The position numbers and the translations under genes are program-made. The notes under the pieces are model-generated. The model was not told the origin of the DNA. It searched no databases and saw only the letters and a program-made list of their open reading frames with translations. Below are positions 1 to 59,451 of a stretch of 59,451 bases of DNA, in pieces. The DNA is taken from assembly GCA_002686085.1 (NCBI GenBank), contig NZAC01000059.1:1-59451 (forward strand), written 5' to 3'. The stretch is from Roseibacillus sp. Its GTDB lineage: Bacteria > Verrucomicrobiota > Verrucomicrobiia > Verrucomicrobiales > Akkermansiaceae. Within the stretch, counting starts at the first letter, position 1; each line of letters opens with the position of its first letter.

Positions 1-106
1 AGAGTTTTTTGCCGGTCGCGGGCTCCATTACAATGGAATCCGCGCGTAAGGCGCTCCCGGGAACCAGAAGAATGATAAGAACTATGAGGACACGTCCACG
101 CTTCAT
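1..106 (-). CDS. 5' end of a secreted protein (partial, runs off left edge)
   Basis: The reverse strand has an ATG at 106 and stays open to the window edge, giving 35 codons. The translation begins MKRGR, then a hydrophobic run (VLIVLIILLVPGSA) and a polar LRADS segment, a textbook Sec signal peptide with a likely cleavage site just after the alanine-rich end. Only the signal peptide and about a dozen mature residues are visible, so the function is unknown. It lies downstream of the esterase-like gene at 361-2274 on the same strand, separated by about 250 bases that contain an inverted repeat, so it probably has its own promoter. Confidence 0.6.
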   Translation of the reverse strand, partial: MKRGRVLIVLIILLVPGSALRADSIVMEPATGKKL

Positions 107-262
107 GCAGTGATCATCCTACTCTTCCAGCAGTCGTTCCGCCAGTTTCCTCTGCATGCACCCTACCGGCAGCTCTACTACCCCCTCATTTCGAAAAAAT
201 CCCAAAATAAAAAAATCGGCGCCTTGGGTCACGGTTGACCTAGTAACAGGCAGTTAATCAAC

Positions 263-327
263 GGAGTGAGATCCAAGGTCCTGCATTACTACAACTTTTA
301 GAACCAAGGCCTCCGCGATCTCACTCC
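263..327. repeat. 11-bp perfect inverted repeat in an intergenic gap
   Basis: GGAGTGAGATC at 263-273 is the exact reverse complement of GATCTCACTCC at 317-327, with a 43-base spacer. It sits in the 254-base gap between two minus-strand genes. No T-run follows either arm, so it is not a standard intrinsic terminator. It could be a structured leader for the gene at 1-106, a regulator site or chance. Confidence 0.5.
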
Positions 328-360
328 CTTGAGAACACTGCCTCATTTTTTGGCAACGGA

Positions 361-2274
361 TCAGGAAGAGGGCCTTTCGTCCTCCAGTTTCAAGGCAGAA
401 AGAATTGAGGAGCTCGCGGTCTTGCCGAGCAAGCTGTAGGCGGGACCAGTCCAATGAAAGCGATCTCCCTTCGCTAGATTCCTCCTTCCGGCCAACAGAG
501 CATAAAAATCACTGACCGGAACACCTGCTTCCCGCATGACTTCGTCTGCCATCATGTTGTGCCTCACGATAACTGGGTTTACCTCGGGATCGAGCCGCGA
601 GGTATCGCCCTTCCGGGTCACTGGAGTGCTGTTGGCCCATATCAATCTTGCCGACGGCAGCTTCCCCTTCAGAACCTCCACATAAGCCTTCGTCAGGGGG
701 CGAAATGTTCCTTTCTTGATTCGACCCTCACTCCACCCGTGCAATCCCATGTTAAAGTGGACCACGTCATAGGGTCCGTTCTTTTCGAGGAGATCAGCCA
801 GAAGCGCATTCGTATTCTCTGACTGCCAGTGCGGATTGACCCATGTATCAACATCCGCCACTCCCTCGAGTGATTTGATCACAGCCTTCCGGTAGCCACT
901 AAGGATGGAATCACCGATCAGGAGAACTCGCGGACGACCCGTCTTTTCTGGCTGCGCCCTGTCCACGCGCCACCCCTTTCCTTCCACCACCCTTCGCGTA
1001 GCTGGCTGCTGGGAAGCCGCCCCCGACTCTTTCCCACTGCGAATCCTGAGCATGGCCGGCCTACCTGTGACCCTCAACCTCGGAATGGTGATCAAACCTC
1101 CTTCATCCACGCGCCCATCCCCCCTCACCTTGCCAAATTCCCAGCGAAACTCTTCCCCGGGGGATAGCCTGAAACTCTGAAGGCGTCGGAGACTCACATC
1201 CGCCACCACCTCCTCGGGAATGGCAAACCGGGTCTTCAGCCTCTCTGGCGTTGCCAGAAAGAGCGAAATCTCCAGCGCTTCTGCGGTGTCCTGACGGGTT
1301 TTCCAGCGGAAGTAGCCATTAACCTGACCTGCTTCTGTGCTCTTAAGATTATCGGGCCAGGGAAGCGTATTGTTCGACGAGGCCTTCGTGAATACCGGAT
1401 ACGCTTCGTCCTTACGGACGCTCAGCCAATCAAAGGAATCAATCAGGTCATTAACCGTCTTGATCCTCTCTGAATTATTCGCGTGCCCAAAAGGCCCCCA
1501 ATATAGCATCAATGCATACCTCCGCTTCTCCATAGCCTCGAAAAACCCACCGTGACCGGCAGACCATCCATCATTCTGGGCCGAATAATTAAGGCAGATC
1601 GGTGGATCAGGAAGAACCCTTCCAGCGGGGATCTCTCTGGGAGGAAAAAAGAGACGCTCTGCAACATGCTCTACTCCTGCGGGGACATTTGCTTTGATCG
1701 CCGCAAAGACATCTCCGTGCCGCATTCCAATTCCAAGAGTCCCACTCCCACCCATGGAATTACCAGAGAGGTAGACCCTCTCCGGATCGATCTTGAAGCG
1801 CTTGATCGCCCACCGCACTGAGTCGATCACCCGCTTTTCAACAGGCATCGTGTTCCCCCCGGAATTCCTGTCTTTCAGGCCCTTATCCCGAGGATGCATG
1901 CCCCCCCACCACCAGTCTCGACGATTCTTACGGCAATCAAGATACAAGGCATAGTGATCGTCCGGCGACCGATAGATATCGTGATTTCCTACTGTCTTCG
2001 TGCAATCTACGCAGGAAAAAACATCATGGCCTGCAGAGTGCAGAACCACATAGAGCGGAGCATTTTTTGCCACTGGGTTTCGTGGATGAATGACGACCAA
2101 AGAGTCCACCTGTGGTGTTTCGTATCCCCACTCCTCCCGCACTCCATGACGGAACGTTTCCGTCTTTCGATCATTAAAGATCTTGCTACTTGAGGGCTCC
2201 CCCGGAGGCCAAACAGGCTGACTAACCGCCATTCCAGAGGCCCATAGGAGAATCAAAACACTTCGAAGGCGCAT
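361..2274 (-). CDS. Secreted two-domain hydrolase: alpha/beta-hydrolase plus SGNH/GDSL esterase
   Basis: A 637-residue protein starting at ATG with a signal peptide (residues 1-19, cleaved near AVSQP). Residues about 55-290 look like an alpha/beta-hydrolase of the feruloyl-esterase/PHB-depolymerase type: oxyanion strand YVVLHSAG (75-82), nucleophile elbow GNSMG with Ser173, and a likely catalytic His264 in PFGHAN. A beta-rich linker spans 320-415. Residues about 448-630 form an SGNH hydrolase: GDSILSGY (Ser456), NMGLHG (508-513) and DRFHW with Asp604 and His607. Both halves keep apparent catalytic residues, so two ester bonds of one substrate, such as acylated polysaccharide, may be cut. That substrate is inferred. 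It acts in the periplasm or outside the cell. Confidence 0.78.
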
Positions 2275-2388
2275 TCATGAGCTTCTGCGCAAGCCAAGCC
2301 CCGTGCAACCCTTCAGGACGGATCTGCCACCTTTCTCATAAAATGCTAATTTTAAACACCTTGCATGCGAATCGACAGATGACCATAG

Positions 2389-4854
2389 GTGCACCCTCGT
2401 TTGCAGGCTCGCTCTCTGCTTCAAAAAAAAGCATTAAGGCAACGTGGATGGCTGAGCACCTCGCCTCCTCCACAATCATCCCAGCAGCAGACAATCACCC
2501 CAAGCGTGGCCAAAGACCTCTCTCCCAACACCGAAGCGGACTCTGAGACCCTCTCGCTATGCCCGCCCTTGCCTCCCACACGCTACCACGACCTCGATGC
2601 GCTGCGGGCCTTCGCCATGCTCCTCGGCATCCTGCTGCACGCGGTTCTCTCCTTCAATCAGACTCCCATCTGGCCAGCTCAGGACAACTTTCAGGACGCG
2701 AAATTCCAGACCATCAACAATTCCATCCACGGGTTCCGGATGCAACTGTTCTTCCTCGTGAGTGGTTTCTTCGCCTGCATGATGTGGCTGAAGCGCGGCA
2801 CTCTGGGCCTCATCTGGCACCGGTTCAAGCGTATCCTTCTCCCCCTTTTCGTCTTCTCTCTATTCATCATTCCGGCTCTGACCCACATGCCCAAGCTCGC
2901 AGAGCGCAAAAAAGAAGCGGCATTAGTACAGTCCAAGTCTCGGGAGGGAACGGGAAAGTCTACATTATCGATCTGGGATGCCGCAAAGGAAGGAGACCTC
3001 CGCCGTGTCGAGGACCTTATCGCTGCCGGAGCCAAGATCAACCGAGCCAAACCGGGCCTCATTCGCGCGACACCGCTTCATCATGCCTGCGCAACCGGCG
3101 AGACCGAACTGATCTCCTTTCTGCTCAATTCAGGCGCAAAGGTCGATGTTGGTGACAGCAACGGAGCTACTCCTCTGCACTGGGCGGCGCTCATGGGACA
3201 GACCGAGTCAACGCGCCTTCTTCTGAAGGCAGGAGCCTCTCCCGAACTGCAGAATAAGGACGGCGAGACTCCACTCCAGTCCGCCAACACGTCTCAGGAC
3301 CTCACTCAGATGGCGCTCTGGGTGCTTAAGATGCCACTTGAGATTGATTCTGTAATGTCTGGGCGGAGCGAAGTCAAAGCCCTGCTCCGAGGGGAGTCGG
3401 TAGGCCTCTGGACGAAACTCGGAAGCTTTTTCAACCGAAACTATCTGAGCCAGTTCTTTGGATCAAAGATCGTTCTTCATCACCTCTGGTTCCTATACGA
3501 TCTCTTCCTCCTCTGCGTCGGATTCGCTCTTCTTCTCGGACTTGCCCGAGTCCTCGGTCGGACCACAAAAGCGGTTGCATTCAAGTGCACCTCCCGCCTC
3601 GATGCAGGTGCCTTCTGGGCTCGATGGAAGAAGCCTCTCCAAAGAGCTGGGACCATTAGCAGTGCAGCTCTTGCCCTCCTCCTGATCCTCGAGACCTACC
3701 GCAGCCAGGAGGAAATGGGCACCGGGGAATTCGGGCCCCAGACAGCGGTCTTCATCAATGCGGAGCCTCTTCCCGGGATCCAAGTTGTTTCCGATGACGT
3801 TATTCGCACCCTTCGACGAAAAGGTCTGTCAGAGGAGGCTCTCTCCGCTTTGCTAGATGCTGGAATTTCCAGGACCGCTATTGAAAAAGCGAGGAGCGCG
3901 GCCTCGGACACCGGCGGGCGCCTCACGCGTGAGGCCGCTGAGCAACTGGGGTCCTCAAGCAGCCTGGGCGTGCACACAAGAATGCTCTGGAGCCACATCG
4001 GAGGTCTTCCCTCTCATCTCAGGGAGGAAGAGAACACGACCTGGCGCTCCGTCCCTCAGTATCTCTCTGACAATACGCTCGTAAGTCGAATTCCACTTGA
4101 AAACATCGCCTTCCCACCTCGTCCCGCGTGGTGGAAACTGTGGCATTACAGCATCTACTTCCTCGTCGGAGCCATTCTCTTCCGATTCCGCAGGGCGCTC
4201 AACATCCTCCGATTTACCTGGCCACTTCTCTTTGCTCTGGCCCTCATGACCTTTGCTCTCGCCCTTGCTGAAACACGCAAGAGTGCTCCGGAAGTCATAA
4301 ACTGGTTGGCCGCTTTCTTATCTCCGCTTGGAGGACTTGTGGGTAATTTCGTCGATTGGTTTAATGGAGTCGACGGAGAATCGGCCAAGGTGCGAGGATG
4401 GAAATTGACCAACACCAGCTTTCTTTTGACTACATACAGCTGGCTCATGATCTTCGCCTTCGTCGGATTCTTTAAGCTGATCTGTTCCAAGCCTCGGAAA
4501 TGGATTCGATTCATTTCGAATTCCTCCTATTGGCTCTACCTTGCCCATATGCCTCTCGTCGATGTATTGCAGATCTGGGTCAGTGATTGGGGAGCGGGAT
4601 CTGATTTCTGGACCAGGGACAACCAATGGATTCTCATATCTCTGAAACTAAGCTTTGTCACTGTGACGTCGACGGCTCTTCTTCTGGGTTCTTACTTCCT
4701 GATTCAATACACTCCTGTCAGCACGCTGTTGAACGGAAAGCGAAAGCGACTCTTCTCGGCTAAACCCGCTTCAGACGCCCCAAGCAAGTCAGGCAGCAAC
4801 AGAGACCACAAGGACTCCGATGGAGAACCCATGATTCGGACCGACACGAATTAA
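2389..4854 (+). CDS. Acyltransferase-3 membrane protein with inserted ankyrin repeats
   Basis: An 821-residue protein from GTG 2389. The start is uncertain: GTG 2506 is another option, and homology begins near residue 67. The N-terminal helices are typical of the acyltransferase-3 (OatA/NodX-like) family: YHDLDALRAFAMLLGILLHA (66-85), RMQLFFLVSGFF (117-128) and RFKRILLPLFVFSLFIIP (145-162). Between the third helix and the next family motif (HHLWFLYDL, 364-372) lies a block of about 140 residues with three clear ankyrin repeats and a weaker fourth (195-335; ATPLHHACATG, ATPLHWAALMG, ETPLQSA). A second soluble insert covers roughly 410-590, followed by five or six more membrane helices. The family transfers acyl groups onto extracytoplasmic glycans; the acceptor here is unknown. 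Standard topology would put the ankyrin block in the periplasm (inference). Confidence 0.82.
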   Translation: MHPRLQARSLLQKKALRQRGWLSTSPPPQSSQQQTITPSVAKDLSPNTEADSETLSLCPPLPPTRYHDLDALRAFAMLLGILLHAVLSFNQTPIWPAQDNFQDAKFQTINNSIHGFRMQLFFLVSGFFACMMWLKRGTLGLIWHRFKRILLPLFVFSLFIIPALTHMPKLAERKKEAALVQSKSREGTGKSTLSIWDAAKEGDLRRVEDLIAAGAKINRAKPGLIRATPLHHACATGETELISFLLNSGAKVDVGDSNGATPLHWAALMGQTESTRLLLKAGASPELQNKDGETPLQSANTSQDLTQMALWVLKMPLEIDSVMSGRSEVKALLRGESVGLWTKLGSFFNRNYLSQFFGSKIVLHHLWFLYDLFLLCVGFALLLGLARVLGRTTKAVAFKCTSRLDAGAFWARWKKPLQRAGTISSAALALLLILETYRSQEEMGTGEFGPQTAVFINAEPLPGIQVVSDDVIRTLRRKGLSEEALSALLDAGISRTAIEKARSAASDTGGRLTREAAEQLGSSSSLGVHTRMLWSHIGGLPSHLREEENTTWRSVPQYLSDNTLVSRIPLENIAFPPRPAWWKLWHYSIYFLVGAILFRFRRALNILRFTWPLLFALALMTFALALAETRKSAPEVINWLAAFLSPLGGLVGNFVDWFNGVDGESAKVRGWKLTNTSFLLTTYSWLMIFAFVGFFKLICSKPRKWIRFISNSSYWLYLAHMPLVDVLQIWVSDWGAGSDFWTRDNQWILISLKLSFVTVTSTALLLGSYFLIQYTPVSTLLNGKRKRLFSAKPASDAPSKSGSNRDHKDSDGEPMIRTDTN

Positions 4855-5344
4855 TTGCGTGACGTCATGAATTAACTTTTTAGACGCGCTTTAATGCCCC
4901 ACCACGGCCTCTAGAGCACGGGTCAAAGCTGGAAACTCGCAGCAGGACAGGAGCCGATTTACCTTTCCGCGAAAGGGTGAAACACTCGATGAACACCCTC
5001 AGAAATCTTGGCTGATGAACGTGACTATGTATCACTCTGATCAATGATAGCATCGAACTTATGAATTATCGCGGATTGAGGCCTTACACTATTATATAAG
5101 GGTGAAACTCTGCACCAGCATGCGCCTTGGCGTCCACCCCCTCCCGAGTAGCCCCGCCGCCGCATATCTCTCCTCGTCCTCAGTGGAGAAAAAAAACTCT
5201 CCCCCGGGAATTTGCGGGTGGAACCCCGATAGAGAGGGCGCCCACGACTCGAATGACGCTCAAATGTCCGGCACCCACGCTCAGTTACCGCACACACCCT
5301 ATCGTGGCATTGCCTCCCTGAGCTGGGCTCTGGTAACAGAAAGA
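4855..5344. other. 490-base intergenic region, no gene recognised
   Basis: This gap separates two plus-strand genes. The frame of the downstream gene stays open upstream to GTG 5102, but the translation there is low-complexity and unlike a protein, and a clean signal peptide starts at ATG 5345. The region has a TGACGTCA palindrome near 4860-4867 and an AT-rich stretch near 5090-5100. I recognise no RNA gene, riboswitch or clear terminator, and assume it holds the promoter for the surface-protein gene. Confidence 0.4.
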
Positions 5345-7399
5345 ATGAAAGTATTCCTATTCGTCTTATTTCTTTTTCTTGCCCTCCCCTTGATTACTCC
5401 GCGCCTCTTTGGCCAAAGTCTGACGAATGATACCTACACTCTGAGTCAGGGAGAGACCCTGGTTGCGGATGGAAACGAGACTCCGGGCATTCTTGAGAAC
5501 GACTCGTTTTTGCCCGGCCAATCGCCTGCGGTAGCATGGGTGAAGGAGCAGCCACAAAATGGAAGCCTGATTCTGAATGAGAACGGAACATTCAGCTACC
5601 AGCCGCGGCCCAATTTTTCAGGGACAGACGCATTTAGCTACCGTGCTTCACTCGGGAACCCGTTAACAGTCCTCTCATCGCGAACAAATTGGCGAGCTTT
5701 CAGCCCTATGGACGGACGCCCACCAGCCCTAGATACTCCGGGATTTAATGAAACTTGGAACACTCTTGCCTTCAACATCCCAAGATCGTGGGTACGCGCT
5801 CGAGGACTAACCGGTTATGGCATGTTTGGTGATTCCAATAACGGCAATGGAATCATTTCCGGGGGTATTCCGCCTGACACGAATCTTGGACTTCCCATGA
5901 ATGGACGACGGTATACAGCCTACATGCGCACCGTCTTCAGCGTGGGCGAGTCCGGAACTTATCGAATAAGTGCAGCATTGAGGAGAGACGATGGAGTCAT
6001 TGCCTACCTCGACGGCAAAGAGCTTTTCCGGTCCTTTGAACCTGGGGCCCTTACCGCTAAAACCGCCCCGGGGGGCTACTTCCTAATGGTAGAAGGCAGC
6101 AACCTCTCTTACGCGTTTGGGCCCGGTGAAACCGCCCAGAACGTGATAGACGTGGATGGCGTGGAACTTTCAGAAGGAGAGCATTGTTTCGCTATGTCGA
6201 TCCACAATGCTCAGGCCTCCAACCAGCAAAATGGGGCTTCCAGCTCCGACCTCGGGGTTCAGCTCGACACTCTTCAGTTGACCAGGACAGAACAGGCCGA
6301 GGTATCAATCGAGGTTCTACCCAACCAAGGCACAGTTACTGGTGAGCCCGACTGGTTCAGCATGCAACCTGATGCAGTCTTAAACACGGCGGACAATAAC
6401 CGCAGTCTTTACTCTAATGACGGCTTATTGGATGAGAGCGGCTCCCCTTACCTTGAGATCTTAGAACTGCAAATTGATGATTCACAGGCAGAGGGCACTA
6501 TCCTCAGCGCAGACCCCCAAACTGGAAATTTTCAATTTGAACCCACGCCAGACTTCGAAGGCCTGACCCTCCTGACCTATCGGGTAACGACAGAAAGCGG
6601 CCAATCTGCTCCCATCGATTTAATCATATGGGTTTCAAGCTCAGCTCCGTCGACCGATAGCGCTCCGCACTCCATCTCTGTTGGCTCATCGCAGCAGTCG
6701 AATTTACTCCTGCCCATACCATTCTCAATTCCCGCTGCCCGCATCGTCACCCAACCTGAAACAGGCACAGTCACGGTAACAAGCTTACGCGGAAATACCC
6801 CCGGCTGGTATGCTATTTACTCCGCACCGGTGAATACAAATTACCTTCCAAGAACCGGATCAAATCAGTTCATCGTTGAATTTCTCCCCATAGCGAACAG
6901 ACCCACTTGGATCCGGCTCCCTGTCCAAATAAACCTCATCAGTCCGATGCAAAACTGGCGAACGAGAACTTTCAATCAAGGACAGCTTGCAGATACATCG
7001 ATCAGTGGCGCTCTCGCAGATCCCGATCAGGATCACTACTCCAATCTGATGGAATATGTTTTCAACAGCAATCCTCTCGACTCCGAAAGCAGCCCATTCG
7101 CTCCTTTAACCATAGTCGGCAGAGGTTCCGATGTGGTAGTCACCACCTTCCAGCAGAATCTCCCCGCAGATACCATGTGCGAACTTCAGATCAGGGGGCA
7201 CAACGACCAAAACTGGATAACGATCGGAGCCAACTACGGACATCCCAATCCTGCATTCCGGACGGGGTGGTTTACCAATATTGGACGAGGAAACCAGTCG
7301 ACACTACCTCGCGATCGGTCAGCCGCAATCTACCGTTATCGTTTCAGCTTATATCCATGGGTCACAGATGTCCCTGAGGGGCAGCCCCTAGATCAGTAG
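5345..7399 (+). CDS. Secreted surface protein with cadherin-like (Big_9-type) domains
   Basis: A 684-residue protein. I chose ATG 5345 because MKVFLFVLFLFLALPLITP begins a clear signal peptide; an earlier GTG in frame (5102) adds 81 residues that do not look like protein. Residues 30-110 form a cadherin-like/Big_9 repeat ending in NGTFSYQPRPNFSGTDAFSY. Residues 115-330 hold a PA14-like beta region (YRISAALRRDDGVIAYLDGKE). A second cadherin-like repeat follows, ending FEPTPDFEGLTLLTYRV. The C-terminus has DPDQDHYSNLMEYVFNSNPLD, the calcium-binding-like segment common in large exported Verrucomicrobia proteins. The likely role is adhesion or substrate binding at the cell surface. No catalytic motif is seen. 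Confidence 0.75.
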   Translation: MKVFLFVLFLFLALPLITPRLFGQSLTNDTYTLSQGETLVADGNETPGILENDSFLPGQSPAVAWVKEQPQNGSLILNENGTFSYQPRPNFSGTDAFSYRASLGNPLTVLSSRTNWRAFSPMDGRPPALDTPGFNETWNTLAFNIPRSWVRARGLTGYGMFGDSNNGNGIISGGIPPDTNLGLPMNGRRYTAYMRTVFSVGESGTYRISAALRRDDGVIAYLDGKELFRSFEPGALTAKTAPGGYFLMVEGSNLSYAFGPGETAQNVIDVDGVELSEGEHCFAMSIHNAQASNQQNGASSSDLGVQLDTLQLTRTEQAEVSIEVLPNQGTVTGEPDWFSMQPDAVLNTADNNRSLYSNDGLLDESGSPYLEILELQIDDSQAEGTILSADPQTGNFQFEPTPDFEGLTLLTYRVTTESGQSAPIDLIIWVSSSAPSTDSAPHSISVGSSQQSNLLLPIPFSIPAARIVTQPETGTVTVTSLRGNTPGWYAIYSAPVNTNYLPRTGSNQFIVEFLPIANRPTWIRLPVQINLISPMQNWRTRTFNQGQLADTSISGALADPDQDHYSNLMEYVFNSNPLDSESSPFAPLTIVGRGSDVVVTTFQQNLPADTMCELQIRGHNDQNWITIGANYGHPNPAFRTGWFTNIGRGNQSTLPRDRSAAIYRYRFSLYPWVTDVPEGQPLDQ

Positions 7400-7901
7400 A
7401 GAGGGGACATCCCACTCCCTCGAAAATGACGGGATCAGATAGGGATAAGAACGGACATTTGCTCCGCCTCTCACCCCCCGATCTCCCTCGGGTGGGCCCC
7501 GCTAATACTGGGGACATCCTGTGGAGAAGCCTTAATGTGAGTGACACACTTCGGCAAATATCTGCTACGCCTTCCAGAGCACATCGCGGCGAACACCATC
7601 GTAGGTGCTGAGCAACCATGAGCCTCTTTCCTTCTCCCGTGCTTACCTCAGTAACCTTACCACAAATAAAGCCCCGCTAACCGTACGAACCCGCCGCCCT
7701 TACAATCCTTCCCGGCTCACTACAATTGCACGCTAGGCGCCTAAGTCCCCTACCCGTTCATTCGACGAGCCGGGTCCGAGAATTCATCCGGCTCGACCCT
7801 AAGCTCTGAGTGAATCCTCGCGTTTTCAGTTACACACAGGGCATTACTGGGGCGCACCTCGTGACTTGCAGACGCTCCATCTTGAGTGGTAGGACTCGGG
7901 A
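7400..7901. other. 502-base intergenic region with one hairpin
   Basis: There is no convincing gene. The only clear structure is CGAGCCGG (7766-7773) paired with CCGGCTCG (7788-7795), an 8-bp perfect stem with a 14-base loop. No T-run follows on either strand, so it is a poor intrinsic terminator. Short open frames here lack coding character. Confidence 0.4.
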
Positions 7902-8351
7902 GTGAAGAAATTAGTCCTGCTTCATGCTGCCATCCTCGTTACTGGGTGCGGCGAGAAGAAATCTACCCCAGCAACTCTCATCGCCCCTTCCCAGCCAGAG
8001 CCTCTCGTGGACAAGGCTATGTTGGACCTCGACGCCGTTCCTGCACTTGCGGCTGCCCTTGAGGAAACAATCGAAGAAGGACCGGAAGGCGACTTCATTG
8101 TAAAGGGAACCGATACCCTGTACTCAGGCGTCTTTTACAAGGTAGATTCCATCAGTGGCGAGCAGGTCTATATCGTTGCAAATATTAAGGACGGCCAGTT
8201 TGAGGGACCTTCAATAATGTATCGTTCCAACGGGTCGAAAGCCGGCGAAGTGGAGCTCCAGAATGGAACGCCTGTGGAAGGATCCGAGCAATACTGGAAT
8301 AGCAAGGGCCAAAAGGTTGACACGCAGGAAGAGGCCCTCGATAGCCAATAA
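7902..8351 (+). CDS. Small lipoprotein, MORN/YwqK-like
   Basis: A 149-residue protein starting at GTG 7902 with a GGAG-like site just upstream. MKKLVLLHAAILVTGC is a lipoprotein signal with the lipidated cysteine at residue 16. After an acidic linker, residues 85-140 contain two weak MORN-like units (VNIKDGQFEGPSIMYRSNG-type and QNGTPVEGSEQYWNSKGQK-type), as in proteins annotated as YwqK-family antitoxin-like. No toxin partner is adjacent, so an antitoxin role is not supported; a membrane-anchored protein of unknown function is the safer reading. It converges with the gene at 8468-9442. Confidence 0.6.
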   Translation: MKKLVLLHAAILVTGCGEKKSTPATLIAPSQPEPLVDKAMLDLDAVPALAAALEETIEEGPEGDFIVKGTDTLYSGVFYKVDSISGEQVYIVANIKDGQFEGPSIMYRSNGSKAGEVELQNGTPVEGSEQYWNSKGQKVDTQEEALDSQ

Positions 8352-8467
8352 CTTACTCTTCCCACCCTGCTCCTCGAGTCTTGAGAGCCATCGCATAGCC
8401 CCTTTGTTCATTCAGCTGATCTCATGTGATCCATTGAGACTTTCTAGGAGTGACTCTCGCGCCTCCC

Positions 8468-9442
8468 CTACTTCTTCCCTGCAAGAATCTCTCCTAGATT
8501 TTTTACCACTTTGGGCGACGGCAGGCCCCTCTTCTTCGTAACCAACAAGACGAAGTTGTCTGCCAGGATTTCCTCTGGATGAATCAGGTAACTCGTGTTC
8601 TTACCGACTTGCTTAAAGAAGCCCCTCACCTCGCCCACGTCCAAGAGCTTCGGTGTCGCTCCTTCGAGGATCACTTTCACGCTTTTCCCATCTGCCCCGC
8701 GCTTCACGACCACCAGCTTAAACTGGAGATAGCGAAAGAACTCCCCACCGCTTTCCGGGTCGTACTTTTCCTCCTTCGAAAACAGAATAGGAATGACCCA
8801 TTGCTCCTTCCCTGCGACTTTCACCTTCAAGCAATGCTCATTACGCGGCGCATCTGGATTAGTCAGCTTTCGTAATGCCAGCTCCTCTGGAAACACTAAC
8901 TCCTCGCACTTTTCGAAGCCTATGGCCGCATAGCACCTGTCTCGAAGTTCTTCATTTGCACGTGACAGCACGTGGAACAGCTCATGGCAAAGCACCCGCT
9001 GCACCCCCGAAGGTCGTCCTTCCAGAAACTTCTCCGGAAACACAATCGCGTTCGCCCGGGTGTAGGCAGCGTTCCCCTCTTCCTGCCCCGTCGTCTTGAT
9101 CAACCAGATCTTCTCTGGAAACGGCAAAGCCATCTTCCTCAATGTCTCTTCCACGCCCTCCATTGCCAGATACACCTTTTCTTTCTCTGCCTCTTCCCAC
9201 GCCAGCACGGCCTTCCCCACAAATTTCAAATATTCCCGCTCCGAGACCACCTGGTCCGTCTTCAAACGCGCCGCACGATCAAATGGACTCATCCGCTCGA
9301 CGTAATCATCTCGACTCGTCAATACTCGCTCCCCTTCCTCCACAGTGGCAAACGACAAGGTCGTGCTCCCCAGCCTTACCTCTCCCCAGCCATGACCCGT
9401 TAAAGCCAACAGCGTTGCCACAATAGTCGCAGACCTTATCAC
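8468..9442 (-). CDS. Secreted HExxH metallopeptidase-like protein
   Basis: A 324-residue protein with a GTG start and a signal peptide (residues 1-20, TIVATLLALTGHGWG). Residues 152-158 read CHELFHV, an HExxH zinc-binding motif (His153, Glu154, His157) in a helix after QRVL, which suggests a gluzincin-type metalloprotease fold. The third ligand is not certain; Glu164, Glu165 and Glu177-Glu180 are candidates. The C-terminal 120 residues are beta-rich and contain the conserved-looking LIHPEEILADNFVLL. No family is recognised beyond the motif. It is exported, so any activity would be periplasmic. It stands alone between convergent and divergent neighbours. Confidence 0.6.
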   Translation of the reverse strand: MIRSATIVATLLALTGHGWGEVRLGSTTLSFATVEEGERVLTSRDDYVERMSPFDRAARLKTDQVVSEREYLKFVGKAVLAWEEAEKEKVYLAMEGVEETLRKMALPFPEKIWLIKTTGQEEGNAAYTRANAIVFPEKFLEGRPSGVQRVLCHELFHVLSRANEELRDRCYAAIGFEKCEELVFPEELALRKLTNPDAPRNEHCLKVKVAGKEQWVIPILFSKEEKYDPESGGEFFRYLQFKLVVVKRGADGKSVKVILEGATPKLLDVGEVRGFFKQVGKNTSYLIHPEEILADNFVLLVTKKRGLPSPKVVKNLGEILAGKK

Positions 9443-9481
9443 CCCTTGAAACTAGCTGAACTGTCCACCCTGCACCACTCA

Positions 9482-9511
9482 GATTCTCTCCCTTACAAAA
9501 GTGGGAGAATC
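9482..9511. other. Hairpin upstream of the HExxH gene
   Basis: GATTCTC at 9482-9488 pairs with GAGAATC at 9505-9511, and the stem can be extended by two further pairs including one G-T. It lies 40 bases upstream of the GTG at 9442 on the minus strand, so it could sit in the 5' leader or at an operator. No T-run follows. Confidence 0.3.
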
Positions 9512-9592
9512 GCCGATATCTTTACAGTTCAGTTCCCGGCACCTTGACCTGCTCGCCCTATTGCTTTTCGAGAGCCTCAGTAAATTCTACCC

Positions 9593-9997
9593 TCACTTTT
9601 CGCTTTCAATAAGCAGTCCCTCCGATTGACGTGCTTGCTCCTCACGGTCCTCAGTAAGCCTTTGCTGTTCGGAGATTTCCGCACGCGTCGCTTCCTCGGA
9701 AGCCCTTGCCTCATTGCTAAGGTTCTGGATGAAGAGGGCCCCAACTAAAAGAATAAGCCCACAGGCAATCACTGTGAGACCCGCCTTTGCGCCTCTAGGC
9801 TTACTCCTTCTTCTCGCCTTGGTGGCCGCCTTTTTCCCAGCTGCTCCTTGAGAGTCTCTCCCTCGTTTAACGATTTTTGTCGGGTAGAGGTTCTGACTCC
9901 TAAGAAAGCTTGTAGCCTCCGATTCAGATCCGGCTTGGACTGTGCCGGTGGTATGCTGTCCCTGCGCGTCGATCGCCGTATACTGAAAATTGGGCAT
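9593..9997 (-). CDS. Orphan GspF-N-terminal-like single-pass membrane protein
   Basis: A 134-residue protein. I chose ATG 9997 (MPNFQYTAIDAQGQ) over the upstream in-frame start at 10105 because this is exactly where type II secretion/type IV pilus GspF/PilC proteins begin. Residues 1-46 match that entry segment (NFQYTAIDAQG, GTVQAGSESEA, LRSQNLYPTKI). The two T2SSF membrane domains that should follow are absent. Instead there is a Lys/Arg-rich linker (52-70), one transmembrane helix (GLTVIACGLILLVGALFIQ, about 72-91) and a charged coiled-coil tail (about 92-134). It may be a scaffold derived from GspF or an independent protein sharing the motif. No other secretion gene is in the window. Confidence 0.55.
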   Translation of the reverse strand: MPNFQYTAIDAQGQHTTGTVQAGSESEATSFLRSQNLYPTKIVKRGRDSQGAAGKKAATKARRRSKPRGAKAGLTVIACGLILLVGALFIQNLSNEARASEEATRAEISEQQRLTEDREEQARQSEGLLIESEK

Positions 9998-10023
9998 GAG
10001 CCTGATTAGTATGACGTTTAGAA

Positions 10024-10221
10024 GTGGTAGTGGAATCGAAATCGGCGAGGCTCTCTGAAGAGGACGCGCAGACCCGAATGCGTAAGACGACCCGGGGGAA
10101 ATCATTCAAGGTAACCTTTGAGATCAAAAAGGGAGGAGCATTGGTGGCTTCCGCCGGAGACGAGGCCACTTGGATCTTGAGGTTGGCACCAGAGGCACCC
10201 GAGAAAGCGGCCCGTAAATAA
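10024..10221 (+). CDS. Possible small basic protein (65 aa)
   Basis: An open frame from GTG 10024 ends at TAA 10221 in the 373-base gap between the GspF-N-like gene and tRNA-Ser. The translation is charged and plausible (KTTRGKSFKVTFEIKKGG in the middle, a beta-like ATWILRL, ending KAARK). No family is recognised and no strong ribosome site is visible. The opposite strand is also open here (9924-10247) but its translation looks unlike protein. Nothing else in 9998-10370 is recognised. Confidence 0.3.
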   Translation: MVVESKSARLSEEDAQTRMRKTTRGKSFKVTFEIKKGGALVASAGDEATWILRLAPEAPEKAARK

Positions 10222-10370
10222 CTCCCCCACCCAGATCCGCGTGGCATAGCTTCTCCCCGCTCGGAACGGAACTTATCTTAAAGGAAGCGAGACAGAATTT
10301 GCCTTTCGACCCGATTTCCGTATAACGGTCGTCCTCAGTTGAACCGCAGCTCCCAAACTACAAAGAATAA

Positions 10371-10458
10371 GGAGGGGTGGCAGAGCGGTTGAATGCACCA
10401 GTCTTGAAAACTGGCATAGGGCAACCTATCGTGGGTTCGAATCCCACCCCCTCCGCCA
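10371..10458 (+). tRNA. tRNA-Ser (anticodon UGA)
   Basis: An 88-base cloverleaf. The acceptor stem GGAGGGG (10371-10377) pairs with CCCCTCC before discriminator G and an encoded CCA (10456-10458). The anticodon arm reads CCAGTCTTGAAAACTGG, placing TGA in the loop, which decodes UCA and other UCN serine codons. A long variable arm (CATAGGGCAACCTATCG) marks a class II tRNA, as expected for serine. The T arm is GTGGGTTCGAATCCCAC. Confidence 0.96.
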
Positions 10459-10484
10459 CTCGTCCCCTGCAGAGCTTGGGCGCC

Positions 10485-13238
10485 CTATGGCACTGGGAAT
10501 TCACCGGAGATAAAACGGTCATACTGCTCCCGCAGTCCGACACCAGCCTCCGACCCCGAACCTCCATGGAAACTATCACGGACAGCCTTCCGGGACCACT
10601 CCACCGCCTTGCTCCGATCCTGCTTCGCAAACCAGACCTCAGCCATGGTATCGAGGTAAGCTGCCTGCCGGGGACGCATCGCAAGGGCTCGTTCGATCTT
10701 CTGCATGGCGTCAGGTAATTCCCGGCAAGCCCGCGACGCCATCCAAGCCGCGCTATTGTATGTATTGTGCGCCTTCGGGTATGCCTCGATGGACTTTGCC
10801 AATCGTCCGTAAACAATCCTGAAATTACGATCATGCTCCGCAATCAGACCTGCCTCTCTTAGAAGGGGGAAATAGTCGTCTGCCAGGATTCCATCCCCAT
10901 TAAGGATTTCGAAGGAGCTGCGAAAGAGCTTGTTTGCCTCTTCCTGATTACCCTCGTCGTGCAGTGCTAACCCTCGATAGAGATCTGCGATAAACCTTTT
11001 GCGAATAAAGGAGACCGGATTGATAAAGGTTGATCTCCCCTTGAGATACTGCATGGCATCAACTTCCGCAAAGGCCGCAGCCACCCTCCACTGCTTGTTA
11101 TTCCTCGCCTGCTTGGAGAAGTAGGAAGCCGCGGTTTGCCAATACCAGTCGGCAGGGCCTCCCGTGATCAGCAATTTCCGCCAGTAGTCCCCGGCCTTAG
11201 CCACCGCTCCACTACTATTCACATCCAGAGCCATCCGGAGAAGCCGGATAGGCTCATCTAAGGAGAACGTTTCAACCTTCTCCAGAGACTCCCGCGCATC
11301 TCCATCATTCCCGGTCCTCGCAAGCGCACCACCATAGTAGGCCAGATAACGCATATTGGTGGGCTCCTTCTCGATTACCTCCCTCAATTTAGAGACCGCC
11401 TTTCCCCACTCTGACACCTGCCCATACTTTGCTGCCAGCTTCTTGCCCCACTTCATGTCCGGGTCATCCTTCGCGAGATTTTCGAGGAGACTTACGGAGA
11501 CCATGGCCTCATCCCGTGCCTCCGCCGCTTCTAAAAGGTCTCCTAAAATCTGCTGCTGCTCTTCCTCCTCACCCGCTTTAACCTCCAAAATTTTGAGAGC
11601 GGCCCGTAACTTCGCATCGTCCATATGCACAATTCCGTAAAGCGCCCCGAGAAGGAGAATCCTCTTGGCCTTTTCCTCTTCTACCCCCTCTAAGAAACCC
11701 CATAACCGCGGGGCGGAATCTCCCTCACCAAAAAGATGCGACACCACCCGCAGGTCATCTCGGTCCTTCGAATCGGCAGTGAGCCTTTTCGATGACACGA
11801 GGAAGGCCAGCTCATAGAGACTCCCACCGAGATCATTCAACCGCCCAATAAACTCCAGCCAGTTGGAAAATCCGTCCTTCGAAGCCAGCTCTGAGAGCCG
11901 CTCCATGATTTTGATACTCTCTTCCTGCTCTCCCCGGGTGTGAAGAAAGGAAGCGATAGTGAGCACTTCATAACGCTCCTCCTCCGAATCTGACCAGTCC
12001 GTTGCCATCGCATCAAACCGCTCCTTCAGCCATTTACGACGGTTCTCCTCTGTTCCCGTGTACCCAAATACCTGAAGCGCCTTTTCAGGCAGCTCCACGG
12101 TATCATAGTAGGTAAAGGCTGAATCTTTGTTCATTCGAAATAACAGGGGCAGTCCCACGTCCACATTTCCGTTCAGGAGAAGTGAGAGGACAGCCCCTCT
12201 CTTTTCTTCATCTTCGCCATCTCCTGAGGCCTCTTTGGCCATCTGCTCCATCAGCCGATCAGACTCCTCGTGATCCAATTGCCAGCGGCGAAGGACTGTC
12301 TCCGCGTGGACCCTGACAATCGCCGACTCCCTCGGCCGATCCATACACCACTGAAGATAAGGCTCAGGGTCTCCCTCAAGGAGCGCCATCACTGCTACCA
12401 CGTCGGAACGCCCCAGCTTCTCCGCCAACGCCCGGGAATCGACGAGTCGTCCCGCAGAACGCAGGAGAGCAAGCTGAGTCTCTGCAGCTTCCCGGGTAGC
12501 CTCAGTGACCATTCCGTCATCTCCAAGAACAAAAGTCCCGTCTCCTTTCGCAATTTCATCGTCCAGCTCCCTATTCATCCTCAAGAGACATGCCAGCCGC
12601 CGATTGTTTTCTTCTCCTCTGGGCGCCAGACGAAGAATCGCTTCTGCCTCCCCGCGCCTTCCCTCAACCAGCTCGCGAAGGGTTAGGGGCAGGACTGCCT
12701 TTTCAACCAATTCACCGCAAACCTTTCGCGCTTCCTCGCTTTCCTCGAATCGGTAGAGCCTGAGCATTTGCATGTAGGCTTCAGCATTTAAAAGCTCTTG
12801 GAAAATAGCCTTCTTGACCTCAGGCCCGGAACGAAAATATCGCTGAACGAGCTCCACAATCTCCGGAGGGGTCTCGGAAGTGATCCCGGTCATGATACGG
12901 CGCAGGACAATCCGCGAGCGGTAGGAAATCTCAGGGTCATCGGCCTCAACACCTTCCCTGATAGCATCGATTCCAACATCTCCGAGATCCCAGAGACTCT
13001 GCGTTGCAGCCTCTCTTACCTTAAAAGAGTCATCTCCGAGTCGGGAAACCAGCCTACGCGCCTCCTCCAAAACTTGCTCGGCAGCAGCGCTCACATCTTG
13101 CAGCTCACGCGCAACCTCACTCTCCAGACTATCCCCCTGTAACTTGCCCCGGGGCGAAGCCTCCTCCTGACCAAGCGCAAGGATAACAAGGGCCAAGCCG
13201 ATGACACCGAAGATTGAAGCGAGGCGCGTTGAATTCAT
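10485..13238 (-). CDS. Large secreted/periplasmic TPR and HEAT-like repeat protein
   Basis: A 917-residue protein from ATG 13238, with a signal or anchor segment (MNSTRLASIFGVIGLALVILALG). Early mature residues include LGDDSFKVREAATQSLWDLG, a HEAT-like motif typical of exported Planctomycetes/Verrucomicrobia proteins. The rest is helical and rich in TPR-like pairs; clearer units occur near the C-terminus (NTYNSAAWMASRACRELPDA, then IERALAMRPRQAAYLDTMAE and QDRSKAVEWSRKAV). No catalytic motif is seen. It is likely a protein-protein scaffold in the periplasm. It is the last gene of the minus-strand run with mnmE, about 100 bases downstream of mnmE, and converges with tRNA-Ser. Confidence 0.7.
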   Translation of the reverse strand: MNSTRLASIFGVIGLALVILALGQEEASPRGKLQGDSLESEVARELQDVSAAAEQVLEEARRLVSRLGDDSFKVREAATQSLWDLGDVGIDAIREGVEADDPEISYRSRIVLRRIMTGITSETPPEIVELVQRYFRSGPEVKKAIFQELLNAEAYMQMLRLYRFEESEEARKVCGELVEKAVLPLTLRELVEGRRGEAEAILRLAPRGEENNRRLACLLRMNRELDDEIAKGDGTFVLGDDGMVTEATREAAETQLALLRSAGRLVDSRALAEKLGRSDVVAVMALLEGDPEPYLQWCMDRPRESAIVRVHAETVLRRWQLDHEESDRLMEQMAKEASGDGEDEEKRGAVLSLLLNGNVDVGLPLLFRMNKDSAFTYYDTVELPEKALQVFGYTGTEENRRKWLKERFDAMATDWSDSEEERYEVLTIASFLHTRGEQEESIKIMERLSELASKDGFSNWLEFIGRLNDLGGSLYELAFLVSSKRLTADSKDRDDLRVVSHLFGEGDSAPRLWGFLEGVEEEKAKRILLLGALYGIVHMDDAKLRAALKILEVKAGEEEEQQQILGDLLEAAEARDEAMVSVSLLENLAKDDPDMKWGKKLAAKYGQVSEWGKAVSKLREVIEKEPTNMRYLAYYGGALARTGNDGDARESLEKVETFSLDEPIRLLRMALDVNSSGAVAKAGDYWRKLLITGGPADWYWQTAASYFSKQARNNKQWRVAAAFAEVDAMQYLKGRSTFINPVSFIRKRFIADLYRGLALHDEGNQEEANKLFRSSFEILNGDGILADDYFPLLREAGLIAEHDRNFRIVYGRLAKSIEAYPKAHNTYNSAAWMASRACRELPDAMQKIERALAMRPRQAAYLDTMAEVWFAKQDRSKAVEWSRKAVRDSFHGGSGSEAGVGLREQYDRFISGEFPVP

Positions 13239-13339
13239 TAAGCTGGTGTGCCTCATACCAAGCCACAACATTCCAGATCTTCAAGCTTCTGGTCACGGAA
13301 TCACTCTCCCAAACCTTGCCGAGAAGACCAGGCAGACCC

Positions 13340-14680
13340 CTATTTCCCGATACAGAACTGGCCAAAGATCTCTCCGAGTAGTTCCTCAGCCTCTACCCTG
13401 CCAGCCACCTCGCCAATGGCATCCAGTGCCAGCCTGAGGTCTACCGCTACGAATTCAGGTCCTACGCCGCCCCTGAGCTGCCCGTAAGCCTCCTCAAGAG
13501 CACCTCTTGCCCGCCGCAAACAGCTCTGATGCCGCACATTTACCGCTACGGCATCCTGCCCCCATGTCCCATCTCCATGAGCAAACTCTCCAACGATCGC
13601 AGAAATTAACCGATCGAGCCCCCAGCCCTCAGCGCAAGAAATCTCGACCAGATCCCCGACACCGATCCAATCGTCGTGACGAGGGAGATCGCACTTGTTG
13701 AGAACCAGAAGCTGGCGGAGGTTTTTACTCTCCGAGCGTAACATGCTCTCTCTCCTTGGGGCGCTCGCATCGACGACCTCTAATACCAGATCAGCTTGAG
13801 CAACCTTATCGAGCGTCCTCTCAACACCCACCCGTTCAAGCTCATCAATGGTTTTTCGGTGCCCTGCGGTATCGATCAAACGCACGGGGAACCCTCCTAG
13901 ATTGAGTACTTCCTCTACGGTATCGCGAGTCGTTCCTGCAGTATCGCTGACAATGGCTCTTTCCTGGCCGAGGAGGATGTTCAGCAAGCTGGATTTACCC
14001 ACGTTAGGTTCACCATAAATAACGACTCTGGCCCCTTCCCGCAAAATTCTACCCTGCTGAGCAGTAGCGAGCAGGGATTCGATTCGCTTCTGAGCCAGTG
14101 CAAGCTGACCCGCAAGTGCCTCACCTGTTTGAGGAGCAATATCCTCATCCGGAAAATCGATATACGCCTCGATCTGAGCAACGATTTGCAGGAGAAGGCT
14201 ACGAATCTCCTCGGTCTCCAGCCCGATTTTGCCACCAAGCTGCTGCTGAGCGGCCCGCAGCGCCAGATCCGTCTGAGCCCCGATCACATCCATTACAGCC
14301 TCCGCCTGGGTTAAATCCATTTTCCCATTCAGGAAAGCTCGCTGACTGAATTCGCCAGCCATCGCGGACCTTGCTCCGCACTCCAGCAGGCGATCAAGAA
14401 CACGCTGCACGACCAATACCCCACCGTGACAACTAATCTCTACGAGGTTTTCCCCTGTATAACTGCAGGGTCTCCGAAAAACAGTCACAAGGACATCATC
14501 AATCACCTCTCCTGTTGATGAGCGCACATCCGCCCTGGTGACCATTCTTGCTTCCTGCTGCTCGCAATCCATCCCGAGCGCCTTTCCGGCCACTGAGAGC
14601 GATTCTTCTCCTGAAAGCCGAATCAGAGCTATCGCCCCAGGCCCGAAAGGGGTCGCTATCGCCGCGATGGTCTCATTCAC
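13340..14680 (-). CDS. mnmE: tRNA modification GTPase MnmE
   Basis: A 446-residue protein of normal length. With MnmG it builds the 5-carboxymethylaminomethyl (or related) group on U34 of tRNAs in the cytoplasm. The N-terminal tetrahydrofolate-binding domain starts IAAIATPFGPGAIALIRLSG and includes the conserved ISCHGG (82-87). The inserted G domain has GEPNVGKS (223-230), DTAG (270-273) and NKCD. The C-terminus ends in CIGK, the catalytic cysteine motif. The start is GTG at 14680. It overlaps the stop of the upstream zinc-ribbon gene by four bases (GTGA), so translation is probably coupled. Confidence 0.97.
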   Translation of the reverse strand: MNETIAAIATPFGPGAIALIRLSGEESLSVAGKALGMDCEQQEARMVTRADVRSSTGEVIDDVLVTVFRRPCSYTGENLVEISCHGGVLVVQRVLDRLLECGARSAMAGEFSQRAFLNGKMDLTQAEAVMDVIGAQTDLALRAAQQQLGGKIGLETEEIRSLLLQIVAQIEAYIDFPDEDIAPQTGEALAGQLALAQKRIESLLATAQQGRILREGARVVIYGEPNVGKSSLLNILLGQERAIVSDTAGTTRDTVEEVLNLGGFPVRLIDTAGHRKTIDELERVGVERTLDKVAQADLVLEVVDASAPRRESMLRSESKNLRQLLVLNKCDLPRHDDWIGVGDLVEISCAEGWGLDRLISAIVGEFAHGDGTWGQDAVAVNVRHQSCLRRARGALEEAYGQLRGGVGPEFVAVDLRLALDAIGEVAGRVEAEELLGEIFGQFCIGK

Positions 14681-16176
14681 TGGTTTTCTGAGAATTCCGG
14701 CTGGGGCTCTTGCTCGGCCGGCGCCACCGAATCGCCCCTTTGGTTGCCAACATCGGAATCAATCAGCCCACCTCTTGTCTCACCCTCAAGATAGGAAATT
14801 GGCTGAGGCTCTACTTCCGCTTGCGGCATTTGTCGGGGGGCAACGATAGTGCCATCTCTCGCCTTCTCGGGACTAGCATTTCCAATCTCACCACCGAGCC
14901 CAAGAAACTCCCAACAGACAAGCTCTTCCAATGCGATCTTGCTCTCTTCTTCGTCCGTCCAACGTAACCTTACGGTCGCATAGCGATTCTGATCCCGTTT
15001 CCCGGGAATATTAATCCACGCCACCTCCGACAGAATCTGCCCATTCTGTTCATCATTAGGAACTTTGATCGTGACCCGGTCATGACCAAAGGCCGGGTCG
15101 CTGAAACGAAAGAATCTTACTCCTTCCGAAGCTTCATTCGACAATCCAAGCGGCAAGGCTTCCCTGACCATTAGGCGGAAGACTCCTCCGCCCCCTGGTC
15201 GCGGAGTATTGATAAAATGTTTAAAGAGGCGGTACTTGGTCTGGGTGTAGACATGCCAGTCGAGGAGAAGCTTTCCTTCTTGCTCCTTGAAAAAGCTCAT
15301 AACCCGCATTGGCTCCGCCGAAAACCGCTCTTTAGAGGCGAGAGCGGAAAGGAGGAGATCCGGCTCTTCCACTCCATGTTGTACTTCAAGAGTATTCACC
15401 GGCCGAAAGAACTCCGACATCTTGATCTCCGGTGATCTCTCAAATCTCATCAGAAACAATCCCCGCCGGCGATCCTCAATATCGAGCTGCTGAAAAGTGA
15501 AGCCCTCAGCTGGTGTATCCGACTCGTCTACTTCCTCCACTCCTGCGTAAAACCGCTCCATTTCATCGAGAACGTCTCCACCCCCAATGACATAGTTCGA
15601 TTTCTCTCTCGCGCTTCTTGCTTGAAGAAATCCCTGAAGGGAGGCAGCCGCTCTAACCTTCCATCCCTCGCCGATAAACTCTTCCCGGGTAAGAACTGGC
15701 GTTTCGATACCAGGAAGCACCTCTTTCTCAAGGATTGGCTGCTCAAGCGCCGGAACAAGCACACTTGCTCCGTTGTTATTCAGGAGGACCAAGGCCAAAA
15801 GAGCTCCCGCTACCATTACCAAAGCGCCCAGGAACACAAGAACAGGATGGCCCTGTTTCTTTTGGATCGGAACCTGACCTCCCAACCCGTGCACACTCTG
15901 ATATTCTGGCTCTGATACCTCTTCAGGTGGCACTACCTCAGGACCGGCTGAAGCCTTGATTGGAGCTCCCTCGTCCTCGGTTTCTAAGGCCCCCGCTGCC
16001 AATGGATCTTGGGCAAAGGATTCCGGAAAGACTACCGGCGGCGGAGGCGACAAGACATTCGTTCCGCAGTGAGGACACGGTGCAGTTGTAGGGGGAAGAT
16101 CAAAGGGGATCTCAATTTCACCGCGACAGGAATCGCAATGAAACCTCCGGGTCGCCGGAGCAGTGGTACGGGACAT
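14677..16176 (-). CDS. Zinc-ribbon membrane protein of unknown function
   Basis: A 499-residue protein from ATG 16176 (MSRTTAPATRRFHCDSC); an upstream in-frame start would add 17 poor residues. The N-terminus is a zinc ribbon, CDSC followed by CPHC about 20 residues later. A proline-rich linker leads to one membrane helix (VLVFLGALVMVAGALLALVLL, about 112-132), so the large C-terminal part (about 135-450) is probably periplasmic. That part is mixed alpha/beta with no recognised domain. The tail (450-499) is rich in Pro, Glu and Gln. It is translationally coupled to mnmE by a GTGA overlap, but a functional link to tRNA modification is not supported by domain content. Confidence 0.65.
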   Translation of the reverse strand: MSRTTAPATRRFHCDSCRGEIEIPFDLPPTTAPCPHCGTNVLSPPPPVVFPESFAQDPLAAGALETEDEGAPIKASAGPEVVPPEEVSEPEYQSVHGLGGQVPIQKKQGHPVLVFLGALVMVAGALLALVLLNNNGASVLVPALEQPILEKEVLPGIETPVLTREEFIGEGWKVRAAASLQGFLQARSAREKSNYVIGGGDVLDEMERFYAGVEEVDESDTPAEGFTFQQLDIEDRRRGLFLMRFERSPEIKMSEFFRPVNTLEVQHGVEEPDLLLSALASKERFSAEPMRVMSFFKEQEGKLLLDWHVYTQTKYRLFKHFINTPRPGGGGVFRLMVREALPLGLSNEASEGVRFFRFSDPAFGHDRVTIKVPNDEQNGQILSEVAWINIPGKRDQNRYATVRLRWTDEEESKIALEELVCWEFLGLGGEIGNASPEKARDGTIVAPRQMPQAEVEPQPISYLEGETRGGLIDSDVGNQRGDSVAPAEQEPQPEFSENQ

Positions 16177-16245
16177 CTGATTATTAAGAACTCCTAAAAG
16201 AGTAATCAGGAGTCCGCCCCCTGTCAACTAGCGAAGGCCTGCGCC

Positions 16246-17340
16246 TCAGCCCTTAAGAACCTCGTCCAACACTTCAATACAGCGCTCGTTTTCTGCTTTA
16301 GTCCCTACTGAGATCCTTACCCATCCCGGTAATTTGTAGCCCCGCATCGCCCGTACTATAACCCCTCTGGCCAGCATTCCGGCAAAGACGGCGTCCCCAT
16401 CACCCACCTCAACAAGAACAAAGTTGGCCTTACTCTCAACGTAGTGAAGCCCACGCTGATCGAAGCTGTCCTGTAGAAACGTGAGACCCTCATCATTATT
16501 TTTCACCGTCCTAGCCACATGTTCGCTATCGCCAAGAGCGGCAAGCGCCCCCGCCTGCGCCATCGCATTGGCGTTGAATGGCTGCCTGGCCTTGTTGAGC
16601 AAATCCGCAATCTCTTCCGGAGCAATTCCATATCCGATCCTCAGAGCCGCTAAGCCCTGAGCCTTCGAAAACGTTCTCATCACGCAAACGTTTTTCCGAT
16701 TTCTGACATGGCTGATGGTATCAGGAGGGTCTTCAAGAAATTCATGATAAGCCTCATCAAACACCACGATGACGTGATCAGGAACTCGATCCAGAAAGCG
16801 CTCTATCGTCCCGCCATCTACCATAGTTCCAGTTGGGTTGTTGGGGTTTGCAATAAACACGAGACGCGTATCTGAAGTAATAGCACCAGCCATCGCATCA
16901 AGGTCATGGATGAATCCCGGATCCGGAACTTCTTTGTATTTCGCGCCAAAGAGCTTTGCCATCAACCTGTAAACCACAAAGGCATGCTCAGCAGCCACGA
17001 GAGATGTCTTCTCGTTAAGAAAGCAATGACAGAGAAGCTCAATGATTTCATTCGATCCATTGCCGAGGACCACATTGGTCATTTCAACGCCATGCTTTTC
17101 GGCGATAGCTCGGCGAAGTTCCCAACCACCACCGTCAGGGTAAAGTTGTGCCTCTTCAATCGCAGCGCGCATTGCCTCTTTGGCCTTTGGTGATGGACCC
17201 AGAGGATTTTCATTACTCGCAAGTTTTACGATCTCCTCAGGCCGAAGCCCTAATTCACGAGCGGTTTCCTCCACCGGTTTCCCGGGCTCATACGCGGCCA
17301 AGTCGCATACGAATTGATTTGCGGCGCGCTGAATTGACAT
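16246..17340 (-). CDS. hisC: Histidinol-phosphate aminotransferase
   Basis: A 364-residue fold-type I PLP aminotransferase. HisC converts imidazole-acetol phosphate to L-histidinol phosphate using glutamate, in histidine synthesis. Sequence signs are KLASNENPLGPSP (39-51), NPNNPTG (165-171), the DEAYHEF segment (195-201) and the PLP-lysine motif TFSKAQGLAALRIGYG (Lys226). The length matches the family. Other his genes are not in the window. HisC homologues also transaminate aromatic keto acids, so a second role with aroB products is possible. Confidence 0.93.
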   Translation of the reverse strand: MSIQRAANQFVCDLAAYEPGKPVEETARELGLRPEEIVKLASNENPLGPSPKAKEAMRAAIEEAQLYPDGGGWELRRAIAEKHGVEMTNVVLGNGSNEIIELLCHCFLNEKTSLVAAEHAFVVYRLMAKLFGAKYKEVPDPGFIHDLDAMAGAITSDTRLVFIANPNNPTGTMVDGGTIERFLDRVPDHVIVVFDEAYHEFLEDPPDTISHVRNRKNVCVMRTFSKAQGLAALRIGYGIAPEEIADLLNKARQPFNANAMAQAGALAALGDSEHVARTVKNNDEGLTFLQDSFDQRGLHYVESKANFVLVEVGDGDAVFAGMLARGVIVRAMRGYKLPGWVRISVGTKAENERCIEVLDEVLKG

Positions 17341-17383
17341 GCGTTGATTCTGAATCTCCTGAGGTTGATGTTAAGCGCTAAGA

Positions 17384-18079
17384 CTACTCGGCAGGCCCTT
17401 TTCCAGTATAAATTGAGGCAATCCCCTGTGTAAGAGGCTTCCAAGCCCGCTCATGCAGCCCCGCCTCCCCCAACAAATCAAGCATCTCTCCCCCGCTCGG
17501 GAAGCGCTCGACCGACCCGGCGAGGTAGTCATACGCATCCCTCTGCCCTGTGAGGAGGCCGGCGACCCTCGGAAGGATCCTGTTCAGATAAAACGCATAG
17601 GGGCGCCTGAGAAGTCCCTCGGGGAGAGAAAAGTCCAGCACGAGAACTAGTCCAGATGGACGAACCACTCGGCTCATCTCCTGAAGCCCTTTTTTCCAAT
17701 CGCTCATGTTACGCAGACCGAAAGCGACCGTCACCGCATCAAAGCTGTTATCCGCAAAAGGGAGCTCTAAGCCGTCTGCAACCAAGCTCTTTTTCAAACC
17801 TCTGTCCCGGGCCAGTTCAAGCATCTCTTCACAAAAATCCGCCCCCGTGACCTCGGCACCAGGACATGAACGCTGCAGCTCGAGCGCAAGATCACCAGTT
17901 CCAGTTGCAACATCAAGGATTCGACCCGGTTTGTGCTCGGCAACCAAACGACCCACTTTCCTCCTCCACAGGATATCGGTGCCCATACTCAGAAGATGGT
18001 TCGCAAGAGAGTATCTCTTGCAGATCCGAGCAAAAGCACCTCTTACATATTCTGGATCCTGACCTTCTCTTCTTTCCAT
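17384..18079 (-). CDS. menG: Demethylmenaquinone methyltransferase (UbiE/MenG)
   Basis: A 231-residue class I SAM methyltransferase. It methylates demethylmenaquinone to menaquinone as the last step of quinone synthesis. The N-terminus VRGAFARICKRYSLANHLLSMGTD is typical of UbiE/MenG, followed by the SAM motif LDVATGTGDLALEL, then DNSFDAVTVAFGLRNM and the family signature around the LVLDFSLP strand. Length and order match the family. It lies 43 bases upstream of hisC and 24 bases downstream of a GNAT gene in the same run. Confidence 0.93.
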   Translation of the reverse strand: MERREGQDPEYVRGAFARICKRYSLANHLLSMGTDILWRRKVGRLVAEHKPGRILDVATGTGDLALELQRSCPGAEVTGADFCEEMLELARDRGLKKSLVADGLELPFADNSFDAVTVAFGLRNMSDWKKGLQEMSRVVRPSGLVLVLDFSLPEGLLRRPYAFYLNRILPRVAGLLTGQRDAYDYLAGSVERFPSGGEMLDLLGEAGLHERAWKPLTQGIASIYTGKGPAE

Positions 18080-18103
18080 CGCTAATTCTAACCGATCTGC
18101 CAG

Positions 18104-18601
18104 TCAAATACCCGAACTTGCCTGCGAAGGATCGGGTAAAAGGTCGCCGTAGACTCCTGGGTCACTCCCTGGGATTTCGAATGCTCCACAGGCCCTCTCG
18201 TAGAACTCTTTTGGACCTACTCCCCCAATGACGGCGTACGCATACCCCTCACTCCGCATTGCTTCGAGAGCCTTAAAAAGCAAAGCGGTCCCCAACCCAG
18301 AACCTCGCTCGGACTCCTTCACACCGGTGGGACCAAAAAATCCCTTGCTGGTGGTTTCATAGCAGGAAAAACCGAGGATCTGACTATCGCGGGTTGCAAC
18401 GAAGGAACTCACCGGCTGCCTACCAAAGGCCACTTTCACCTCGCTCACCCACTTTGGGGAGAAGTGCGACCCCACCCAATCAGCAATGATATGACGCTCG
18501 TAGGCCATCGGTCTTCGGAGAATCACCCCCTTGGCCTCAATGCCCTGATAGATCTCCGAAGAATCCGGGAGGTCATAAAGGCGAACCAGCATATCAATCA
18601 T
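18104..18601 (-). CDS. GNAT-family N-acetyltransferase
   Basis: A 165-residue protein. Residues about 70-150 carry a GNAT core: a beta strand (QILGFSCYETT), the acetyl-CoA pyrophosphate loop within RGSGLGTALLFKALEAM, and a final strand and helix (YAVIGGVGPKEFYERACG). GNATs move an acetyl group from acetyl-CoA to an amine; the substrate is unknown. It is first in the minus-strand run with menG and hisC, with a divergent gene upstream. Confidence 0.8.
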   Translation of the reverse strand: MIDMLVRLYDLPDSSEIYQGIEAKGVILRRPMAYERHIIADWVGSHFSPKWVSEVKVAFGRQPVSSFVATRDSQILGFSCYETTSKGFFGPTGVKESERGSGLGTALLFKALEAMRSEGYAYAVIGGVGPKEFYERACGAFEIPGSDPGVYGDLLPDPSQASSGI

Positions 18602-18762
18602 GGCGAAACATTACGCTCTGAAGCAATGAGAGCAACCGGCAATCATAGCGATCACGCTCAAGGGCTCACAAGCCTCCCTCATGAATTGACCTTGGGGCGA
18701 AGAGATGAGATCTGACTCAAGACCGAGGAGCGTCGCTTCTTACGTCTTTAATTCAAAATCCG

Positions 18763-19149
18763 ATGCACGGCCTCACATTTATTCTCGCTGTCGTTCTGCT
18801 GATTCTAGGTGTGACGGGACTGCCCGACACTACTTCAGCTGCGGAGATTCAGACACGGGCAAGCCCTGGACTCTTTTTCGGAGGGTCTATCCTCATCGCT
18901 TCTCTCTACGCTTTCCGAGAACGGCGCCACGGGATGGCCGCGGCCTCCTTCCTGACTTTTATTGCATTTCTCACAAGCGTGCCGCCGATCTTGAAGCCCG
19001 TCTACCGTGGCACCTATGACTGGCTCCTAATTGACCACCGTCAGCCCACAATCATCGCGCTCGCATCCGCGCTCTACCTTGGCATCGCCTTCGCTGCCTG
19101 GAAGCGTGCCCGCCGCTCGTTGGCAATCGCGCGCCTGAGAGAAGACTGA
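18763..19149 (+). CDS. Small integral membrane protein, unknown function
   Basis: A 128-residue protein with about four hydrophobic helices (LTFILAVVLLILGVTG; GLFFGGSILIASLYAF; GMAAASFLTFIAFLTSV; TIIALASALYLGIAFAAW) and a basic C-terminal tail. The size and layout resemble TMEM14-like four-helix proteins, but I see no diagnostic motif. It is transcribed away from the GNAT gene and converges with frr. Confidence 0.55.
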   Translation: MHGLTFILAVVLLILGVTGLPDTTSAAEIQTRASPGLFFGGSILIASLYAFRERRHGMAAASFLTFIAFLTSVPPILKPVYRGTYDWLLIDHRQPTIIALASALYLGIAFAAWKRARRSLAIARLRED

Positions 19150-19189
19150 CTGGTGGCAAATCTGATCGACGGGCGCCCTGACCCCATCC

Positions 19190-19759
19190 TCAGACTGTCA
19201 TTAATTCCTGCTCCTTCTCGGCCAGCTTCCCATCGATCTCCTTGATGTACTGGTCCGTAAGGTCCTGCACTTCAGACTCGAAATCACGAGCCTGGTCCTC
19301 AGTCAGAATATTCTCTGTCTTCATCGCCTTCGCAGCATCCATCCCGTCCTTCCGACTGGCTCTCACTCTGATACGCGATTCTTCTGCCATGTTCCTAATG
19401 ACCTTTACGAATTGGACTCTCCGCTCTTCTGTCAGCTCCGGGATCGGCAACCTGATCACCTTTCCATCGCTGACCGGATTCAGGCCCAGTTTGCCATTTT
19501 CTCGAATGGCCCTTTCGATATCTCCTGTCACACTCGGATCGAAGGGTTGCACCATGATCGTCCGGGCCTCTGGCGTTGTAATGACCGCCAGCTCCTTCAG
19601 TCTCATATTGCTCGCGTACGCCTCAACATGAACTTCGAGGTTTTCCACCAGACTCGGCGACGCCTTGCCAGTTCTCACGCCAAGGAATTCCTGCAGCATA
19701 TGCTCCACCGCCTTGGCCATTGAGGCATTCACTTCCTGTTTACTCGTTTCCTGATCCAT
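19190..19759 (-). CDS. frr: Ribosome recycling factor
   Basis: A 189-residue protein, close to the usual ~185. RRF with EF-G splits the post-termination ribosome. Family signs are the three-helix bundle with VRTGKASPSLVENL near residue 29, the MVQPFDPSV segment, the IRLPIPELTEERRVQFVKVI core and the SRIRVRASRKDGMDA segment. It lies 31 bases downstream of pyrH, the usual bacterial pyrH-frr order. Confidence 0.97.
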   Translation of the reverse strand: MDQETSKQEVNASMAKAVEHMLQEFLGVRTGKASPSLVENLEVHVEAYASNMRLKELAVITTPEARTIMVQPFDPSVTGDIERAIRENGKLGLNPVSDGKVIRLPIPELTEERRVQFVKVIRNMAEESRIRVRASRKDGMDAAKAMKTENILTEDQARDFESEVQDLTDQYIKEIDGKLAEKEQELMTV

Positions 19760-19790
19760 TGTGCCTGATTGTTATATTCTTTTCGTAAGC

Positions 19791-20519
19791 CTACTCACCA
19801 CAGACCACTGTGCCAAGCTCTTCACCCCGAAGCGCCCGTTCAATATTGCCGGACTCTCCCAGATCGAAGACTATGATCGGCATATTATTATCCATACAGA
19901 GACTAAACGCTGTGGAATCCATCACCTCCAATCGATTTGAGATGCACTCGTGAAAAGTCACACGGTCGTATCTTTTGGCCTCAGGATCCTTCTTAGGATC
20001 CGCGGTGTATACCCCATCCACCATCGTTGCCTTCAGGATGACATCCGCACTCATCTCACTCGCTCTGAGAGCCGCAGTGGTGTCGGTAGAGAAAAAAGGA
20101 CTACCGGTTCCAGCAGCAAACACCACTACGCGTTTCTGGTCCAGATGACGACTTGCCTTCCATCTGAGAAATGGCTCAGCCACATTTTTCATTTCGATCG
20201 CCGATTGCACGACACATGTCACCTCCCGCTCTTCCAAAGCTGCCTGAAGGGCCAACGCGTTCATCACGGTAGCCAACATCCCAACATAATCAGCGGTCGC
20301 ACGATCCATACCGCGCTCGCTTGCGGCAGCGCCCCTCCAGAAATTACCCCCACCGACCACAACTCCCAGCTCGACCCCTGATTCGAGCGCCGCACAAATC
20401 TCACTAGCAATCCGGCCAACAATCTCAGGCGAAATATTGTCGGTGCTCCCGGGCTCTCTCAAAGCCTCTCCACTCAATTTTAAAATGGCTCTCTTGAAGG
20501 AGCGTTCCTTTTCACCCAT
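19791..20519 (-). CDS. pyrH: UMP kinase
   Basis: A 242-residue amino-acid-kinase-fold enzyme that phosphorylates UMP to UDP. I chose ATG 20519; the in-frame TTG two codons earlier is less likely. Motifs are AILKLSGEAL near the start, GVVVGGGNFWRG, ATADYVGMLATVMNALAL, FAAGTGSPFFSTDTTAALRA and the VYTADPKKDPEAKRY segment, all standard for PyrH. It is followed by frr. Upstream is a secreted unknown protein rather than the common rpsB-tsf pair. Confidence 0.97.
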   Translation of the reverse strand: MGEKERSFKRAILKLSGEALREPGSTDNISPEIVGRIASEICAALESGVELGVVVGGGNFWRGAAASERGMDRATADYVGMLATVMNALALQAALEEREVTCVVQSAIEMKNVAEPFLRWKASRHLDQKRVVVFAAGTGSPFFSTDTTAALRASEMSADVILKATMVDGVYTADPKKDPEAKRYDRVTFHECISNRLEVMDSTAFSLCMDNNMPIIVFDLGESGNIERALRGEELGTVVCGE

Positions 20520-20605
20520 AGACAATTAACCGGTTAAAGTATTGAAGCAATACTCCCCATCCGTGAAAAGCGAAAAGGGCGCACTACGACCGCCTACCCC
20601 CAGCA

Positions 20606-20626
20606 CTGATCTGAAACGGAGATCAG
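20606..20626. other. Hairpin between the secreted unknown gene and pyrH
   Basis: CTGATCT (20606-20612) and AGATCAG (20620-20626) form a 7-bp perfect stem with a 7-base loop, just past the stop at 20631 on the minus strand. No T-run follows, so it may be a processing or stability element rather than a terminator. Confidence 0.35.
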
Positions 20627-20630
20627 ATAT

Positions 20631-21218
20631 TTACCTTCCCTGATTCACCTCTTGGTCGCCGCCGGACCGCCCCAAACGAAATCGCTTCGCGAGATCCCTG
20701 AGGGCGGCATTACCCTCTGTTGTCCCGGTGATCCCAATCGAAACGCTCAAAACCTCATCCTTAACGCTTTGAAAATAGGCTCGAAGGGTCCGCTCAACCG
20801 CGATAACCGAGAGCCGGATTACCTGCCGTGCAGTGAGATCCAAATCCTCGGGCAACTCGAAATTCTCTACGTCGAATCTCACCAGCAATCGGTTCACCTT
20901 CATTTCCGCGCTCAATGCTACGCCACAGAGATTCAGAAGGTTTGCATCATCGACTTCATAGCCCTCGCTATTACTAGCTATCCGGTGAGGTGCAGCGACT
21001 GCCTTGACCAGATCTTCTGGCATCGCTCCGGTGACAGCATAGGGCCGCGAAAATACCCCAGCCTGAATCGGATCCTCTTCACCGAGGGTGTCCCCTATCC
21101 CGTCCGTCCGGTGTAGAGAGAGAGGCTGGTGAAGCTCCACAACCTCCAGCGTGACCGCCACAACAGGCGAGCACAACAACAGGAATAAAACCGGAAAGCG
21201 AAGGAGCATAGCCGGCAT
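20631..21218 (-). CDS. Secreted protein of unknown function
   Basis: A 195-residue protein with a signal peptide (LRFPVLFLLLCSPVVA). The mature part is a mix of beta segments (LEVVELHQPLSLH; KVNRLLVRFDVENF) and a C-terminal helix (ALRDLAKRFRLG). No family is recognised. It starts 10 bases after the fmt stop on the same strand, so it is probably co-transcribed with adk-like, fmt, pyrH and frr. The neighbours are cytoplasmic housekeeping genes, so the exported product stands out. Confidence 0.55.
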   Translation of the reverse strand: MPAMLLRFPVLFLLLCSPVVAVTLEVVELHQPLSLHRTDGIGDTLGEEDPIQAGVFSRPYAVTGAMPEDLVKAVAAPHRIASNSEGYEVDDANLLNLCGVALSAEMKVNRLLVRFDVENFELPEDLDLTARQVIRLSVIAVERTLRAYFQSVKDEVLSVSIGITGTTEGNAALRDLAKRFRLGRSGGDQEVNQGR

Positions 21219-21228
21219 TGTGCGGTCT

Positions 21229-22191
21229 TCACGGACTACTCACCAGCGAAAAGAAACCCTCACCAGGCTCTACAGCGTTACCCCTGATCAGTTCTGCCGC
21301 TGACAGACGCCTTCCTCCTTCAATTTGAAGTTCATTCAGCACCAGTCCGCCATCTCCACATGCGACGGTAATGCCTGAAGAACTTACACTGAGAACCTCT
21401 CCCGGAGCGACACCCCTCACGTCACGGCTGACACTGACATCAGCGAATATTTTCAGCCGCCTGGGCCGACCCCGACCATCTTTGAAGTGTGTATAAGACC
21501 CGGGCCACGGTTCATATGCTCGAATCCGGCGCTCCAAGACCTCAGCAGGAAGCCTCCAGTCAATCTGCCCGTCCAGGCGCTGTAGTTGTGGGGCATAGGT
21601 AGCCAGCTCGTGATCCTGTGGTTCCCCGGTCAACGTGTTAGCGGCCAGCTTTTCGATACACATCATCGTTAACTCAGGCGCCATTTCTCCGAGGCGATCA
21701 TGAAGCGAGCCCCCGGTCTCATCGGCAGATAGACCAATCCTCTCTGTCATAACTACATCCCCGGCATCGAGGCGCTCTACCATCTTAATGATGCTGATGC
21801 CACTTTCTCGGTCACCAGCCGCAATAGCGGCTTGGATACACGACGCCCCGCGGTGCCGAGGGAGCAAGGACGCATGAATGTTGAAGCATCCACGGGACGG
21901 CACAGCCAAGAGAGCTTTAGTCAGGATCTGACCATAGGCCATCACCACGATAAGCTCCGGATCGAGCGCAGCGATAGCCGAGATCTCGCTCTCGTGCCTG
22001 ACGTCCTCTGGTTGTAGAACCGGAATGGATCGCGCCAGAGCTTCTGCCTTGATCCTTGGAGCCTGAGGCTTCGAACGACGTCCAACTGGCCTGTCAGGCT
22101 GAGTCACCAGTCCAATCAGGGTCACGCTGTCCGCCAGCCTCTTGAAGGTCGGAAGGGCAATCTCGCCAGTGCCCATGAAGAGTACACGCAT
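21229..22191 (-). CDS. fmt: Methionyl-tRNA formyltransferase
   Basis: A 320-residue protein of normal length. Fmt formylates initiator Met-tRNA with 10-formyl-THF. The N-terminal domain begins RVLFMGTGEIALPTFK. The active-site loop SLLPRHRGASCIQAAIAAGD carries the conserved His and Arg, although the family usually has an A-P pair where this has S-C. GISIIKMVERLDAGDV follows. The C-terminal OB-like domain includes RIRAYEPWPGSYT. It lies between the adenylate kinase-like gene and a secreted unknown. Confidence 0.96.
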   Translation of the reverse strand: MRVLFMGTGEIALPTFKRLADSVTLIGLVTQPDRPVGRRSKPQAPRIKAEALARSIPVLQPEDVRHESEISAIAALDPELIVVMAYGQILTKALLAVPSRGCFNIHASLLPRHRGASCIQAAIAAGDRESGISIIKMVERLDAGDVVMTERIGLSADETGGSLHDRLGEMAPELTMMCIEKLAANTLTGEPQDHELATYAPQLQRLDGQIDWRLPAEVLERRIRAYEPWPGSYTHFKDGRGRPRRLKIFADVSVSRDVRGVAPGEVLSVSSSGITVACGDGGLVLNELQIEGGRRLSAAELIRGNAVEPGEGFFSLVSSP

Positions 22192-22264
22192 AATCCAGTG
22201 CAGGTTACCAATAGACTCAGCGTCCGTTCTGGCCGTAGAGCCGCCGAAGGGATCGCAATTACCC

Positions 22265-22894
22265 TTAAGCCACTATCTTGGCCCTCTCCTGGTAAGCATC
22301 TATCTTTACGATTTCTCCAATGATCTTACCCAGAACCTCAACCGGCTGCCGAGTCGCATCGATATCGACAACCTTATCTTTGTAGTACTCGATCAGGGGA
22401 CGGGTTTCCTCCTCGTAGGTTTCTATGCGATTCCTGATCACCTCATCGCTGGCATCATCAAAGCGATTCTCCTTCAATGCCCGCTTCCGCATCCGCCGGG
22501 AAAGCTCTTCGCGGTCCGGACACGTGAGATGAATCACAGTGTATACCTCAAGATAGTTTGCGATAATTTTAGCTTGTTCCACATTCCTTGGAATGCCGTC
22601 GAGCACAAGAATGTCGATATCGGGCTTATAGTGATATGTCTCAATCCAGTTATCGATCTGCACTTTCCATAAACCGATCGTAAGCTCATCCGGCACAAGC
22701 TCTCCCTTACTGGAATACTCTACGAACTTCTGCCCGAGGGCGGTTCGCGTATCCAGAGAGCGAAACACATCTCCACAGGCGCAGTGAAAGAACCGCGGAA
22801 TGGTGCCAAGCACTTTCCCCTGAGTCCCCTTGCCCGCACCCGGCGCACCAATAATGAGAATTGCCGGGTGCGGTTTACTTGATTTTTCTCCCAC
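22265..22894 (-). CDS. adk: Adenylate kinase family protein (short-LID type)
   Basis: A 209-residue nucleoside monophosphate kinase, interconverting AMP, ATP and ADP. It has the P-loop GAPGAGKGTQG, an NMP-binding segment GDVFRSLD (family GDxLR), LDGIPRNVEQA (family LDGFPR) and NRFDDASDEVIRNRIETY, a short LID with the conserved Arg-Asp-Asp, followed by TRPLIEYY. The zinc-type LID of long adenylate kinases is absent. The C-terminus is slightly extended. The start is GTG 22894. It is probably the main adenylate kinase, but UMP/CMP kinase activity cannot be excluded. It leads the run fmt-unknown-pyrH-frr. Confidence 0.85.
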   Translation of the reverse strand: MGEKSSKPHPAILIIGAPGAGKGTQGKVLGTIPRFFHCACGDVFRSLDTRTALGQKFVEYSSKGELVPDELTIGLWKVQIDNWIETYHYKPDIDILVLDGIPRNVEQAKIIANYLEVYTVIHLTCPDREELSRRMRKRALKENRFDDASDEVIRNRIETYEEETRPLIEYYKDKVVDIDATRQPVEVLGKIIGEIVKIDAYQERAKIVA

Positions 22895-23039
22895 GGTTTA
22901 AGTCGAATTTGAGTTTCTTCCTAATAACGAATGGCAAGCCCTCCAAGCTCCAAATCAAATTTCCTATCCTGACGCCGCCCTTAATAGCGCTATTCTGGAA
23001 TACAATGAGGACCGCTCTCTGGTCCTCCGAGCACCAAAA

Positions 23040-23900
23040 TCAATAAGCGAAGAGGTAAAAGAATGGCAGAGGTACTAGAAGCGCCAAATCAGCGAGAATT
23101 CTCAGTGAAACCGGAGAAAAGAAATGACGGAATAAGGCAAGAAACGCCAAGCCTCCTGCCCCAACCATCGCCGCCAGATAAAAGGCCTTGTGAGCCTGCG
23201 ACCCAAACCCCTCAGCAGAACTTGCAAGAAGGTAGCACACAATCACCAAGGCAAGCAGGAGGACCTTGATGATCGTATTTTCGAATTCACGTTCATTCTC
23301 ATCCATACCTTTTTCCTCGTCACCACCTGACTCCCAGTGATCAATCACCATCATATTTATCATACAGAGGAGTGCAAACACCACCACCTCTGAGGACAGA
23401 GCCAGCTCATGCAAACCCACCGAGCTACCACTACGAAAATGAACTCCCACAGTTGTCCCGTAAGCAAAAGCTAATCCGGCAACTATATTCTTAAACCAAG
23501 AAACTCCTTTCTCAGGGCGTTGAAAACTAATCAAAAAATACAGCAGGACCGGAACCGCAACCGGATAAGCATAGGCCAGCAATCCACGAGACTGCCGCGA
23601 CAACAGAAAGAACACTCCTACAACTCCGACACAAAGAGCCACGATCATTAGACCTCGGTAATCGCAGTGAAATCGGTGGCGTAAAGGCAGAGTGGCTTCC
23701 GTTCCTCTCATACCCCGGGAGTCCATAAGCCGATCTGCGACATAGATGCACCAGACGGTCAGCGCCAGAAGCCATGGCAAAGAAGGCTGATGATACTTCA
23801 CCAGCCAAATCTGCTTGAACATCCAGAACCATGCGAGCGCCACCAGGGGAGCATCGAGACTCAGAATGTTAGGCCATATCCAAAGGGGACGTCGTGCCAT
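23040..23900 (-). CDS. UbiA-like integral membrane protein
   Basis: A 286-residue protein with about eight hydrophobic helices. I chose ATG 23900 (MARRPLWIWPN) over an in-frame TTG four codons earlier. The second helix ends VWCIYVADRLMDSRGMRG, which resembles the first aspartate motif of UbiA prenyltransferases (NDxxDxxxD) in a weakened form. A later CMINMMVIDHWE may be the second site. The topology and size fit the UbiA superfamily, but both acidic motifs are incomplete, so the activity is uncertain. It may act on an isoprenoid or may have lost catalysis. Confidence 0.5.
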   Translation of the reverse strand: MARRPLWIWPNILSLDAPLVALAWFWMFKQIWLVKYHQPSLPWLLALTVWCIYVADRLMDSRGMRGTEATLPLRHRFHCDYRGLMIVALCVGVVGVFFLLSRQSRGLLAYAYPVAVPVLLYFLISFQRPEKGVSWFKNIVAGLAFAYGTTVGVHFRSGSSVGLHELALSSEVVVFALLCMINMMVIDHWESGGDEEKGMDENEREFENTIIKVLLLALVIVCYLLASSAEGFGSQAHKAFYLAAMVGAGGLAFLALFRHFFSPVSLRILADLALLVPLPFFYLFAY

Positions 23901-23974
23901 GGGTGCCGCCAAACCCTCTCCCTTAGCGTATCACAAAGCAAGCCAGTTCGCCTTAGTTATTCAACGCGACTAAA

Positions 23975-25891
23975 TCATGATAGAAATGGAGGAAGGGCCG
24001 TCCCTATTCCATCGGCAACCACACGGAGGAGCTCGGCCTCCTCATTGGTAAGCACCCCATCCTCGGCAGCCGCACGACCACACATTTCGAGGATTCTCTT
24101 CTTCACGAGTGGTGACGCCTCCTCGAATGCACCAAGAGCTGCCAATACCAATTCCGAGTTAAGGGAGTCCTCGGGAAGCAGAGTAGGCACCCGGCTCTCG
24201 AATGGAGTGGACCCCTCTACTGCAAATTTGAAAGCTTTTGCCGCTCCTTTACTATTGCGCCCGTTCCACGCCATCATGGAAAGCAGAATGTCGCCGGATT
24301 CCGAAAGCCCCTTCGTCGGTCCGGGACCACGGTCGAGCTTCCTTTTTCCTGAGAAAAAGTGACTAGAGAGGTGCCTGGACAACGAGTGCTGGAGCATAAA
24401 CTCGAACAGGTCCACCTTCTCGTCAGCAGCAATGACCCAGTCCAGCATCTGCAGGAGACGCTCATACTCACTCTCGCTCAGCTGCTTGAGGGTTGGAATA
24501 CAGAGGTCTAGAATCGCAATCTTCGCGGCCGAGTGAAGCGGCCCAATGGTTTCATGCCACTCGCTGAGTGTTTCCACATATTTCTGCCCCATACCCTGGC
24601 GTAAGCCCTCCAGCTGTTCCCTGCATTTCATAGAATCTCCGGACAGCAACATTGCAAAGATCAGGACCTGCGCCTTACTTCGATCTCGCGAGGCGGATCT
24701 CCACTTCTCATCAATCCCGACGCAAATCTGCTGCCCATGCTCAAGCTGCCAATCCACCTCATCACCGAGGCAAGCAAGCGTCTCGGCTGCCTTTATTGCT
24801 GGCGGCTCTCCAGTGGAAGCCGAAGAAGAAAAACTCGCCATTGACGCCGAGGGAGACCCGACGCCCGCCGTATCCACATCGGGTAGTGATACGGAGTCAA
24901 AATTGACTTTGGAAGAATTGGGATCCAGAGCCCGGATTCTCACCTGAAGCGGAGGATGAGTCGCCATACCCCAACGGAACAATCCTCCCTCCGCGAAGAA
25001 CATGTGACTCATCGCAGCAGCTTGCGGACTCTTAACCCGGGCACCTTCCTTCCATCCTCCAATCTTCTTGAAGGCTCCTATGAGCCCATCGGTATCACGA
25101 GTAAATTGAACGGCCGATGCGTCGGCCAGAAACTCCCTTTGGCGGGACACTGCGGCTTGAATCGCCCGAGCGAAAAACCCTCCAATTGCGCCTGCAAGGA
25201 AGAGGACAAACCCTGTAAGAAGCAGCACTGCGAGCACCCCCCCACCCTCCTTGTTATTCTTACTGGGTCGAGCATACCGCAAGAAAGAGATCAGGACTCG
25301 CCCCACAATCATGAGAACGAGGATCCCAAAGATAAACCCAACCAATTGCATATTGAGGCGCATATCGCCATTCCGGATATGGCTGAATTCGTGCGCAATA
25401 ACCCCCTGCAACTCTGACCGGGAAAGCAGATCAAGACATCCCCTCGTCACGCCGATCACAGCATTGGAGGGTTCGGTGCCCGCTGCAAAAGCATTAATCC
25501 CGGCTTCCTGATCCATCACATAGACGAGTGGAACCGGTGTTCCTGACGCAATAGCCATCTCTTCCACGATATTCAGGAGCTGGCGCTCCTTGAGATCTCC
25601 AGTGTCAGGCTGCACCGGACGCCCGCCCATACTTTCAGCAACCGCCCGCCCTCCTCGTCTTAAATCGATCGACTTATACGCCGTCCCTCCAAGGATCAGA
25701 AGCAAGGTGGCCCCGGCAACGAAAGCGAACAAGTTAGGATCCCAGAGCTCTTGTCGGGACCCTGCCAGCTTCATGGCAAACGCAACACCGATATACACCG
25801 AAACTACGATGGAGATTACCGCACAGACAAAATAAGCAACCAGCCACTTTGTCCTGCGGCGAGCCTTCTCCTGCGCCTCAAAAAAATTCAT
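23975..25891 (-). CDS. M48-family membrane metalloprotease with long C-terminal extension
   Basis: A 638-residue protein. Residues 1-80 hold two membrane helices, and the peptidase follows: GVIAHEFSHIRNGDM has the zinc motif His167-Glu168-x-x-His171, and RQREFLADASAV supplies the third ligand as in HtpX. Two more hydrophobic segments lie between. After residue about 330 there is a cytoplasmic-looking extension of about 300 residues ending in MCGRAAAEDGVLTNEEAELLR, similar to the TerB-like helical tails of some M48 proteins. It lies 61 bases downstream of lemA, a common pairing. It likely degrades damaged membrane proteins. Confidence 0.85.
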   Translation of the reverse strand: MNFFEAQEKARRRTKWLVAYFVCAVISIVVSVYIGVAFAMKLAGSRQELWDPNLFAFVAGATLLLILGGTAYKSIDLRRGGRAVAESMGGRPVQPDTGDLKERQLLNIVEEMAIASGTPVPLVYVMDQEAGINAFAAGTEPSNAVIGVTRGCLDLLSRSELQGVIAHEFSHIRNGDMRLNMQLVGFIFGILVLMIVGRVLISFLRYARPSKNNKEGGGVLAVLLLTGFVLFLAGAIGGFFARAIQAAVSRQREFLADASAVQFTRDTDGLIGAFKKIGGWKEGARVKSPQAAAMSHMFFAEGGLFRWGMATHPPLQVRIRALDPNSSKVNFDSVSLPDVDTAGVGSPSASMASFSSSASTGEPPAIKAAETLACLGDEVDWQLEHGQQICVGIDEKWRSASRDRSKAQVLIFAMLLSGDSMKCREQLEGLRQGMGQKYVETLSEWHETIGPLHSAAKIAILDLCIPTLKQLSESEYERLLQMLDWVIAADEKVDLFEFMLQHSLSRHLSSHFFSGKRKLDRGPGPTKGLSESGDILLSMMAWNGRNSKGAAKAFKFAVEGSTPFESRVPTLLPEDSLNSELVLAALGAFEEASPLVKKRILEMCGRAAAEDGVLTNEEAELLRVVADGIGTALPPFLS

Positions 25892-25952
25892 CGTTTTACC
25901 CAGGATCGCTCCTCTATCCCCGGAGACGCCACCAAATCAGTAATTCATCCGA

Positions 25953-26582
25953 TCAGTCGAAACTCACCTTTACAACCTCGCGTTCGGCCTCACTACTGAC
26001 CTCGAAGAGAACCGCAGCCTTAAAATTAAACATTCCAGCGATGATATTCGAGGGCACAACTTCGATCTTCGTGTTGTAGAGAGTTGCTGCATCATTGTAG
26101 GCCTGACGGGAAAAGCTGACCTTGTTTTCGGTGGTGGTAAGCTCCTCGCTCACCTGCATCATGTTCTGGTTGGCCTTGAGATCCGGATACGCCTCCGCAA
26201 GCGCAAAAAACTTGCCCATCATTGAACCCAGCCCGGCCTCGGCCGCCATCAATCCTTGCATCTGGGCAGCATCATCCGGGTTCAATCCATCCCGGGCACT
26301 CGCTGCCGCATTGCGCGCCTGAATGACCGCTTCAAGGGTCTCTCGCTCGTGCTTCATGAACGATTTAGCCGTTTCCACCAAGTTTGGAATCAGGTCGTGG
26401 CGCCGCTTCAACTGAACATCAATCTGGGCGAAGGCATTACGATACATGTTCCGCAACTTAATCAACCCGTTGTAAGCCCCAATCGCCCACAGAAGAAAGA
26501 CGACCACCAAGGCACCGAAGGCGAGCAGGGCCATCGTTCCTCCATCTAGAAATGCTAAATATTGAGAAAGTGATTCATTCAT
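25953..26582 (-). CDS. lemA: LemA-family protein
   Basis: A 209-residue protein with one N-terminal membrane helix (TMALLAFGALVVVFLLWAIGAYNGL) and the LemA core MYRNAFAQIDVQLKRRHDLIPNLVETAK, followed by long helices (ENKVSFSRQAYNDAATLYNTKIE). LemA proteins form a helical bundle outside the membrane and are often encoded next to M48 peptidases, as here. The molecular function is not settled in the literature I know. It is divergent from the exonuclease gene with 81 bases between the starts, which must hold both promoters. Confidence 0.9.
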   Translation of the reverse strand: MNESLSQYLAFLDGGTMALLAFGALVVVFLLWAIGAYNGLIKLRNMYRNAFAQIDVQLKRRHDLIPNLVETAKSFMKHERETLEAVIQARNAAASARDGLNPDDAAQMQGLMAAEAGLGSMMGKFFALAEAYPDLKANQNMMQVSEELTTTENKVSFSRQAYNDAATLYNTKIEVVPSNIIAGMFNFKAAVLFEVSSEAEREVVKVSFD

Positions 26583-26663
26583 GATGCTGAGAGAACAATA
26601 CTACCGCACCACTCCTGAGTCGCCATTATAAAACCATCCCATATTTAGACCCCTCCAATCCGG

Positions 26664-27290
26664 ATGCCTCTCTCTATCACTGCTGCCGATCCTATTCGGT
26701 CCCAGAAGTTCGCCGCAATCGACTTTGAGTCTGCGGGTGCCGCACGCGGACGAACCGATGTCCCGGTTCAAATCGGCATCACTCTCTGGTGCCCAAGGCA
26801 AGGGCTTGGAGAGTCGTTCTGCTCCTATCTTTCGTCAGACCAACCCATTTCCTGGTCGGCACGAAAAGTTCACGGCATCACCCTCAAAGACCTTGCTGGC
26901 GCCCCCTCCCTCCTCTCTCTCTACCCACGCATCCGCAGCCTCTTAACGGATCGAATTCTTATCGCGCACGGACATGGAACAGAGAAACGGTTTCTCAGGG
27001 CCTTTCCCGGTCACCAGTTCGGACCTTGGGTCGACACCTTGAACGTGGCCCGTGCCGCATGGCCAGGTCTTGCTCAATTCTCCCTTGGAGATCTGATCGA
27101 GCACTTTGAACTGACACAAAGGATTGGGGCTATTCATCCCGACCGGCGCTGGCACGATGCACTTTATGATGCCACCGCCTCTGCTATTCTTCTGGACCAC
27201 CTGATTACTTCCCTCTCCCTTCAGGATAAAGCTCTGGACCTCCTCCTCCGCCCCGACCTGTCCGCTTGGAAGTCTCTCAGACCGACGTAG
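26664..27290 (+). CDS. DnaQ-like 3'-5' exonuclease
   Basis: A 208-residue DEDD-type exonuclease. ExoI is AAIDFESAG with Asp20 and Glu22; ExoII is near LIAHGHGTEKRFL; ExoIII is WHDALYDATASAILL with His and Asp as in DEDDh enzymes. The middle motif carries the HGHG segment where DnaQ has HNAxFD, so the ExoII aspartate is displaced or replaced by Glu and should be checked. It could trim 3' ends in proofreading or repair. It is not fused to a polymerase and lies 54 bases upstream of aroB on the same strand. Confidence 0.8.
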   Translation: MPLSITAADPIRSQKFAAIDFESAGAARGRTDVPVQIGITLWCPRQGLGESFCSYLSSDQPISWSARKVHGITLKDLAGAPSLLSLYPRIRSLLTDRILIAHGHGTEKRFLRAFPGHQFGPWVDTLNVARAAWPGLAQFSLGDLIEHFELTQRIGAIHPDRRWHDALYDATASAILLDHLITSLSLQDKALDLLLRPDLSAWKSLRPT

Positions 27291-27344
27291 TTCCTTGCCA
27301 ATTGCACCCATCGTGTCCAGAACCTGCCTGCCAAGTAATTCACC

Positions 27345-28439
27345 GTGCCCCAAGTCACAGTCAACCTCCCCAGACGGTCCTACGACATTATCGTTGAAGT
27401 GGACTGCATTACCAAAGCAGGCTCTCTAATCAAGGAAGCTGGGCTCACTGGTAGAGCAGCGCTTATCAGCGATGAGAATGTCGCCCACCATTACAGCGAG
27501 GAAGTCCGCGCATCCCTCGAGGCAGTAGGCTTTGAAGTTTCTTGCCACCTCATTCCTGCAGGGGAGTCCTCCAAATCCATGGAGCAGGCCCAATCGCTCT
27601 GCCGCTCTCTCATCGAGCACCGCCATGATCGCGGCAGCTTCGTGGTCGCTCTCGGAGGGGGTGTCGTCGGGGATCTCGCTGGTTTCGTGGCGGCCATCTT
27701 TTATCGCGGGATTCCCTTCGTGCAGATTCCGACCACCATCGTGGCACAGGTTGACAGTTCAGTTGGCGGCAAAACGGGCGTAAACGTCCCGGAGGGGAAA
27801 AATCTCCTTGGAGCCTTTCAGCAGCCTCGTCTCGTCCTCGCTGACCCTGGCGTCCTGCGCACTCTCCCCCACGACGTATTTTGCGAGGGATTCGCTGAGG
27901 TCATCAAACACGCTGCCATTCGGGATGCGTCCATGCTCTCGGAACTCGAAACAATGGACCCTCAGAATCAGGAAGTTTCACCCGAACTTATCGCTGCCAA
28001 CGTGGCCATTAAAGCGCGCATCGTTGAGGAAGACGAAAAAGAGACCTCGGGCGCTCGTGCCCTTCTCAATTTCGGACATACCATCGGGCATGCCATTGAA
28101 GCCACCGCTGAATATGGCACCCTCCTGCACGGCGAGGCGATCTCGCTGGGAGTACGAGCGGCCCTTTACCTTTCTGAGCGGAAAGCAGGCTTATCTCAGG
28201 AAGAAACAAACCGCCTGCTCACCATCCATCGGAGGTGGCATTTACCCCTCCAGATGGAGCTGGATATCAGTACTGAGTCGATCATGACCGCCCTCACTCG
28301 CGACAAGAAGTTTACATCCGGTCAAATCCGTTTTGTCCTGCTGAAGGCACTGGGTGAGGCATTTCTCTCCACCGAGGTAACATCGACCGATCTCGGAGAG
28401 GCAATTGAGCACCTCCGACTCCCTCCAGCACTCGCCTAG
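27345..28439 (+). CDS. aroB: 3-dehydroquinate synthase
   Basis: A 364-residue protein of normal size starting at GTG 27345. It converts DAHP to 3-dehydroquinate, the second shikimate step. Family signs are the NAD-binding ALGGGVVGDLAGFVA, QIPTTIVAQVDSSVGGKTGVN, a glutamate-rich CEGFAEVIKHA segment and LNFGHTIGHAIE with zinc-ligand histidines. The stop TAG at 28437-28439 overlaps the opposite-strand stop of the symporter gene in a shared CTAG. Confidence 0.96.
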   Translation: MPQVTVNLPRRSYDIIVEVDCITKAGSLIKEAGLTGRAALISDENVAHHYSEEVRASLEAVGFEVSCHLIPAGESSKSMEQAQSLCRSLIEHRHDRGSFVVALGGGVVGDLAGFVAAIFYRGIPFVQIPTTIVAQVDSSVGGKTGVNVPEGKNLLGAFQQPRLVLADPGVLRTLPHDVFCEGFAEVIKHAAIRDASMLSELETMDPQNQEVSPELIAANVAIKARIVEEDEKETSGARALLNFGHTIGHAIEATAEYGTLLHGEAISLGVRAALYLSERKAGLSQEETNRLLTIHRRWHLPLQMELDISTESIMTALTRDKKFTSGQIRFVLLKALGEAFLSTEVTSTDLGEAIEHLRLPPALA

Positions 28440-30253
28440 GAGTCTCCACTCTCCAGAGCCTCTCTCGGATATCTGACTCGATCGACCATATCCTGCACTT
28501 CGGCCGGCGGTGCCTTACTGACGAGCGAAACACCACAGGCAATCACAAAGTTAATCAGCATGCCGATCGTTCCAATTCCCTCAGGGGAAATACCGAACAA
28601 CCAATGATCGGAATTATTGACGGCAGGATTCACGAATTTGAAATAGATAATGTAGGAGGAAGTGAACACGATGCCCACTATCATTCCCGAGATCACCCCA
28701 TAAAGATTAGCCCTTTTCCAGAAGATCCCCAGAATGATGGCTGGGAAGAAAGAAGATGCGGCAAGCCCAAAGGCAAAAGCCACAACCTGAGCCACAAAGC
28801 CCGGAGGATTGATGCCAAACCAGCCTGCAACAATCACAGCGCCCCCCGCCGCAATTCTGGCTGTCCACAATTCAGCCTTTTCACTGATTCTGGGATTAAT
28901 GGTGCGCTTTACAAGATCGTGAGCCACTGAGGTCGAAATCACGAGCAGCAGGCCCGCTGCGGTAGAAAGAGCTGCTGCAAGTCCCCCCGCCGCAACGAGG
29001 GCAATCACCCAGTTGGGAAGGCCCGCGATCTCTGGATTGGCGAGGACCATGATGTCTCTATCAACATAGAGCTCATTCGCTCCATCCGTCTTCTCATTAT
29101 CGAGAAGCCTCTCCCCATGCTTACCAAGTAGCGACCCACCCTTGTCGTCCTTTCTGAAGCTGGGCTTACCAATAAACGCCGGACCGCTGGTATATTGGAT
29201 CTTCCCATCTCCGTTCTTATCCACCCATGCAATCAAGTCAGACTTCTCCCAGTTCTTAAACCACCCACCATCCGACTTAGCAGCAGGAAGGGCAGCGTAT
29301 TCCTTGTTAGGAATAGTCTCCAGAAGGTTAGTGCGAGCGAAGACACCCACCGCTGGTGCAACCGTATAGAGGATCGCGATGAACAACAGAGCCCAGAACG
29401 CAGAAATGCGCGCATCTTTTACCCGCTTCACGGTGTAAAAACGGACAATGACGTGAGGTAAGCCAGCAGTTCCTACCATCAGGGCAGCCGTGATGAAAAA
29501 GACATCGATTGTGGACTTCTGGCCATCAGTGTATGCTTGAAATCCGAGATCCGCTGAAAGACCATTCAGCTTATCTAACAGGCTGACAGATCCCGGGACA
29601 CCATTTTCGAGGACATTCGAACCAAGTCCAAGTTGGGGAACAGGATTCCCCGTAAGCATGATTGAAATAAAGATTGCAGGCACCAGATAGGCAAAGATCA
29701 GAACGCAATACTGTGCCACCTGCGTGTAGGTGATCCCCTTCATTCCTCCCAGAACGGCATAGATCAGCACGATCACCATACCAACAATCACCCCCGTATT
29801 AACCTCGACCTCCAGGAATCTTGAAAACACCACGCCGACTCCTCGCATCTGTCCCGCCACATAGGTGAACGAGACGAACACCGCGCACAGAACTGCCACT
29901 ACTCGTGCCGTATTTGAGTAATAGCGGTCTCCGATGAAATCAGGAACCGTGAATTTCCCGAAGCGCCGGAGGTAGGGCGCAAGAAGAAGAGCTAGCAACA
30001 CATAACCACCGGTCCATCCCATCAAATACATGGCACCATCACGCCCCATGAAGGAAATAAGGCCGGCCATTGAGATAAAGGAGGCAGCGCTCATCCAGTC
30101 GGCGGCGGTGGCCATCCCATTCGCGAGACTGGGAACACCCTTGCCTGCCACGTAGAACTCACCGGTCGAGGTTGCCCGAGAGCGAATCGCAATGCCGATG
30201 TATAGGGCGAACGAAAGCCCAACGATCAGAAAGGTCCAAGTTTTTACATCCAT
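28436..30253 (-). CDS. Sodium:solute symporter large subunit (VC2705/ActP-like)
   Basis: A 605-residue SSS-family transporter with about 13 membrane helices. It resembles the ActP/VC_2705 subfamily: EFYVAGKGVPSLANGMATAADWMSAASF opens the core and GGMKGITYTQVAQY is typical. It likely carries a small organic acid such as acetate with Na+. An insert between helices near residues 325-395 contains DKNGDGKIQY (345-354), an EF-hand-like loop. The small subunit gene lies 9 bases upstream on the same strand, the expected two-gene arrangement. The substrate cannot be named from the sequence. Confidence 0.9.
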   Translation of the reverse strand: MDVKTWTFLIVGLSFALYIGIAIRSRATSTGEFYVAGKGVPSLANGMATAADWMSAASFISMAGLISFMGRDGAMYLMGWTGGYVLLALLLAPYLRRFGKFTVPDFIGDRYYSNTARVVAVLCAVFVSFTYVAGQMRGVGVVFSRFLEVEVNTGVIVGMVIVLIYAVLGGMKGITYTQVAQYCVLIFAYLVPAIFISIMLTGNPVPQLGLGSNVLENGVPGSVSLLDKLNGLSADLGFQAYTDGQKSTIDVFFITAALMVGTAGLPHVIVRFYTVKRVKDARISAFWALLFIAILYTVAPAVGVFARTNLLETIPNKEYAALPAAKSDGGWFKNWEKSDLIAWVDKNGDGKIQYTSGPAFIGKPSFRKDDKGGSLLGKHGERLLDNEKTDGANELYVDRDIMVLANPEIAGLPNWVIALVAAGGLAAALSTAAGLLLVISTSVAHDLVKRTINPRISEKAELWTARIAAGGAVIVAGWFGINPPGFVAQVVAFAFGLAASSFFPAIILGIFWKRANLYGVISGMIVGIVFTSSYIIYFKFVNPAVNNSDHWLFGISPEGIGTIGMLINFVIACGVSLVSKAPPAEVQDMVDRVRYPREALESGDS

Positions 30254-30262
30254 GGGTCCAGA

Positions 30263-30535
30263 CTACTGAAATTTATCTCCGAGGAGCTCCTTGTCTAACT
30301 TGTTCATTACAAGAACATAGACAGCTATTAGCACCACGAAAACATAGATGCTGCCCTGCTGGGCAAACCAAAACCCCAGCGGCACCCCTCCAAGTTTAAA
30401 TTTGTCCAACTGGTCCACGAACAGAATCCCGCAACCGTAGGACACCAGGAACCAAACGAAGAGGAGCCCTCCCAGCCAGGATAAGTTCTTTCGCCAATAC
30501 CGGGCCCGGGCGGCGGCGGAGGGGGTCTCGCTCAT
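30263..30535 (-). CDS. Symporter small subunit (DUF4212)
   Basis: A 90-residue protein. I chose ATG 30535 (MSETPSAAARARYWRKNLSW) because DUF4212 proteins begin this way; an upstream in-frame start would add 50 unlike residues. Two membrane helices follow (LGGLLFVWFLVSYGCGILF and GSIYVFVVLIAVYVLVM), with FWFAQQGS between them and a NKLDKELLG tail, the family pattern. It pairs with the SSS transporter immediately downstream. Confidence 0.9.
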   Translation of the reverse strand: MSETPSAAARARYWRKNLSWLGGLLFVWFLVSYGCGILFVDQLDKFKLGGVPLGFWFAQQGSIYVFVVLIAVYVLVMNKLDKELLGDKFQ

Positions 30536-30657
30536 AGCGGCGGGGTCTAACAATGCAACGACGCCGAGGGAAGAATTTTTCCAGAATACCGATGTGAGTA
30601 AGTCTCCCAAAGAGTAGTGTTTATGACTTTTCAGAGGGGCAGAGGAATGACACCTTA

Positions 30658-32832
30658 ATGGAGCATCCGATGGCCTCCTCTCCAAGTTTCTTAGGTTTTG
30701 ATACCCTCCCCGCCCACGGAGCCCTCCTCGTTCCTGGACGACTCCGCCATGAAGACCTTCTGGCGCTGGCTACCGAGCTAGCACCCCGGAACCTGATCTG
30801 GTTGGTCGAGGAAGCCGCCTTAGTGGATCCTGCTACCCAGGAATACCTCAACCGTGAGGATATCCGGGCTGTGACCTTTTCCCAAGCCGACCCCGATCCC
30901 ACAGCTATCGGGAAAGCCCTCACAGATAAAATAAAGGACAACTCCTTGATGATTTTCATCCCCGGAGATGCGGTAGCTCGACGGGGCACGGCATGCCACA
31001 TTCCCCCGGATCTGAACGCATTTCTCTGTGAACTTAAGCTACCCACCATTCCCATTTCCGTCTCTCTTCCCTCCGAGCTCAAGCTTGCCACGGAGTCCGG
31101 ATCCCGCCTCCCTTCCACGATTTTTGCCCTCGGTGACATGATCCCGGCAAGCGAGGTCACCCTGCCTGCTTATCAGGAAAACCTACTTCGCGCCTCCGAA
31201 ATCAGCTTCAGCTCCCGAACCTTTCTGCGAGAATCTCTCAGCAAACACCTCCTCGTCGGACTAAAGAAACACAGTAACATTTCCGTTCACGACGGCACCG
31301 ATGACAGCTCGCTCTCCTATGGCAAACTACTCGCTGCCGCTATTGCCCTCTCAAAAGAGATTCGGAGAAGCACCGACAAAAAAAGGGTGGGAATCATACT
31401 TCCCCCGGGCAAAGGAGGCTTGCTCGCAAATATCGCCGTTCTCTTTGCAAACAAGATTCCCGTTAACCTGAATTTCACTGCGTCGCAGGAAGCCGTAGAA
31501 TCAGCAATAAGACAGGCTGATCTCGATAAATTCATTACCGCTGATCCCTTCGTCCGCAAGGTCCCAACCTTTCCTTGGCCGCCCACCCGGGACCTTCTCC
31601 TGGTAGAGCGTATTCTTCCCGGGATCAAATCGGCGATTACCCGATGGTTCCTTTTTTCCAAGCTCCTTCCGACATGGGCTCTCTCCTTTCTGCTGAAGCT
31701 GCACAAATCTGGACGAGGAGACGATGAGGCCATACTTCTCTTTACCTCCGGATCCTCAGGCGAACCGAAAGGCGTCCCCCTCACTCACCGCAATGTGCTC
31801 GCGAATGTGTGCCAGTTTGGCACGCGGTTATCGCTCCCTAAAAATTCGGGAATCCTTGGCTGCTTGCCGCTCTTTCATTCCTTTGGCTGCACAGTCACTC
31901 TTTGGTATCCAATCATCGAGGGCACCAAGCTAGTAACTTACCCCAGCCCTCTTGAAACCAAGCGCCTCGCTGAGTTGATTCATGAACACCAGCTCAATCT
32001 TCTCTTGGCCACGCCTACTTTCCTCCGTGGATATATGCGCCGGGTTGACCCAGAGTTGCTCTCATCGCTCGACTACGTCGTTACCGGGGCAGAGAAGCTG
32101 CCCTCGAACCTTGCCCAGTCCTTCGAAAAGAAATTTGGGAAACTTCCCTTCGAGGGATACGGCCTCACTGAAACCTCACCCGCGACCAACGTCAATCTAC
32201 CTGATCTCGAGACGTCAACGGAGAATCTTCCGGTAATATCCTGTAGTAAGCTTGGCTCAGTGGGCCCTTTCCTTCCTGGTATGGCTGTCAAAATCACGGA
32301 TGCGTCCACCGAGGAACCATGCACAGTTGACCAGAGCGGAATCATTTGGCTTCGGGGTGCCAACGTCTTCCCCGGATACCTGGATCGAGAGGATCTCACC
32401 GAAGAGGTCATGATTGACGGCTGGTTCAAGACGGGCGACGTCGGAAGAATGGACGAAAACGGGTTCCTCTACATCGAGGGACGGATGTCGCGATTCTCTA
32501 AAATTGCGGGAGAAATGGTCCCCCATGAAGTCATCGAGGGGCATCTTAATAGGATTCTCAATTTGGACGGTGAAGAGGAGCGGAAGATCACAGTAGTCGG
32601 AATACCCGACGAGCAGAAAGGCGAAGTCATCGGTCTCCTCTCAACAATTTCAGGTGACACCCTTCAGCAGGAGCTCGTCGACATCCGTCATCAACTTATG
32701 GACGAAGGCATCCCCTCGCTCTGGTGCCCGAAGGCCATCATCCCGGTGAGTGAGATCCCCCTTCTCGCATCTGGCAAACTCGACTTGAAGGCCTGCAACA
32801 CCTTGGCGCAGGAGAGCGCACCCGGGGGCTAA
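30658..32832 (+). CDS. AMP-binding acyl-CoA/acyl-ACP synthetase with a decayed N-terminal acyltransferase domain
   Basis: A 724-residue protein. The C-terminal 500 residues are an ANL-type adenylate-forming enzyme: LLFTSGSSGEPKGVPLTHRN (P-loop-like motif, TSGSSG from 363), GYGLTETSPATN, GWFKTGDVGRMDENG and a final LASGKLDLKA with the catalytic lysine. It should activate a fatty acid for loading onto CoA or ACP. The first 200 residues align by eye with the PlsC domain of Aas, but the HxxxxD motif is changed (His to Arg28, Asp33 kept) and EGxR is replaced by GDA (103-105), so acyltransfer is probably lost. It has 2 bases to the next gene. Confidence 0.85.
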   Translation: MEHPMASSPSFLGFDTLPAHGALLVPGRLRHEDLLALATELAPRNLIWLVEEAALVDPATQEYLNREDIRAVTFSQADPDPTAIGKALTDKIKDNSLMIFIPGDAVARRGTACHIPPDLNAFLCELKLPTIPISVSLPSELKLATESGSRLPSTIFALGDMIPASEVTLPAYQENLLRASEISFSSRTFLRESLSKHLLVGLKKHSNISVHDGTDDSSLSYGKLLAAAIALSKEIRRSTDKKRVGIILPPGKGGLLANIAVLFANKIPVNLNFTASQEAVESAIRQADLDKFITADPFVRKVPTFPWPPTRDLLLVERILPGIKSAITRWFLFSKLLPTWALSFLLKLHKSGRGDDEAILLFTSGSSGEPKGVPLTHRNVLANVCQFGTRLSLPKNSGILGCLPLFHSFGCTVTLWYPIIEGTKLVTYPSPLETKRLAELIHEHQLNLLLATPTFLRGYMRRVDPELLSSLDYVVTGAEKLPSNLAQSFEKKFGKLPFEGYGLTETSPATNVNLPDLETSTENLPVISCSKLGSVGPFLPGMAVKITDASTEEPCTVDQSGIIWLRGANVFPGYLDREDLTEEVMIDGWFKTGDVGRMDENGFLYIEGRMSRFSKIAGEMVPHEVIEGHLNRILNLDGEEERKITVVGIPDEQKGEVIGLLSTISGDTLQQELVDIRHQLMDEGIPSLWCPKAIIPVSEIPLLASGKLDLKACNTLAQESAPGG

Positions 32833-32834
32833 AA

Positions 32835-33872
32835 ATGGGTACATGCGAGCGTGCCCGACCTTTTTGGCTCCGCCCTCATTTCATGGAGGCAGAGAACCTT
32901 CTGCGCTTCGACCGCTTCATGGAGCTGTGTCTTTATGACGTAGAGCATGGGTATTATGCGAAAAATATAACTTCGGTCGGCAGCAGTGGAGACTTTTCCA
33001 CGACCCCCAGCCTTTCACCAGTCCTCGCTATCGCTCTCTCCAAAGCCATCATGGCTTCCGGCCTGCGTGACGTTATCGAAATTGGGCCTGGCGCTGGAGA
33101 TCTCGCCACTCAACTTCTGCTCCAGCTAAAGCCATCCGCCCTCTCCTTCCGCAAGCGAATCCGGTATCACCTTGTGGAGCGCTCTGCCCCTCTGCGAGCT
33201 CTGCTGAAACAACGACTCAGTCGTTCGGTGAAATTCCACCCTGACATGCAGTCTGCCCTCAAGGCCACGGGTGGAACCGGCTTTATTCTATCCAACGAAC
33301 TTGTCGATGCGTTTCCCGTTCGGGTGTTTCAGGGAGCTCATGGAGCAATCCGTGAGCTTTACCTCTCCTTAAAAGAGGGCAGCCCTGTCGAAGAGTGGAT
33401 GCCCTCCAGCGAACTCCCTGACTCAACACAATTCAACCTCTCTCGAGACCCTGAACAACGCCTGGAGATCCATCACAGTTACCGCACCTGGATCAACCAC
33501 TGGCTCCCATCCTTAAGAAGCGGAAGGGTGGTCACCATCGATTACGGTGGCCGGGGAACAGAGATATACCACCGGAAGCCTCAAGGAACACTCCGGGCCT
33601 ATTACCACCATCAATGCCTCACCGGTTCAGACATCTACAAACTGTGCGGGAGACAGGACCTAACAGCGGACGTCAATTTTGAGGACCTGATGTATTGGGG
33701 AGAGCAATCCGGTCTTTCCACAACAAGATTCATAACCCAGCACGATTACTGTCATCCTCACCTCGACCGCACAACGGATACACAAGCGACCCAGTTCCTC
33801 ACCGACCCCGTGGGGGCCGGAAGTGCCTTCAAGATACTTGAGCAGGAGCGCCCAAACTCGGCTCTGTTATGA
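32835..33872 (+). CDS. MidA/NDUFAF7-like SAM-dependent methyltransferase (COG1565)
   Basis: A 345-residue protein. The ATG at 32835 follows the previous stop by 2 bases; an in-frame ATG at 32883 is also possible, as family similarity begins at LRFDRFMELCLYDVEHGYY. Family signs are GDFSTTPSLSPVLAIAL, a glycine-rich SAM site IEIGPGAGDLATQLL and FILSNELVDAFPVRVF. Mitochondrial homologues methylate an arginine of a complex I subunit; the bacterial target is unknown. It is probably co-expressed with the synthetase upstream. Confidence 0.85.
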   Translation: MGTCERARPFWLRPHFMEAENLLRFDRFMELCLYDVEHGYYAKNITSVGSSGDFSTTPSLSPVLAIALSKAIMASGLRDVIEIGPGAGDLATQLLLQLKPSALSFRKRIRYHLVERSAPLRALLKQRLSRSVKFHPDMQSALKATGGTGFILSNELVDAFPVRVFQGAHGAIRELYLSLKEGSPVEEWMPSSELPDSTQFNLSRDPEQRLEIHHSYRTWINHWLPSLRSGRVVTIDYGGRGTEIYHRKPQGTLRAYYHHQCLTGSDIYKLCGRQDLTADVNFEDLMYWGEQSGLSTTRFITQHDYCHPHLDRTTDTQATQFLTDPVGAGSAFKILEQERPNSALL

Positions 33873-33899
33873 TATGGGAATTGAGTATACATTAGTCTC

Positions 33900-34625
33900 G
33901 TGACCCGCCCTCTTCTCGTCAGCCTAGTCCTGTCTCTACCAGTATCAGGCTTTGAGATCGCAAGCGATTGCCTCCAAGTAATTGTGGGAACCACAGAAAC
34001 ATGGCAGAGTTCACACGTCACCTTGTCAGTATACGAGAGGACCTCCGGTCAGTCATGGCAACAAACAAACGGACCGTGGAAAGGCCGTTGTGGAAAGAAG
34101 GGCCTTGCCTGGGGGCTTGGTCTCCACCCCAAGCCCAGCTCTTCGTTGATTAAAGCCGAAGGTGACTGGCGCTCTCCCGCCGGAGTCTTCAGCCTTGGCG
34201 GGGTCTGGGGATATGAGGCGTCCGTGAAAAGGAGACCCGGGATGAAATACCGCCAAATCACCTCTCGCGACCTCTGGGTTGAGGACCCTACCTCGCCACA
34301 TTACAACAGGCACCTTGTTCTCAATCGCGAACCTCTGGAGCCTTGGGAAAAGAAGGCCCAGATGCGCCAAAATGACTACCCGCATTCACTGAAGCTCTTT
34401 ATCGCGCACAATACCGAACCCAAGCCCGTCCCCAGAGCAGGCTCCTCCATCTTCTTTCATATCTGGCGCAGCAGTGGCACACGCCCTACCGCAGGCTGCA
34501 CTACCCTCAGGGAAATTAACCTCCGCTCTCTCATCGCGGGATTAGACCCCCAAAAAAAACCTGTCTACGTCCTTCTCCCCTTACAGGATTACCGCCGGCT
34601 CAAATCGGCGTGGGACCTTCCCTGA
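33900..34625 (+). CDS. L,D-transpeptidase (YkuD-like) secreted protein
   Basis: A 241-residue protein with GTG start and a short signal peptide (LLVSLVLSLPVSG). The catalytic module is KAEGDWRSPAGVFSLG and IFFHIWRSSG...TAGCTTL, with His187 and Cys200 matching the H...S.GC motif of YkuD/ErfK enzymes. It may make 3-3 cross-links in peptidoglycan or attach proteins to it. Extra residues between 105 and 165 form a helix-rich insert. It follows the methyltransferase gene by 27 bases. Confidence 0.85.
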   Translation: MTRPLLVSLVLSLPVSGFEIASDCLQVIVGTTETWQSSHVTLSVYERTSGQSWQQTNGPWKGRCGKKGLAWGLGLHPKPSSSLIKAEGDWRSPAGVFSLGGVWGYEASVKRRPGMKYRQITSRDLWVEDPTSPHYNRHLVLNREPLEPWEKKAQMRQNDYPHSLKLFIAHNTEPKPVPRAGSSIFFHIWRSSGTRPTAGCTTLREINLRSLIAGLDPQKKPVYVLLPLQDYRRLKSAWDLP

Positions 34626-34747
34626 TATCGCTGGGAAACAGGGTGCCACAGCGATTAACTCCTTGACCGGAACGCCAGCCGCTACTATCTGGAGCGCCCG
34701 CTTGTCCCTCCCCCAGGGCTCGGATCTCCACTACCATCTAGACTGAC

Positions 34748-35233
34748 ATGGCAACTACCGAAGTCATCCTCCGCGAGAAAATAACCGGCCTGGGAGCCGA
34801 GGCTGATGTCGTGAAAGTCAAAGCCGGCTTTGCTCGAAACTTCCTCATTCCTCAGGGAAAGGCTCTTGAAGCCACCAAGGGAAATCTTCGGACTCTGGAA
34901 TCTCTGCACGCCAAGCGAGCACAGAGAGAGACAGAAGAATTAGCCGAAGCTCAGGAATTAGCCGGAAAGATCAGCCGTGTTAAGCCGAAGTTTACTCTCG
35001 AGACCGGACAGGGAGGAAAAGCGTTCGGATCGATTACCTCCATGGACATTCAAAAAGAACTGGAGTCCAAGGGAATCGTCATTGACCGCACCGCAATCAA
35101 GTTGAGTAAGCCTCTCAAGCGATCGGGTAAAAGCGATGTTGAGATAAAGATTCATTCCGAGGTCACTACCACTTTGACCGTCACGGTCGAGACCGAGGAA
35201 GGAGCCTCCGGAAGCGGGGAATCTGACAGCTAG
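34748..35233 (+). CDS. rplI: 50S ribosomal protein L9
   Basis: A 161-residue protein, slightly longer than the usual ~150. The N-terminal domain EVILREKITGLGAEADVVKVKAGFARNFLIPQGKA is the L9 signature; a long helix (LHAKRAQRETEELAEAQ) leads to the C-terminal domain with GKAFGSITSMDI. The tail is extended by a serine- and glutamate-rich stretch. rplI-dnaB adjacency is common in bacteria, but the usual rpsF, ssb and rpsR are not next to it here. Confidence 0.97.
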   Translation: MATTEVILREKITGLGAEADVVKVKAGFARNFLIPQGKALEATKGNLRTLESLHAKRAQRETEELAEAQELAGKISRVKPKFTLETGQGGKAFGSITSMDIQKELESKGIVIDRTAIKLSKPLKRSGKSDVEIKIHSEVTTTLTVTVETEEGASGSGESDS

Positions 35234-35307
35234 AGCGGAAGGAGAGTGCCCCAGCCGAAACTGCTCTACCGTTAGTGGCTATAGCGGCTTCGAGCGAGCT
35301 GCAGCTC

Positions 35308-35323
35308 AGGGGTATGCACCCCT
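35308..35323. other. Hairpin in the rplI-dnaB gap
   Basis: AGGGGT (35308-35313) and ACCCCT (35318-35323) form a 6-bp stem with an ATGC loop, about 75 bases after the rplI stop. No T-run follows. It may stabilise the rplI end or act as a weak terminator. Confidence 0.35.
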
Positions 35324-35490
35324 AACAATTCGACAAGTTCTTCGCCGGGTTCTTCACACTCGCCCACATCTCTCTGGGAAGAAAAGGCCCTGCTACAAGG
35401 GATCCTCCCCGCCTCCCTCTGTGTGGTTCACATTAACTAGGACCCCTTAATCAAATCTTACCTTCAGTTAGATTCGCGGCCGCCGTCTTT

Positions 35491-35506
35491 TGGTAGTTTT
35501 CTACCA
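35491..35506. promoter_or_regulatory. Hairpin directly before the dnaB start codon
   Basis: TGGTAG (35491-35496) and CTACCA (35501-35506) form a 6-bp stem with a TTTT loop that ends two bases before ATG 35509. It occupies the position where a Shine-Dalgarno site would be, and none is visible. It may limit dnaB translation. Confidence 0.4.
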
Positions 35507-35508
35507 CC

Positions 35509-36948
35509 ATGCCCTCCGACTCGTCGCCCAACAAGGACACCCCACGACTGCAAGTTGTAGAGGCTGGTGATCAGGGCGCAGCCCGCGCACTACCCAATGC
35601 GATTGGGCCCGAAAAAAGCATCCTCAGCTCCATGATGCAGGAGCCAACGGAATACATCGGTGCTGCAGTTGAGGAGCATCTCGCTCCCTCTCATTTCTAC
35701 ATCCCTTCTCATGGCATTCTCTATGAGACGCTCTTGGAGCTTTATGAGAAAGGCCAGCCTATCGAACTCGTCTCTCTGACACAGCTACTGAAAGACCGTA
35801 ATCTTCTCGAAAACCTCGGAGGACCAGGTGAGTTAACAACCATTTACACCTACTCCCCGACGGCGGCCCACTTCGAGCACCACCTTGGCATCGTCAAGGC
35901 CAAGCATATTCTCCGATCTGTCATCTCCTCCTGTACGGACTCAATCAGCAAGGCTTACGACGATCCCGAGGATGTTCAGTCGTTCCTCGACGCCGTGGAA
36001 TCCAAAGTCTTCGCAATCAAGGAAGATTCGGAAGTTCAAGGAGAGACAAAGGTCGGAGACCTCATCGAGGGCGTCATCGAGGTTCTCCAGCAGTTCATGC
36101 ATAACGAGCGCCCACTTGAAGGCGTATCGACCAAATACACCAAGCTCGACGAAATGAGCAAAGGCCTGAAGCCCGGGGAGATGTTCATTATCGCCGCCCG
36201 TCCTTCGATGGGGAAAACATCGCTCATGATGAATATCGTGGAGCATGTCGCCATTGAGCAGGATATCCCGACCTTGGTATTTTCATGCGAAATGAGTGCC
36301 CAGCAGATCGTGCAACGACTCCTTTTCTCAAGGGCCCGTTACAGCATGGCCAATCTCCGCCCCGGTCTCCAGCCCACCAAGGAAGAGCTTCAGAACATCC
36401 TTGATGCCTCCAAGCAGTTAAAGGCGGCACCGCTCTATATCGACGACACCCCCGCAATCCCCATTGGAGACGTTCGGGCAAAAGCACGCCGAAAGAAGCG
36501 CGACTCTGACATTGGATTGATCGCGGTTGACTACCTCCAGCTCATGCGCTCGCAATCGCGCCAAGCCGAAGGCTCCCGCGAGCGAGAAATCGCCGAGATT
36601 TCTGCCGGACTGAAGGCCCTCGCGAAGGAACTTAATATCCCCATCATCGTCCTAGCTCAGCTCAACCGTGGTCCCGAACAAAGAGGAGGCGCTCCACGGA
36701 TGTCTGACCTGCGGGAATCCGGCTCACTGGAGCAAGATGCCGACCTCATCGGGCTTCTCTACCGGCAGGAATACTATGATAATCCCACTTCAGAAGGCGA
36801 TGAAGCCGACCTCGAACGCGACGCAAACGAGGGCAAGGCAGAGCTTATTATTGCCAAGAATCGAAATGGCCCCACCGGTAACGTGGAACTCACCTTCCTC
36901 AAACAGCTTATGCGATTTGAGACCCGTGCGCCTGAACCTCATAATTGA
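35509..36948 (+). CDS. dnaB: Replicative DNA helicase DnaB
   Basis: A 479-residue hexameric helicase. The N-terminal domain includes AIGPEKSILSSMMQ and ALxQ-like ETLLELYEKGQPIELVSLTQLL. The RecA-like core has the Walker A ARPSMGKTSLM, SCEMSAQQIVQRLL, Walker B IAVDYLQLM and DLRESGSLEQDADLIGLLYR. It unwinds DNA ahead of the fork. No intein is seen. The start is chosen at ATG 35509 directly after a hairpin. Confidence 0.97.
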   Translation: MPSDSSPNKDTPRLQVVEAGDQGAARALPNAIGPEKSILSSMMQEPTEYIGAAVEEHLAPSHFYIPSHGILYETLLELYEKGQPIELVSLTQLLKDRNLLENLGGPGELTTIYTYSPTAAHFEHHLGIVKAKHILRSVISSCTDSISKAYDDPEDVQSFLDAVESKVFAIKEDSEVQGETKVGDLIEGVIEVLQQFMHNERPLEGVSTKYTKLDEMSKGLKPGEMFIIAARPSMGKTSLMMNIVEHVAIEQDIPTLVFSCEMSAQQIVQRLLFSRARYSMANLRPGLQPTKEELQNILDASKQLKAAPLYIDDTPAIPIGDVRAKARRKKRDSDIGLIAVDYLQLMRSQSRQAEGSREREIAEISAGLKALAKELNIPIIVLAQLNRGPEQRGGAPRMSDLRESGSLEQDADLIGLLYRQEYYDNPTSEGDEADLERDANEGKAELIIAKNRNGPTGNVELTFLKQLMRFETRAPEPHN

Positions 36949-37102
36949 CGGGCTTCGAAACTAAATACGTATGCCCCGCTCAAAACGGAGACACTGACCT
37001 CCGACTCGTCCCAGTGAGCACCCCAAGGTAAGATTCTCACTGAAAAAACGAGATCTCGAGGGTAGTATCCGGTTGTTGCAGAGCCTGCTCTGCACGGCAG
37101 GG

Positions 37103-39637
37103 ATGGAATCCACACTCATCACATCGCGTATCGCCAACCTCACTCACGGGGGGCTGCTTTGCGCCCTTATCCTATTGGCTCCTACTGCTAATGCTAGCGG
37201 CTCCGATGACGCCCCCATTAACGCTCCGGGGACTGAGGGCAACCTCAGAGCAGGTAAAGACTTCTGGTCCTTTCAACCCATCACCCGCCCCTCTCCTCCT
37301 CCGGTTCAGGTGCCCAACTGGCCACAAACCAAAATCGACCACTTTATCCTCGCTGCCCACCACCGCCACAACCTCTCTCCGGTGGCCGATGCAACCGCCA
37401 CTACGCTTCTCAGGCGTATTTACTTCGATCTGATAGGGCTACCTCCGAGCCCTCCTCAAATCTTGGCCTTCCTTGAAGCATCCAGAATCAACCGAGAGGC
37501 AGCAATCGCAACTGTCATTGACAACCTCCTCTCGAGTCCCAGCTTCGGCGTCAAGTGGGCAAGACACTGGCTCGATATTGCCCGCTACTCGGAATCTACT
37601 GGAGGTGGCCGCACTCTCTTATTTGGTGAAGCATGGAGATACCGTGATTACGTGGTCAAGTCCTTCAATTCTGACAAACCCTATGACCGCTTCATCCGCG
37701 AGCAAATAGCTGGCGACCTGATGAAGAGCGGAACTCTCGAGGAGCAGCAACAGGCTTTGATTGCCACGGCGTTTCTCCTTCTGGGCCCAACCAATTATGA
37801 ACTTCAGGACAAGACGGTCCTTGAGATGGACATCATCGATGAGCAACTTGACACTATCGGAAAGACCTTCATGGGCTTAACCGTAGGCTGCGCCCGGTGC
37901 CACGATCACAAATTCGACCCAATTAATTCGGAAGACTACTACGGAATGGCGGGCATTCTAAAGGGAACCAAGGTTGTGATTCACAGCAATGTTTCTACTT
38001 GGAATAAGCGCCCCCTCCCACTCTCTCCTGAAGACGAACGACTTCACAAAAAGCGGGCAGCCCGCATCAAGACTCTTCAGCAGGAGATATCGCTCCTCCG
38101 CAAAAACAAGCCGAAGGCCTCTGTCCTGATAAGCTCCCTCAGCGGCATTGTGGTAGACGATGAAAAGGCCGAGAAAAAAGGAGCGTGGACCCGCTCAACC
38201 TCGAATAGTGGATATGTGGCTGCAAATTACCTTCATGATGGAGCCGCCGGCAAAGGAGAGAAAGAAGTCCGATACAGGGCTAGGATTCCCGGGGATGGGA
38301 AATTTGAAGTCCGCATCTCCTACACCGAAGGATCAAACAGGGATCGTAAAGTTCCTGTTATCGTCCGCCACGCCGATGGAGAAAAAATCAACTATGTTGA
38401 CCAAACCCGCCGCCCTCCTATTGATGGGAGCTTCATCTCACTCGGAACATACGACTTTCTCGCAGGCGACTGGGACGTCGTTATTATCTCCAATAAGGGA
38501 ACAACTGCACATGTCATCGCAGATGCGGTGCAGTTAATTCCTGAAGGGGAAGCCCCGAAAAGCATCAAGGCCACCTCTCCGGAGGAGACCGGGCGAACAA
38601 GAGCGCAGCTTGCCTCGCTAGAGAGCGAGCTCCAATCCTTAAAGGAAGCAGGAAGCGCTTCTGCGATGGTGATCGCTGCTGAGGAAGCGCCTGATCCCGG
38701 GGATATCCCTATCGCTCTGCGTGGTAACGCTCACGAAGCCGGGCCCAACGCCCCACGAGGCTTCATCAAAATTCTTCAATCGAATCCAAGTCCTGTGATA
38801 GCTCCAAAATCAAGCGGACGAGCAGAGCTCGCCGATTGGATTGCCAACCCCGAAAATCCTCTCACTGCCCGGGTGTACGTCAATCGGATTTGGCATCACC
38901 TCTTTGGTCGAGGGATCGTGCAGTCAGTCGACAACTTCGGTCAGATGGGCGATTCACCCTCAAACCCTGAGCTGCTCGACCACCTCTCAACCCTTTTTAT
39001 CGAACAAGGATGGTCCACCAAGGCCCTCATACGTAACATCATGTTGTCCAGAGTCTACCAACTGAGCTCTTTATCCACGCCTTCCCAAGCTTCTACTGAT
39101 GTTGAAAATCTCTATCATTGGCGCCAGAACCACCGGCGTCTTCAAGCTGAGGCCATTCGGGATTCTATTCTGTCGGTAAGCGGCACGCTCGATGAAAGAC
39201 TCGGTGGCAATACCGTGAAACCCGGCACTAAAACAGAGTATGGCTATCAATTTGGGGGGACACGGAGGAGCCTGTATACGCCCGTTTTCCGGAACACTCT
39301 GCCGGAGATTATGCAGGTTTTTGACTTCGCAGATCCTAACCTCGTAACAGGAGCCAGAACAACCAGCAGTGTTCCTACTCAGGCACTCTTTATGATGAAC
39401 AACCCGTTCGTACAAGAGCAGGCAGAACTCGCCGCGGAACGCCTGCTGAAGGAGCCCCTTTCTGAGGAGGCCTCTAGAATTAACCATTCCTACCTCCTTG
39501 CTCTTGGACGTCCCCCCACTGACCGCGAAGAGCAAATCCTTCTGTCATACCTGCAAACCAATACCAACTCCAAGGAATCTTGGACTCAGATCTTTCAGAG
39601 CCTCTTTGCCAGTCTGGACTTCAGACATCTTCATTAG
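37103..39637 (+). CDS. DUF1549/DUF1553 protein with golvesin-like insert
   Basis: An 844-residue exported protein. I chose ATG 37103 with GGCAGGG upstream, rather than the TTG at 37073; a signal segment follows (GGLLCALILLAPTANA). The N-terminal DUF1549 includes LLRRIYFDLIGLPPSP, KWARHWLDIARYSES and GCARCHDHKFDP, whose CxxCH could bind heme. The middle part (about 355-480) matches the golvesin C-terminal-like beta module (WTRSTSNSGYVAANYLHD; VIADAVQLIPEG). DUF1553 follows (NPENPLTARVYVNRIWHHLFG, SRVYQLSS, FVQEQAELAAERLL). Paired with the DUF1501 gene 81 bases downstream, a common Planctomycetes/Verrucomicrobia pair of unsettled function linked to polysaccharide use. Confidence 0.9.
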   Translation: MESTLITSRIANLTHGGLLCALILLAPTANASGSDDAPINAPGTEGNLRAGKDFWSFQPITRPSPPPVQVPNWPQTKIDHFILAAHHRHNLSPVADATATTLLRRIYFDLIGLPPSPPQILAFLEASRINREAAIATVIDNLLSSPSFGVKWARHWLDIARYSESTGGGRTLLFGEAWRYRDYVVKSFNSDKPYDRFIREQIAGDLMKSGTLEEQQQALIATAFLLLGPTNYELQDKTVLEMDIIDEQLDTIGKTFMGLTVGCARCHDHKFDPINSEDYYGMAGILKGTKVVIHSNVSTWNKRPLPLSPEDERLHKKRAARIKTLQQEISLLRKNKPKASVLISSLSGIVVDDEKAEKKGAWTRSTSNSGYVAANYLHDGAAGKGEKEVRYRARIPGDGKFEVRISYTEGSNRDRKVPVIVRHADGEKINYVDQTRRPPIDGSFISLGTYDFLAGDWDVVIISNKGTTAHVIADAVQLIPEGEAPKSIKATSPEETGRTRAQLASLESELQSLKEAGSASAMVIAAEEAPDPGDIPIALRGNAHEAGPNAPRGFIKILQSNPSPVIAPKSSGRAELADWIANPENPLTARVYVNRIWHHLFGRGIVQSVDNFGQMGDSPSNPELLDHLSTLFIEQGWSTKALIRNIMLSRVYQLSSLSTPSQASTDVENLYHWRQNHRRLQAEAIRDSILSVSGTLDERLGGNTVKPGTKTEYGYQFGGTRRSLYTPVFRNTLPEIMQVFDFADPNLVTGARTTSSVPTQALFMMNNPFVQEQAELAAERLLKEPLSEEASRINHSYLLALGRPPTDREEQILLSYLQTNTNSKESWTQIFQSLFASLDFRHLH

Positions 39638-39718
39638 GGCAGACTTGAAGCCTTATGATGCAGTCTATATGATTTTCCATCAAGAAGACGCGTTCTCATT
39701 CCAGCCTTCACTCCAACG

Positions 39719-41131
39719 ATGAATATCTCCCGCCGACATGCCCTTCGCGATATGGCCTGCGGCTTTGGCGGCCTCGCAATGGGCGCCCTCGCCCACCAGC
39801 AGGCAAGGGCTGACGGCGCAGTTCCTCCCGGAAAAATTCTCCACCATTCCCCCAAAGCCAAGCGCGTTATCTTTCTGTTTATGGCTGGAGGTGTCAGCCA
39901 CGTGGATTCCTACGACTATAAGGAACAACTCTTCCAAGATGACGGCAAAATGATCCGGTTCGATGATGCCAGAACCCTGGCAAAGACGCGCAAGATCGTT
40001 GAGCACCGGGTAATGAAACCACTGTGGGACTTCGAGCAATATGGTCAGACTGGACAGCATGTCAGTGAGCTCTTCCCGCATACTGCTCGGCATGTAGACG
40101 ACCTTTGCTTCCTGAAGGGGATGCACACCGAGGGAGTTGCCCACGGACCAAGCACTCTGTTTCTTCACACCGGATCGATAAACCTTGTCCGGCCCAGCAT
40201 GGGCTCGTGGACGAACTACGGATTAGGAACCGAAAATAACAACCTCCCGGGTTTCGTCAGCATTGGACCTGCGATGGGTAATGGTGGACCGCGTAATTTC
40301 AGTAATGCCTTCTTACCCGCGGCATACCAGGGAACTCCTGTGGGGAGAGCTGGCATTCCAGCAAAGGAGGCAACAATCAGGAATCTCGTCGACTTTCAAA
40401 ACAACCCTGCACGAAAGCGAGGCCAATACGAACTTCTGCGCCAATTAAACGCTGAACAGGCAGAGCGAATGCCGGGGGATGACAAGCTTGAAGCTGTCAT
40501 CAGCTCCTTTGAATTGGCTTGGCGGATGCAGAATAATGCCCCCGACATCCTTGATCTTTCTCAGGAAAGCCCCTCCACTCTCGAAATGTACGGTATCGGC
40601 GAAAAACACACCGACAATTTTGGACAATACTGTCTTCGAGCCCGCCGGCTCAGCGAGGCTGGCGTCCGTTACATACAGGTCAACTACACCGACAACTCCA
40701 ACAACCCTGCCTGGGATCAGCATTCCAATATGCCCAAGCATATCGAACACGCTCGTGCGACTGATAAACCGGTGGCAGGGCTTCTTGAAGACCTCAAGCG
40801 CCGCGGCCTCCTAGAGGATACCATCGTCTGGTGGGGAAGTGAATTCGGGCGGACTCCTTACGCTCAAAATAAAGGAACAGGCAGAGATCATAATCCAGAC
40901 GGGTTCACGGTCTGGCTGGCTGGCGGAGGGTTCAAACCCGGCATATCATACGGACAAACTGACAGCCACGGTCATCACGCCGTTGAGGAACAGGTTCACA
41001 TGCATGATCTCCACGCCACCATCCTGCACCAGCTTGGACTTGATCATAAGAAGCTCACCTACCGCTACGATGGCCGCGACTTCCGCCTTACCGATGTCTT
41101 CGGACGCGTTGTCAGAGAAATCTTATCCTGA
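39719..41131 (+). CDS. DUF1501 Tat-exported protein (sulfatase-like fold)
   Basis: A 470-residue protein. The N-terminus MNISRRHALRDMACGFGGLA has a twin-arginine-like RR motif before a short hydrophobic stretch. The core has FLFMAGGVSHVDSYDYK, ELFPHTARHVDDLCFLKGMH, GVRYIQVNYTDN and WWGSEFGRTPYAQNKGTGRDHNPDGF, family marks of DUF1501, which is related in fold to alkaline phosphatase/sulfatases. The partner DUF1549/DUF1553 gene is immediately upstream. Substrate unknown. Confidence 0.9.
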   Translation: MNISRRHALRDMACGFGGLAMGALAHQQARADGAVPPGKILHHSPKAKRVIFLFMAGGVSHVDSYDYKEQLFQDDGKMIRFDDARTLAKTRKIVEHRVMKPLWDFEQYGQTGQHVSELFPHTARHVDDLCFLKGMHTEGVAHGPSTLFLHTGSINLVRPSMGSWTNYGLGTENNNLPGFVSIGPAMGNGGPRNFSNAFLPAAYQGTPVGRAGIPAKEATIRNLVDFQNNPARKRGQYELLRQLNAEQAERMPGDDKLEAVISSFELAWRMQNNAPDILDLSQESPSTLEMYGIGEKHTDNFGQYCLRARRLSEAGVRYIQVNYTDNSNNPAWDQHSNMPKHIEHARATDKPVAGLLEDLKRRGLLEDTIVWWGSEFGRTPYAQNKGTGRDHNPDGFTVWLAGGGFKPGISYGQTDSHGHHAVEEQVHMHDLHATILHQLGLDHKKLTYRYDGRDFRLTDVFGRVVREILS

Positions 41132-41195
41132 TCTGCGCCCCACTCAGAATCAGCTGTTTTGACGGACGCGCTTCTTTCGCGATGTCCGCTCAAAT

Positions 41196-41224
41196 AAAAA
41201 GCCGGGCGCATTGGCCCGGCTTTT
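41196..41224. terminator. Bidirectional intrinsic terminator
   Basis: GCCGGGC (41201-41207) and GCCCGGC (41214-41220) form a 7-bp GC stem with a 6-base loop, flanked by AAAAA on the left and TTTT on the right, extending the stem. It sits between two convergent genes and can end transcription from both. Confidence 0.9.
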
Positions 41225-41245
41225 CGATTGAATTTCTGGCTCAGC

Positions 41246-42535
41246 TTAAATCACTTTGGTGACTCCGGGCTCAGGGCAGGGGTAAAGACCAGTTTCAGGA
41301 TCCATTTTGGGACCAGGGTCTGCATCCCATGCATAATTTTTCGGCATGATGTTGATCTCAGAATTGAGAGCCTCATCCCACTTCAATTCCTTTCCGGAAT
41401 AGGTAGCCATTCGCCCAATGATCGCAGTCATCGTGCTTTCCGCGGTATAGTATGCGTTGTTGATTGGCTTATCCTCTCTGATGTGGCGGTGCAACTCGTC
41501 ATGCTCTACCTGGTAGGGGTTCTTTGATTTCTCGTTCAGCTTCCAGATAATCTTGCCGTCGTTGTCAGTGATCCTTCCCGGGTAGGCGCGGCCCTTTTCC
41601 CCGATGATGACTTCCGTGACACGGTTCATGCATCCTCTCTGGTGGCGGCATTGGGAGTTGGTATAACCTCCGCCCTCATATTGAAGCTCCACAAAGTGGT
41701 GATCGAAGATCTCTCCAAAGTCGGGCCCGATCCTCTGCTGTCTTCCCCCCATTCCCTGTGCCACTGTGGGATGCCCTCCCATGAACCAGTTCGCCACATC
41801 CAGATTGTGAACATGCTGCTCACAGATGTGATCGCCGCAAAGCCAGTTAAAGTAGTACCAGTTTCTCATCTGATATTCCATCTCAGACTGCTCCTTTTTC
41901 CTCGGACGAACCCATACTCCACCACCATTCCAGTAGACCTGACTACCAAGCACCTTACCAATTCGTCCTTCCATCACCTCCTGATGCGTTGCCGTATACG
42001 ATTTTTGATAGCGACGCTGAAGACCACAGACCACCTTGAGCTTTTTGGCATCGGCCTCTTTGGCAGCCGCCAGCACTCTTCGGATCCCTGCCGCGTCAGT
42101 GGCGACCGGCTTCTCCATGAAGACGTGTTTACCTCTCGAAACAGCATACTCAAACATCTCAGGACGAAATCCGGGAGGCGTTGTCAAAATGACCATGTCC
42201 GCAAACTCGATGGCCTTCTTGTAAGCATCGAACCCATGGAACATTCGCTCTGCGGGAACATCGACCTTCTCTTTGAAGCGCCCCTTGATGTTGTTAATGA
42301 CCCCCTGTGTTTTATCAGGAAAGGCATCGGCCACGGCAACAAGCTTCGCACCCTCAACATTCAGGGTTTGAGAAACCGCACCTGTTCCCCGTCCTCCGCA
42401 ACCAACAAGGGCTACCTTGATTTCACTTTTACCCTCGACCTGCGCATAAGCAGCAACAGGCAATGACGTAGCAGCTGCCGCTACCCCGCTCGTTTTGAGG
42501 AACTTTCTCCGGTCAGATTGAATGGAATCTTCCAT
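41246..42535 (-). CDS. Gfo/Idh/MocA-family oxidoreductase, Tat-exported
   Basis: A 429-residue protein. The start SDRRKFLKTSGVAAAATSL is a twin-arginine signal. The Rossmann domain begins IKVALVGCGGRGTGAVSQTL, with GKHVFMEKPVATDAAGIRRVL (the family EKP motif). A C-terminal domain includes GDHICEQHVHNLDVANWFMGGHP, with the paired histidines typical of this group. It likely oxidises or isomerises a sugar derivative using NAD(P), in the periplasm; the substrate is unknown. Confidence 0.9.
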   Translation of the reverse strand: MEDSIQSDRRKFLKTSGVAAAATSLPVAAYAQVEGKSEIKVALVGCGGRGTGAVSQTLNVEGAKLVAVADAFPDKTQGVINNIKGRFKEKVDVPAERMFHGFDAYKKAIEFADMVILTTPPGFRPEMFEYAVSRGKHVFMEKPVATDAAGIRRVLAAAKEADAKKLKVVCGLQRRYQKSYTATHQEVMEGRIGKVLGSQVYWNGGGVWVRPRKKEQSEMEYQMRNWYYFNWLCGDHICEQHVHNLDVANWFMGGHPTVAQGMGGRQQRIGPDFGEIFDHHFVELQYEGGGYTNSQCRHQRGCMNRVTEVIIGEKGRAYPGRITDNDGKIIWKLNEKSKNPYQVEHDELHRHIREDKPINNAYYTAESTMTAIIGRMATYSGKELKWDEALNSEINIMPKNYAWDADPGPKMDPETGLYPCPEPGVTKVI

Positions 42536-42905
42536 GATATTATATTGTTTAGTGTCGGCTAGGAACTTCCTGCTTAGGAGGTCCCTTAACTGGTTCAGGC
42601 CAGAGAATCGCGCGGGCGCACCACTCCCTAGAGCCGAGTATAGGTGATCCTTTAAAAACGATTCTTGAAAGCCTTTTCTCTCATGAAACTACCCTAAACC
42701 CTAAAAAAGAGAAACCGATGGGCGATCTCTCGATCGGGACCTATGATATAACCAGTTCTCCCTCGTGAGCATGCCAACGAATAACGACTCAAACCACGGA
42801 AAAGGCAGGATTAATCAGCCTTAAGGCAGATAAAACCAGACTGAGAACTCCGGATGGCATCTTCTTTCTTTGACCAACGCCACTAAGGAGGTTAGGGAAA
42901 CAACC
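42536..42905. other. 370-base divergent intergenic region
   Basis: This gap separates two divergently read genes and must hold both promoters. It has AT-rich stretches near 42536-42550 and 42730-42750, and an AAGGAGG at 42885-42891. The spacing from that site to the GTG at 42906 is 14 bases, longer than usual. I recognise no RNA gene. Confidence 0.4.
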
Positions 42906-43421
42906 GTGAAGACTTTCAAGCTCCTCGCCGTCGCATCAACGCTCCTCAGTCTATGCCCCGCCCTCGCCGATGAATTCAAGGTTGCTGGCATGACCTTCAA
43001 CGGACCCAAGCAGTTCGTCTCAGTCAAACCAAACTCCTTCATGCGCAAGGCTCAGCTCAAGGTGGGTGTCGATGCCGCCGAAGGCCAAATCGTTTTCTTC
43101 CATTTTGGCCCTCAAGGCGGGGGCGGCCTACAAGCCAATATAGATCGCTGGTACGGTCAGTTCACAGAACCGAGGAAAGACATCAACGCGAAGACGGAAA
43201 AATCGAAGGCGGGTGAAGCAGCCGTGACCTTCGTTTCCGCTGAGGGGACATTCAAGGCAGGACCACCTCGTGGCCCAATTGAGGAGAAGCCGGGATACGC
43301 TCTTCTCGGAGCAATCATCGAGAGCAAACAGGGTGCGATCTTTGCCAAGTTTACCGGACCCAAGGCCACTGTTTCAGCTCAAGCGGCCGCCTTCAAAAAA
43401 ATGATCACCGAGGCAAAGTAA
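42906..43421 (+). CDS. Secreted conserved-looking protein of unknown function
   Basis: A 171-residue protein from GTG 42906 (MKTFKLLAVASTLLSLCPALA, a signal peptide cleaved near ALADEF). An earlier in-frame start at 42870 would add 12 residues before the signal. The mature protein contains IVFFHFGPQGGGGLQANIDRWYGQF, a segment I recall from secreted unknown proteins of Planctomycetes and Verrucomicrobia, but no named domain. Beta-rich elsewhere. Function unknown. Confidence 0.65.
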   Translation: MKTFKLLAVASTLLSLCPALADEFKVAGMTFNGPKQFVSVKPNSFMRKAQLKVGVDAAEGQIVFFHFGPQGGGGLQANIDRWYGQFTEPRKDINAKTEKSKAGEAAVTFVSAEGTFKAGPPRGPIEEKPGYALLGAIIESKQGAIFAKFTGPKATVSAQAAAFKKMITEAK

Positions 43422-43643
43422 GCACCACTCGGCTCATCATTTAACTGGGCCCTTTCCACAGCAGGTCCTGAGCGACATCTAAGATGCGTCTCTTCTCGTG
43501 AATGGAGAAACTCGATCCGAAGCTGGTGATTTCGTGAACCTGCGTCCCCGCCGAGGACAACGATCTCCTGCCTTCAGGCGGGGCATTCCGAAAGCCTGAT
43601 CTCACGTCAATAGACCAAGTCCCTTGACGCCAGCAGCCTGTTA

Positions 43644-44999
43644 TCAAGGCCCGCAAGCACCAGGCGTCCGCGGAAAGGGAATCACATCCCTGATATTCTG
43701 AACTCCCGTGACCATCATCAACATTCGTTCGAAACCTAGCCCAAACCCTGCGTGGGGAACGCTCCCGAATTTCCTCAGGTCGAGATACCACTGGTAATCT
43801 TCCTCTCTGAGCCCCGCAGAACTCATGTTATCTCGAAGCACGTCAAGACGCTCTTCCCGCTGGCTACCGCCTATAATCTCTCCGATACCCGGCACCAGAA
43901 CATCCATTGCTGCTACGGTCTTCTGGTCATCATTCCGCCTCATGTAGAAGGGCTTAATTGTTTCCGGATAGTCAAAAACCGTCACCGGTGATTTGCAATA
44001 TTCCTCAGTAAGATAGCGCTCATGCTCGGACTGAAGATTCTCGCCCCATGCCACAGGATACTCGAAGTCGTGCCCGGAGTCCTCAAGAACCCTGACGGCG
44101 TCCGTATAGCTAATCCGAGCGAATGGCCGTTCCACGATCATCCTCAGCCTCGGCTCCAACTCCTTGTCCACAAATTTTGAAAAGAGCCCAAAGTCGTCTC
44201 CGGGGCCGTCCAGGATTTCTTGGGTAAGCTCTTTAACGAAAGATTCTGCAAGATCCATGTCGCCCTCAAGATTGCAGAAGGCCATCTCCGGCTCTATCAT
44301 CCAGAACTCAGATGCGTGACGGGACGTATGAGAATTCTCCGCGCGGAAAGTTGGCCCAAACGTGTAAATATTACTCAGGGCACAGGCAAATGTCTCCCCC
44401 TCAAGCTGCCCACTAACCGTGAGGTGAGCAGGCTTTCCAAAAAAATGCTCACCGTCCTGAAGATTTGCGCCATCCGTGTTTATTTTGAACATCTCCCCTG
44501 CTCCCTCGCAGTCATTGGCCGTGATGATTGGCGTATGGACGTAGACAAAGCCTCGCTTTTCGAAAAAGTGATGCACGGCAAGAGCGAGGCGGCTTCGGGT
44601 CCGGAACACTGCTCCGAAAAGATTTGTTCGAGGCCTGAGATGGGCGATCTCCCGGAGAAACTCTGGACCATGACGTTTTTTCTGAAGGGGGTAATCCTCT
44701 GGCGCACTTCCCAGCAGCACTAACGCTGTTGCCTGCAATTCCCAGCTCTGACCCTCCCCGGGTGAGGCTACCAGATTTCCCTCAACCCTGATTGCCGACC
44801 CTGTCGACATCATCTGGATATCCTCGTAGCCTTTCACTCCAGCATCCGCAATTATCTGCAGACCAGCCAGACAACTCCCATCGTTGACCTCAAGAAAGGA
44901 GAAATCCTTGGAGTCGCGCCGGGTGCGCACCCATCCGGCGACGCTGATACCCTCAGCCGCTTCCACCCGGTTGAGCACTTCTTTCACGGACGTCCGCAT
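43644..44999 (-). CDS. asnS: Asparaginyl-tRNA synthetase
   Basis: A 451-residue class II enzyme that charges tRNA-Asn with asparagine. I chose ATG 44999 ([35 protein letters not shown] begins at the OB-fold); the track of frame upstream adds 11 residues. Motif 2 lies in [26 protein letters not shown], and motif 3 in [30 protein letters not shown]. Length is normal for the family. It is 114 bases downstream of a LolA-like gene on the same strand. Confidence 0.96.
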
Positions 45000-45113
45000 G
45001 CCCCTCTTTACGACGAACGGGCGAGGCTGCAACGAAGAATTCTAATGGCACTACGATTCATATGCCCACGGACGAAGCACGAATCACTCCCTTCTAAATT
45101 CTCTCAACAGCCC

Positions 45114-45851
45114 TTACCTCAATCCACCGGGCCGGGGCGCTCGAGCTTTCGGCTTATCAAACTCGAGATAAGTCATCCCGACTACTCTGTTCTGAACCGG
45201 GTCTACGCTGTCGACTCGCATCCTCCTCAAAGTATAAGAGTCTCCCACCTTCATCACATCCGTGACCGCGAACCTTTTCAAAGGCTTCCCTCCCTTATCG
45301 TAGCCAACCACCTGCATGAGCGCCTGCGACTTCTTATGAACCCAGACTCGCACCTGGGCGTAGCGCCCCGTCTGCGTCGGATTGACGAGACGAACTACCC
45401 AACAGTCCTGCCCCTTTACCTTTTCCAAGCCGTCAACCTGACCTCCCGGCCAGTAGAGGAATCGCATCGCCAGGTCTTCGTAGGATAAATCTGTCTTCTC
45501 GATCGGCTCCCCGAGCTTCTTCTCCGGAAATCTAACAGTTTTTCCATCTGCCAACTCGAAGAGGTCATAACGGTTTTCCCCGAGGCGCATGTGAAAGCGA
45601 ATATCCTTTCCCTTGTTTGGTCGCGTGTAGCTCAACTGAATATCCTGGCCCCTGAGGTAGAGCCCGACTGGGAACTTGGTCTCTCCTTTCCGTATATAAC
45701 CCTTTAAATCCTGATGCTGTAACGTCGTTACAAATCTGGCGGTCTTCAGCAAGGAATCTGCATTCGGGGCTCCCTCCTGTGCATCGACGGGAACTGCACC
45801 AAGCGCAAAAACGCAAACAAGTAAGAACGCTGACCGAGGTGCTGAAGTCAT
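45114..45851 (-). CDS. Outer-membrane lipoprotein-sorting-like protein (LolA-like fold)
   Basis: A 245-residue protein with a signal peptide (SAFLLVCVFALGAVPVDA). The mature part is beta-rich (FPVGLYLRGQDIQLSYTRP; GKTVRFPEKKLGEPIEK; CWVVRLVNPTQTGRYAQVRVWVHKKSQALMQVVGYD), the pattern of proteins annotated as LolA-like lipoprotein-sorting proteins. The C-terminus has LRRMRVDSVDPVQNR. It probably binds a lipid or lipoprotein in the periplasm. The true LolA role is not proven. Confidence 0.7.
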   Translation of the reverse strand: MTSAPRSAFLLVCVFALGAVPVDAQEGAPNADSLLKTARFVTTLQHQDLKGYIRKGETKFPVGLYLRGQDIQLSYTRPNKGKDIRFHMRLGENRYDLFELADGKTVRFPEKKLGEPIEKTDLSYEDLAMRFLYWPGGQVDGLEKVKGQDCWVVRLVNPTQTGRYAQVRVWVHKKSQALMQVVGYDKGGKPLKRFAVTDVMKVGDSYTLRRMRVDSVDPVQNRVVGMTYLEFDKPKARAPRPGGLR

Positions 45852-46095
45852 GAGGGAATATCGCAGTGACCTCTCTAAGACGCAAGAGTGGCTTCTTTAT
45901 TCAACTCACTCGTTTTATTAATCAGCCCCATCTTTCACCAATCGGTATCCATAATTTTAGGAGTACAAATGGAGTTTCTGTTAATAAGCGGCAGGTTGTT
46001 CACGATTGGAGAAAATTTTTACGCTGGGAGCGTATTGCTGCTTGCGGCCTGATCGCCGTGGGGACTTGGATAGCCCAGCATCTCCTGCATCTGTC

Positions 46096-47088
46096 ATGAG
46101 TCTCCGCCAGCAACTGACCGACATCCTCCCCACAATTCTTCCCTCCAGCCCAAAGGAGGCGACAAAAGGCACAGAACTTATCAGGCTCGTGAGGCTCCGG
46201 CTGGAAGGCGACTACTCGGACGCCTCCCTTCGCTACCATTTTTCGATTATGTCCTGCGATCCCGCCTCGCCTATCGCGAAGGTTGAGAAGGGACAGGGGT
46301 ATTACCGTCGGGCAGCCCCGGTTCCGGCATTGTCAGGAGCGCAGGATCTTCTGTCCATGACCCAAGGGCGCCTTGACGACTTCGCAGGAGACGTTGGAGC
46401 AGTGGATCACATCATGCAGAGGATCCGTAAATTCCGAGCAGCCGCCACACGCTACTGCGAAGTCAACGGCCGCTTTCCGTATCCATTCAGGGATGCTCTG
46501 ACCCGCGATTCCCCACTCGGCAACCTGTGGAAGTTTCCAGATATGGTAGTGGTTGACTGGGAAGGCGGCGAACCAGCAGATCAACTACTCAATCTTGACC
46601 CTGAGACCCTTGCTCTCAAGAGTGGGCTTGGGATACCTCCTTACCGTATTCAATCCGTGACGCTGCGCCTCGTCCCGAATCTCGAGTTATTCCGGGAAGA
46701 ATTTTTCCAGGCATTGAGCGTGAGCTCATGGTGTCAGGGTGGAGAACTATTTTATGCCGGCCCCATTGAGGATGAAGCCTTGGCTGACGCCCTGCGCCAG
46801 TTGAGCAACCGCTTCGGGATTGGAATTACTACCTTTGGCCTAACAGCTGAAATGCTCGATGAACTTCCCGGGCCCGAGCATATTCTCACTGCGCAACCCC
46901 GTGAGACCGAGGCTCTTATGGAGCGCTTTGATGTGCGACGTATTGCCAGTCCCCGCTTCAAGGATCATCTGGACTGGGCATCTCTTGATGCAATCCGCTC
47001 CGACAACGAGGAAGTCCGGAGGCTTTTCAACTGGCTCACCGAGTGCATTGAAACAGAACAGGTCCGCCCTTTTGAACGAGAGCGTTAG
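46096..47088 (+). CDS. Unknown protein with winged-helix-like N-terminus
   Basis: A 330-residue protein. I chose ATG 46096 (MSLRQQLTDILPTILP); the frame upstream to 46006 is poor. The N-terminal 75 residues (TELIRLVRLRLEGDYSDASLRYHFSIM, then IAKVEKGQGYYRR) look like a winged-helix or HARE-type DNA-binding module. The middle has FPYPFRDALTRDSPLGNLWKFPDMVVVDWEGG, a beta segment with acidic residues that may belong to a nuclease-like core, but no catalytic set is proven. The C-terminal part is helical. I cannot name a family. It is soluble, convergent with fabG. Confidence 0.55.
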   Translation: MSLRQQLTDILPTILPSSPKEATKGTELIRLVRLRLEGDYSDASLRYHFSIMSCDPASPIAKVEKGQGYYRRAAPVPALSGAQDLLSMTQGRLDDFAGDVGAVDHIMQRIRKFRAAATRYCEVNGRFPYPFRDALTRDSPLGNLWKFPDMVVVDWEGGEPADQLLNLDPETLALKSGLGIPPYRIQSVTLRLVPNLELFREEFFQALSVSSWCQGGELFYAGPIEDEALADALRQLSNRFGIGITTFGLTAEMLDELPGPEHILTAQPRETEALMERFDVRRIASPRFKDHLDWASLDAIRSDNEEVRRLFNWLTECIETEQVRPFERER

Positions 47089-47118
47089 ACCGCATCCTCG
47101 TAAGGGCCGAGCCCTCGG

Positions 47119-47865
47119 TTACATGGTCATTCCACCATCAATCGCTATCACCTGCCCGGTGAGGTAGCGAGCTTCCGGACTGGATAGATAGAGTGCAAGA
47201 CTTGCGATCTCCTCGGTGTTCCCCATGTCTTTCAAAGGCACCCTCTTGATAATTTCCTCCTGCATGTCCTCACTGAGAGCATCTGTCATGTCGGTTCGAA
47301 TGAAACCCGGAGCGATCGCATTACAGGTCACCTTCCGTGAAGCAAGTTCACGAGCAACCGACTTCGTAAAACCTATCAATCCTGCCTTCGAGGCCGCGTA
47401 GTTGGCCTGACCAGCATTGCCGATAAGGCCAATTACTGAACTGACATTAACGATGCGTCCGCCACCGGATTTCATGAGAGGACGCTGAAAGGCCTTCACT
47501 GCATTGAACGCTCCTTTGAGGTTTGTGTTCATTACCGCATCCCAATCCTCACCGGTCATGCGGAGCAGCAATCCGTCACGCGTAATTCCCGCATTGTTGA
47601 TGAGAATGTCCACTCCCTCGAAATCCGTCACGATTTCCTTACCGACCACCTGCATCGCATCGTAATCGGCCACATCGACTGCGAAGGGTGTCGCGGTGTT
47701 GGAATATTTCTTGTTTATAGCGGCCGCAGCCTGCCCACAACTTTGCTCATTACGGCTAAGAACGGCCACCCGTGCTCCTTCAGCAGCAAAGGCCTCTGCG
47801 ACGGCCAACCCGATGCCCCGGCCTGCTCCGGTCACAACCACTCTCTTATCCTTAAATTGATCCAT
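47119..47865 (-). CDS. fabG: 3-oxoacyl-[acyl-carrier-protein] reductase (FabG)
   Basis: A 248-residue SDR protein. FabG reduces 3-ketoacyl-ACP with NADPH in fatty acid synthesis. I chose ATG 47865 (MDQFKDKRVVVTGAGRGIG). Signs are TGAGRGIG, the NNAGITRD turn, IVNVSSVIGLIGNAGQANYAASKAG (catalytic Ser, Tyr and Lys) and NAIAPGFIRTDMT, plus the C-terminal TGQVIAIDGGMTM. The near-identity to canonical FabG is high. It lies downstream of holB with about 96 bases between. Confidence 0.92.
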   Translation of the reverse strand: MDQFKDKRVVVTGAGRGIGLAVAEAFAAEGARVAVLSRNEQSCGQAAAAINKKYSNTATPFAVDVADYDAMQVVGKEIVTDFEGVDILINNAGITRDGLLLRMTGEDWDAVMNTNLKGAFNAVKAFQRPLMKSGGGRIVNVSSVIGLIGNAGQANYAASKAGLIGFTKSVARELASRKVTCNAIAPGFIRTDMTDALSEDMQEEIIKRVPLKDMGNTEEIASLALYLSSPEARYLTGQVIAIDGGMTM

Positions 47866-47961
47866 GCGGGTGGTTTGCGATGAAATCGAGCGTTTCAAAA
47901 GATTTATTCTCTCCAGATCTGCCCATTCTGCTGGAAGGACAATCCATAAAAACTGGCACCC

Positions 47962-48993
47962 TCACCCTGCAACGGGAGCCCCGAACGCCTTGAGGAACGA
48001 TACTTCCAGCGCAAGATTTTCCGGCACATTGGTGTTCAGGAGATCTCTGAGCTCTTGCAGAGTCTCGATTCTGGAAAGGAGCCCGGCCATATCCTGAGAC
48101 TCCGCAAGCTTCATGGTATCCCCTCCATACTCAGAGAAGCTCAGTGCTTTGGAGCCTGCTTTTTGCCTCACCGCATCGCCCAACCACGAAATTAACCAGT
48201 CAACCAGAGCGGAACGAACAGCGAGATACTCGGAAGCGCCCAGTGCCTCATAATACTTCTCACGTTCATCCAACCAGTCCCCTTCTGTTGCCTGCTTGTA
48301 TGTCTCTGATTCCAGCTTCAACGCTTCCTTATTGGCCGCATTGATGCCGTCCTTTCTTTTGTTCAGCAGGGACTCAAAGGCGGACTTCAGAAGCAGCGCA
48401 CTGTGCGCTGAGGGCTTAGCAGCACTGTGAGCCAGAATTGAGGCAAAGGCCGCGCTCTCCTCCTGTTCAAGAAATCCATTTTCACTCCTGGATTGCAATA
48501 CGATCTCAACGCAACGAGACCGAATAGTTGGCAACAGAATATCCGCATTGGACGTTAACAGGAGCAGAAGACAACCCGGCGGCGGTTCCTCCAGGGTCTT
48601 AAGAAAGGCGTTTGCCGGCTCGTCAAACATACGATCCGCATCAACTCCCACGCCGATTTTCCATATTCCCGAGGGGGCAGCCAGATGCATGCTACGCTCC
48701 AGCCCACGAATATCATCAATAAGGATCCTCCTTGACCTCGAACGAGGCCGAACAACCCTCACAAACTCTCCCTCCAGATCATCGAGATCCATCGAACTGG
48801 ACGACTCCGGAGATTCTCCAAAAAGATCTGATCCTTCCCCTATCTCAACAGGATTAACCAGCGCGACAACCCTGGCCGCAAGGTCTCGCTTACCACTGCC
48901 CGCAGCTCCGGAAATCAGAAAGGCATGCGCGAGTCGGCTCCTTGCGTGGGCACCCTCGATCAAATTGAAAGCCATATCCTCCGTCAGCGCCAT
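47962..48993 (-). CDS. holB: DNA polymerase III subunit delta-prime
   Basis: A 343-residue AAA+ clamp-loader subunit. It begins MALTEDMAFNLIEGAHARSRLAHAFLISGAAGSGKRDL, with a Walker-A-like GAAGSGKR. DEPANAFLKTLEEPPPG and ILLPTIRSRCVEI (the SRC motif) are diagnostic. The four-cysteine zinc module normally between Walker A and this part is missing; a serine- and acid-rich linker replaces it. The delta-prime protein opens and loads the sliding clamp with delta and tau. Confidence 0.9.
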   Translation of the reverse strand: MALTEDMAFNLIEGAHARSRLAHAFLISGAAGSGKRDLAARVVALVNPVEIGEGSDLFGESPESSSSMDLDDLEGEFVRVVRPRSRSRRILIDDIRGLERSMHLAAPSGIWKIGVGVDADRMFDEPANAFLKTLEEPPPGCLLLLLTSNADILLPTIRSRCVEIVLQSRSENGFLEQEESAAFASILAHSAAKPSAHSALLLKSAFESLLNKRKDGINAANKEALKLESETYKQATEGDWLDEREKYYEALGASEYLAVRSALVDWLISWLGDAVRQKAGSKALSFSEYGGDTMKLAESQDMAGLLSRIETLQELRDLLNTNVPENLALEVSFLKAFGAPVAG

Positions 48994-49494
48994 GCCTCAA
49001 TCCAACGGATCCTAGAGCGCCCTGCAATTAAAACCGACTCCCATCCAAATCCGGATACTGACTCATTTCCCGGATTTACGACTGTTCCGTTTTCCTAGCC
49101 CGAGACAGCAACATCTACGTGCATAATCAGGACCTTCCGGAGCCTCTGATCCTTTGCCCGAGCTGGATTACGCCCCGGTGGACGAAACGAGTGAGTTTTG
49201 CCCCATGTTCGTCCCTCTTGGACGCATTCCATCCATTGGGACCCAACCTAGAACCCTCCGACCTCTGATCCTTACATCGATGAGCGAGTCTTCGCTGAGA
49301 CAGATGCTTCAACGAGGCGAGGCCTGTTGCTACTCACTGAGCCGACTGGACATTTGAACTACCCGGGGCAACCTAGGGGCACGCTCGGGATGAAACTTCT
49401 TAACGGGCACAGTCAAGACGCACTGACTTCATGTTACGACAAGGAAGGCGGAGGGTCGTGAATTACTTGGAGTATCTACCGTCTAACTGAGAAG
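48994..49494. other. 501-base divergent intergenic region, nothing recognised
   Basis: The gap lies between holB (minus) and the DUF3108-like gene (plus). It must hold two promoters. Short frames (for example 49154-49357) have no recognisable family or ribosome site. I looked for SRP RNA, 6S RNA, tmRNA and RNase P RNA signatures and saw none. Confidence 0.4.
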
Positions 49495-50298
49495 ATGAAA
49501 TCACACCTTATGATGGCGGCGCTCTTCGCAATAATCACGGCGCCACTACAGGCAGACTGGCAGGACGAAGTTACCTCCCGTCAACCAGACCCTTCATTTC
49601 TTACCATCAGGCCTGTCCACCTCAGCTTTCAGATAAACTGGAATGGCAAGATCAATTCTGGGCACATGAATATGCTCTTCGGTCGAGAAGACGATCGCTA
49701 CCCCTCTCATTTTATCACCCAGATTTATGGCGCCAGCACCGGGCTCGCGCGCTCGCTGTATCCCTACGACTACAGCTTCACCTCGTTTCTCAAATACGGC
49801 TCTTACCTGCCATCGATGTTTACTTCTTCAGAAACGACGAGCAAGGGACGCACCGATACCAGTAACTGGTATGGCCCAACGGTCCGCAGCAGGGAGACTT
49901 TCATCCCTTCCCGCGGAGGCTCAGGCTCCAAAAAGAAGAACTCCACCTTTTCCTTCCGCAAGGCCCCCATCTACGATTTTGCCTCTGCCCTGATCTATCT
50001 GAGGCGACTCGAAATGAAAACCGGCGAGAAAGCGGTTATCGTGGTCCATCCATTCGCAAGCCCCTATTTAGCAAGGGTTTCCGTCCTCCGAAGGGAGCCC
50101 CATCGGGGCCTGAAATGCATCAAAATGGACATCAAACTTCAGAAGATTGGAGCGGGAGGGAAACTGATCAAATACGATAAAATGAAGACCGCCACCCTCT
50201 GGCTTAGCGATGATCACGAACGCCTTCCGGTGGAGCTCCGAACCGAGGTCTTCATTGGTGACGTGCGAGCAATATTGACGGGCAAAAAATACCTGTAG
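49495..50298 (+). CDS. Secreted DUF3108-like protein
   Basis: A 267-residue protein with a signal peptide (MMAALFAIITAPLQADW). The mature part matches the DUF3108 pattern: FQINWNGKINSGHMNMLFG, a basic segment, DFASALIYLRRLEMKTGEKAVI and TATLWLSDDHERLPVELRTEVFIGDVRAILT. These proteins are periplasmic beta structures of unknown function. An unusual 30-residue Ser/Gly/Lys-rich stretch lies at 135-152. It stands alone upstream of the MBL gene. Confidence 0.72.
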   Translation: MKSHLMMAALFAIITAPLQADWQDEVTSRQPDPSFLTIRPVHLSFQINWNGKINSGHMNMLFGREDDRYPSHFITQIYGASTGLARSLYPYDYSFTSFLKYGSYLPSMFTSSETTSKGRTDTSNWYGPTVRSRETFIPSRGGSGSKKKNSTFSFRKAPIYDFASALIYLRRLEMKTGEKAVIVVHPFASPYLARVSVLRREPHRGLKCIKMDIKLQKIGAGGKLIKYDKMKTATLWLSDDHERLPVELRTEVFIGDVRAILTGKKYL

Positions 50299-50451
50299 CG
50301 AGTATCGATCGATTCTTCTTCATGCTCCGCTTCCCTGCCAACGTTACTCTCGTGATTTCTTATAACAGAGGTCCTGTTAGGTTACCCTTTATCCGATCCT
50401 TGCACTGTCCCCGGCTTGCACCATTCAACGAATTAACACACTCTTCTCCTT

Positions 50452-51066
50452 ATGAAGGTGAGCACTCATTGCGGAGGATTTTGCCAGACCAACGGCTACC
50501 TCATTGAAACAACCGAGGGATCAGTCGCCATAGACGCCCCCGAAGGAATGTTTAACTTCTGCAAACAAAGAGATTGTAAACCGACCGGTCTGTTACTGAC
50601 CCATCAACACTTCGACCACATCGAAGACGTGTCGCTATTTCAGGAGGCAGGAGTCCGCATCTATGCCTCTGCGCACTTTTCACCCGAACTCCAATTGACA
50701 GATCTCGCGGCAAAATGGGGAATCCCCCTGACCTGCCCTGAATTCTCGGTCGATGAAGTTTTCACGGCGGAAACGGGCCCGATCAAAATTAATGGAATCG
50801 AATTTGAGCCGATCCCCGTCCCTGGCCATTCCCCCGATTCTTTTGTGTTCCACGTGGCACTTTTCCAAAAACTTTTTTCGGGGGACACTCTTTTTTCCGG
50901 AGGTGGAATTGGACGTACCGATTTTCCCCATGGAGACCATGAGCTGTTATTATCGGGGATAAAAACCAAGATACTAACTCTACCAGCTGCGACTCAACTT
51001 CTGCCGGGCCATGGCCCGGCCGGTAGTATTGGCGAGGAAACTCACAATAATCCATTTCTCCAATAG
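50452..51066 (+). CDS. Metallo-beta-lactamase-fold hydrolase (glyoxalase II-like)
   Basis: A 204-residue MBL-fold protein. The metal site is THQHFDH (His51, His53, Asp55, His56); later ligands are in VPGHSPDSF (His), FSGDTLFSGGGIGRTDF (Asp) and LLPGHGPAG (His). It resembles small glyoxalase-II-like hydrolases, which cleave thioesters such as S-lactoylglutathione, but the substrate-binding C-terminal domain of glyoxalase II is absent, so the substrate is unknown. Cytoplasmic, no signal peptide. Confidence 0.85.
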   Translation: MKVSTHCGGFCQTNGYLIETTEGSVAIDAPEGMFNFCKQRDCKPTGLLLTHQHFDHIEDVSLFQEAGVRIYASAHFSPELQLTDLAAKWGIPLTCPEFSVDEVFTAETGPIKINGIEFEPIPVPGHSPDSFVFHVALFQKLFSGDTLFSGGGIGRTDFPHGDHELLLSGIKTKILTLPAATQLLPGHGPAGSIGEETHNNPFLQ

Positions 51067-51227
51067 TTTAAAAAGATTAGCGGTGGGTCTAGCGCACCCC
51101 GGTGCGAATCTGGCTTAAACCCCGGCTATTCAATGATCCTTTGGAGGAATTTCCCACTGGATTGGCCGTGCCTCCTCTGCAAGACTCTTCGCGGGAGGAG
51201 TTCGGTCCTTCCCCTACCAGCGATTGT

Positions 51228-54023
51228 ATGTCATCCGACCAAGGCCCCAACTCTAAGGACCAGCGTACGCCCTTACCCGATAGCCTGAAAAGGCAACTGG
51301 AAGCGTTTCGGGGGCGCTTATGGTTTATCAAGGTCGCAGAAGCCCTGTTAGCGGGCCTCTTCGGGCTTCTTTTTTCTTACCTGATCGTATTCGGCTTGGA
51401 TCGCATTTGGAACACCCCACCGACAGTGCGGCTCGCAGTTTTATTGGGCGGAACGTCTCTTTTCACCCTTTTCGCTCCCTACTGGATCCATCGATGGGTT
51501 TTCAGGCATCGCCGCGAAGCCCAGCTAGCGCGGTTAATCGCACGAAAGTTTCCTCGCTTGGGAGACCGGATGCTCGGCGTCGTGGAGCTTCAGGACCAGA
51601 CAGAGAGCAAAGAGGCTCTCTCCCCGGAGCTAAGAGCCGCTGCGATGAAAGCTGTAGCCCAGCAAGCAGAGGGCCGAAACTTGAAAGCTGCGTTACCGTC
51701 CCCCCGTCACTTGCGCTGGGGCCTGATGGTAGCTCTGACTGCGGCGATCATAGGGGCCGCCCTGTGGAAGGTTCCGAAACCAAGTCAGAACGCGTTTGAG
51801 CGCTGGCTCAAACCATTCTCGGATGTCCAACGCTATACGTTCACCAAGATCAGCGACTTTGAAGAGACCATGATCGTCCCGATGGACGAGCCTTTCAGTG
51901 TAACACTCACTCTGAGTGAACTTTCTGATCAAACGCCGACCAGTGGTGTTGCCAGATTCGGGATCCAAGAGCCTGTCTCGGCCCAGCTTCAGGACGACAA
52001 AAAGAGCTACACTTTTGATTTCCCCGGGCAGTCTGAGCCAGGGCGCGTCTTGATTAACATCGGAGATGCTCGACCTGTAATACAAGTCCTTCCACAAACC
52101 CGGCCCGCCATTAAATCGGTACGAGCCACCATTGTATACCCTGACTATCTGCAACTCCAAGATAAAACAAAGGAGCTCCGGGTGGGAACGCTTTCAGGTG
52201 ATGTAGTGGTAGGAAGCAAAATTTCTCTCGAGGCCACTACACTCGAGGGCCGCGAATTGAAAGCCGGGACGCTCACCATCGAGGAGCTCCCCAAAACCAC
52301 CGAGCGCGACCTATTTGACGACGACTTCGACCTCCCTGGAGACAATCAGAAACCCAGCGAAACTGCTGAGGACTCAAATTCAGGCGCCCCTCTCGAAGCG
52401 AACGCCCTGCCTGAGGGGGAGCCAGAAGCCGAGCCTGCTCCTCCGCGAATTCTTCCACTCAGGGTCACAGGTTCCCAGATGAATTCACCATCTATTTCTC
52501 TGCAATCTCAACCTCTCCAACTTCAGATGAACTGGGAAGACGTGAACGGTCTGGAGGATGCAGGAGGACACCGAATTCGAGTCGAGCCCCTCGATGACCA
52601 GAGGCCCCTCGCTTACATCCAGGATATTGAGAGACAAACTGTCCTCCTTGAAGAAGAGACCGTCAGCTTCGAAATTATCGCGGAAGACGACTACGGCACA
52701 AAGCACATAGGGTACGAGTGGACTGGCGAATTCACAAAGCCAACCGACGAGACCCCCTCTAGGGGAAGCCACATTCTGGAGCTCGGAGCACCCAACCAGC
52801 GGCGACTCTCGGGAGCCGTTCACTTTTCACCCAAAACCCGGAATATTCCTGCCCAGAAGCTCCAGGTGCGCGCCTTCGTCGAGGACTACTTTCCTGGACG
52901 AGGACGGATATATTCCGAGCCCATCACTCTCCATATCCTGACCAAAGACGAACAAGCCCAACTACTGAAAGACCAGTTCGATCGTATTATTGGTGAGCTC
53001 GAGGATGCCGCGCGCCGCGAACAGAATAATTTCGACGAGAACCGTCGAATCGAACAGGACGGCGCCGAAAAGCTTCAGGAAGAGGCCAACAAGGAAAGGC
53101 TGGAGCAGCAGGAGATGAATGAGGCAGAAAATATCGAAAAGATGTCTGAGCTGTCGGAGCGGATGGAAGAGCTTCTCGGAGAGGCGCTGAAAAATGGCGA
53201 AGTTGCGCCTGAAACCATGCAGAAGATGGCAGAGACCATGCAGAAAATGCAGGAACTCAGTCAGCAGGATATGCCCAAGGTGGAGCAGCAACTACAGGAA
53301 GCACAGGATCCGAGCTCAACTCCGGAACAGTCAGAGAAAGATCTTCAGGAGGCCATTGAGGAGCAGGAGAAGGTCTTGGAAAAGATGCGGGAGACGATAG
53401 ATGGTGCCAACGAAGCTAATCAGGACTTTGAGGCCAGCACCTTTGTAAACAGGTTACGTCGGGCTGCGTCCGAGGAAGATGGAATTGCGAACACCCTCAT
53501 TGCTTCCATCGATGACAAAGGCAAAACCACCATCGCAGGAACACCCTACGATGAATTGGATCCGGTAGACCAAAGGGTCCTCGGAGAACTTTCCATGCAG
53601 CAGCGAAGAACAGCGTCGGATGTTCACTGGATCCACGAAGACCTTGGACATTTTTATGCGCGAACCGAGAAAGAAGAGCACAAGCAGATCATGATCGAAA
53701 TGAGGGAGTCGAACATCGATTCTCATTTGGAAGCGGTTCGTGAGAAAATCGTCGCAAACCGTACGTTCATGGCGGTCGCTTCTGCTAAAAAGTGGGCCGC
53801 GCAGTTGAAAGCGTGGGCTGACATCCTCGACCCTCCTCAGGATCCTGCCGGGGCTGGAGGAGGCGGAGGAGGCGAAGGCCAGGAGCCTTCTCTCGACGAC
53901 AACGATTTTGAGTTCATGCTGAAGGTCATGAAGATGATCCAGACTGAACAGGATATCCGGGCGCGGACCCGGGCTCTGGAACAACTCCGCCGAACTCTCC
54001 ACTTACAGGATCTTCCCGAGTAG
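51228..54023 (+). CDS. Large membrane protein with coiled coil (DUF4175-like)
   Basis: A 931-residue protein. I chose ATG 51228 (MSSDQGPNSKDQ); the frame is open upstream to GTG 51102 but that part is not convincing. Two N-terminal helices (KVAEALLAGLFGLLFSYLIV; LAVLLGGTSLFTLFAPYWI) and a third (LMVALTAAIIGAALW) anchor it. A beta-rich middle (about 195-560) carries an acidic linker (DDDFDLPGDN). Residues about 600-790 form a long Glu/Gln/Met coiled coil (MQKMAETMQKMQELSQQDM). A Gly-rich hinge precedes a final helix pair. It resembles the large DUF4175-like proteins near MoxR/BatA-type clusters in this phylum, though no MoxR gene is visible here. Confidence 0.72.
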   Translation: MSSDQGPNSKDQRTPLPDSLKRQLEAFRGRLWFIKVAEALLAGLFGLLFSYLIVFGLDRIWNTPPTVRLAVLLGGTSLFTLFAPYWIHRWVFRHRREAQLARLIARKFPRLGDRMLGVVELQDQTESKEALSPELRAAAMKAVAQQAEGRNLKAALPSPRHLRWGLMVALTAAIIGAALWKVPKPSQNAFERWLKPFSDVQRYTFTKISDFEETMIVPMDEPFSVTLTLSELSDQTPTSGVARFGIQEPVSAQLQDDKKSYTFDFPGQSEPGRVLINIGDARPVIQVLPQTRPAIKSVRATIVYPDYLQLQDKTKELRVGTLSGDVVVGSKISLEATTLEGRELKAGTLTIEELPKTTERDLFDDDFDLPGDNQKPSETAEDSNSGAPLEANALPEGEPEAEPAPPRILPLRVTGSQMNSPSISLQSQPLQLQMNWEDVNGLEDAGGHRIRVEPLDDQRPLAYIQDIERQTVLLEEETVSFEIIAEDDYGTKHIGYEWTGEFTKPTDETPSRGSHILELGAPNQRRLSGAVHFSPKTRNIPAQKLQVRAFVEDYFPGRGRIYSEPITLHILTKDEQAQLLKDQFDRIIGELEDAARREQNNFDENRRIEQDGAEKLQEEANKERLEQQEMNEAENIEKMSELSERMEELLGEALKNGEVAPETMQKMAETMQKMQELSQQDMPKVEQQLQEAQDPSSTPEQSEKDLQEAIEEQEKVLEKMRETIDGANEANQDFEASTFVNRLRRAASEEDGIANTLIASIDDKGKTTIAGTPYDELDPVDQRVLGELSMQQRRTASDVHWIHEDLGHFYARTEKEEHKQIMIEMRESNIDSHLEAVREKIVANRTFMAVASAKKWAAQLKAWADILDPPQDPAGAGGGGGGEGQEPSLDDNDFEFMLKVMKMIQTEQDIRARTRALEQLRRTLHLQDLPE

Positions 54024-54083
54024 GTCTGTCAGGCTCCGGGCACCAAACGAATCGATTTAAACAGTTAGAACTCCGAAATTAAT

Positions 54084-54494
54084 ATGAAACTACGTTTGCC
54101 CCTGCTTACAACTGGGACACTACTCTTCCTGACGGGATCCGCGGTATCGCAGGATACACCGGACCCAAAGCCCTCGGTTGAGCTCCCGAAAATCACTTAT
54201 CCCGACCCGGTCACCGAAGCTCAGAAAGAGGCTGTGGAAAAACACCGCGAAGGCGCACAGAACCTCGCCGGAGAACAAGACGAACTCGCTGCCGATGTTC
54301 AGGACCTGATCGAGGAGCAGACGGACGAAAAACTCATTGCCCTGCTGGAAGAAGTCGAAGAAGTCATGGCAGAAGTCATTGACTCGCTGGACGAGACCAA
54401 CACCGGCGGACCAACCATTGCTGCAGAAACTGAAATCATCGAAAAGATTTTTGAAGCCGCAAAGCAGAGGTCTCAACAAAGTGGCGGGACATGA
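54084..54494 (+). CDS. Small secreted protein, first part of a gene split by in-frame UGA
   Basis: A 136-residue protein with a signal peptide (LLTTGTLLFLTGSAVS). The mature part is helical and acidic (AAEQDE-like, LAGEQDELAADVQDLIEEQTD, IALLEEVEEVMAEVIDSL), like a coiled coil, and ends SQQSGGT at UGA 54492-54494. Downstream, four sense codons (Pro-Asp-Ser-Gly) in the same frame lead into the next open frame at ATG 54507, with no other stop. The two parts together would make about 228 residues. It may be one gene with a nonsense codon, a recoding site, or two coupled genes. Confidence 0.65.
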   Translation: MKLRLPLLTTGTLLFLTGSAVSQDTPDPKPSVELPKITYPDPVTEAQKEAVEKHREGAQNLAGEQDELAADVQDLIEEQTDEKLIALLEEVEEVMAEVIDSLDETNTGGPTIAAETEIIEKIFEAAKQRSQQSGGT

Positions 54495-54506
54495 CCAGAT
54501 AGCGGA

Positions 54507-54770
54507 ATGAGCATGGGTGCCATGCTCGATATGATGCAGCGGATGATGGGCCAGACTCCCGGACAAGGTCAGGGGGAACAAAAGGGCCAACCCGGCGACC
54601 AGGCGGGCGAAGGCCAGGAAGGCGCCTCTGACTCTGCCAACAAGGAATTCACAGATGCCGGCAAAGGCAAGAAGGAGGAGCGCACTATTGGCAAAAAGGC
54701 CGGTAAGGCAGGGTCGCATCTCCCTCCCGAGTTCCAAAAAGCTCTCGACTCGTACAATAAGAAGCGCTGA
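54507..54770 (+). CDS. Second part of the split protein: Met/Gly/Gln-rich tail
   Basis: An 87-residue frame continuing the frame of 54084-54494 after UGA. It starts MSMGAMLDMMQRMMGQTP and is then rich in Gln, Gly, Lys and Glu, ending LPPEFQKALDSYNKKR, a helix. Alone it has no signal peptide, so it would stay in the cytoplasm; joined to the upstream part it would be exported. It is 5 bases from the next gene. The call as an independent gene is weak. Confidence 0.5.
   Translation: MSMGAMLDMMQRMMGQTPGQGQGEQKGQPGDQAGEGQEGASDSANKEFTDAGKGKKEERTIGKKAGKAGSHLPPEFQKALDSYNKKR
54509..54527 (+). other. Perfect 8-bp stem-loop 14 bases after the in-frame UGA
   Basis: GAGCATGG (54509-54516) pairs fully with CCATGCTC (54520-54527), closing a GTG loop. 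The loop starts 22 bases after the UGA. This geometry fits the loose bacterial SECIS pattern (short loop with an early G, stem 4-16 bp), and also a readthrough stimulator. It overlaps ATG 54507 and ATG 54513, so it could equally control reinitiation. It may be chance. Confidence 0.4.
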
Positions 54771-54775
54771 TCGCG

Positions 54776-55768
54776 ATGAGACCTTTTTCTTTGGTGGTCG
54801 CAGCTGTTTTGCTGGCGACCTCTCAGGCCGGACTGGCTCAGGCCTTGCCACGGCGGCAGGACGACCCGATTCCACCGCAGGTTGATCAGATGTATGTCAA
54901 AGGGCTACGCTATCTTGCGGGAAGCCAGACGGAAAATGGCAACTGGCCAGACCGAAATGGGAGTGAGCCGGGTGTTGTTGGACTATGCGTGATGGCGTTC
55001 CTCGCGCACGGGGAAGACCCCAATCACGGACCCTATGCGCAAAATATCCGCAGAGGTATCGGCTTTATTCTGGAGAACCAGAACGAAACCAACGGTTACA
55101 TCGGTTCAAGCATGTATAACCACGGGTTTGCCACGCTCGCCTTGGCGGAGGCATACGGCGTCCTCAGGGAGGACAAGCTCGCCCCTGCCCTCAAGGAAGC
55201 GGTGGCCCTGATTCTCAGTGCACAGGAACGTAATAGCCGGGGCGCCTGGAGATACACCCCAGATAGTCAGGACGCCGACACAACCGTGACGGGGGCTCAG
55301 ATGGTTGCCCTCTACGCAGCGAGAAATGCGGGCATACCCGTACCTGAGGAAGCGCTCAAGAAGGGGCATGCCTTTATGAAAAGGTGCCGCGCATCAGACG
55401 GTGGTTACGGATACACCTCGGCGGGTAGCGGCAAGCCCACTCTCACCGCCATCGGATCCCTCTGTCTCGCCCTCGCCAAGGACAAAGACAACAAGGGCTA
55501 CAAGGCCAGCCTTGGATATTTGGGCAAACGTCTGAACTATCGAGATCGTTTTTACCCGTATTATTTTGAATATTACATGTCCCAAGCCCTCTTTCATGCT
55601 GATGAACAGGTCTGGCAGGAGTGGAACGCAAAAAACATCCGCTACCTTTCCACTGTGCAAGCCCGCGATGGAAGCTGGCCCGGAAACAAGGGAGCCGCTT
55701 TCAGCACATCAGGCGCCCTTCTCTCGATGGCCCTGAACTACCGGTTTCTGCCGATTTATGAGAAGTAG
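54776..55768 (+). CDS. Secreted prenyltransferase/squalene-oxidase-repeat protein
   Basis: A 330-residue protein with a signal peptide (PFSLVVAAVLLATSQAGLAQA). It has about five alpha/alpha-toroid repeats: NWPDRNGSEPGVVGLCVMAF, GYIGSSMYNHGFATLALAEA, GAWRYTPDSQDADTTVTGAQ, GGYGYTSAGSGKPTLTAIGS and DGSWPGNKGAAFSTSGALLS. The cyclase aspartate motif DxDD is absent, so it is probably a binding scaffold rather than an enzyme. It is 5 bases from the previous gene and overlaps the next by 11 bases, so it belongs to the operon. Confidence 0.85.
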   Translation: MRPFSLVVAAVLLATSQAGLAQALPRRQDDPIPPQVDQMYVKGLRYLAGSQTENGNWPDRNGSEPGVVGLCVMAFLAHGEDPNHGPYAQNIRRGIGFILENQNETNGYIGSSMYNHGFATLALAEAYGVLREDKLAPALKEAVALILSAQERNSRGAWRYTPDSQDADTTVTGAQMVALYAARNAGIPVPEEALKKGHAFMKRCRASDGGYGYTSAGSGKPTLTAIGSLCLALAKDKDNKGYKASLGYLGKRLNYRDRFYPYYFEYYMSQALFHADEQVWQEWNAKNIRYLSTVQARDGSWPGNKGAAFSTSGALLSMALNYRFLPIYEK

Positions 55769-57320
55769 CCATCTAACGGAGTGTGGTTCCCCTCTGCGTG
55801 TAACCACTGTTGCACTAGCTCTGGGGCTTGCCCTCTCATCCTCATTGCGTGGTCAAAACTCGGACCAGCATGAAGACCTTCTTCGGTTCCGTAATGGAGA
55901 CTCGTTGCACGGCGCCTTTCTTGGCCTCGGCGAGGGAGAGTTGCGTTGGCGCCACTCGGAAGCCGTCGAGCCGATTACCCTTCGAACCGAAAAGATCCGC
56001 AGACTTTCCTTCCATGGTGGCCGCGCTCGCAAAAACTTGCGTAGTCCCTCCTTTGTCCAGCTGTCGGACGGCGATCGAATCCCAGGAACGCTAGTAAGCC
56101 TGGACCCGGAGAGATTGGAAATCGACACGGAGTTCGCGGGGCGAGTGTCGATTCCCCGGGAATATGTCAGCCAGATCGCGCCTGCTCCGCATGGAGGACA
56201 CGTTCAATATATTGGCCCCTTTAGCGATAGTGAATGGAATATCATCACCCCTCCGGAACTCCCCGCTACCGACAATCCAGAAGAGAACCCCGAGGAGAAC
56301 AAGGAGGAGGCCGAGGAACAGGATCCTCCAGAGGCCCCATGGGTCTTCAGCGGTGGGGCATACTACAGCAACGGACAACTCCCTATCGCAGTGGATACAC
56401 ATGCCGGGGATCGTTCCCGGATTCGCTTCACCTTGGCATGGCGTAACCGTCTCAATACAGCAATTGCATTCCACGCTACCATGGAAAGGCCAGATCAGGC
56501 CAACGAGGAGGGCGAAGAAAAAGAGAATGACGAAAAGCGCAAGCAGGCGCCGAATGCAGGCTCCAAGTTCAAAGAGGGATTCGCTTATACCTACGGGCAC
56601 AGCTACGTTCTGACTATCTACTCCAATTATGCCCAAATCTACCGCTGTGACTTTACGGAGGATGGTAATGCGGACATAGACCGCCTCTCCAACTCCAGCG
56701 CCAATCTGCGCCTCGACGAAGCAGGTCAGGCCGAGTTTGAGATTCGTTGTGACCGGCCTGCCGGCACCATAGCCCTCTTTGCCAATGGCAGATTTGTCAG
56801 CCAATGGACTGATAGACAGGGATATGTTGGCAGTGGATCACACCTTGCCTTCGCCTCTCAGAACTCCTCAGCTCGTCTCCGCATATCTGACGTCCTCGTG
56901 ACCGGTTGGAACGGCATGATGGACAGTGCCCAAAGCATGGAGACCGAGGACCGGGACGTGGTTCTCCTGACCAACGGCACAGATCGGTTTTCCGGCAAGC
57001 TGGAATCACTCCAGGATGGACAGTTTCTGATCAAGGGAACCTACGCCGAAATGAAGGTTCCCGCTGACGAAATTCAGGAAATTCGCCTGGCGTCCTCCAA
57101 CCAGACGGAGGAAGACGAAGAATGGGCGAGTCGGCAGCGGCTACGCCTCCTCCTGAAGCCTCACGGGCGCTTGACGCTTTCCCCGATTAAGGCAAACGCT
57201 GATACCCTGAGAGGGCGCCACCCCGCCCTCGGTGAAATTAACCTGAATCTCCGCTATGCGGGCCTGATGGAATTCTCTTTTGGATCAAGCATCTTGGACT
57301 CATGGGACGACGACTACTGA
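55758..57320 (+). CDS. Secreted paralogue 1 of three: NGD repeats flanking a LamG-like domain
   Basis: A 520-residue protein with a signal peptide (VTTVALALGLALSSSLRG). Two beta repeats come first, A at 41-85 (FRNGDSLHGAFLGL) and B at 98-141 (QLSDGDRIPGTLVSL, ending SIPREYVSQI). A LamG/jelly-roll-like region spans about 195-385, with an acidic low-complexity insert at 173-194 and another near 248-262. Two more repeats follow, C at 400-444 (LLTNGTDRFSGKLESL) and D at 461-508. It is likely an extracellular or periplasmic binding protein. It starts inside the end of the toroid gene, 11 bases overlapping. No enzyme motif seen. Confidence 0.7.
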   Translation: MRSSHLTECGSPLRVTTVALALGLALSSSLRGQNSDQHEDLLRFRNGDSLHGAFLGLGEGELRWRHSEAVEPITLRTEKIRRLSFHGGRARKNLRSPSFVQLSDGDRIPGTLVSLDPERLEIDTEFAGRVSIPREYVSQIAPAPHGGHVQYIGPFSDSEWNIITPPELPATDNPEENPEENKEEAEEQDPPEAPWVFSGGAYYSNGQLPIAVDTHAGDRSRIRFTLAWRNRLNTAIAFHATMERPDQANEEGEEKENDEKRKQAPNAGSKFKEGFAYTYGHSYVLTIYSNYAQIYRCDFTEDGNADIDRLSNSSANLRLDEAGQAEFEIRCDRPAGTIALFANGRFVSQWTDRQGYVGSGSHLAFASQNSSARLRISDVLVTGWNGMMDSAQSMETEDRDVVLLTNGTDRFSGKLESLQDGQFLIKGTYAEMKVPADEIQEIRLASSNQTEEDEEWASRQRLRLLLKPHGRLTLSPIKANADTLRGRHPALGEINLNLRYAGLMEFSFGSSILDSWDDDY

Positions 57321-58645
57321 TGACCACAATTTTCAAATCTGCGGGCATGGCAGCCAGCGCCCTGCTTCTTGTCCTTCCGGTGCTCTCTGCAGAGGACAAA
57401 CTGGAACTGAATGATGGAAGCGTCCTTAGCGGCAAGGTTCTTTCTATTTTTGGAAATGACAAGGTCGTCCTTGATTCCAACCTCAGCGAAGAGCCGATCC
57501 ACCTCAGAACCCAGTCTCTAAGCTCAATCAACTTTCGCAAAGATACCGAAAACCCTAACAAGGCTCCCCAGCTCCTCCATCTCGTGAATGGAGATGTATT
57601 ACCGGGAACTCTCCAGAATCTCGATAGTAAGGAGGTCAGCTTTCTGACGGGATATGCCAATGAGCTGACTATTCCCCGCAACTATGTGCGCTCCATTGAC
57701 TTTGGTGTTACCCCTCAAAAACTTGTCTACTCTGGACCGAAGCCCATCACCGAGTGGAGTGATAATGACGACTGGGAATGGGAAAACGGTAGTCTTACCT
57801 GCAACACCAGCGGTACAATTGCCGCAGAGGGTGTTCTCCCGCGACAGTTCATCCTGCGATTCCGATTAGAATGGGAGAACGACCCTAATTTCCGAATCTA
57901 CTTTTGTGATGATTTCCTGAAGAGAACCGGAAATGCCGATAGATATTACTTCGAGGTAAATTCAATGGGGTCGCAGCTAAAAAGGCAGACCACCATGGGC
58001 GGGCGCCGCTGGCATACTCTGGCGCAATCACATCAGAAGCCCCGCGAATACCCAAGCCGCGCAATAGACGTTGAATTGCGTGTGAACCGGGACAGCCGGC
58101 AAATTTACCTTTACCTGAACAGCGAGAAAATCCAGCGCACTCCTGACCCTATCGACAGCTTTCCTACAGGGACCGGGATCATGCTCCAAAGCCAGGCGGG
58201 TGGCGACTTAAAGAACATTGTCAGCGATCTCGAAATCTACGAGTGGGACGCTGTCACCGAACTTCGGCGCGATGAAGGGCACGAGGATCCTGAAACCGAC
58301 GGGCTGGTTGACGTCGAAGGGCAGCACCTCAGTGGGTCTGCGCTTCAACTCCAGCAAGGCGCGCAGGGTGATCAGATCATTTTTGAAAGCCGCTTCAACA
58401 AACAACCACTTGAAGTTCAAACCTCGAGAATCTCCTCTCTCTATTTCAAGGATTCCCCACAAGCGCCCGCGGGACAGGCTCCGGTTGAACTCTCTCTTAC
58501 CGGCGGAGGATCCCTGCAGTGTGCCAGCCTGGACATGAAAGACTCCACGATTGTGGCAACGCACCCACTCCTTGGACAATTAACTCTCGACCGAAGCACC
58601 CTTAAACGTCTGGCGATTGGGGCCTCCGAGAAAAACGGATCATGA
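57320..58645 (+). CDS. Secreted paralogue 2 of three
   Basis: A 441-residue protein from ATG 57320, sharing one base (TGATG) with the previous stop; an in-frame ATG at 57302 is also possible. The signal peptide is AASALLLVLPVLSA. Repeats A (27-72, ELNDGSVLSGKVLSI) and B (85-128, LVNGDVLPGTLQNLDSKEV, ending TIPRNYVRSIDF) precede a LamG-like part (145-310; FRLEWENDPNFRIYF). C (328-376) and D (388-432) follow. The order is the same as in paralogue 1, which indicates tandem duplication followed by divergence. Confidence 0.7.
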   Translation: MTTIFKSAGMAASALLLVLPVLSAEDKLELNDGSVLSGKVLSIFGNDKVVLDSNLSEEPIHLRTQSLSSINFRKDTENPNKAPQLLHLVNGDVLPGTLQNLDSKEVSFLTGYANELTIPRNYVRSIDFGVTPQKLVYSGPKPITEWSDNDDWEWENGSLTCNTSGTIAAEGVLPRQFILRFRLEWENDPNFRIYFCDDFLKRTGNADRYYFEVNSMGSQLKRQTTMGGRRWHTLAQSHQKPREYPSRAIDVELRVNRDSRQIYLYLNSEKIQRTPDPIDSFPTGTGIMLQSQAGGDLKNIVSDLEIYEWDAVTELRRDEGHEDPETDGLVDVEGQHLSGSALQLQQGAQGDQIIFESRFNKQPLEVQTSRISSLYFKDSPQAPAGQAPVELSLTGGGSLQCASLDMKDSTIVATHPLLGQLTLDRSTLKRLAIGASEKNGS

Positions 58646-59451
58646 AGAAGTTCCTCCTATTACTCCCCTTCCTTTCGGCGATCGCTCTCGGACAACAGAA
58701 ACCCGGGAAAGAAGACGCAGGCAATTCCGACCTCCCAGTGGAGTCTGATTCAGTAGCGGGATTCCTCACCTTTGCCAACGAGGACAAAATAAGTGGCAGC
58801 CCCGAGGGAATTGACGAGGACGGAAATCTCCGCTGGAACGCTGGATTTCTCCACCAGCCTATCCCTGTCAAACCATCCTCCCTGCTGGAGATGCGGCTGG
58901 AAGGAGGTGCTTCATTACAAGACGCGAATGACCACCAAGCCCTTCTCCTCCTCACCAATGGAGATACCCTGCGCGGCCAGCTTGACGCCCTCGACGACGA
59001 GCACGTCACTCTGCAAACATGGTACGGCGGCCCTCTCAAAATTCGCCGGACGATGGCTTCGGACCTTGAAATTCAACGGGCAAATCAGACGGTGTATTCG
59101 GGACCAGAAGACTTTGATTCGTGGATTATTGAAGGAGAAAAGGACGCCTGGAGTCTCAATGCCGGGAGCCTTTCATCCAATAAGGGCGCCGGCATCGCCA
59201 GAGAAATCAAAACCCCTGACCGCTGCCGCATCCAGTTTGATCTGGCCTGGAGAAACTCTCTTCGGTTTCGCGTTCTTCTCCTTTCTGACAAAGGGTCGAC
59301 CACTCAGCCTGACAATTGTTACGACTTGGTCTGTCAACGCCGCTTTGTCTACCTCAGAAAGCGCTGGATTGATGGAGCCTCGGGAGGCTCCAAGATCGTC
59401 GGCCAGGCAAACATCCCCGAGCTTGCGGAAAAGGAAAGTGTCCGGTTCGAG
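58642..59451 (+). CDS. Secreted paralogue 3 of three (partial, runs off right edge)
   Basis: The frame from ATG 58642 overlaps the previous stop by four bases (ATGA) and stays open for 270 codons to the window end. The signal peptide is KKFLLLLPFLSAIALG. Repeat A (38-86, FANEDKISGSPEGI) is diverged; repeat B (99-144) is clear (LLTNGDTLRGQLDALDDEHV). The LamG-like part begins near 157 (WIIEGEKDAWSLNAGSLSS; IQFDLAWRNSLRFRVLLL). The C-terminal repeats are not visible. Confidence 0.7.
   Translation, partial: MKKFLLLLPFLSAIALGQQKPGKEDAGNSDLPVESDSVAGFLTFANEDKISGSPEGIDEDGNLRWNAGFLHQPIPVKPSSLLEMRLEGGASLQDANDHQALLLLTNGDTLRGQLDALDDEHVTLQTWYGGPLKIRRTMASDLEIQRANQTVYSGPEDFDSWIIEGEKDAWSLNAGSLSSNKGAGIAREIKTPDRCRIQFDLAWRNSLRFRVLLLSDKGSTTQPDNCYDLVCQRRFVYLRKRWIDGASGGSKIVGQANIPELAEKESVRFE

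Follow-up and report, generated by a model that had tools for sequence, protein, structure and literature searches.

MoxR proteins and their VWA partners act as chaperone and co-chaperone (PMC7159879). MoxR/Bat operons are widespread, and their targets are mostly unknown (PMC5700661, PMC7159879). As cited in PMC5700661, defects in the MoxR operon cmd of Rhizobium alter the envelope and the cell shape. Here, three adjacent genes, A, B, and C, are compared with these operons and with the Sm-like and lectin-like proteins that their products resemble. The genes lie at the 3′ end of the window, which is the whole stretch of DNA analyzed (contig C59, 59,451 bases, of a genome of 3.95 Mb), and all of their features and those of the genes directly upstream are on the forward strand. 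Roseibacillus/Akkermansiaceae are the nearest named relatives, which makes this a genome of Verrucomicrobiota. A PSD1/DUF1549-type protein with a Golvesin_C domain, adjoining a DUF1501 protein, is encoded at 37073-41131 of the same window. Our main reading places the three exported products, as subunits, in a single envelope complex of ancient origin in Verrucomicrobiota; with the whole mechanism counted in, including a glycan-binding scaffold and MoxR, we give it a probability of roughly 0.45.

Three tandem paralogs share one architecture

Gene A (55758-57320; 520 aa) was delineated from its ORF, profile comparison, and an AlphaFold2 model, gene B (57302-58645; 447 aa) was likewise modeled with AlphaFold2, and gene C (58642-59451) is open at the contig end, with 270 of about 466 aa. 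Complete C proteins of the closest relatives have 466 aa and a second half as in A and B. B and C overlap by 4 bases. A and B overlap by 19 bases from the first ATG of B and by 1 base from an alternative ATG at 57320; thus, the overlaps of 1-4 bases reported in the first-pass annotation hold for B and C, and for A and B they fit the second start of B only.

In profile comparison, with a full-length C taken from a relative, the three proteins align with one another end to end (probability 100) at pairwise identities of about 20-30%. Each begins with a hydrophobic N-terminal signal, signal peptides being called from hydrophobicity alone. A, B, and C are tandem paralogs in which the signal is followed by two units of ~50 aa, a beta-sandwich, and two further units. 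The same order had been read by eye for the two complete proteins, and it is borne out by profile self-comparison and by the models of A and B; the incomplete third gene indeed repeats the N-terminal half, with two significant units. It is close to certain that A, B, and C have this architecture and belong to the gene module described below.

The repeat units

Profile self-comparison placed the internal repeats at residues of about 33-86, 93-146, 397-447, and 457-511 of A, at residues 28-80, 82-138, 329-384, and 391-443 of B, and at residues 37-92, 96-150, 345-398, and 406-456 of the full-length C of a relative. When single units were compared as profiles, most pairs among units 1-3 of A, B, and C were linked, the majority at more than 84%; the fourth units of A and B linked to units 2 and 4, and that of C was marginal.

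A leave-out profile was built from 122 units of distant genera, with the window and its near kin excluded, and was run on the 822 six-frame ORFs of the window. Eight units were significant, every one within A, B, or C, and no match was found outside these genes among the 822 ORFs. In A, they are the Sm-like barrels of unit 1 (55869-56021; i-E 1e-12; model strands at residues 40-84), unit 2 (56046-56192; i-E 4.5e-12; also seen in the model), and unit 3 (56949-57098; i-E 2e-14). Those of B are unit 1 (57392-57541; i-E 1.3e-7) and unit 2 (57563-57715; i-E 2.2e-14), both also seen in the model, and unit 3 (58292-58459; i-E 5.2e-7); those of C are unit 1 (58762-58905; i-E 5.9e-8) and unit 2 (58933-59073; i-E 2.2e-17). 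Two divergent units were below significance with this profile and are drawn from orthologue profiles and models: unit 4 of A (57126-57293), a barrel with profile links to A2 and B4 and model strands at residues 462-505, and unit 4 of B (58472-58633; i-E 3.1), with profile links to B2 and A4. With the full profile, which includes the window units, all seven matches at E ≤ 1e-3 in the whole genome fall in the A-B-C stretch.

Fold of the repeat units

Mean pLDDT was 86.9 in the AlphaFold2 model of B and 79.7 in that of A. DSSP assigned the order strand-strand-strand-strand-short helix-strand to all eight units of A and B, i.e., a barrel of five strands in which a short helix precedes the fifth, and this strand order agrees with the Sm/LSm/Hfq topology in each of the eight. 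On the point that the first-pass annotation had named as decisive, whether the segments fold alike, all eight are thus predicted to form the same barrel.

The repeat profile matched Hfq with a probability of 77 and Sm with a probability of 76, vs. below 1 for SH3, CspA, and ubiquitin. Column-shuffled profiles reached at most 11 vs. 24 for the real profile. In an independent PDB sequence search, the matches were weak and mostly to Hfq, Lsm, and SmD1. Some orthologues gave weak matches to the RimP C-terminal SH3 domain. A barrel of Sm/SH3 type had been suggested from the sequence; its Sm-like half stands, and for its SH3 half the one SH3 sequence compared, that of c-Src, gave a probability of 0.6 vs. 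77 for Hfq. Curated families were not reached: no Pfam or NCBIfam family was accepted for A, B, C, or the orthologues scanned, and the Sm/LSm/Hfq cut-offs were missed both by A, B, and C (LSM E 0.12, 12.5 bits vs. 23.4) and by the orthologues (best LSM E 0.00044, best Hfq E 0.014).

Within the phylum, one unit also occurs near residues 20-90 of DUF481 proteins (7/7 scanned proteins were DUF481; loci L177, L178, L179, L180, L183, L184, and L185). PF04338, the outer-membrane barrel domain, had no match in A, B, or C, and DUF481 relatives sought on plasmids gave no match. A 165-aa protein with a single unit lacks the barrel domain (L186:1034-1531), and elsewhere in the phylum 23 repeat matches are spread over several loci of one genome (G244; L187, L188, L195). 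Weak NCBIfam matches to Leptospira and archaeal families suggest that the unit may be spread more widely still. Because it is shared with DUF481 proteins and resembles Hfq and Sm, the unit is assigned to this known fold, of which it is a branch without a name, and is not a new fold. Hence, the earlier view of an unnamed repeat holds in that no family is reached at any curated cut-off, but the repeat is neither private to these proteins nor new in fold.

If the resemblance to Hfq and Sm extended to function, the units would be Hfq-like nucleic acid binders that act outside the cytoplasm. The profile resemblance that speaks for this is confined to the Sm1-like half of the unit. Moreover, A, B, and C are exported, an IPR-like stretch stands where Hfq has its YKHA RNA-binding stretch, and the same unit precedes an outer-membrane barrel in the DUF481 proteins. 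Nucleic acid binding is therefore highly improbable. For subunits of one envelope complex, the barrels would rather serve oligomerization.

The central beta-sandwich

Between its two pairs of units, A is predicted to carry a ConA-like beta-sandwich (56196-56927; Foldseek match to CBM66, 4b1m_C, TMt 0.73), in which two acidic insertions, residues 169-188 and 249-272, were modeled at low confidence. The ConA/L-type-lectin-like sandwich of B (57716-58255) matched ERGIC-53 in VIA with Z 17.9 (168 residues, rmsd 2.5) and CBM66 with Z 16.8, and the VIA matches of the whole model are sandwich matches throughout. C, which matches A and B over its whole length by profile, holds an incomplete sandwich domain (59098-59451). 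The LamG-like middle proposed earlier is thereby supported at the level of fold. Family profiles of LamG, L-type lectin, and CBM66 had no match in the window proteins, and the best match to Laminin_G_3 (E 0.0085, in one C orthologue) is below the cut-off. Foldseek ranked botulinum-neurotoxin binding domains and NTNH highest; as their TM-scores lie at about 0.1-0.33 and their identity at about 10%, these matches reflect the shared beta-sandwich fold only and are no sign of a toxin.

GH16/DUF1080-type proteins have the same sandwich fold, and nine of the 71 B proteins show weak matches to PF06439 (3-keto-disaccharide hydrolase; best E 0.0013). The sandwich could accordingly be an enzyme, related to 3-keto-disaccharide hydrolases or laminarinases, that the barrels position on a polysaccharide, and the operon a carbohydrate-processing cluster. 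Every PF06439 match is below the cut-off, however, and the top structural matches are to binding domains (ERGIC-53, CBM66). Furthermore, no transporter, SusC/D, or glycoside hydrolase gene is conserved as a neighbor of A-B-C, and the genes that are co-conserved with them encode a membrane coiled-coil protein, the toroid, and Bat-type proteins. We consider an enzyme unlikely; as part of one envelope complex, the sandwich may bind glycans.

A co-inherited gene module

A-B-C stand at the end of a module whose order is a membrane-anchored coiled-coil protein, a small coiled-coil protein, an alpha/alpha toroid, and one to three repeat proteins. In the window, the first is a 973-aa protein of no Pfam or NCBIfam family (51102-54023), which co-occurs with A, B, and C in the class and has hydrophobic segments near its N-terminus and a long, charged/coiled C-terminal half. 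It is followed by a small charged protein, probably a coiled coil, with a signal-like N-terminus (54084-54494), which some families have as a fusion with the large protein, and by an 87-aa Gly/Gln-rich protein (54507-54770), which relatives carry joined to the preceding ORF. The exported alpha/alpha-toroid (squalene-cyclase-like) protein (54776-55768; PF13243 E 2e-9; A3 alignment) is the most conserved neighbor of A-B-C. At one locus, the toroid gene is in two tandem copies (L148:6447-8475).

The order toroid-A-B-C is strict in 66 of 80 toroid-gene loci; most of the others are cut by contig ends, and four have B and C but no A. An A gene is present in 74 of the 80. Presence in the class was called at scores of at least 474 bits for the 973-aa protein (plus a fragmented copy in G087), at least 313 bits for the toroid, and E < 1e-9 for C, thresholds that were chosen after gaps in the score lists were visible. 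The 188 genomes all belong to a single class and hence are not independent of one another; among them, the membrane protein was found in 43, the toroid orthologue in 42, a strong C match in 42, and all three in 41, and the module is absent from 145. The co-occurrence with upstream genes that the first-pass annotation had proposed to check is thus evident. Two genomes are exceptions: G101 (74% complete) is without C, and G087, a fragmented assembly, has the fragmented membrane-protein copy and C at a contig edge, with no toroid orthologue found. Genus g3, which we take to be Akkermansia, has all three parts in 12 species and none in eight (G016, G116, G132, G146, G160, G169, G181, and G186). 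A, B, and C are kept or lost with the membrane and toroid proteins, and they are therefore suggested to be subunits of one cell-envelope machine.

In the phylogenetic tree, A forms one well-supported group (100/99), as does C (95/97); B groups with one of the two g3 (Akkermansia-type) copies, and the other g3 copy is near C. Judging from this tree, A, B, and C are each an old lineage that predates the diversification of the family. Elsewhere in the class, families carry between one and three repeat-protein copies, some fused into proteins of 990-1160 aa; such double-length proteins (about 990-1160 aa) occur at L053, L056, L165, and L166, the last with an additional 1009-aa repeat protein upstream of its toroid gene.

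Strong divergence, export, and a lectin-like fold would also be expected of three independent adhesins, i.e., surface lectins that differ in ligand and are encoded in one operon for co-expression only. Yet A, B, and C are strictly retained, and in order, with partners that are not adhesins, and their dN/dS of 0.04-0.10, where computable, indicates strong purifying selection on all three and not diversification. A second membrane segment is also absent from A, B, and C, and lipobox matches are few. Independent adhesins are quite unlikely on these grounds, and co-retention and co-occurrence favor A, B, and C as subunits of one assembly, probably located in the periplasm.

Association with MoxR/Bat genes

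In several other families, at six loci (L154, L160, L191, L192, L193, and L196), the module comes directly after a VWA/GATase1-like gene, which is preceded by BatA where the sequence reaches. For L191 and L193, a Pfam scan of the sequence upstream (L208 and L209) confirmed DUF58. In the genome of the window, the orthologues of the DUF58-BatA-GATase1-like genes, which are the best matches there, lie together with MoxR on another contig (C70), apart from the module, and it is in this own-genome cluster only that MoxR (AAA_3) was identified. Since the MoxR cluster is not adjacent there, the link of MoxR to the module is indirect in Akkermansiaceae. A second Bat cluster (G000 contig C63; L201) has relatives of the DUF58, BatA, and VWA/GATase1-like genes, then a 577-aa membrane-protein relative, a protein of 1061 aa, and a toroid protein of its own. 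The co-conserved upstream module and the MoxR/Bat link are the key fact about this locus and lie outside the region covered by the first-pass annotation, whose interpretation as a whole is partly supported.

A possible envelope complex and its comparison with known systems

In the proposed complex, the 973-aa membrane-anchored coiled-coil protein would fix the assembly to the inner membrane, and two further proteins, the toroid and the small coiled coil, would serve as adaptors. In the periplasm, a hetero-oligomer of A, B, and C would present one putative glycan-binding beta-sandwich per subunit, flanked on either side by a pair of Sm-like barrels, and the subunits may be held together by strand pairing of these barrels, as happens in the rings of Sm and Hfq. 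Assembly or remodeling would be powered by a MoxR ATPase and its DUF58/BatA/VWA partners. Rather doubtful, and offered tentatively, is the wider proposal of an undescribed Verrucomicrobiota envelope machine: a squalene-cyclase-like toroid would be surrounded by a hetero-oligomeric lectin scaffold built by extracytoplasmic Sm-like barrels, a MoxR/Bat chaperone system would assemble the machine, and the unit would link it to DUF481 outer-membrane barrels. Literature searches found nothing on a toroid-A-B-C operon or on DUF481 with Sm-like domains. The module offers concrete, co-inherited, exported candidate partners for MoxR/Bat systems, present in the genus taken to be Akkermansia, and in its unit the Sm-like fold is put to use in exported proteins, as it also is in DUF481 outer-membrane proteins.

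The units share with Sm/LSm/Hfq (PF01423, PF17209) the five-strand barrel, the NG-x-L-x-G motif, and the short helix before strand 5. They differ in falling below every curated cut-off, in lacking the Hfq YKHA and Sm IRG motifs as well as, in the models, the N-terminal helix, and in being exported as four copies per chain in two pairs. DUF481 proteins (PF04338) have the same NGD unit at their N-terminus, but as one unit before an outer-membrane barrel, whereas A, B, and C have four around a sandwich. The middle domain shares its ConA sandwich fold with L-type lectins, CBM66, and LamG (Z up to 17.9) but only about 10% identity. As for MoxR-DUF58-BatA (Bat/Cmd) operons, in other Verrucomicrobiota the module directly follows DUF58-BatA-GATase1-like genes; unlike those operons, it adds the toroid and the Sm-like/lectin proteins, and in the family of the window it has separated from the MoxR cluster.
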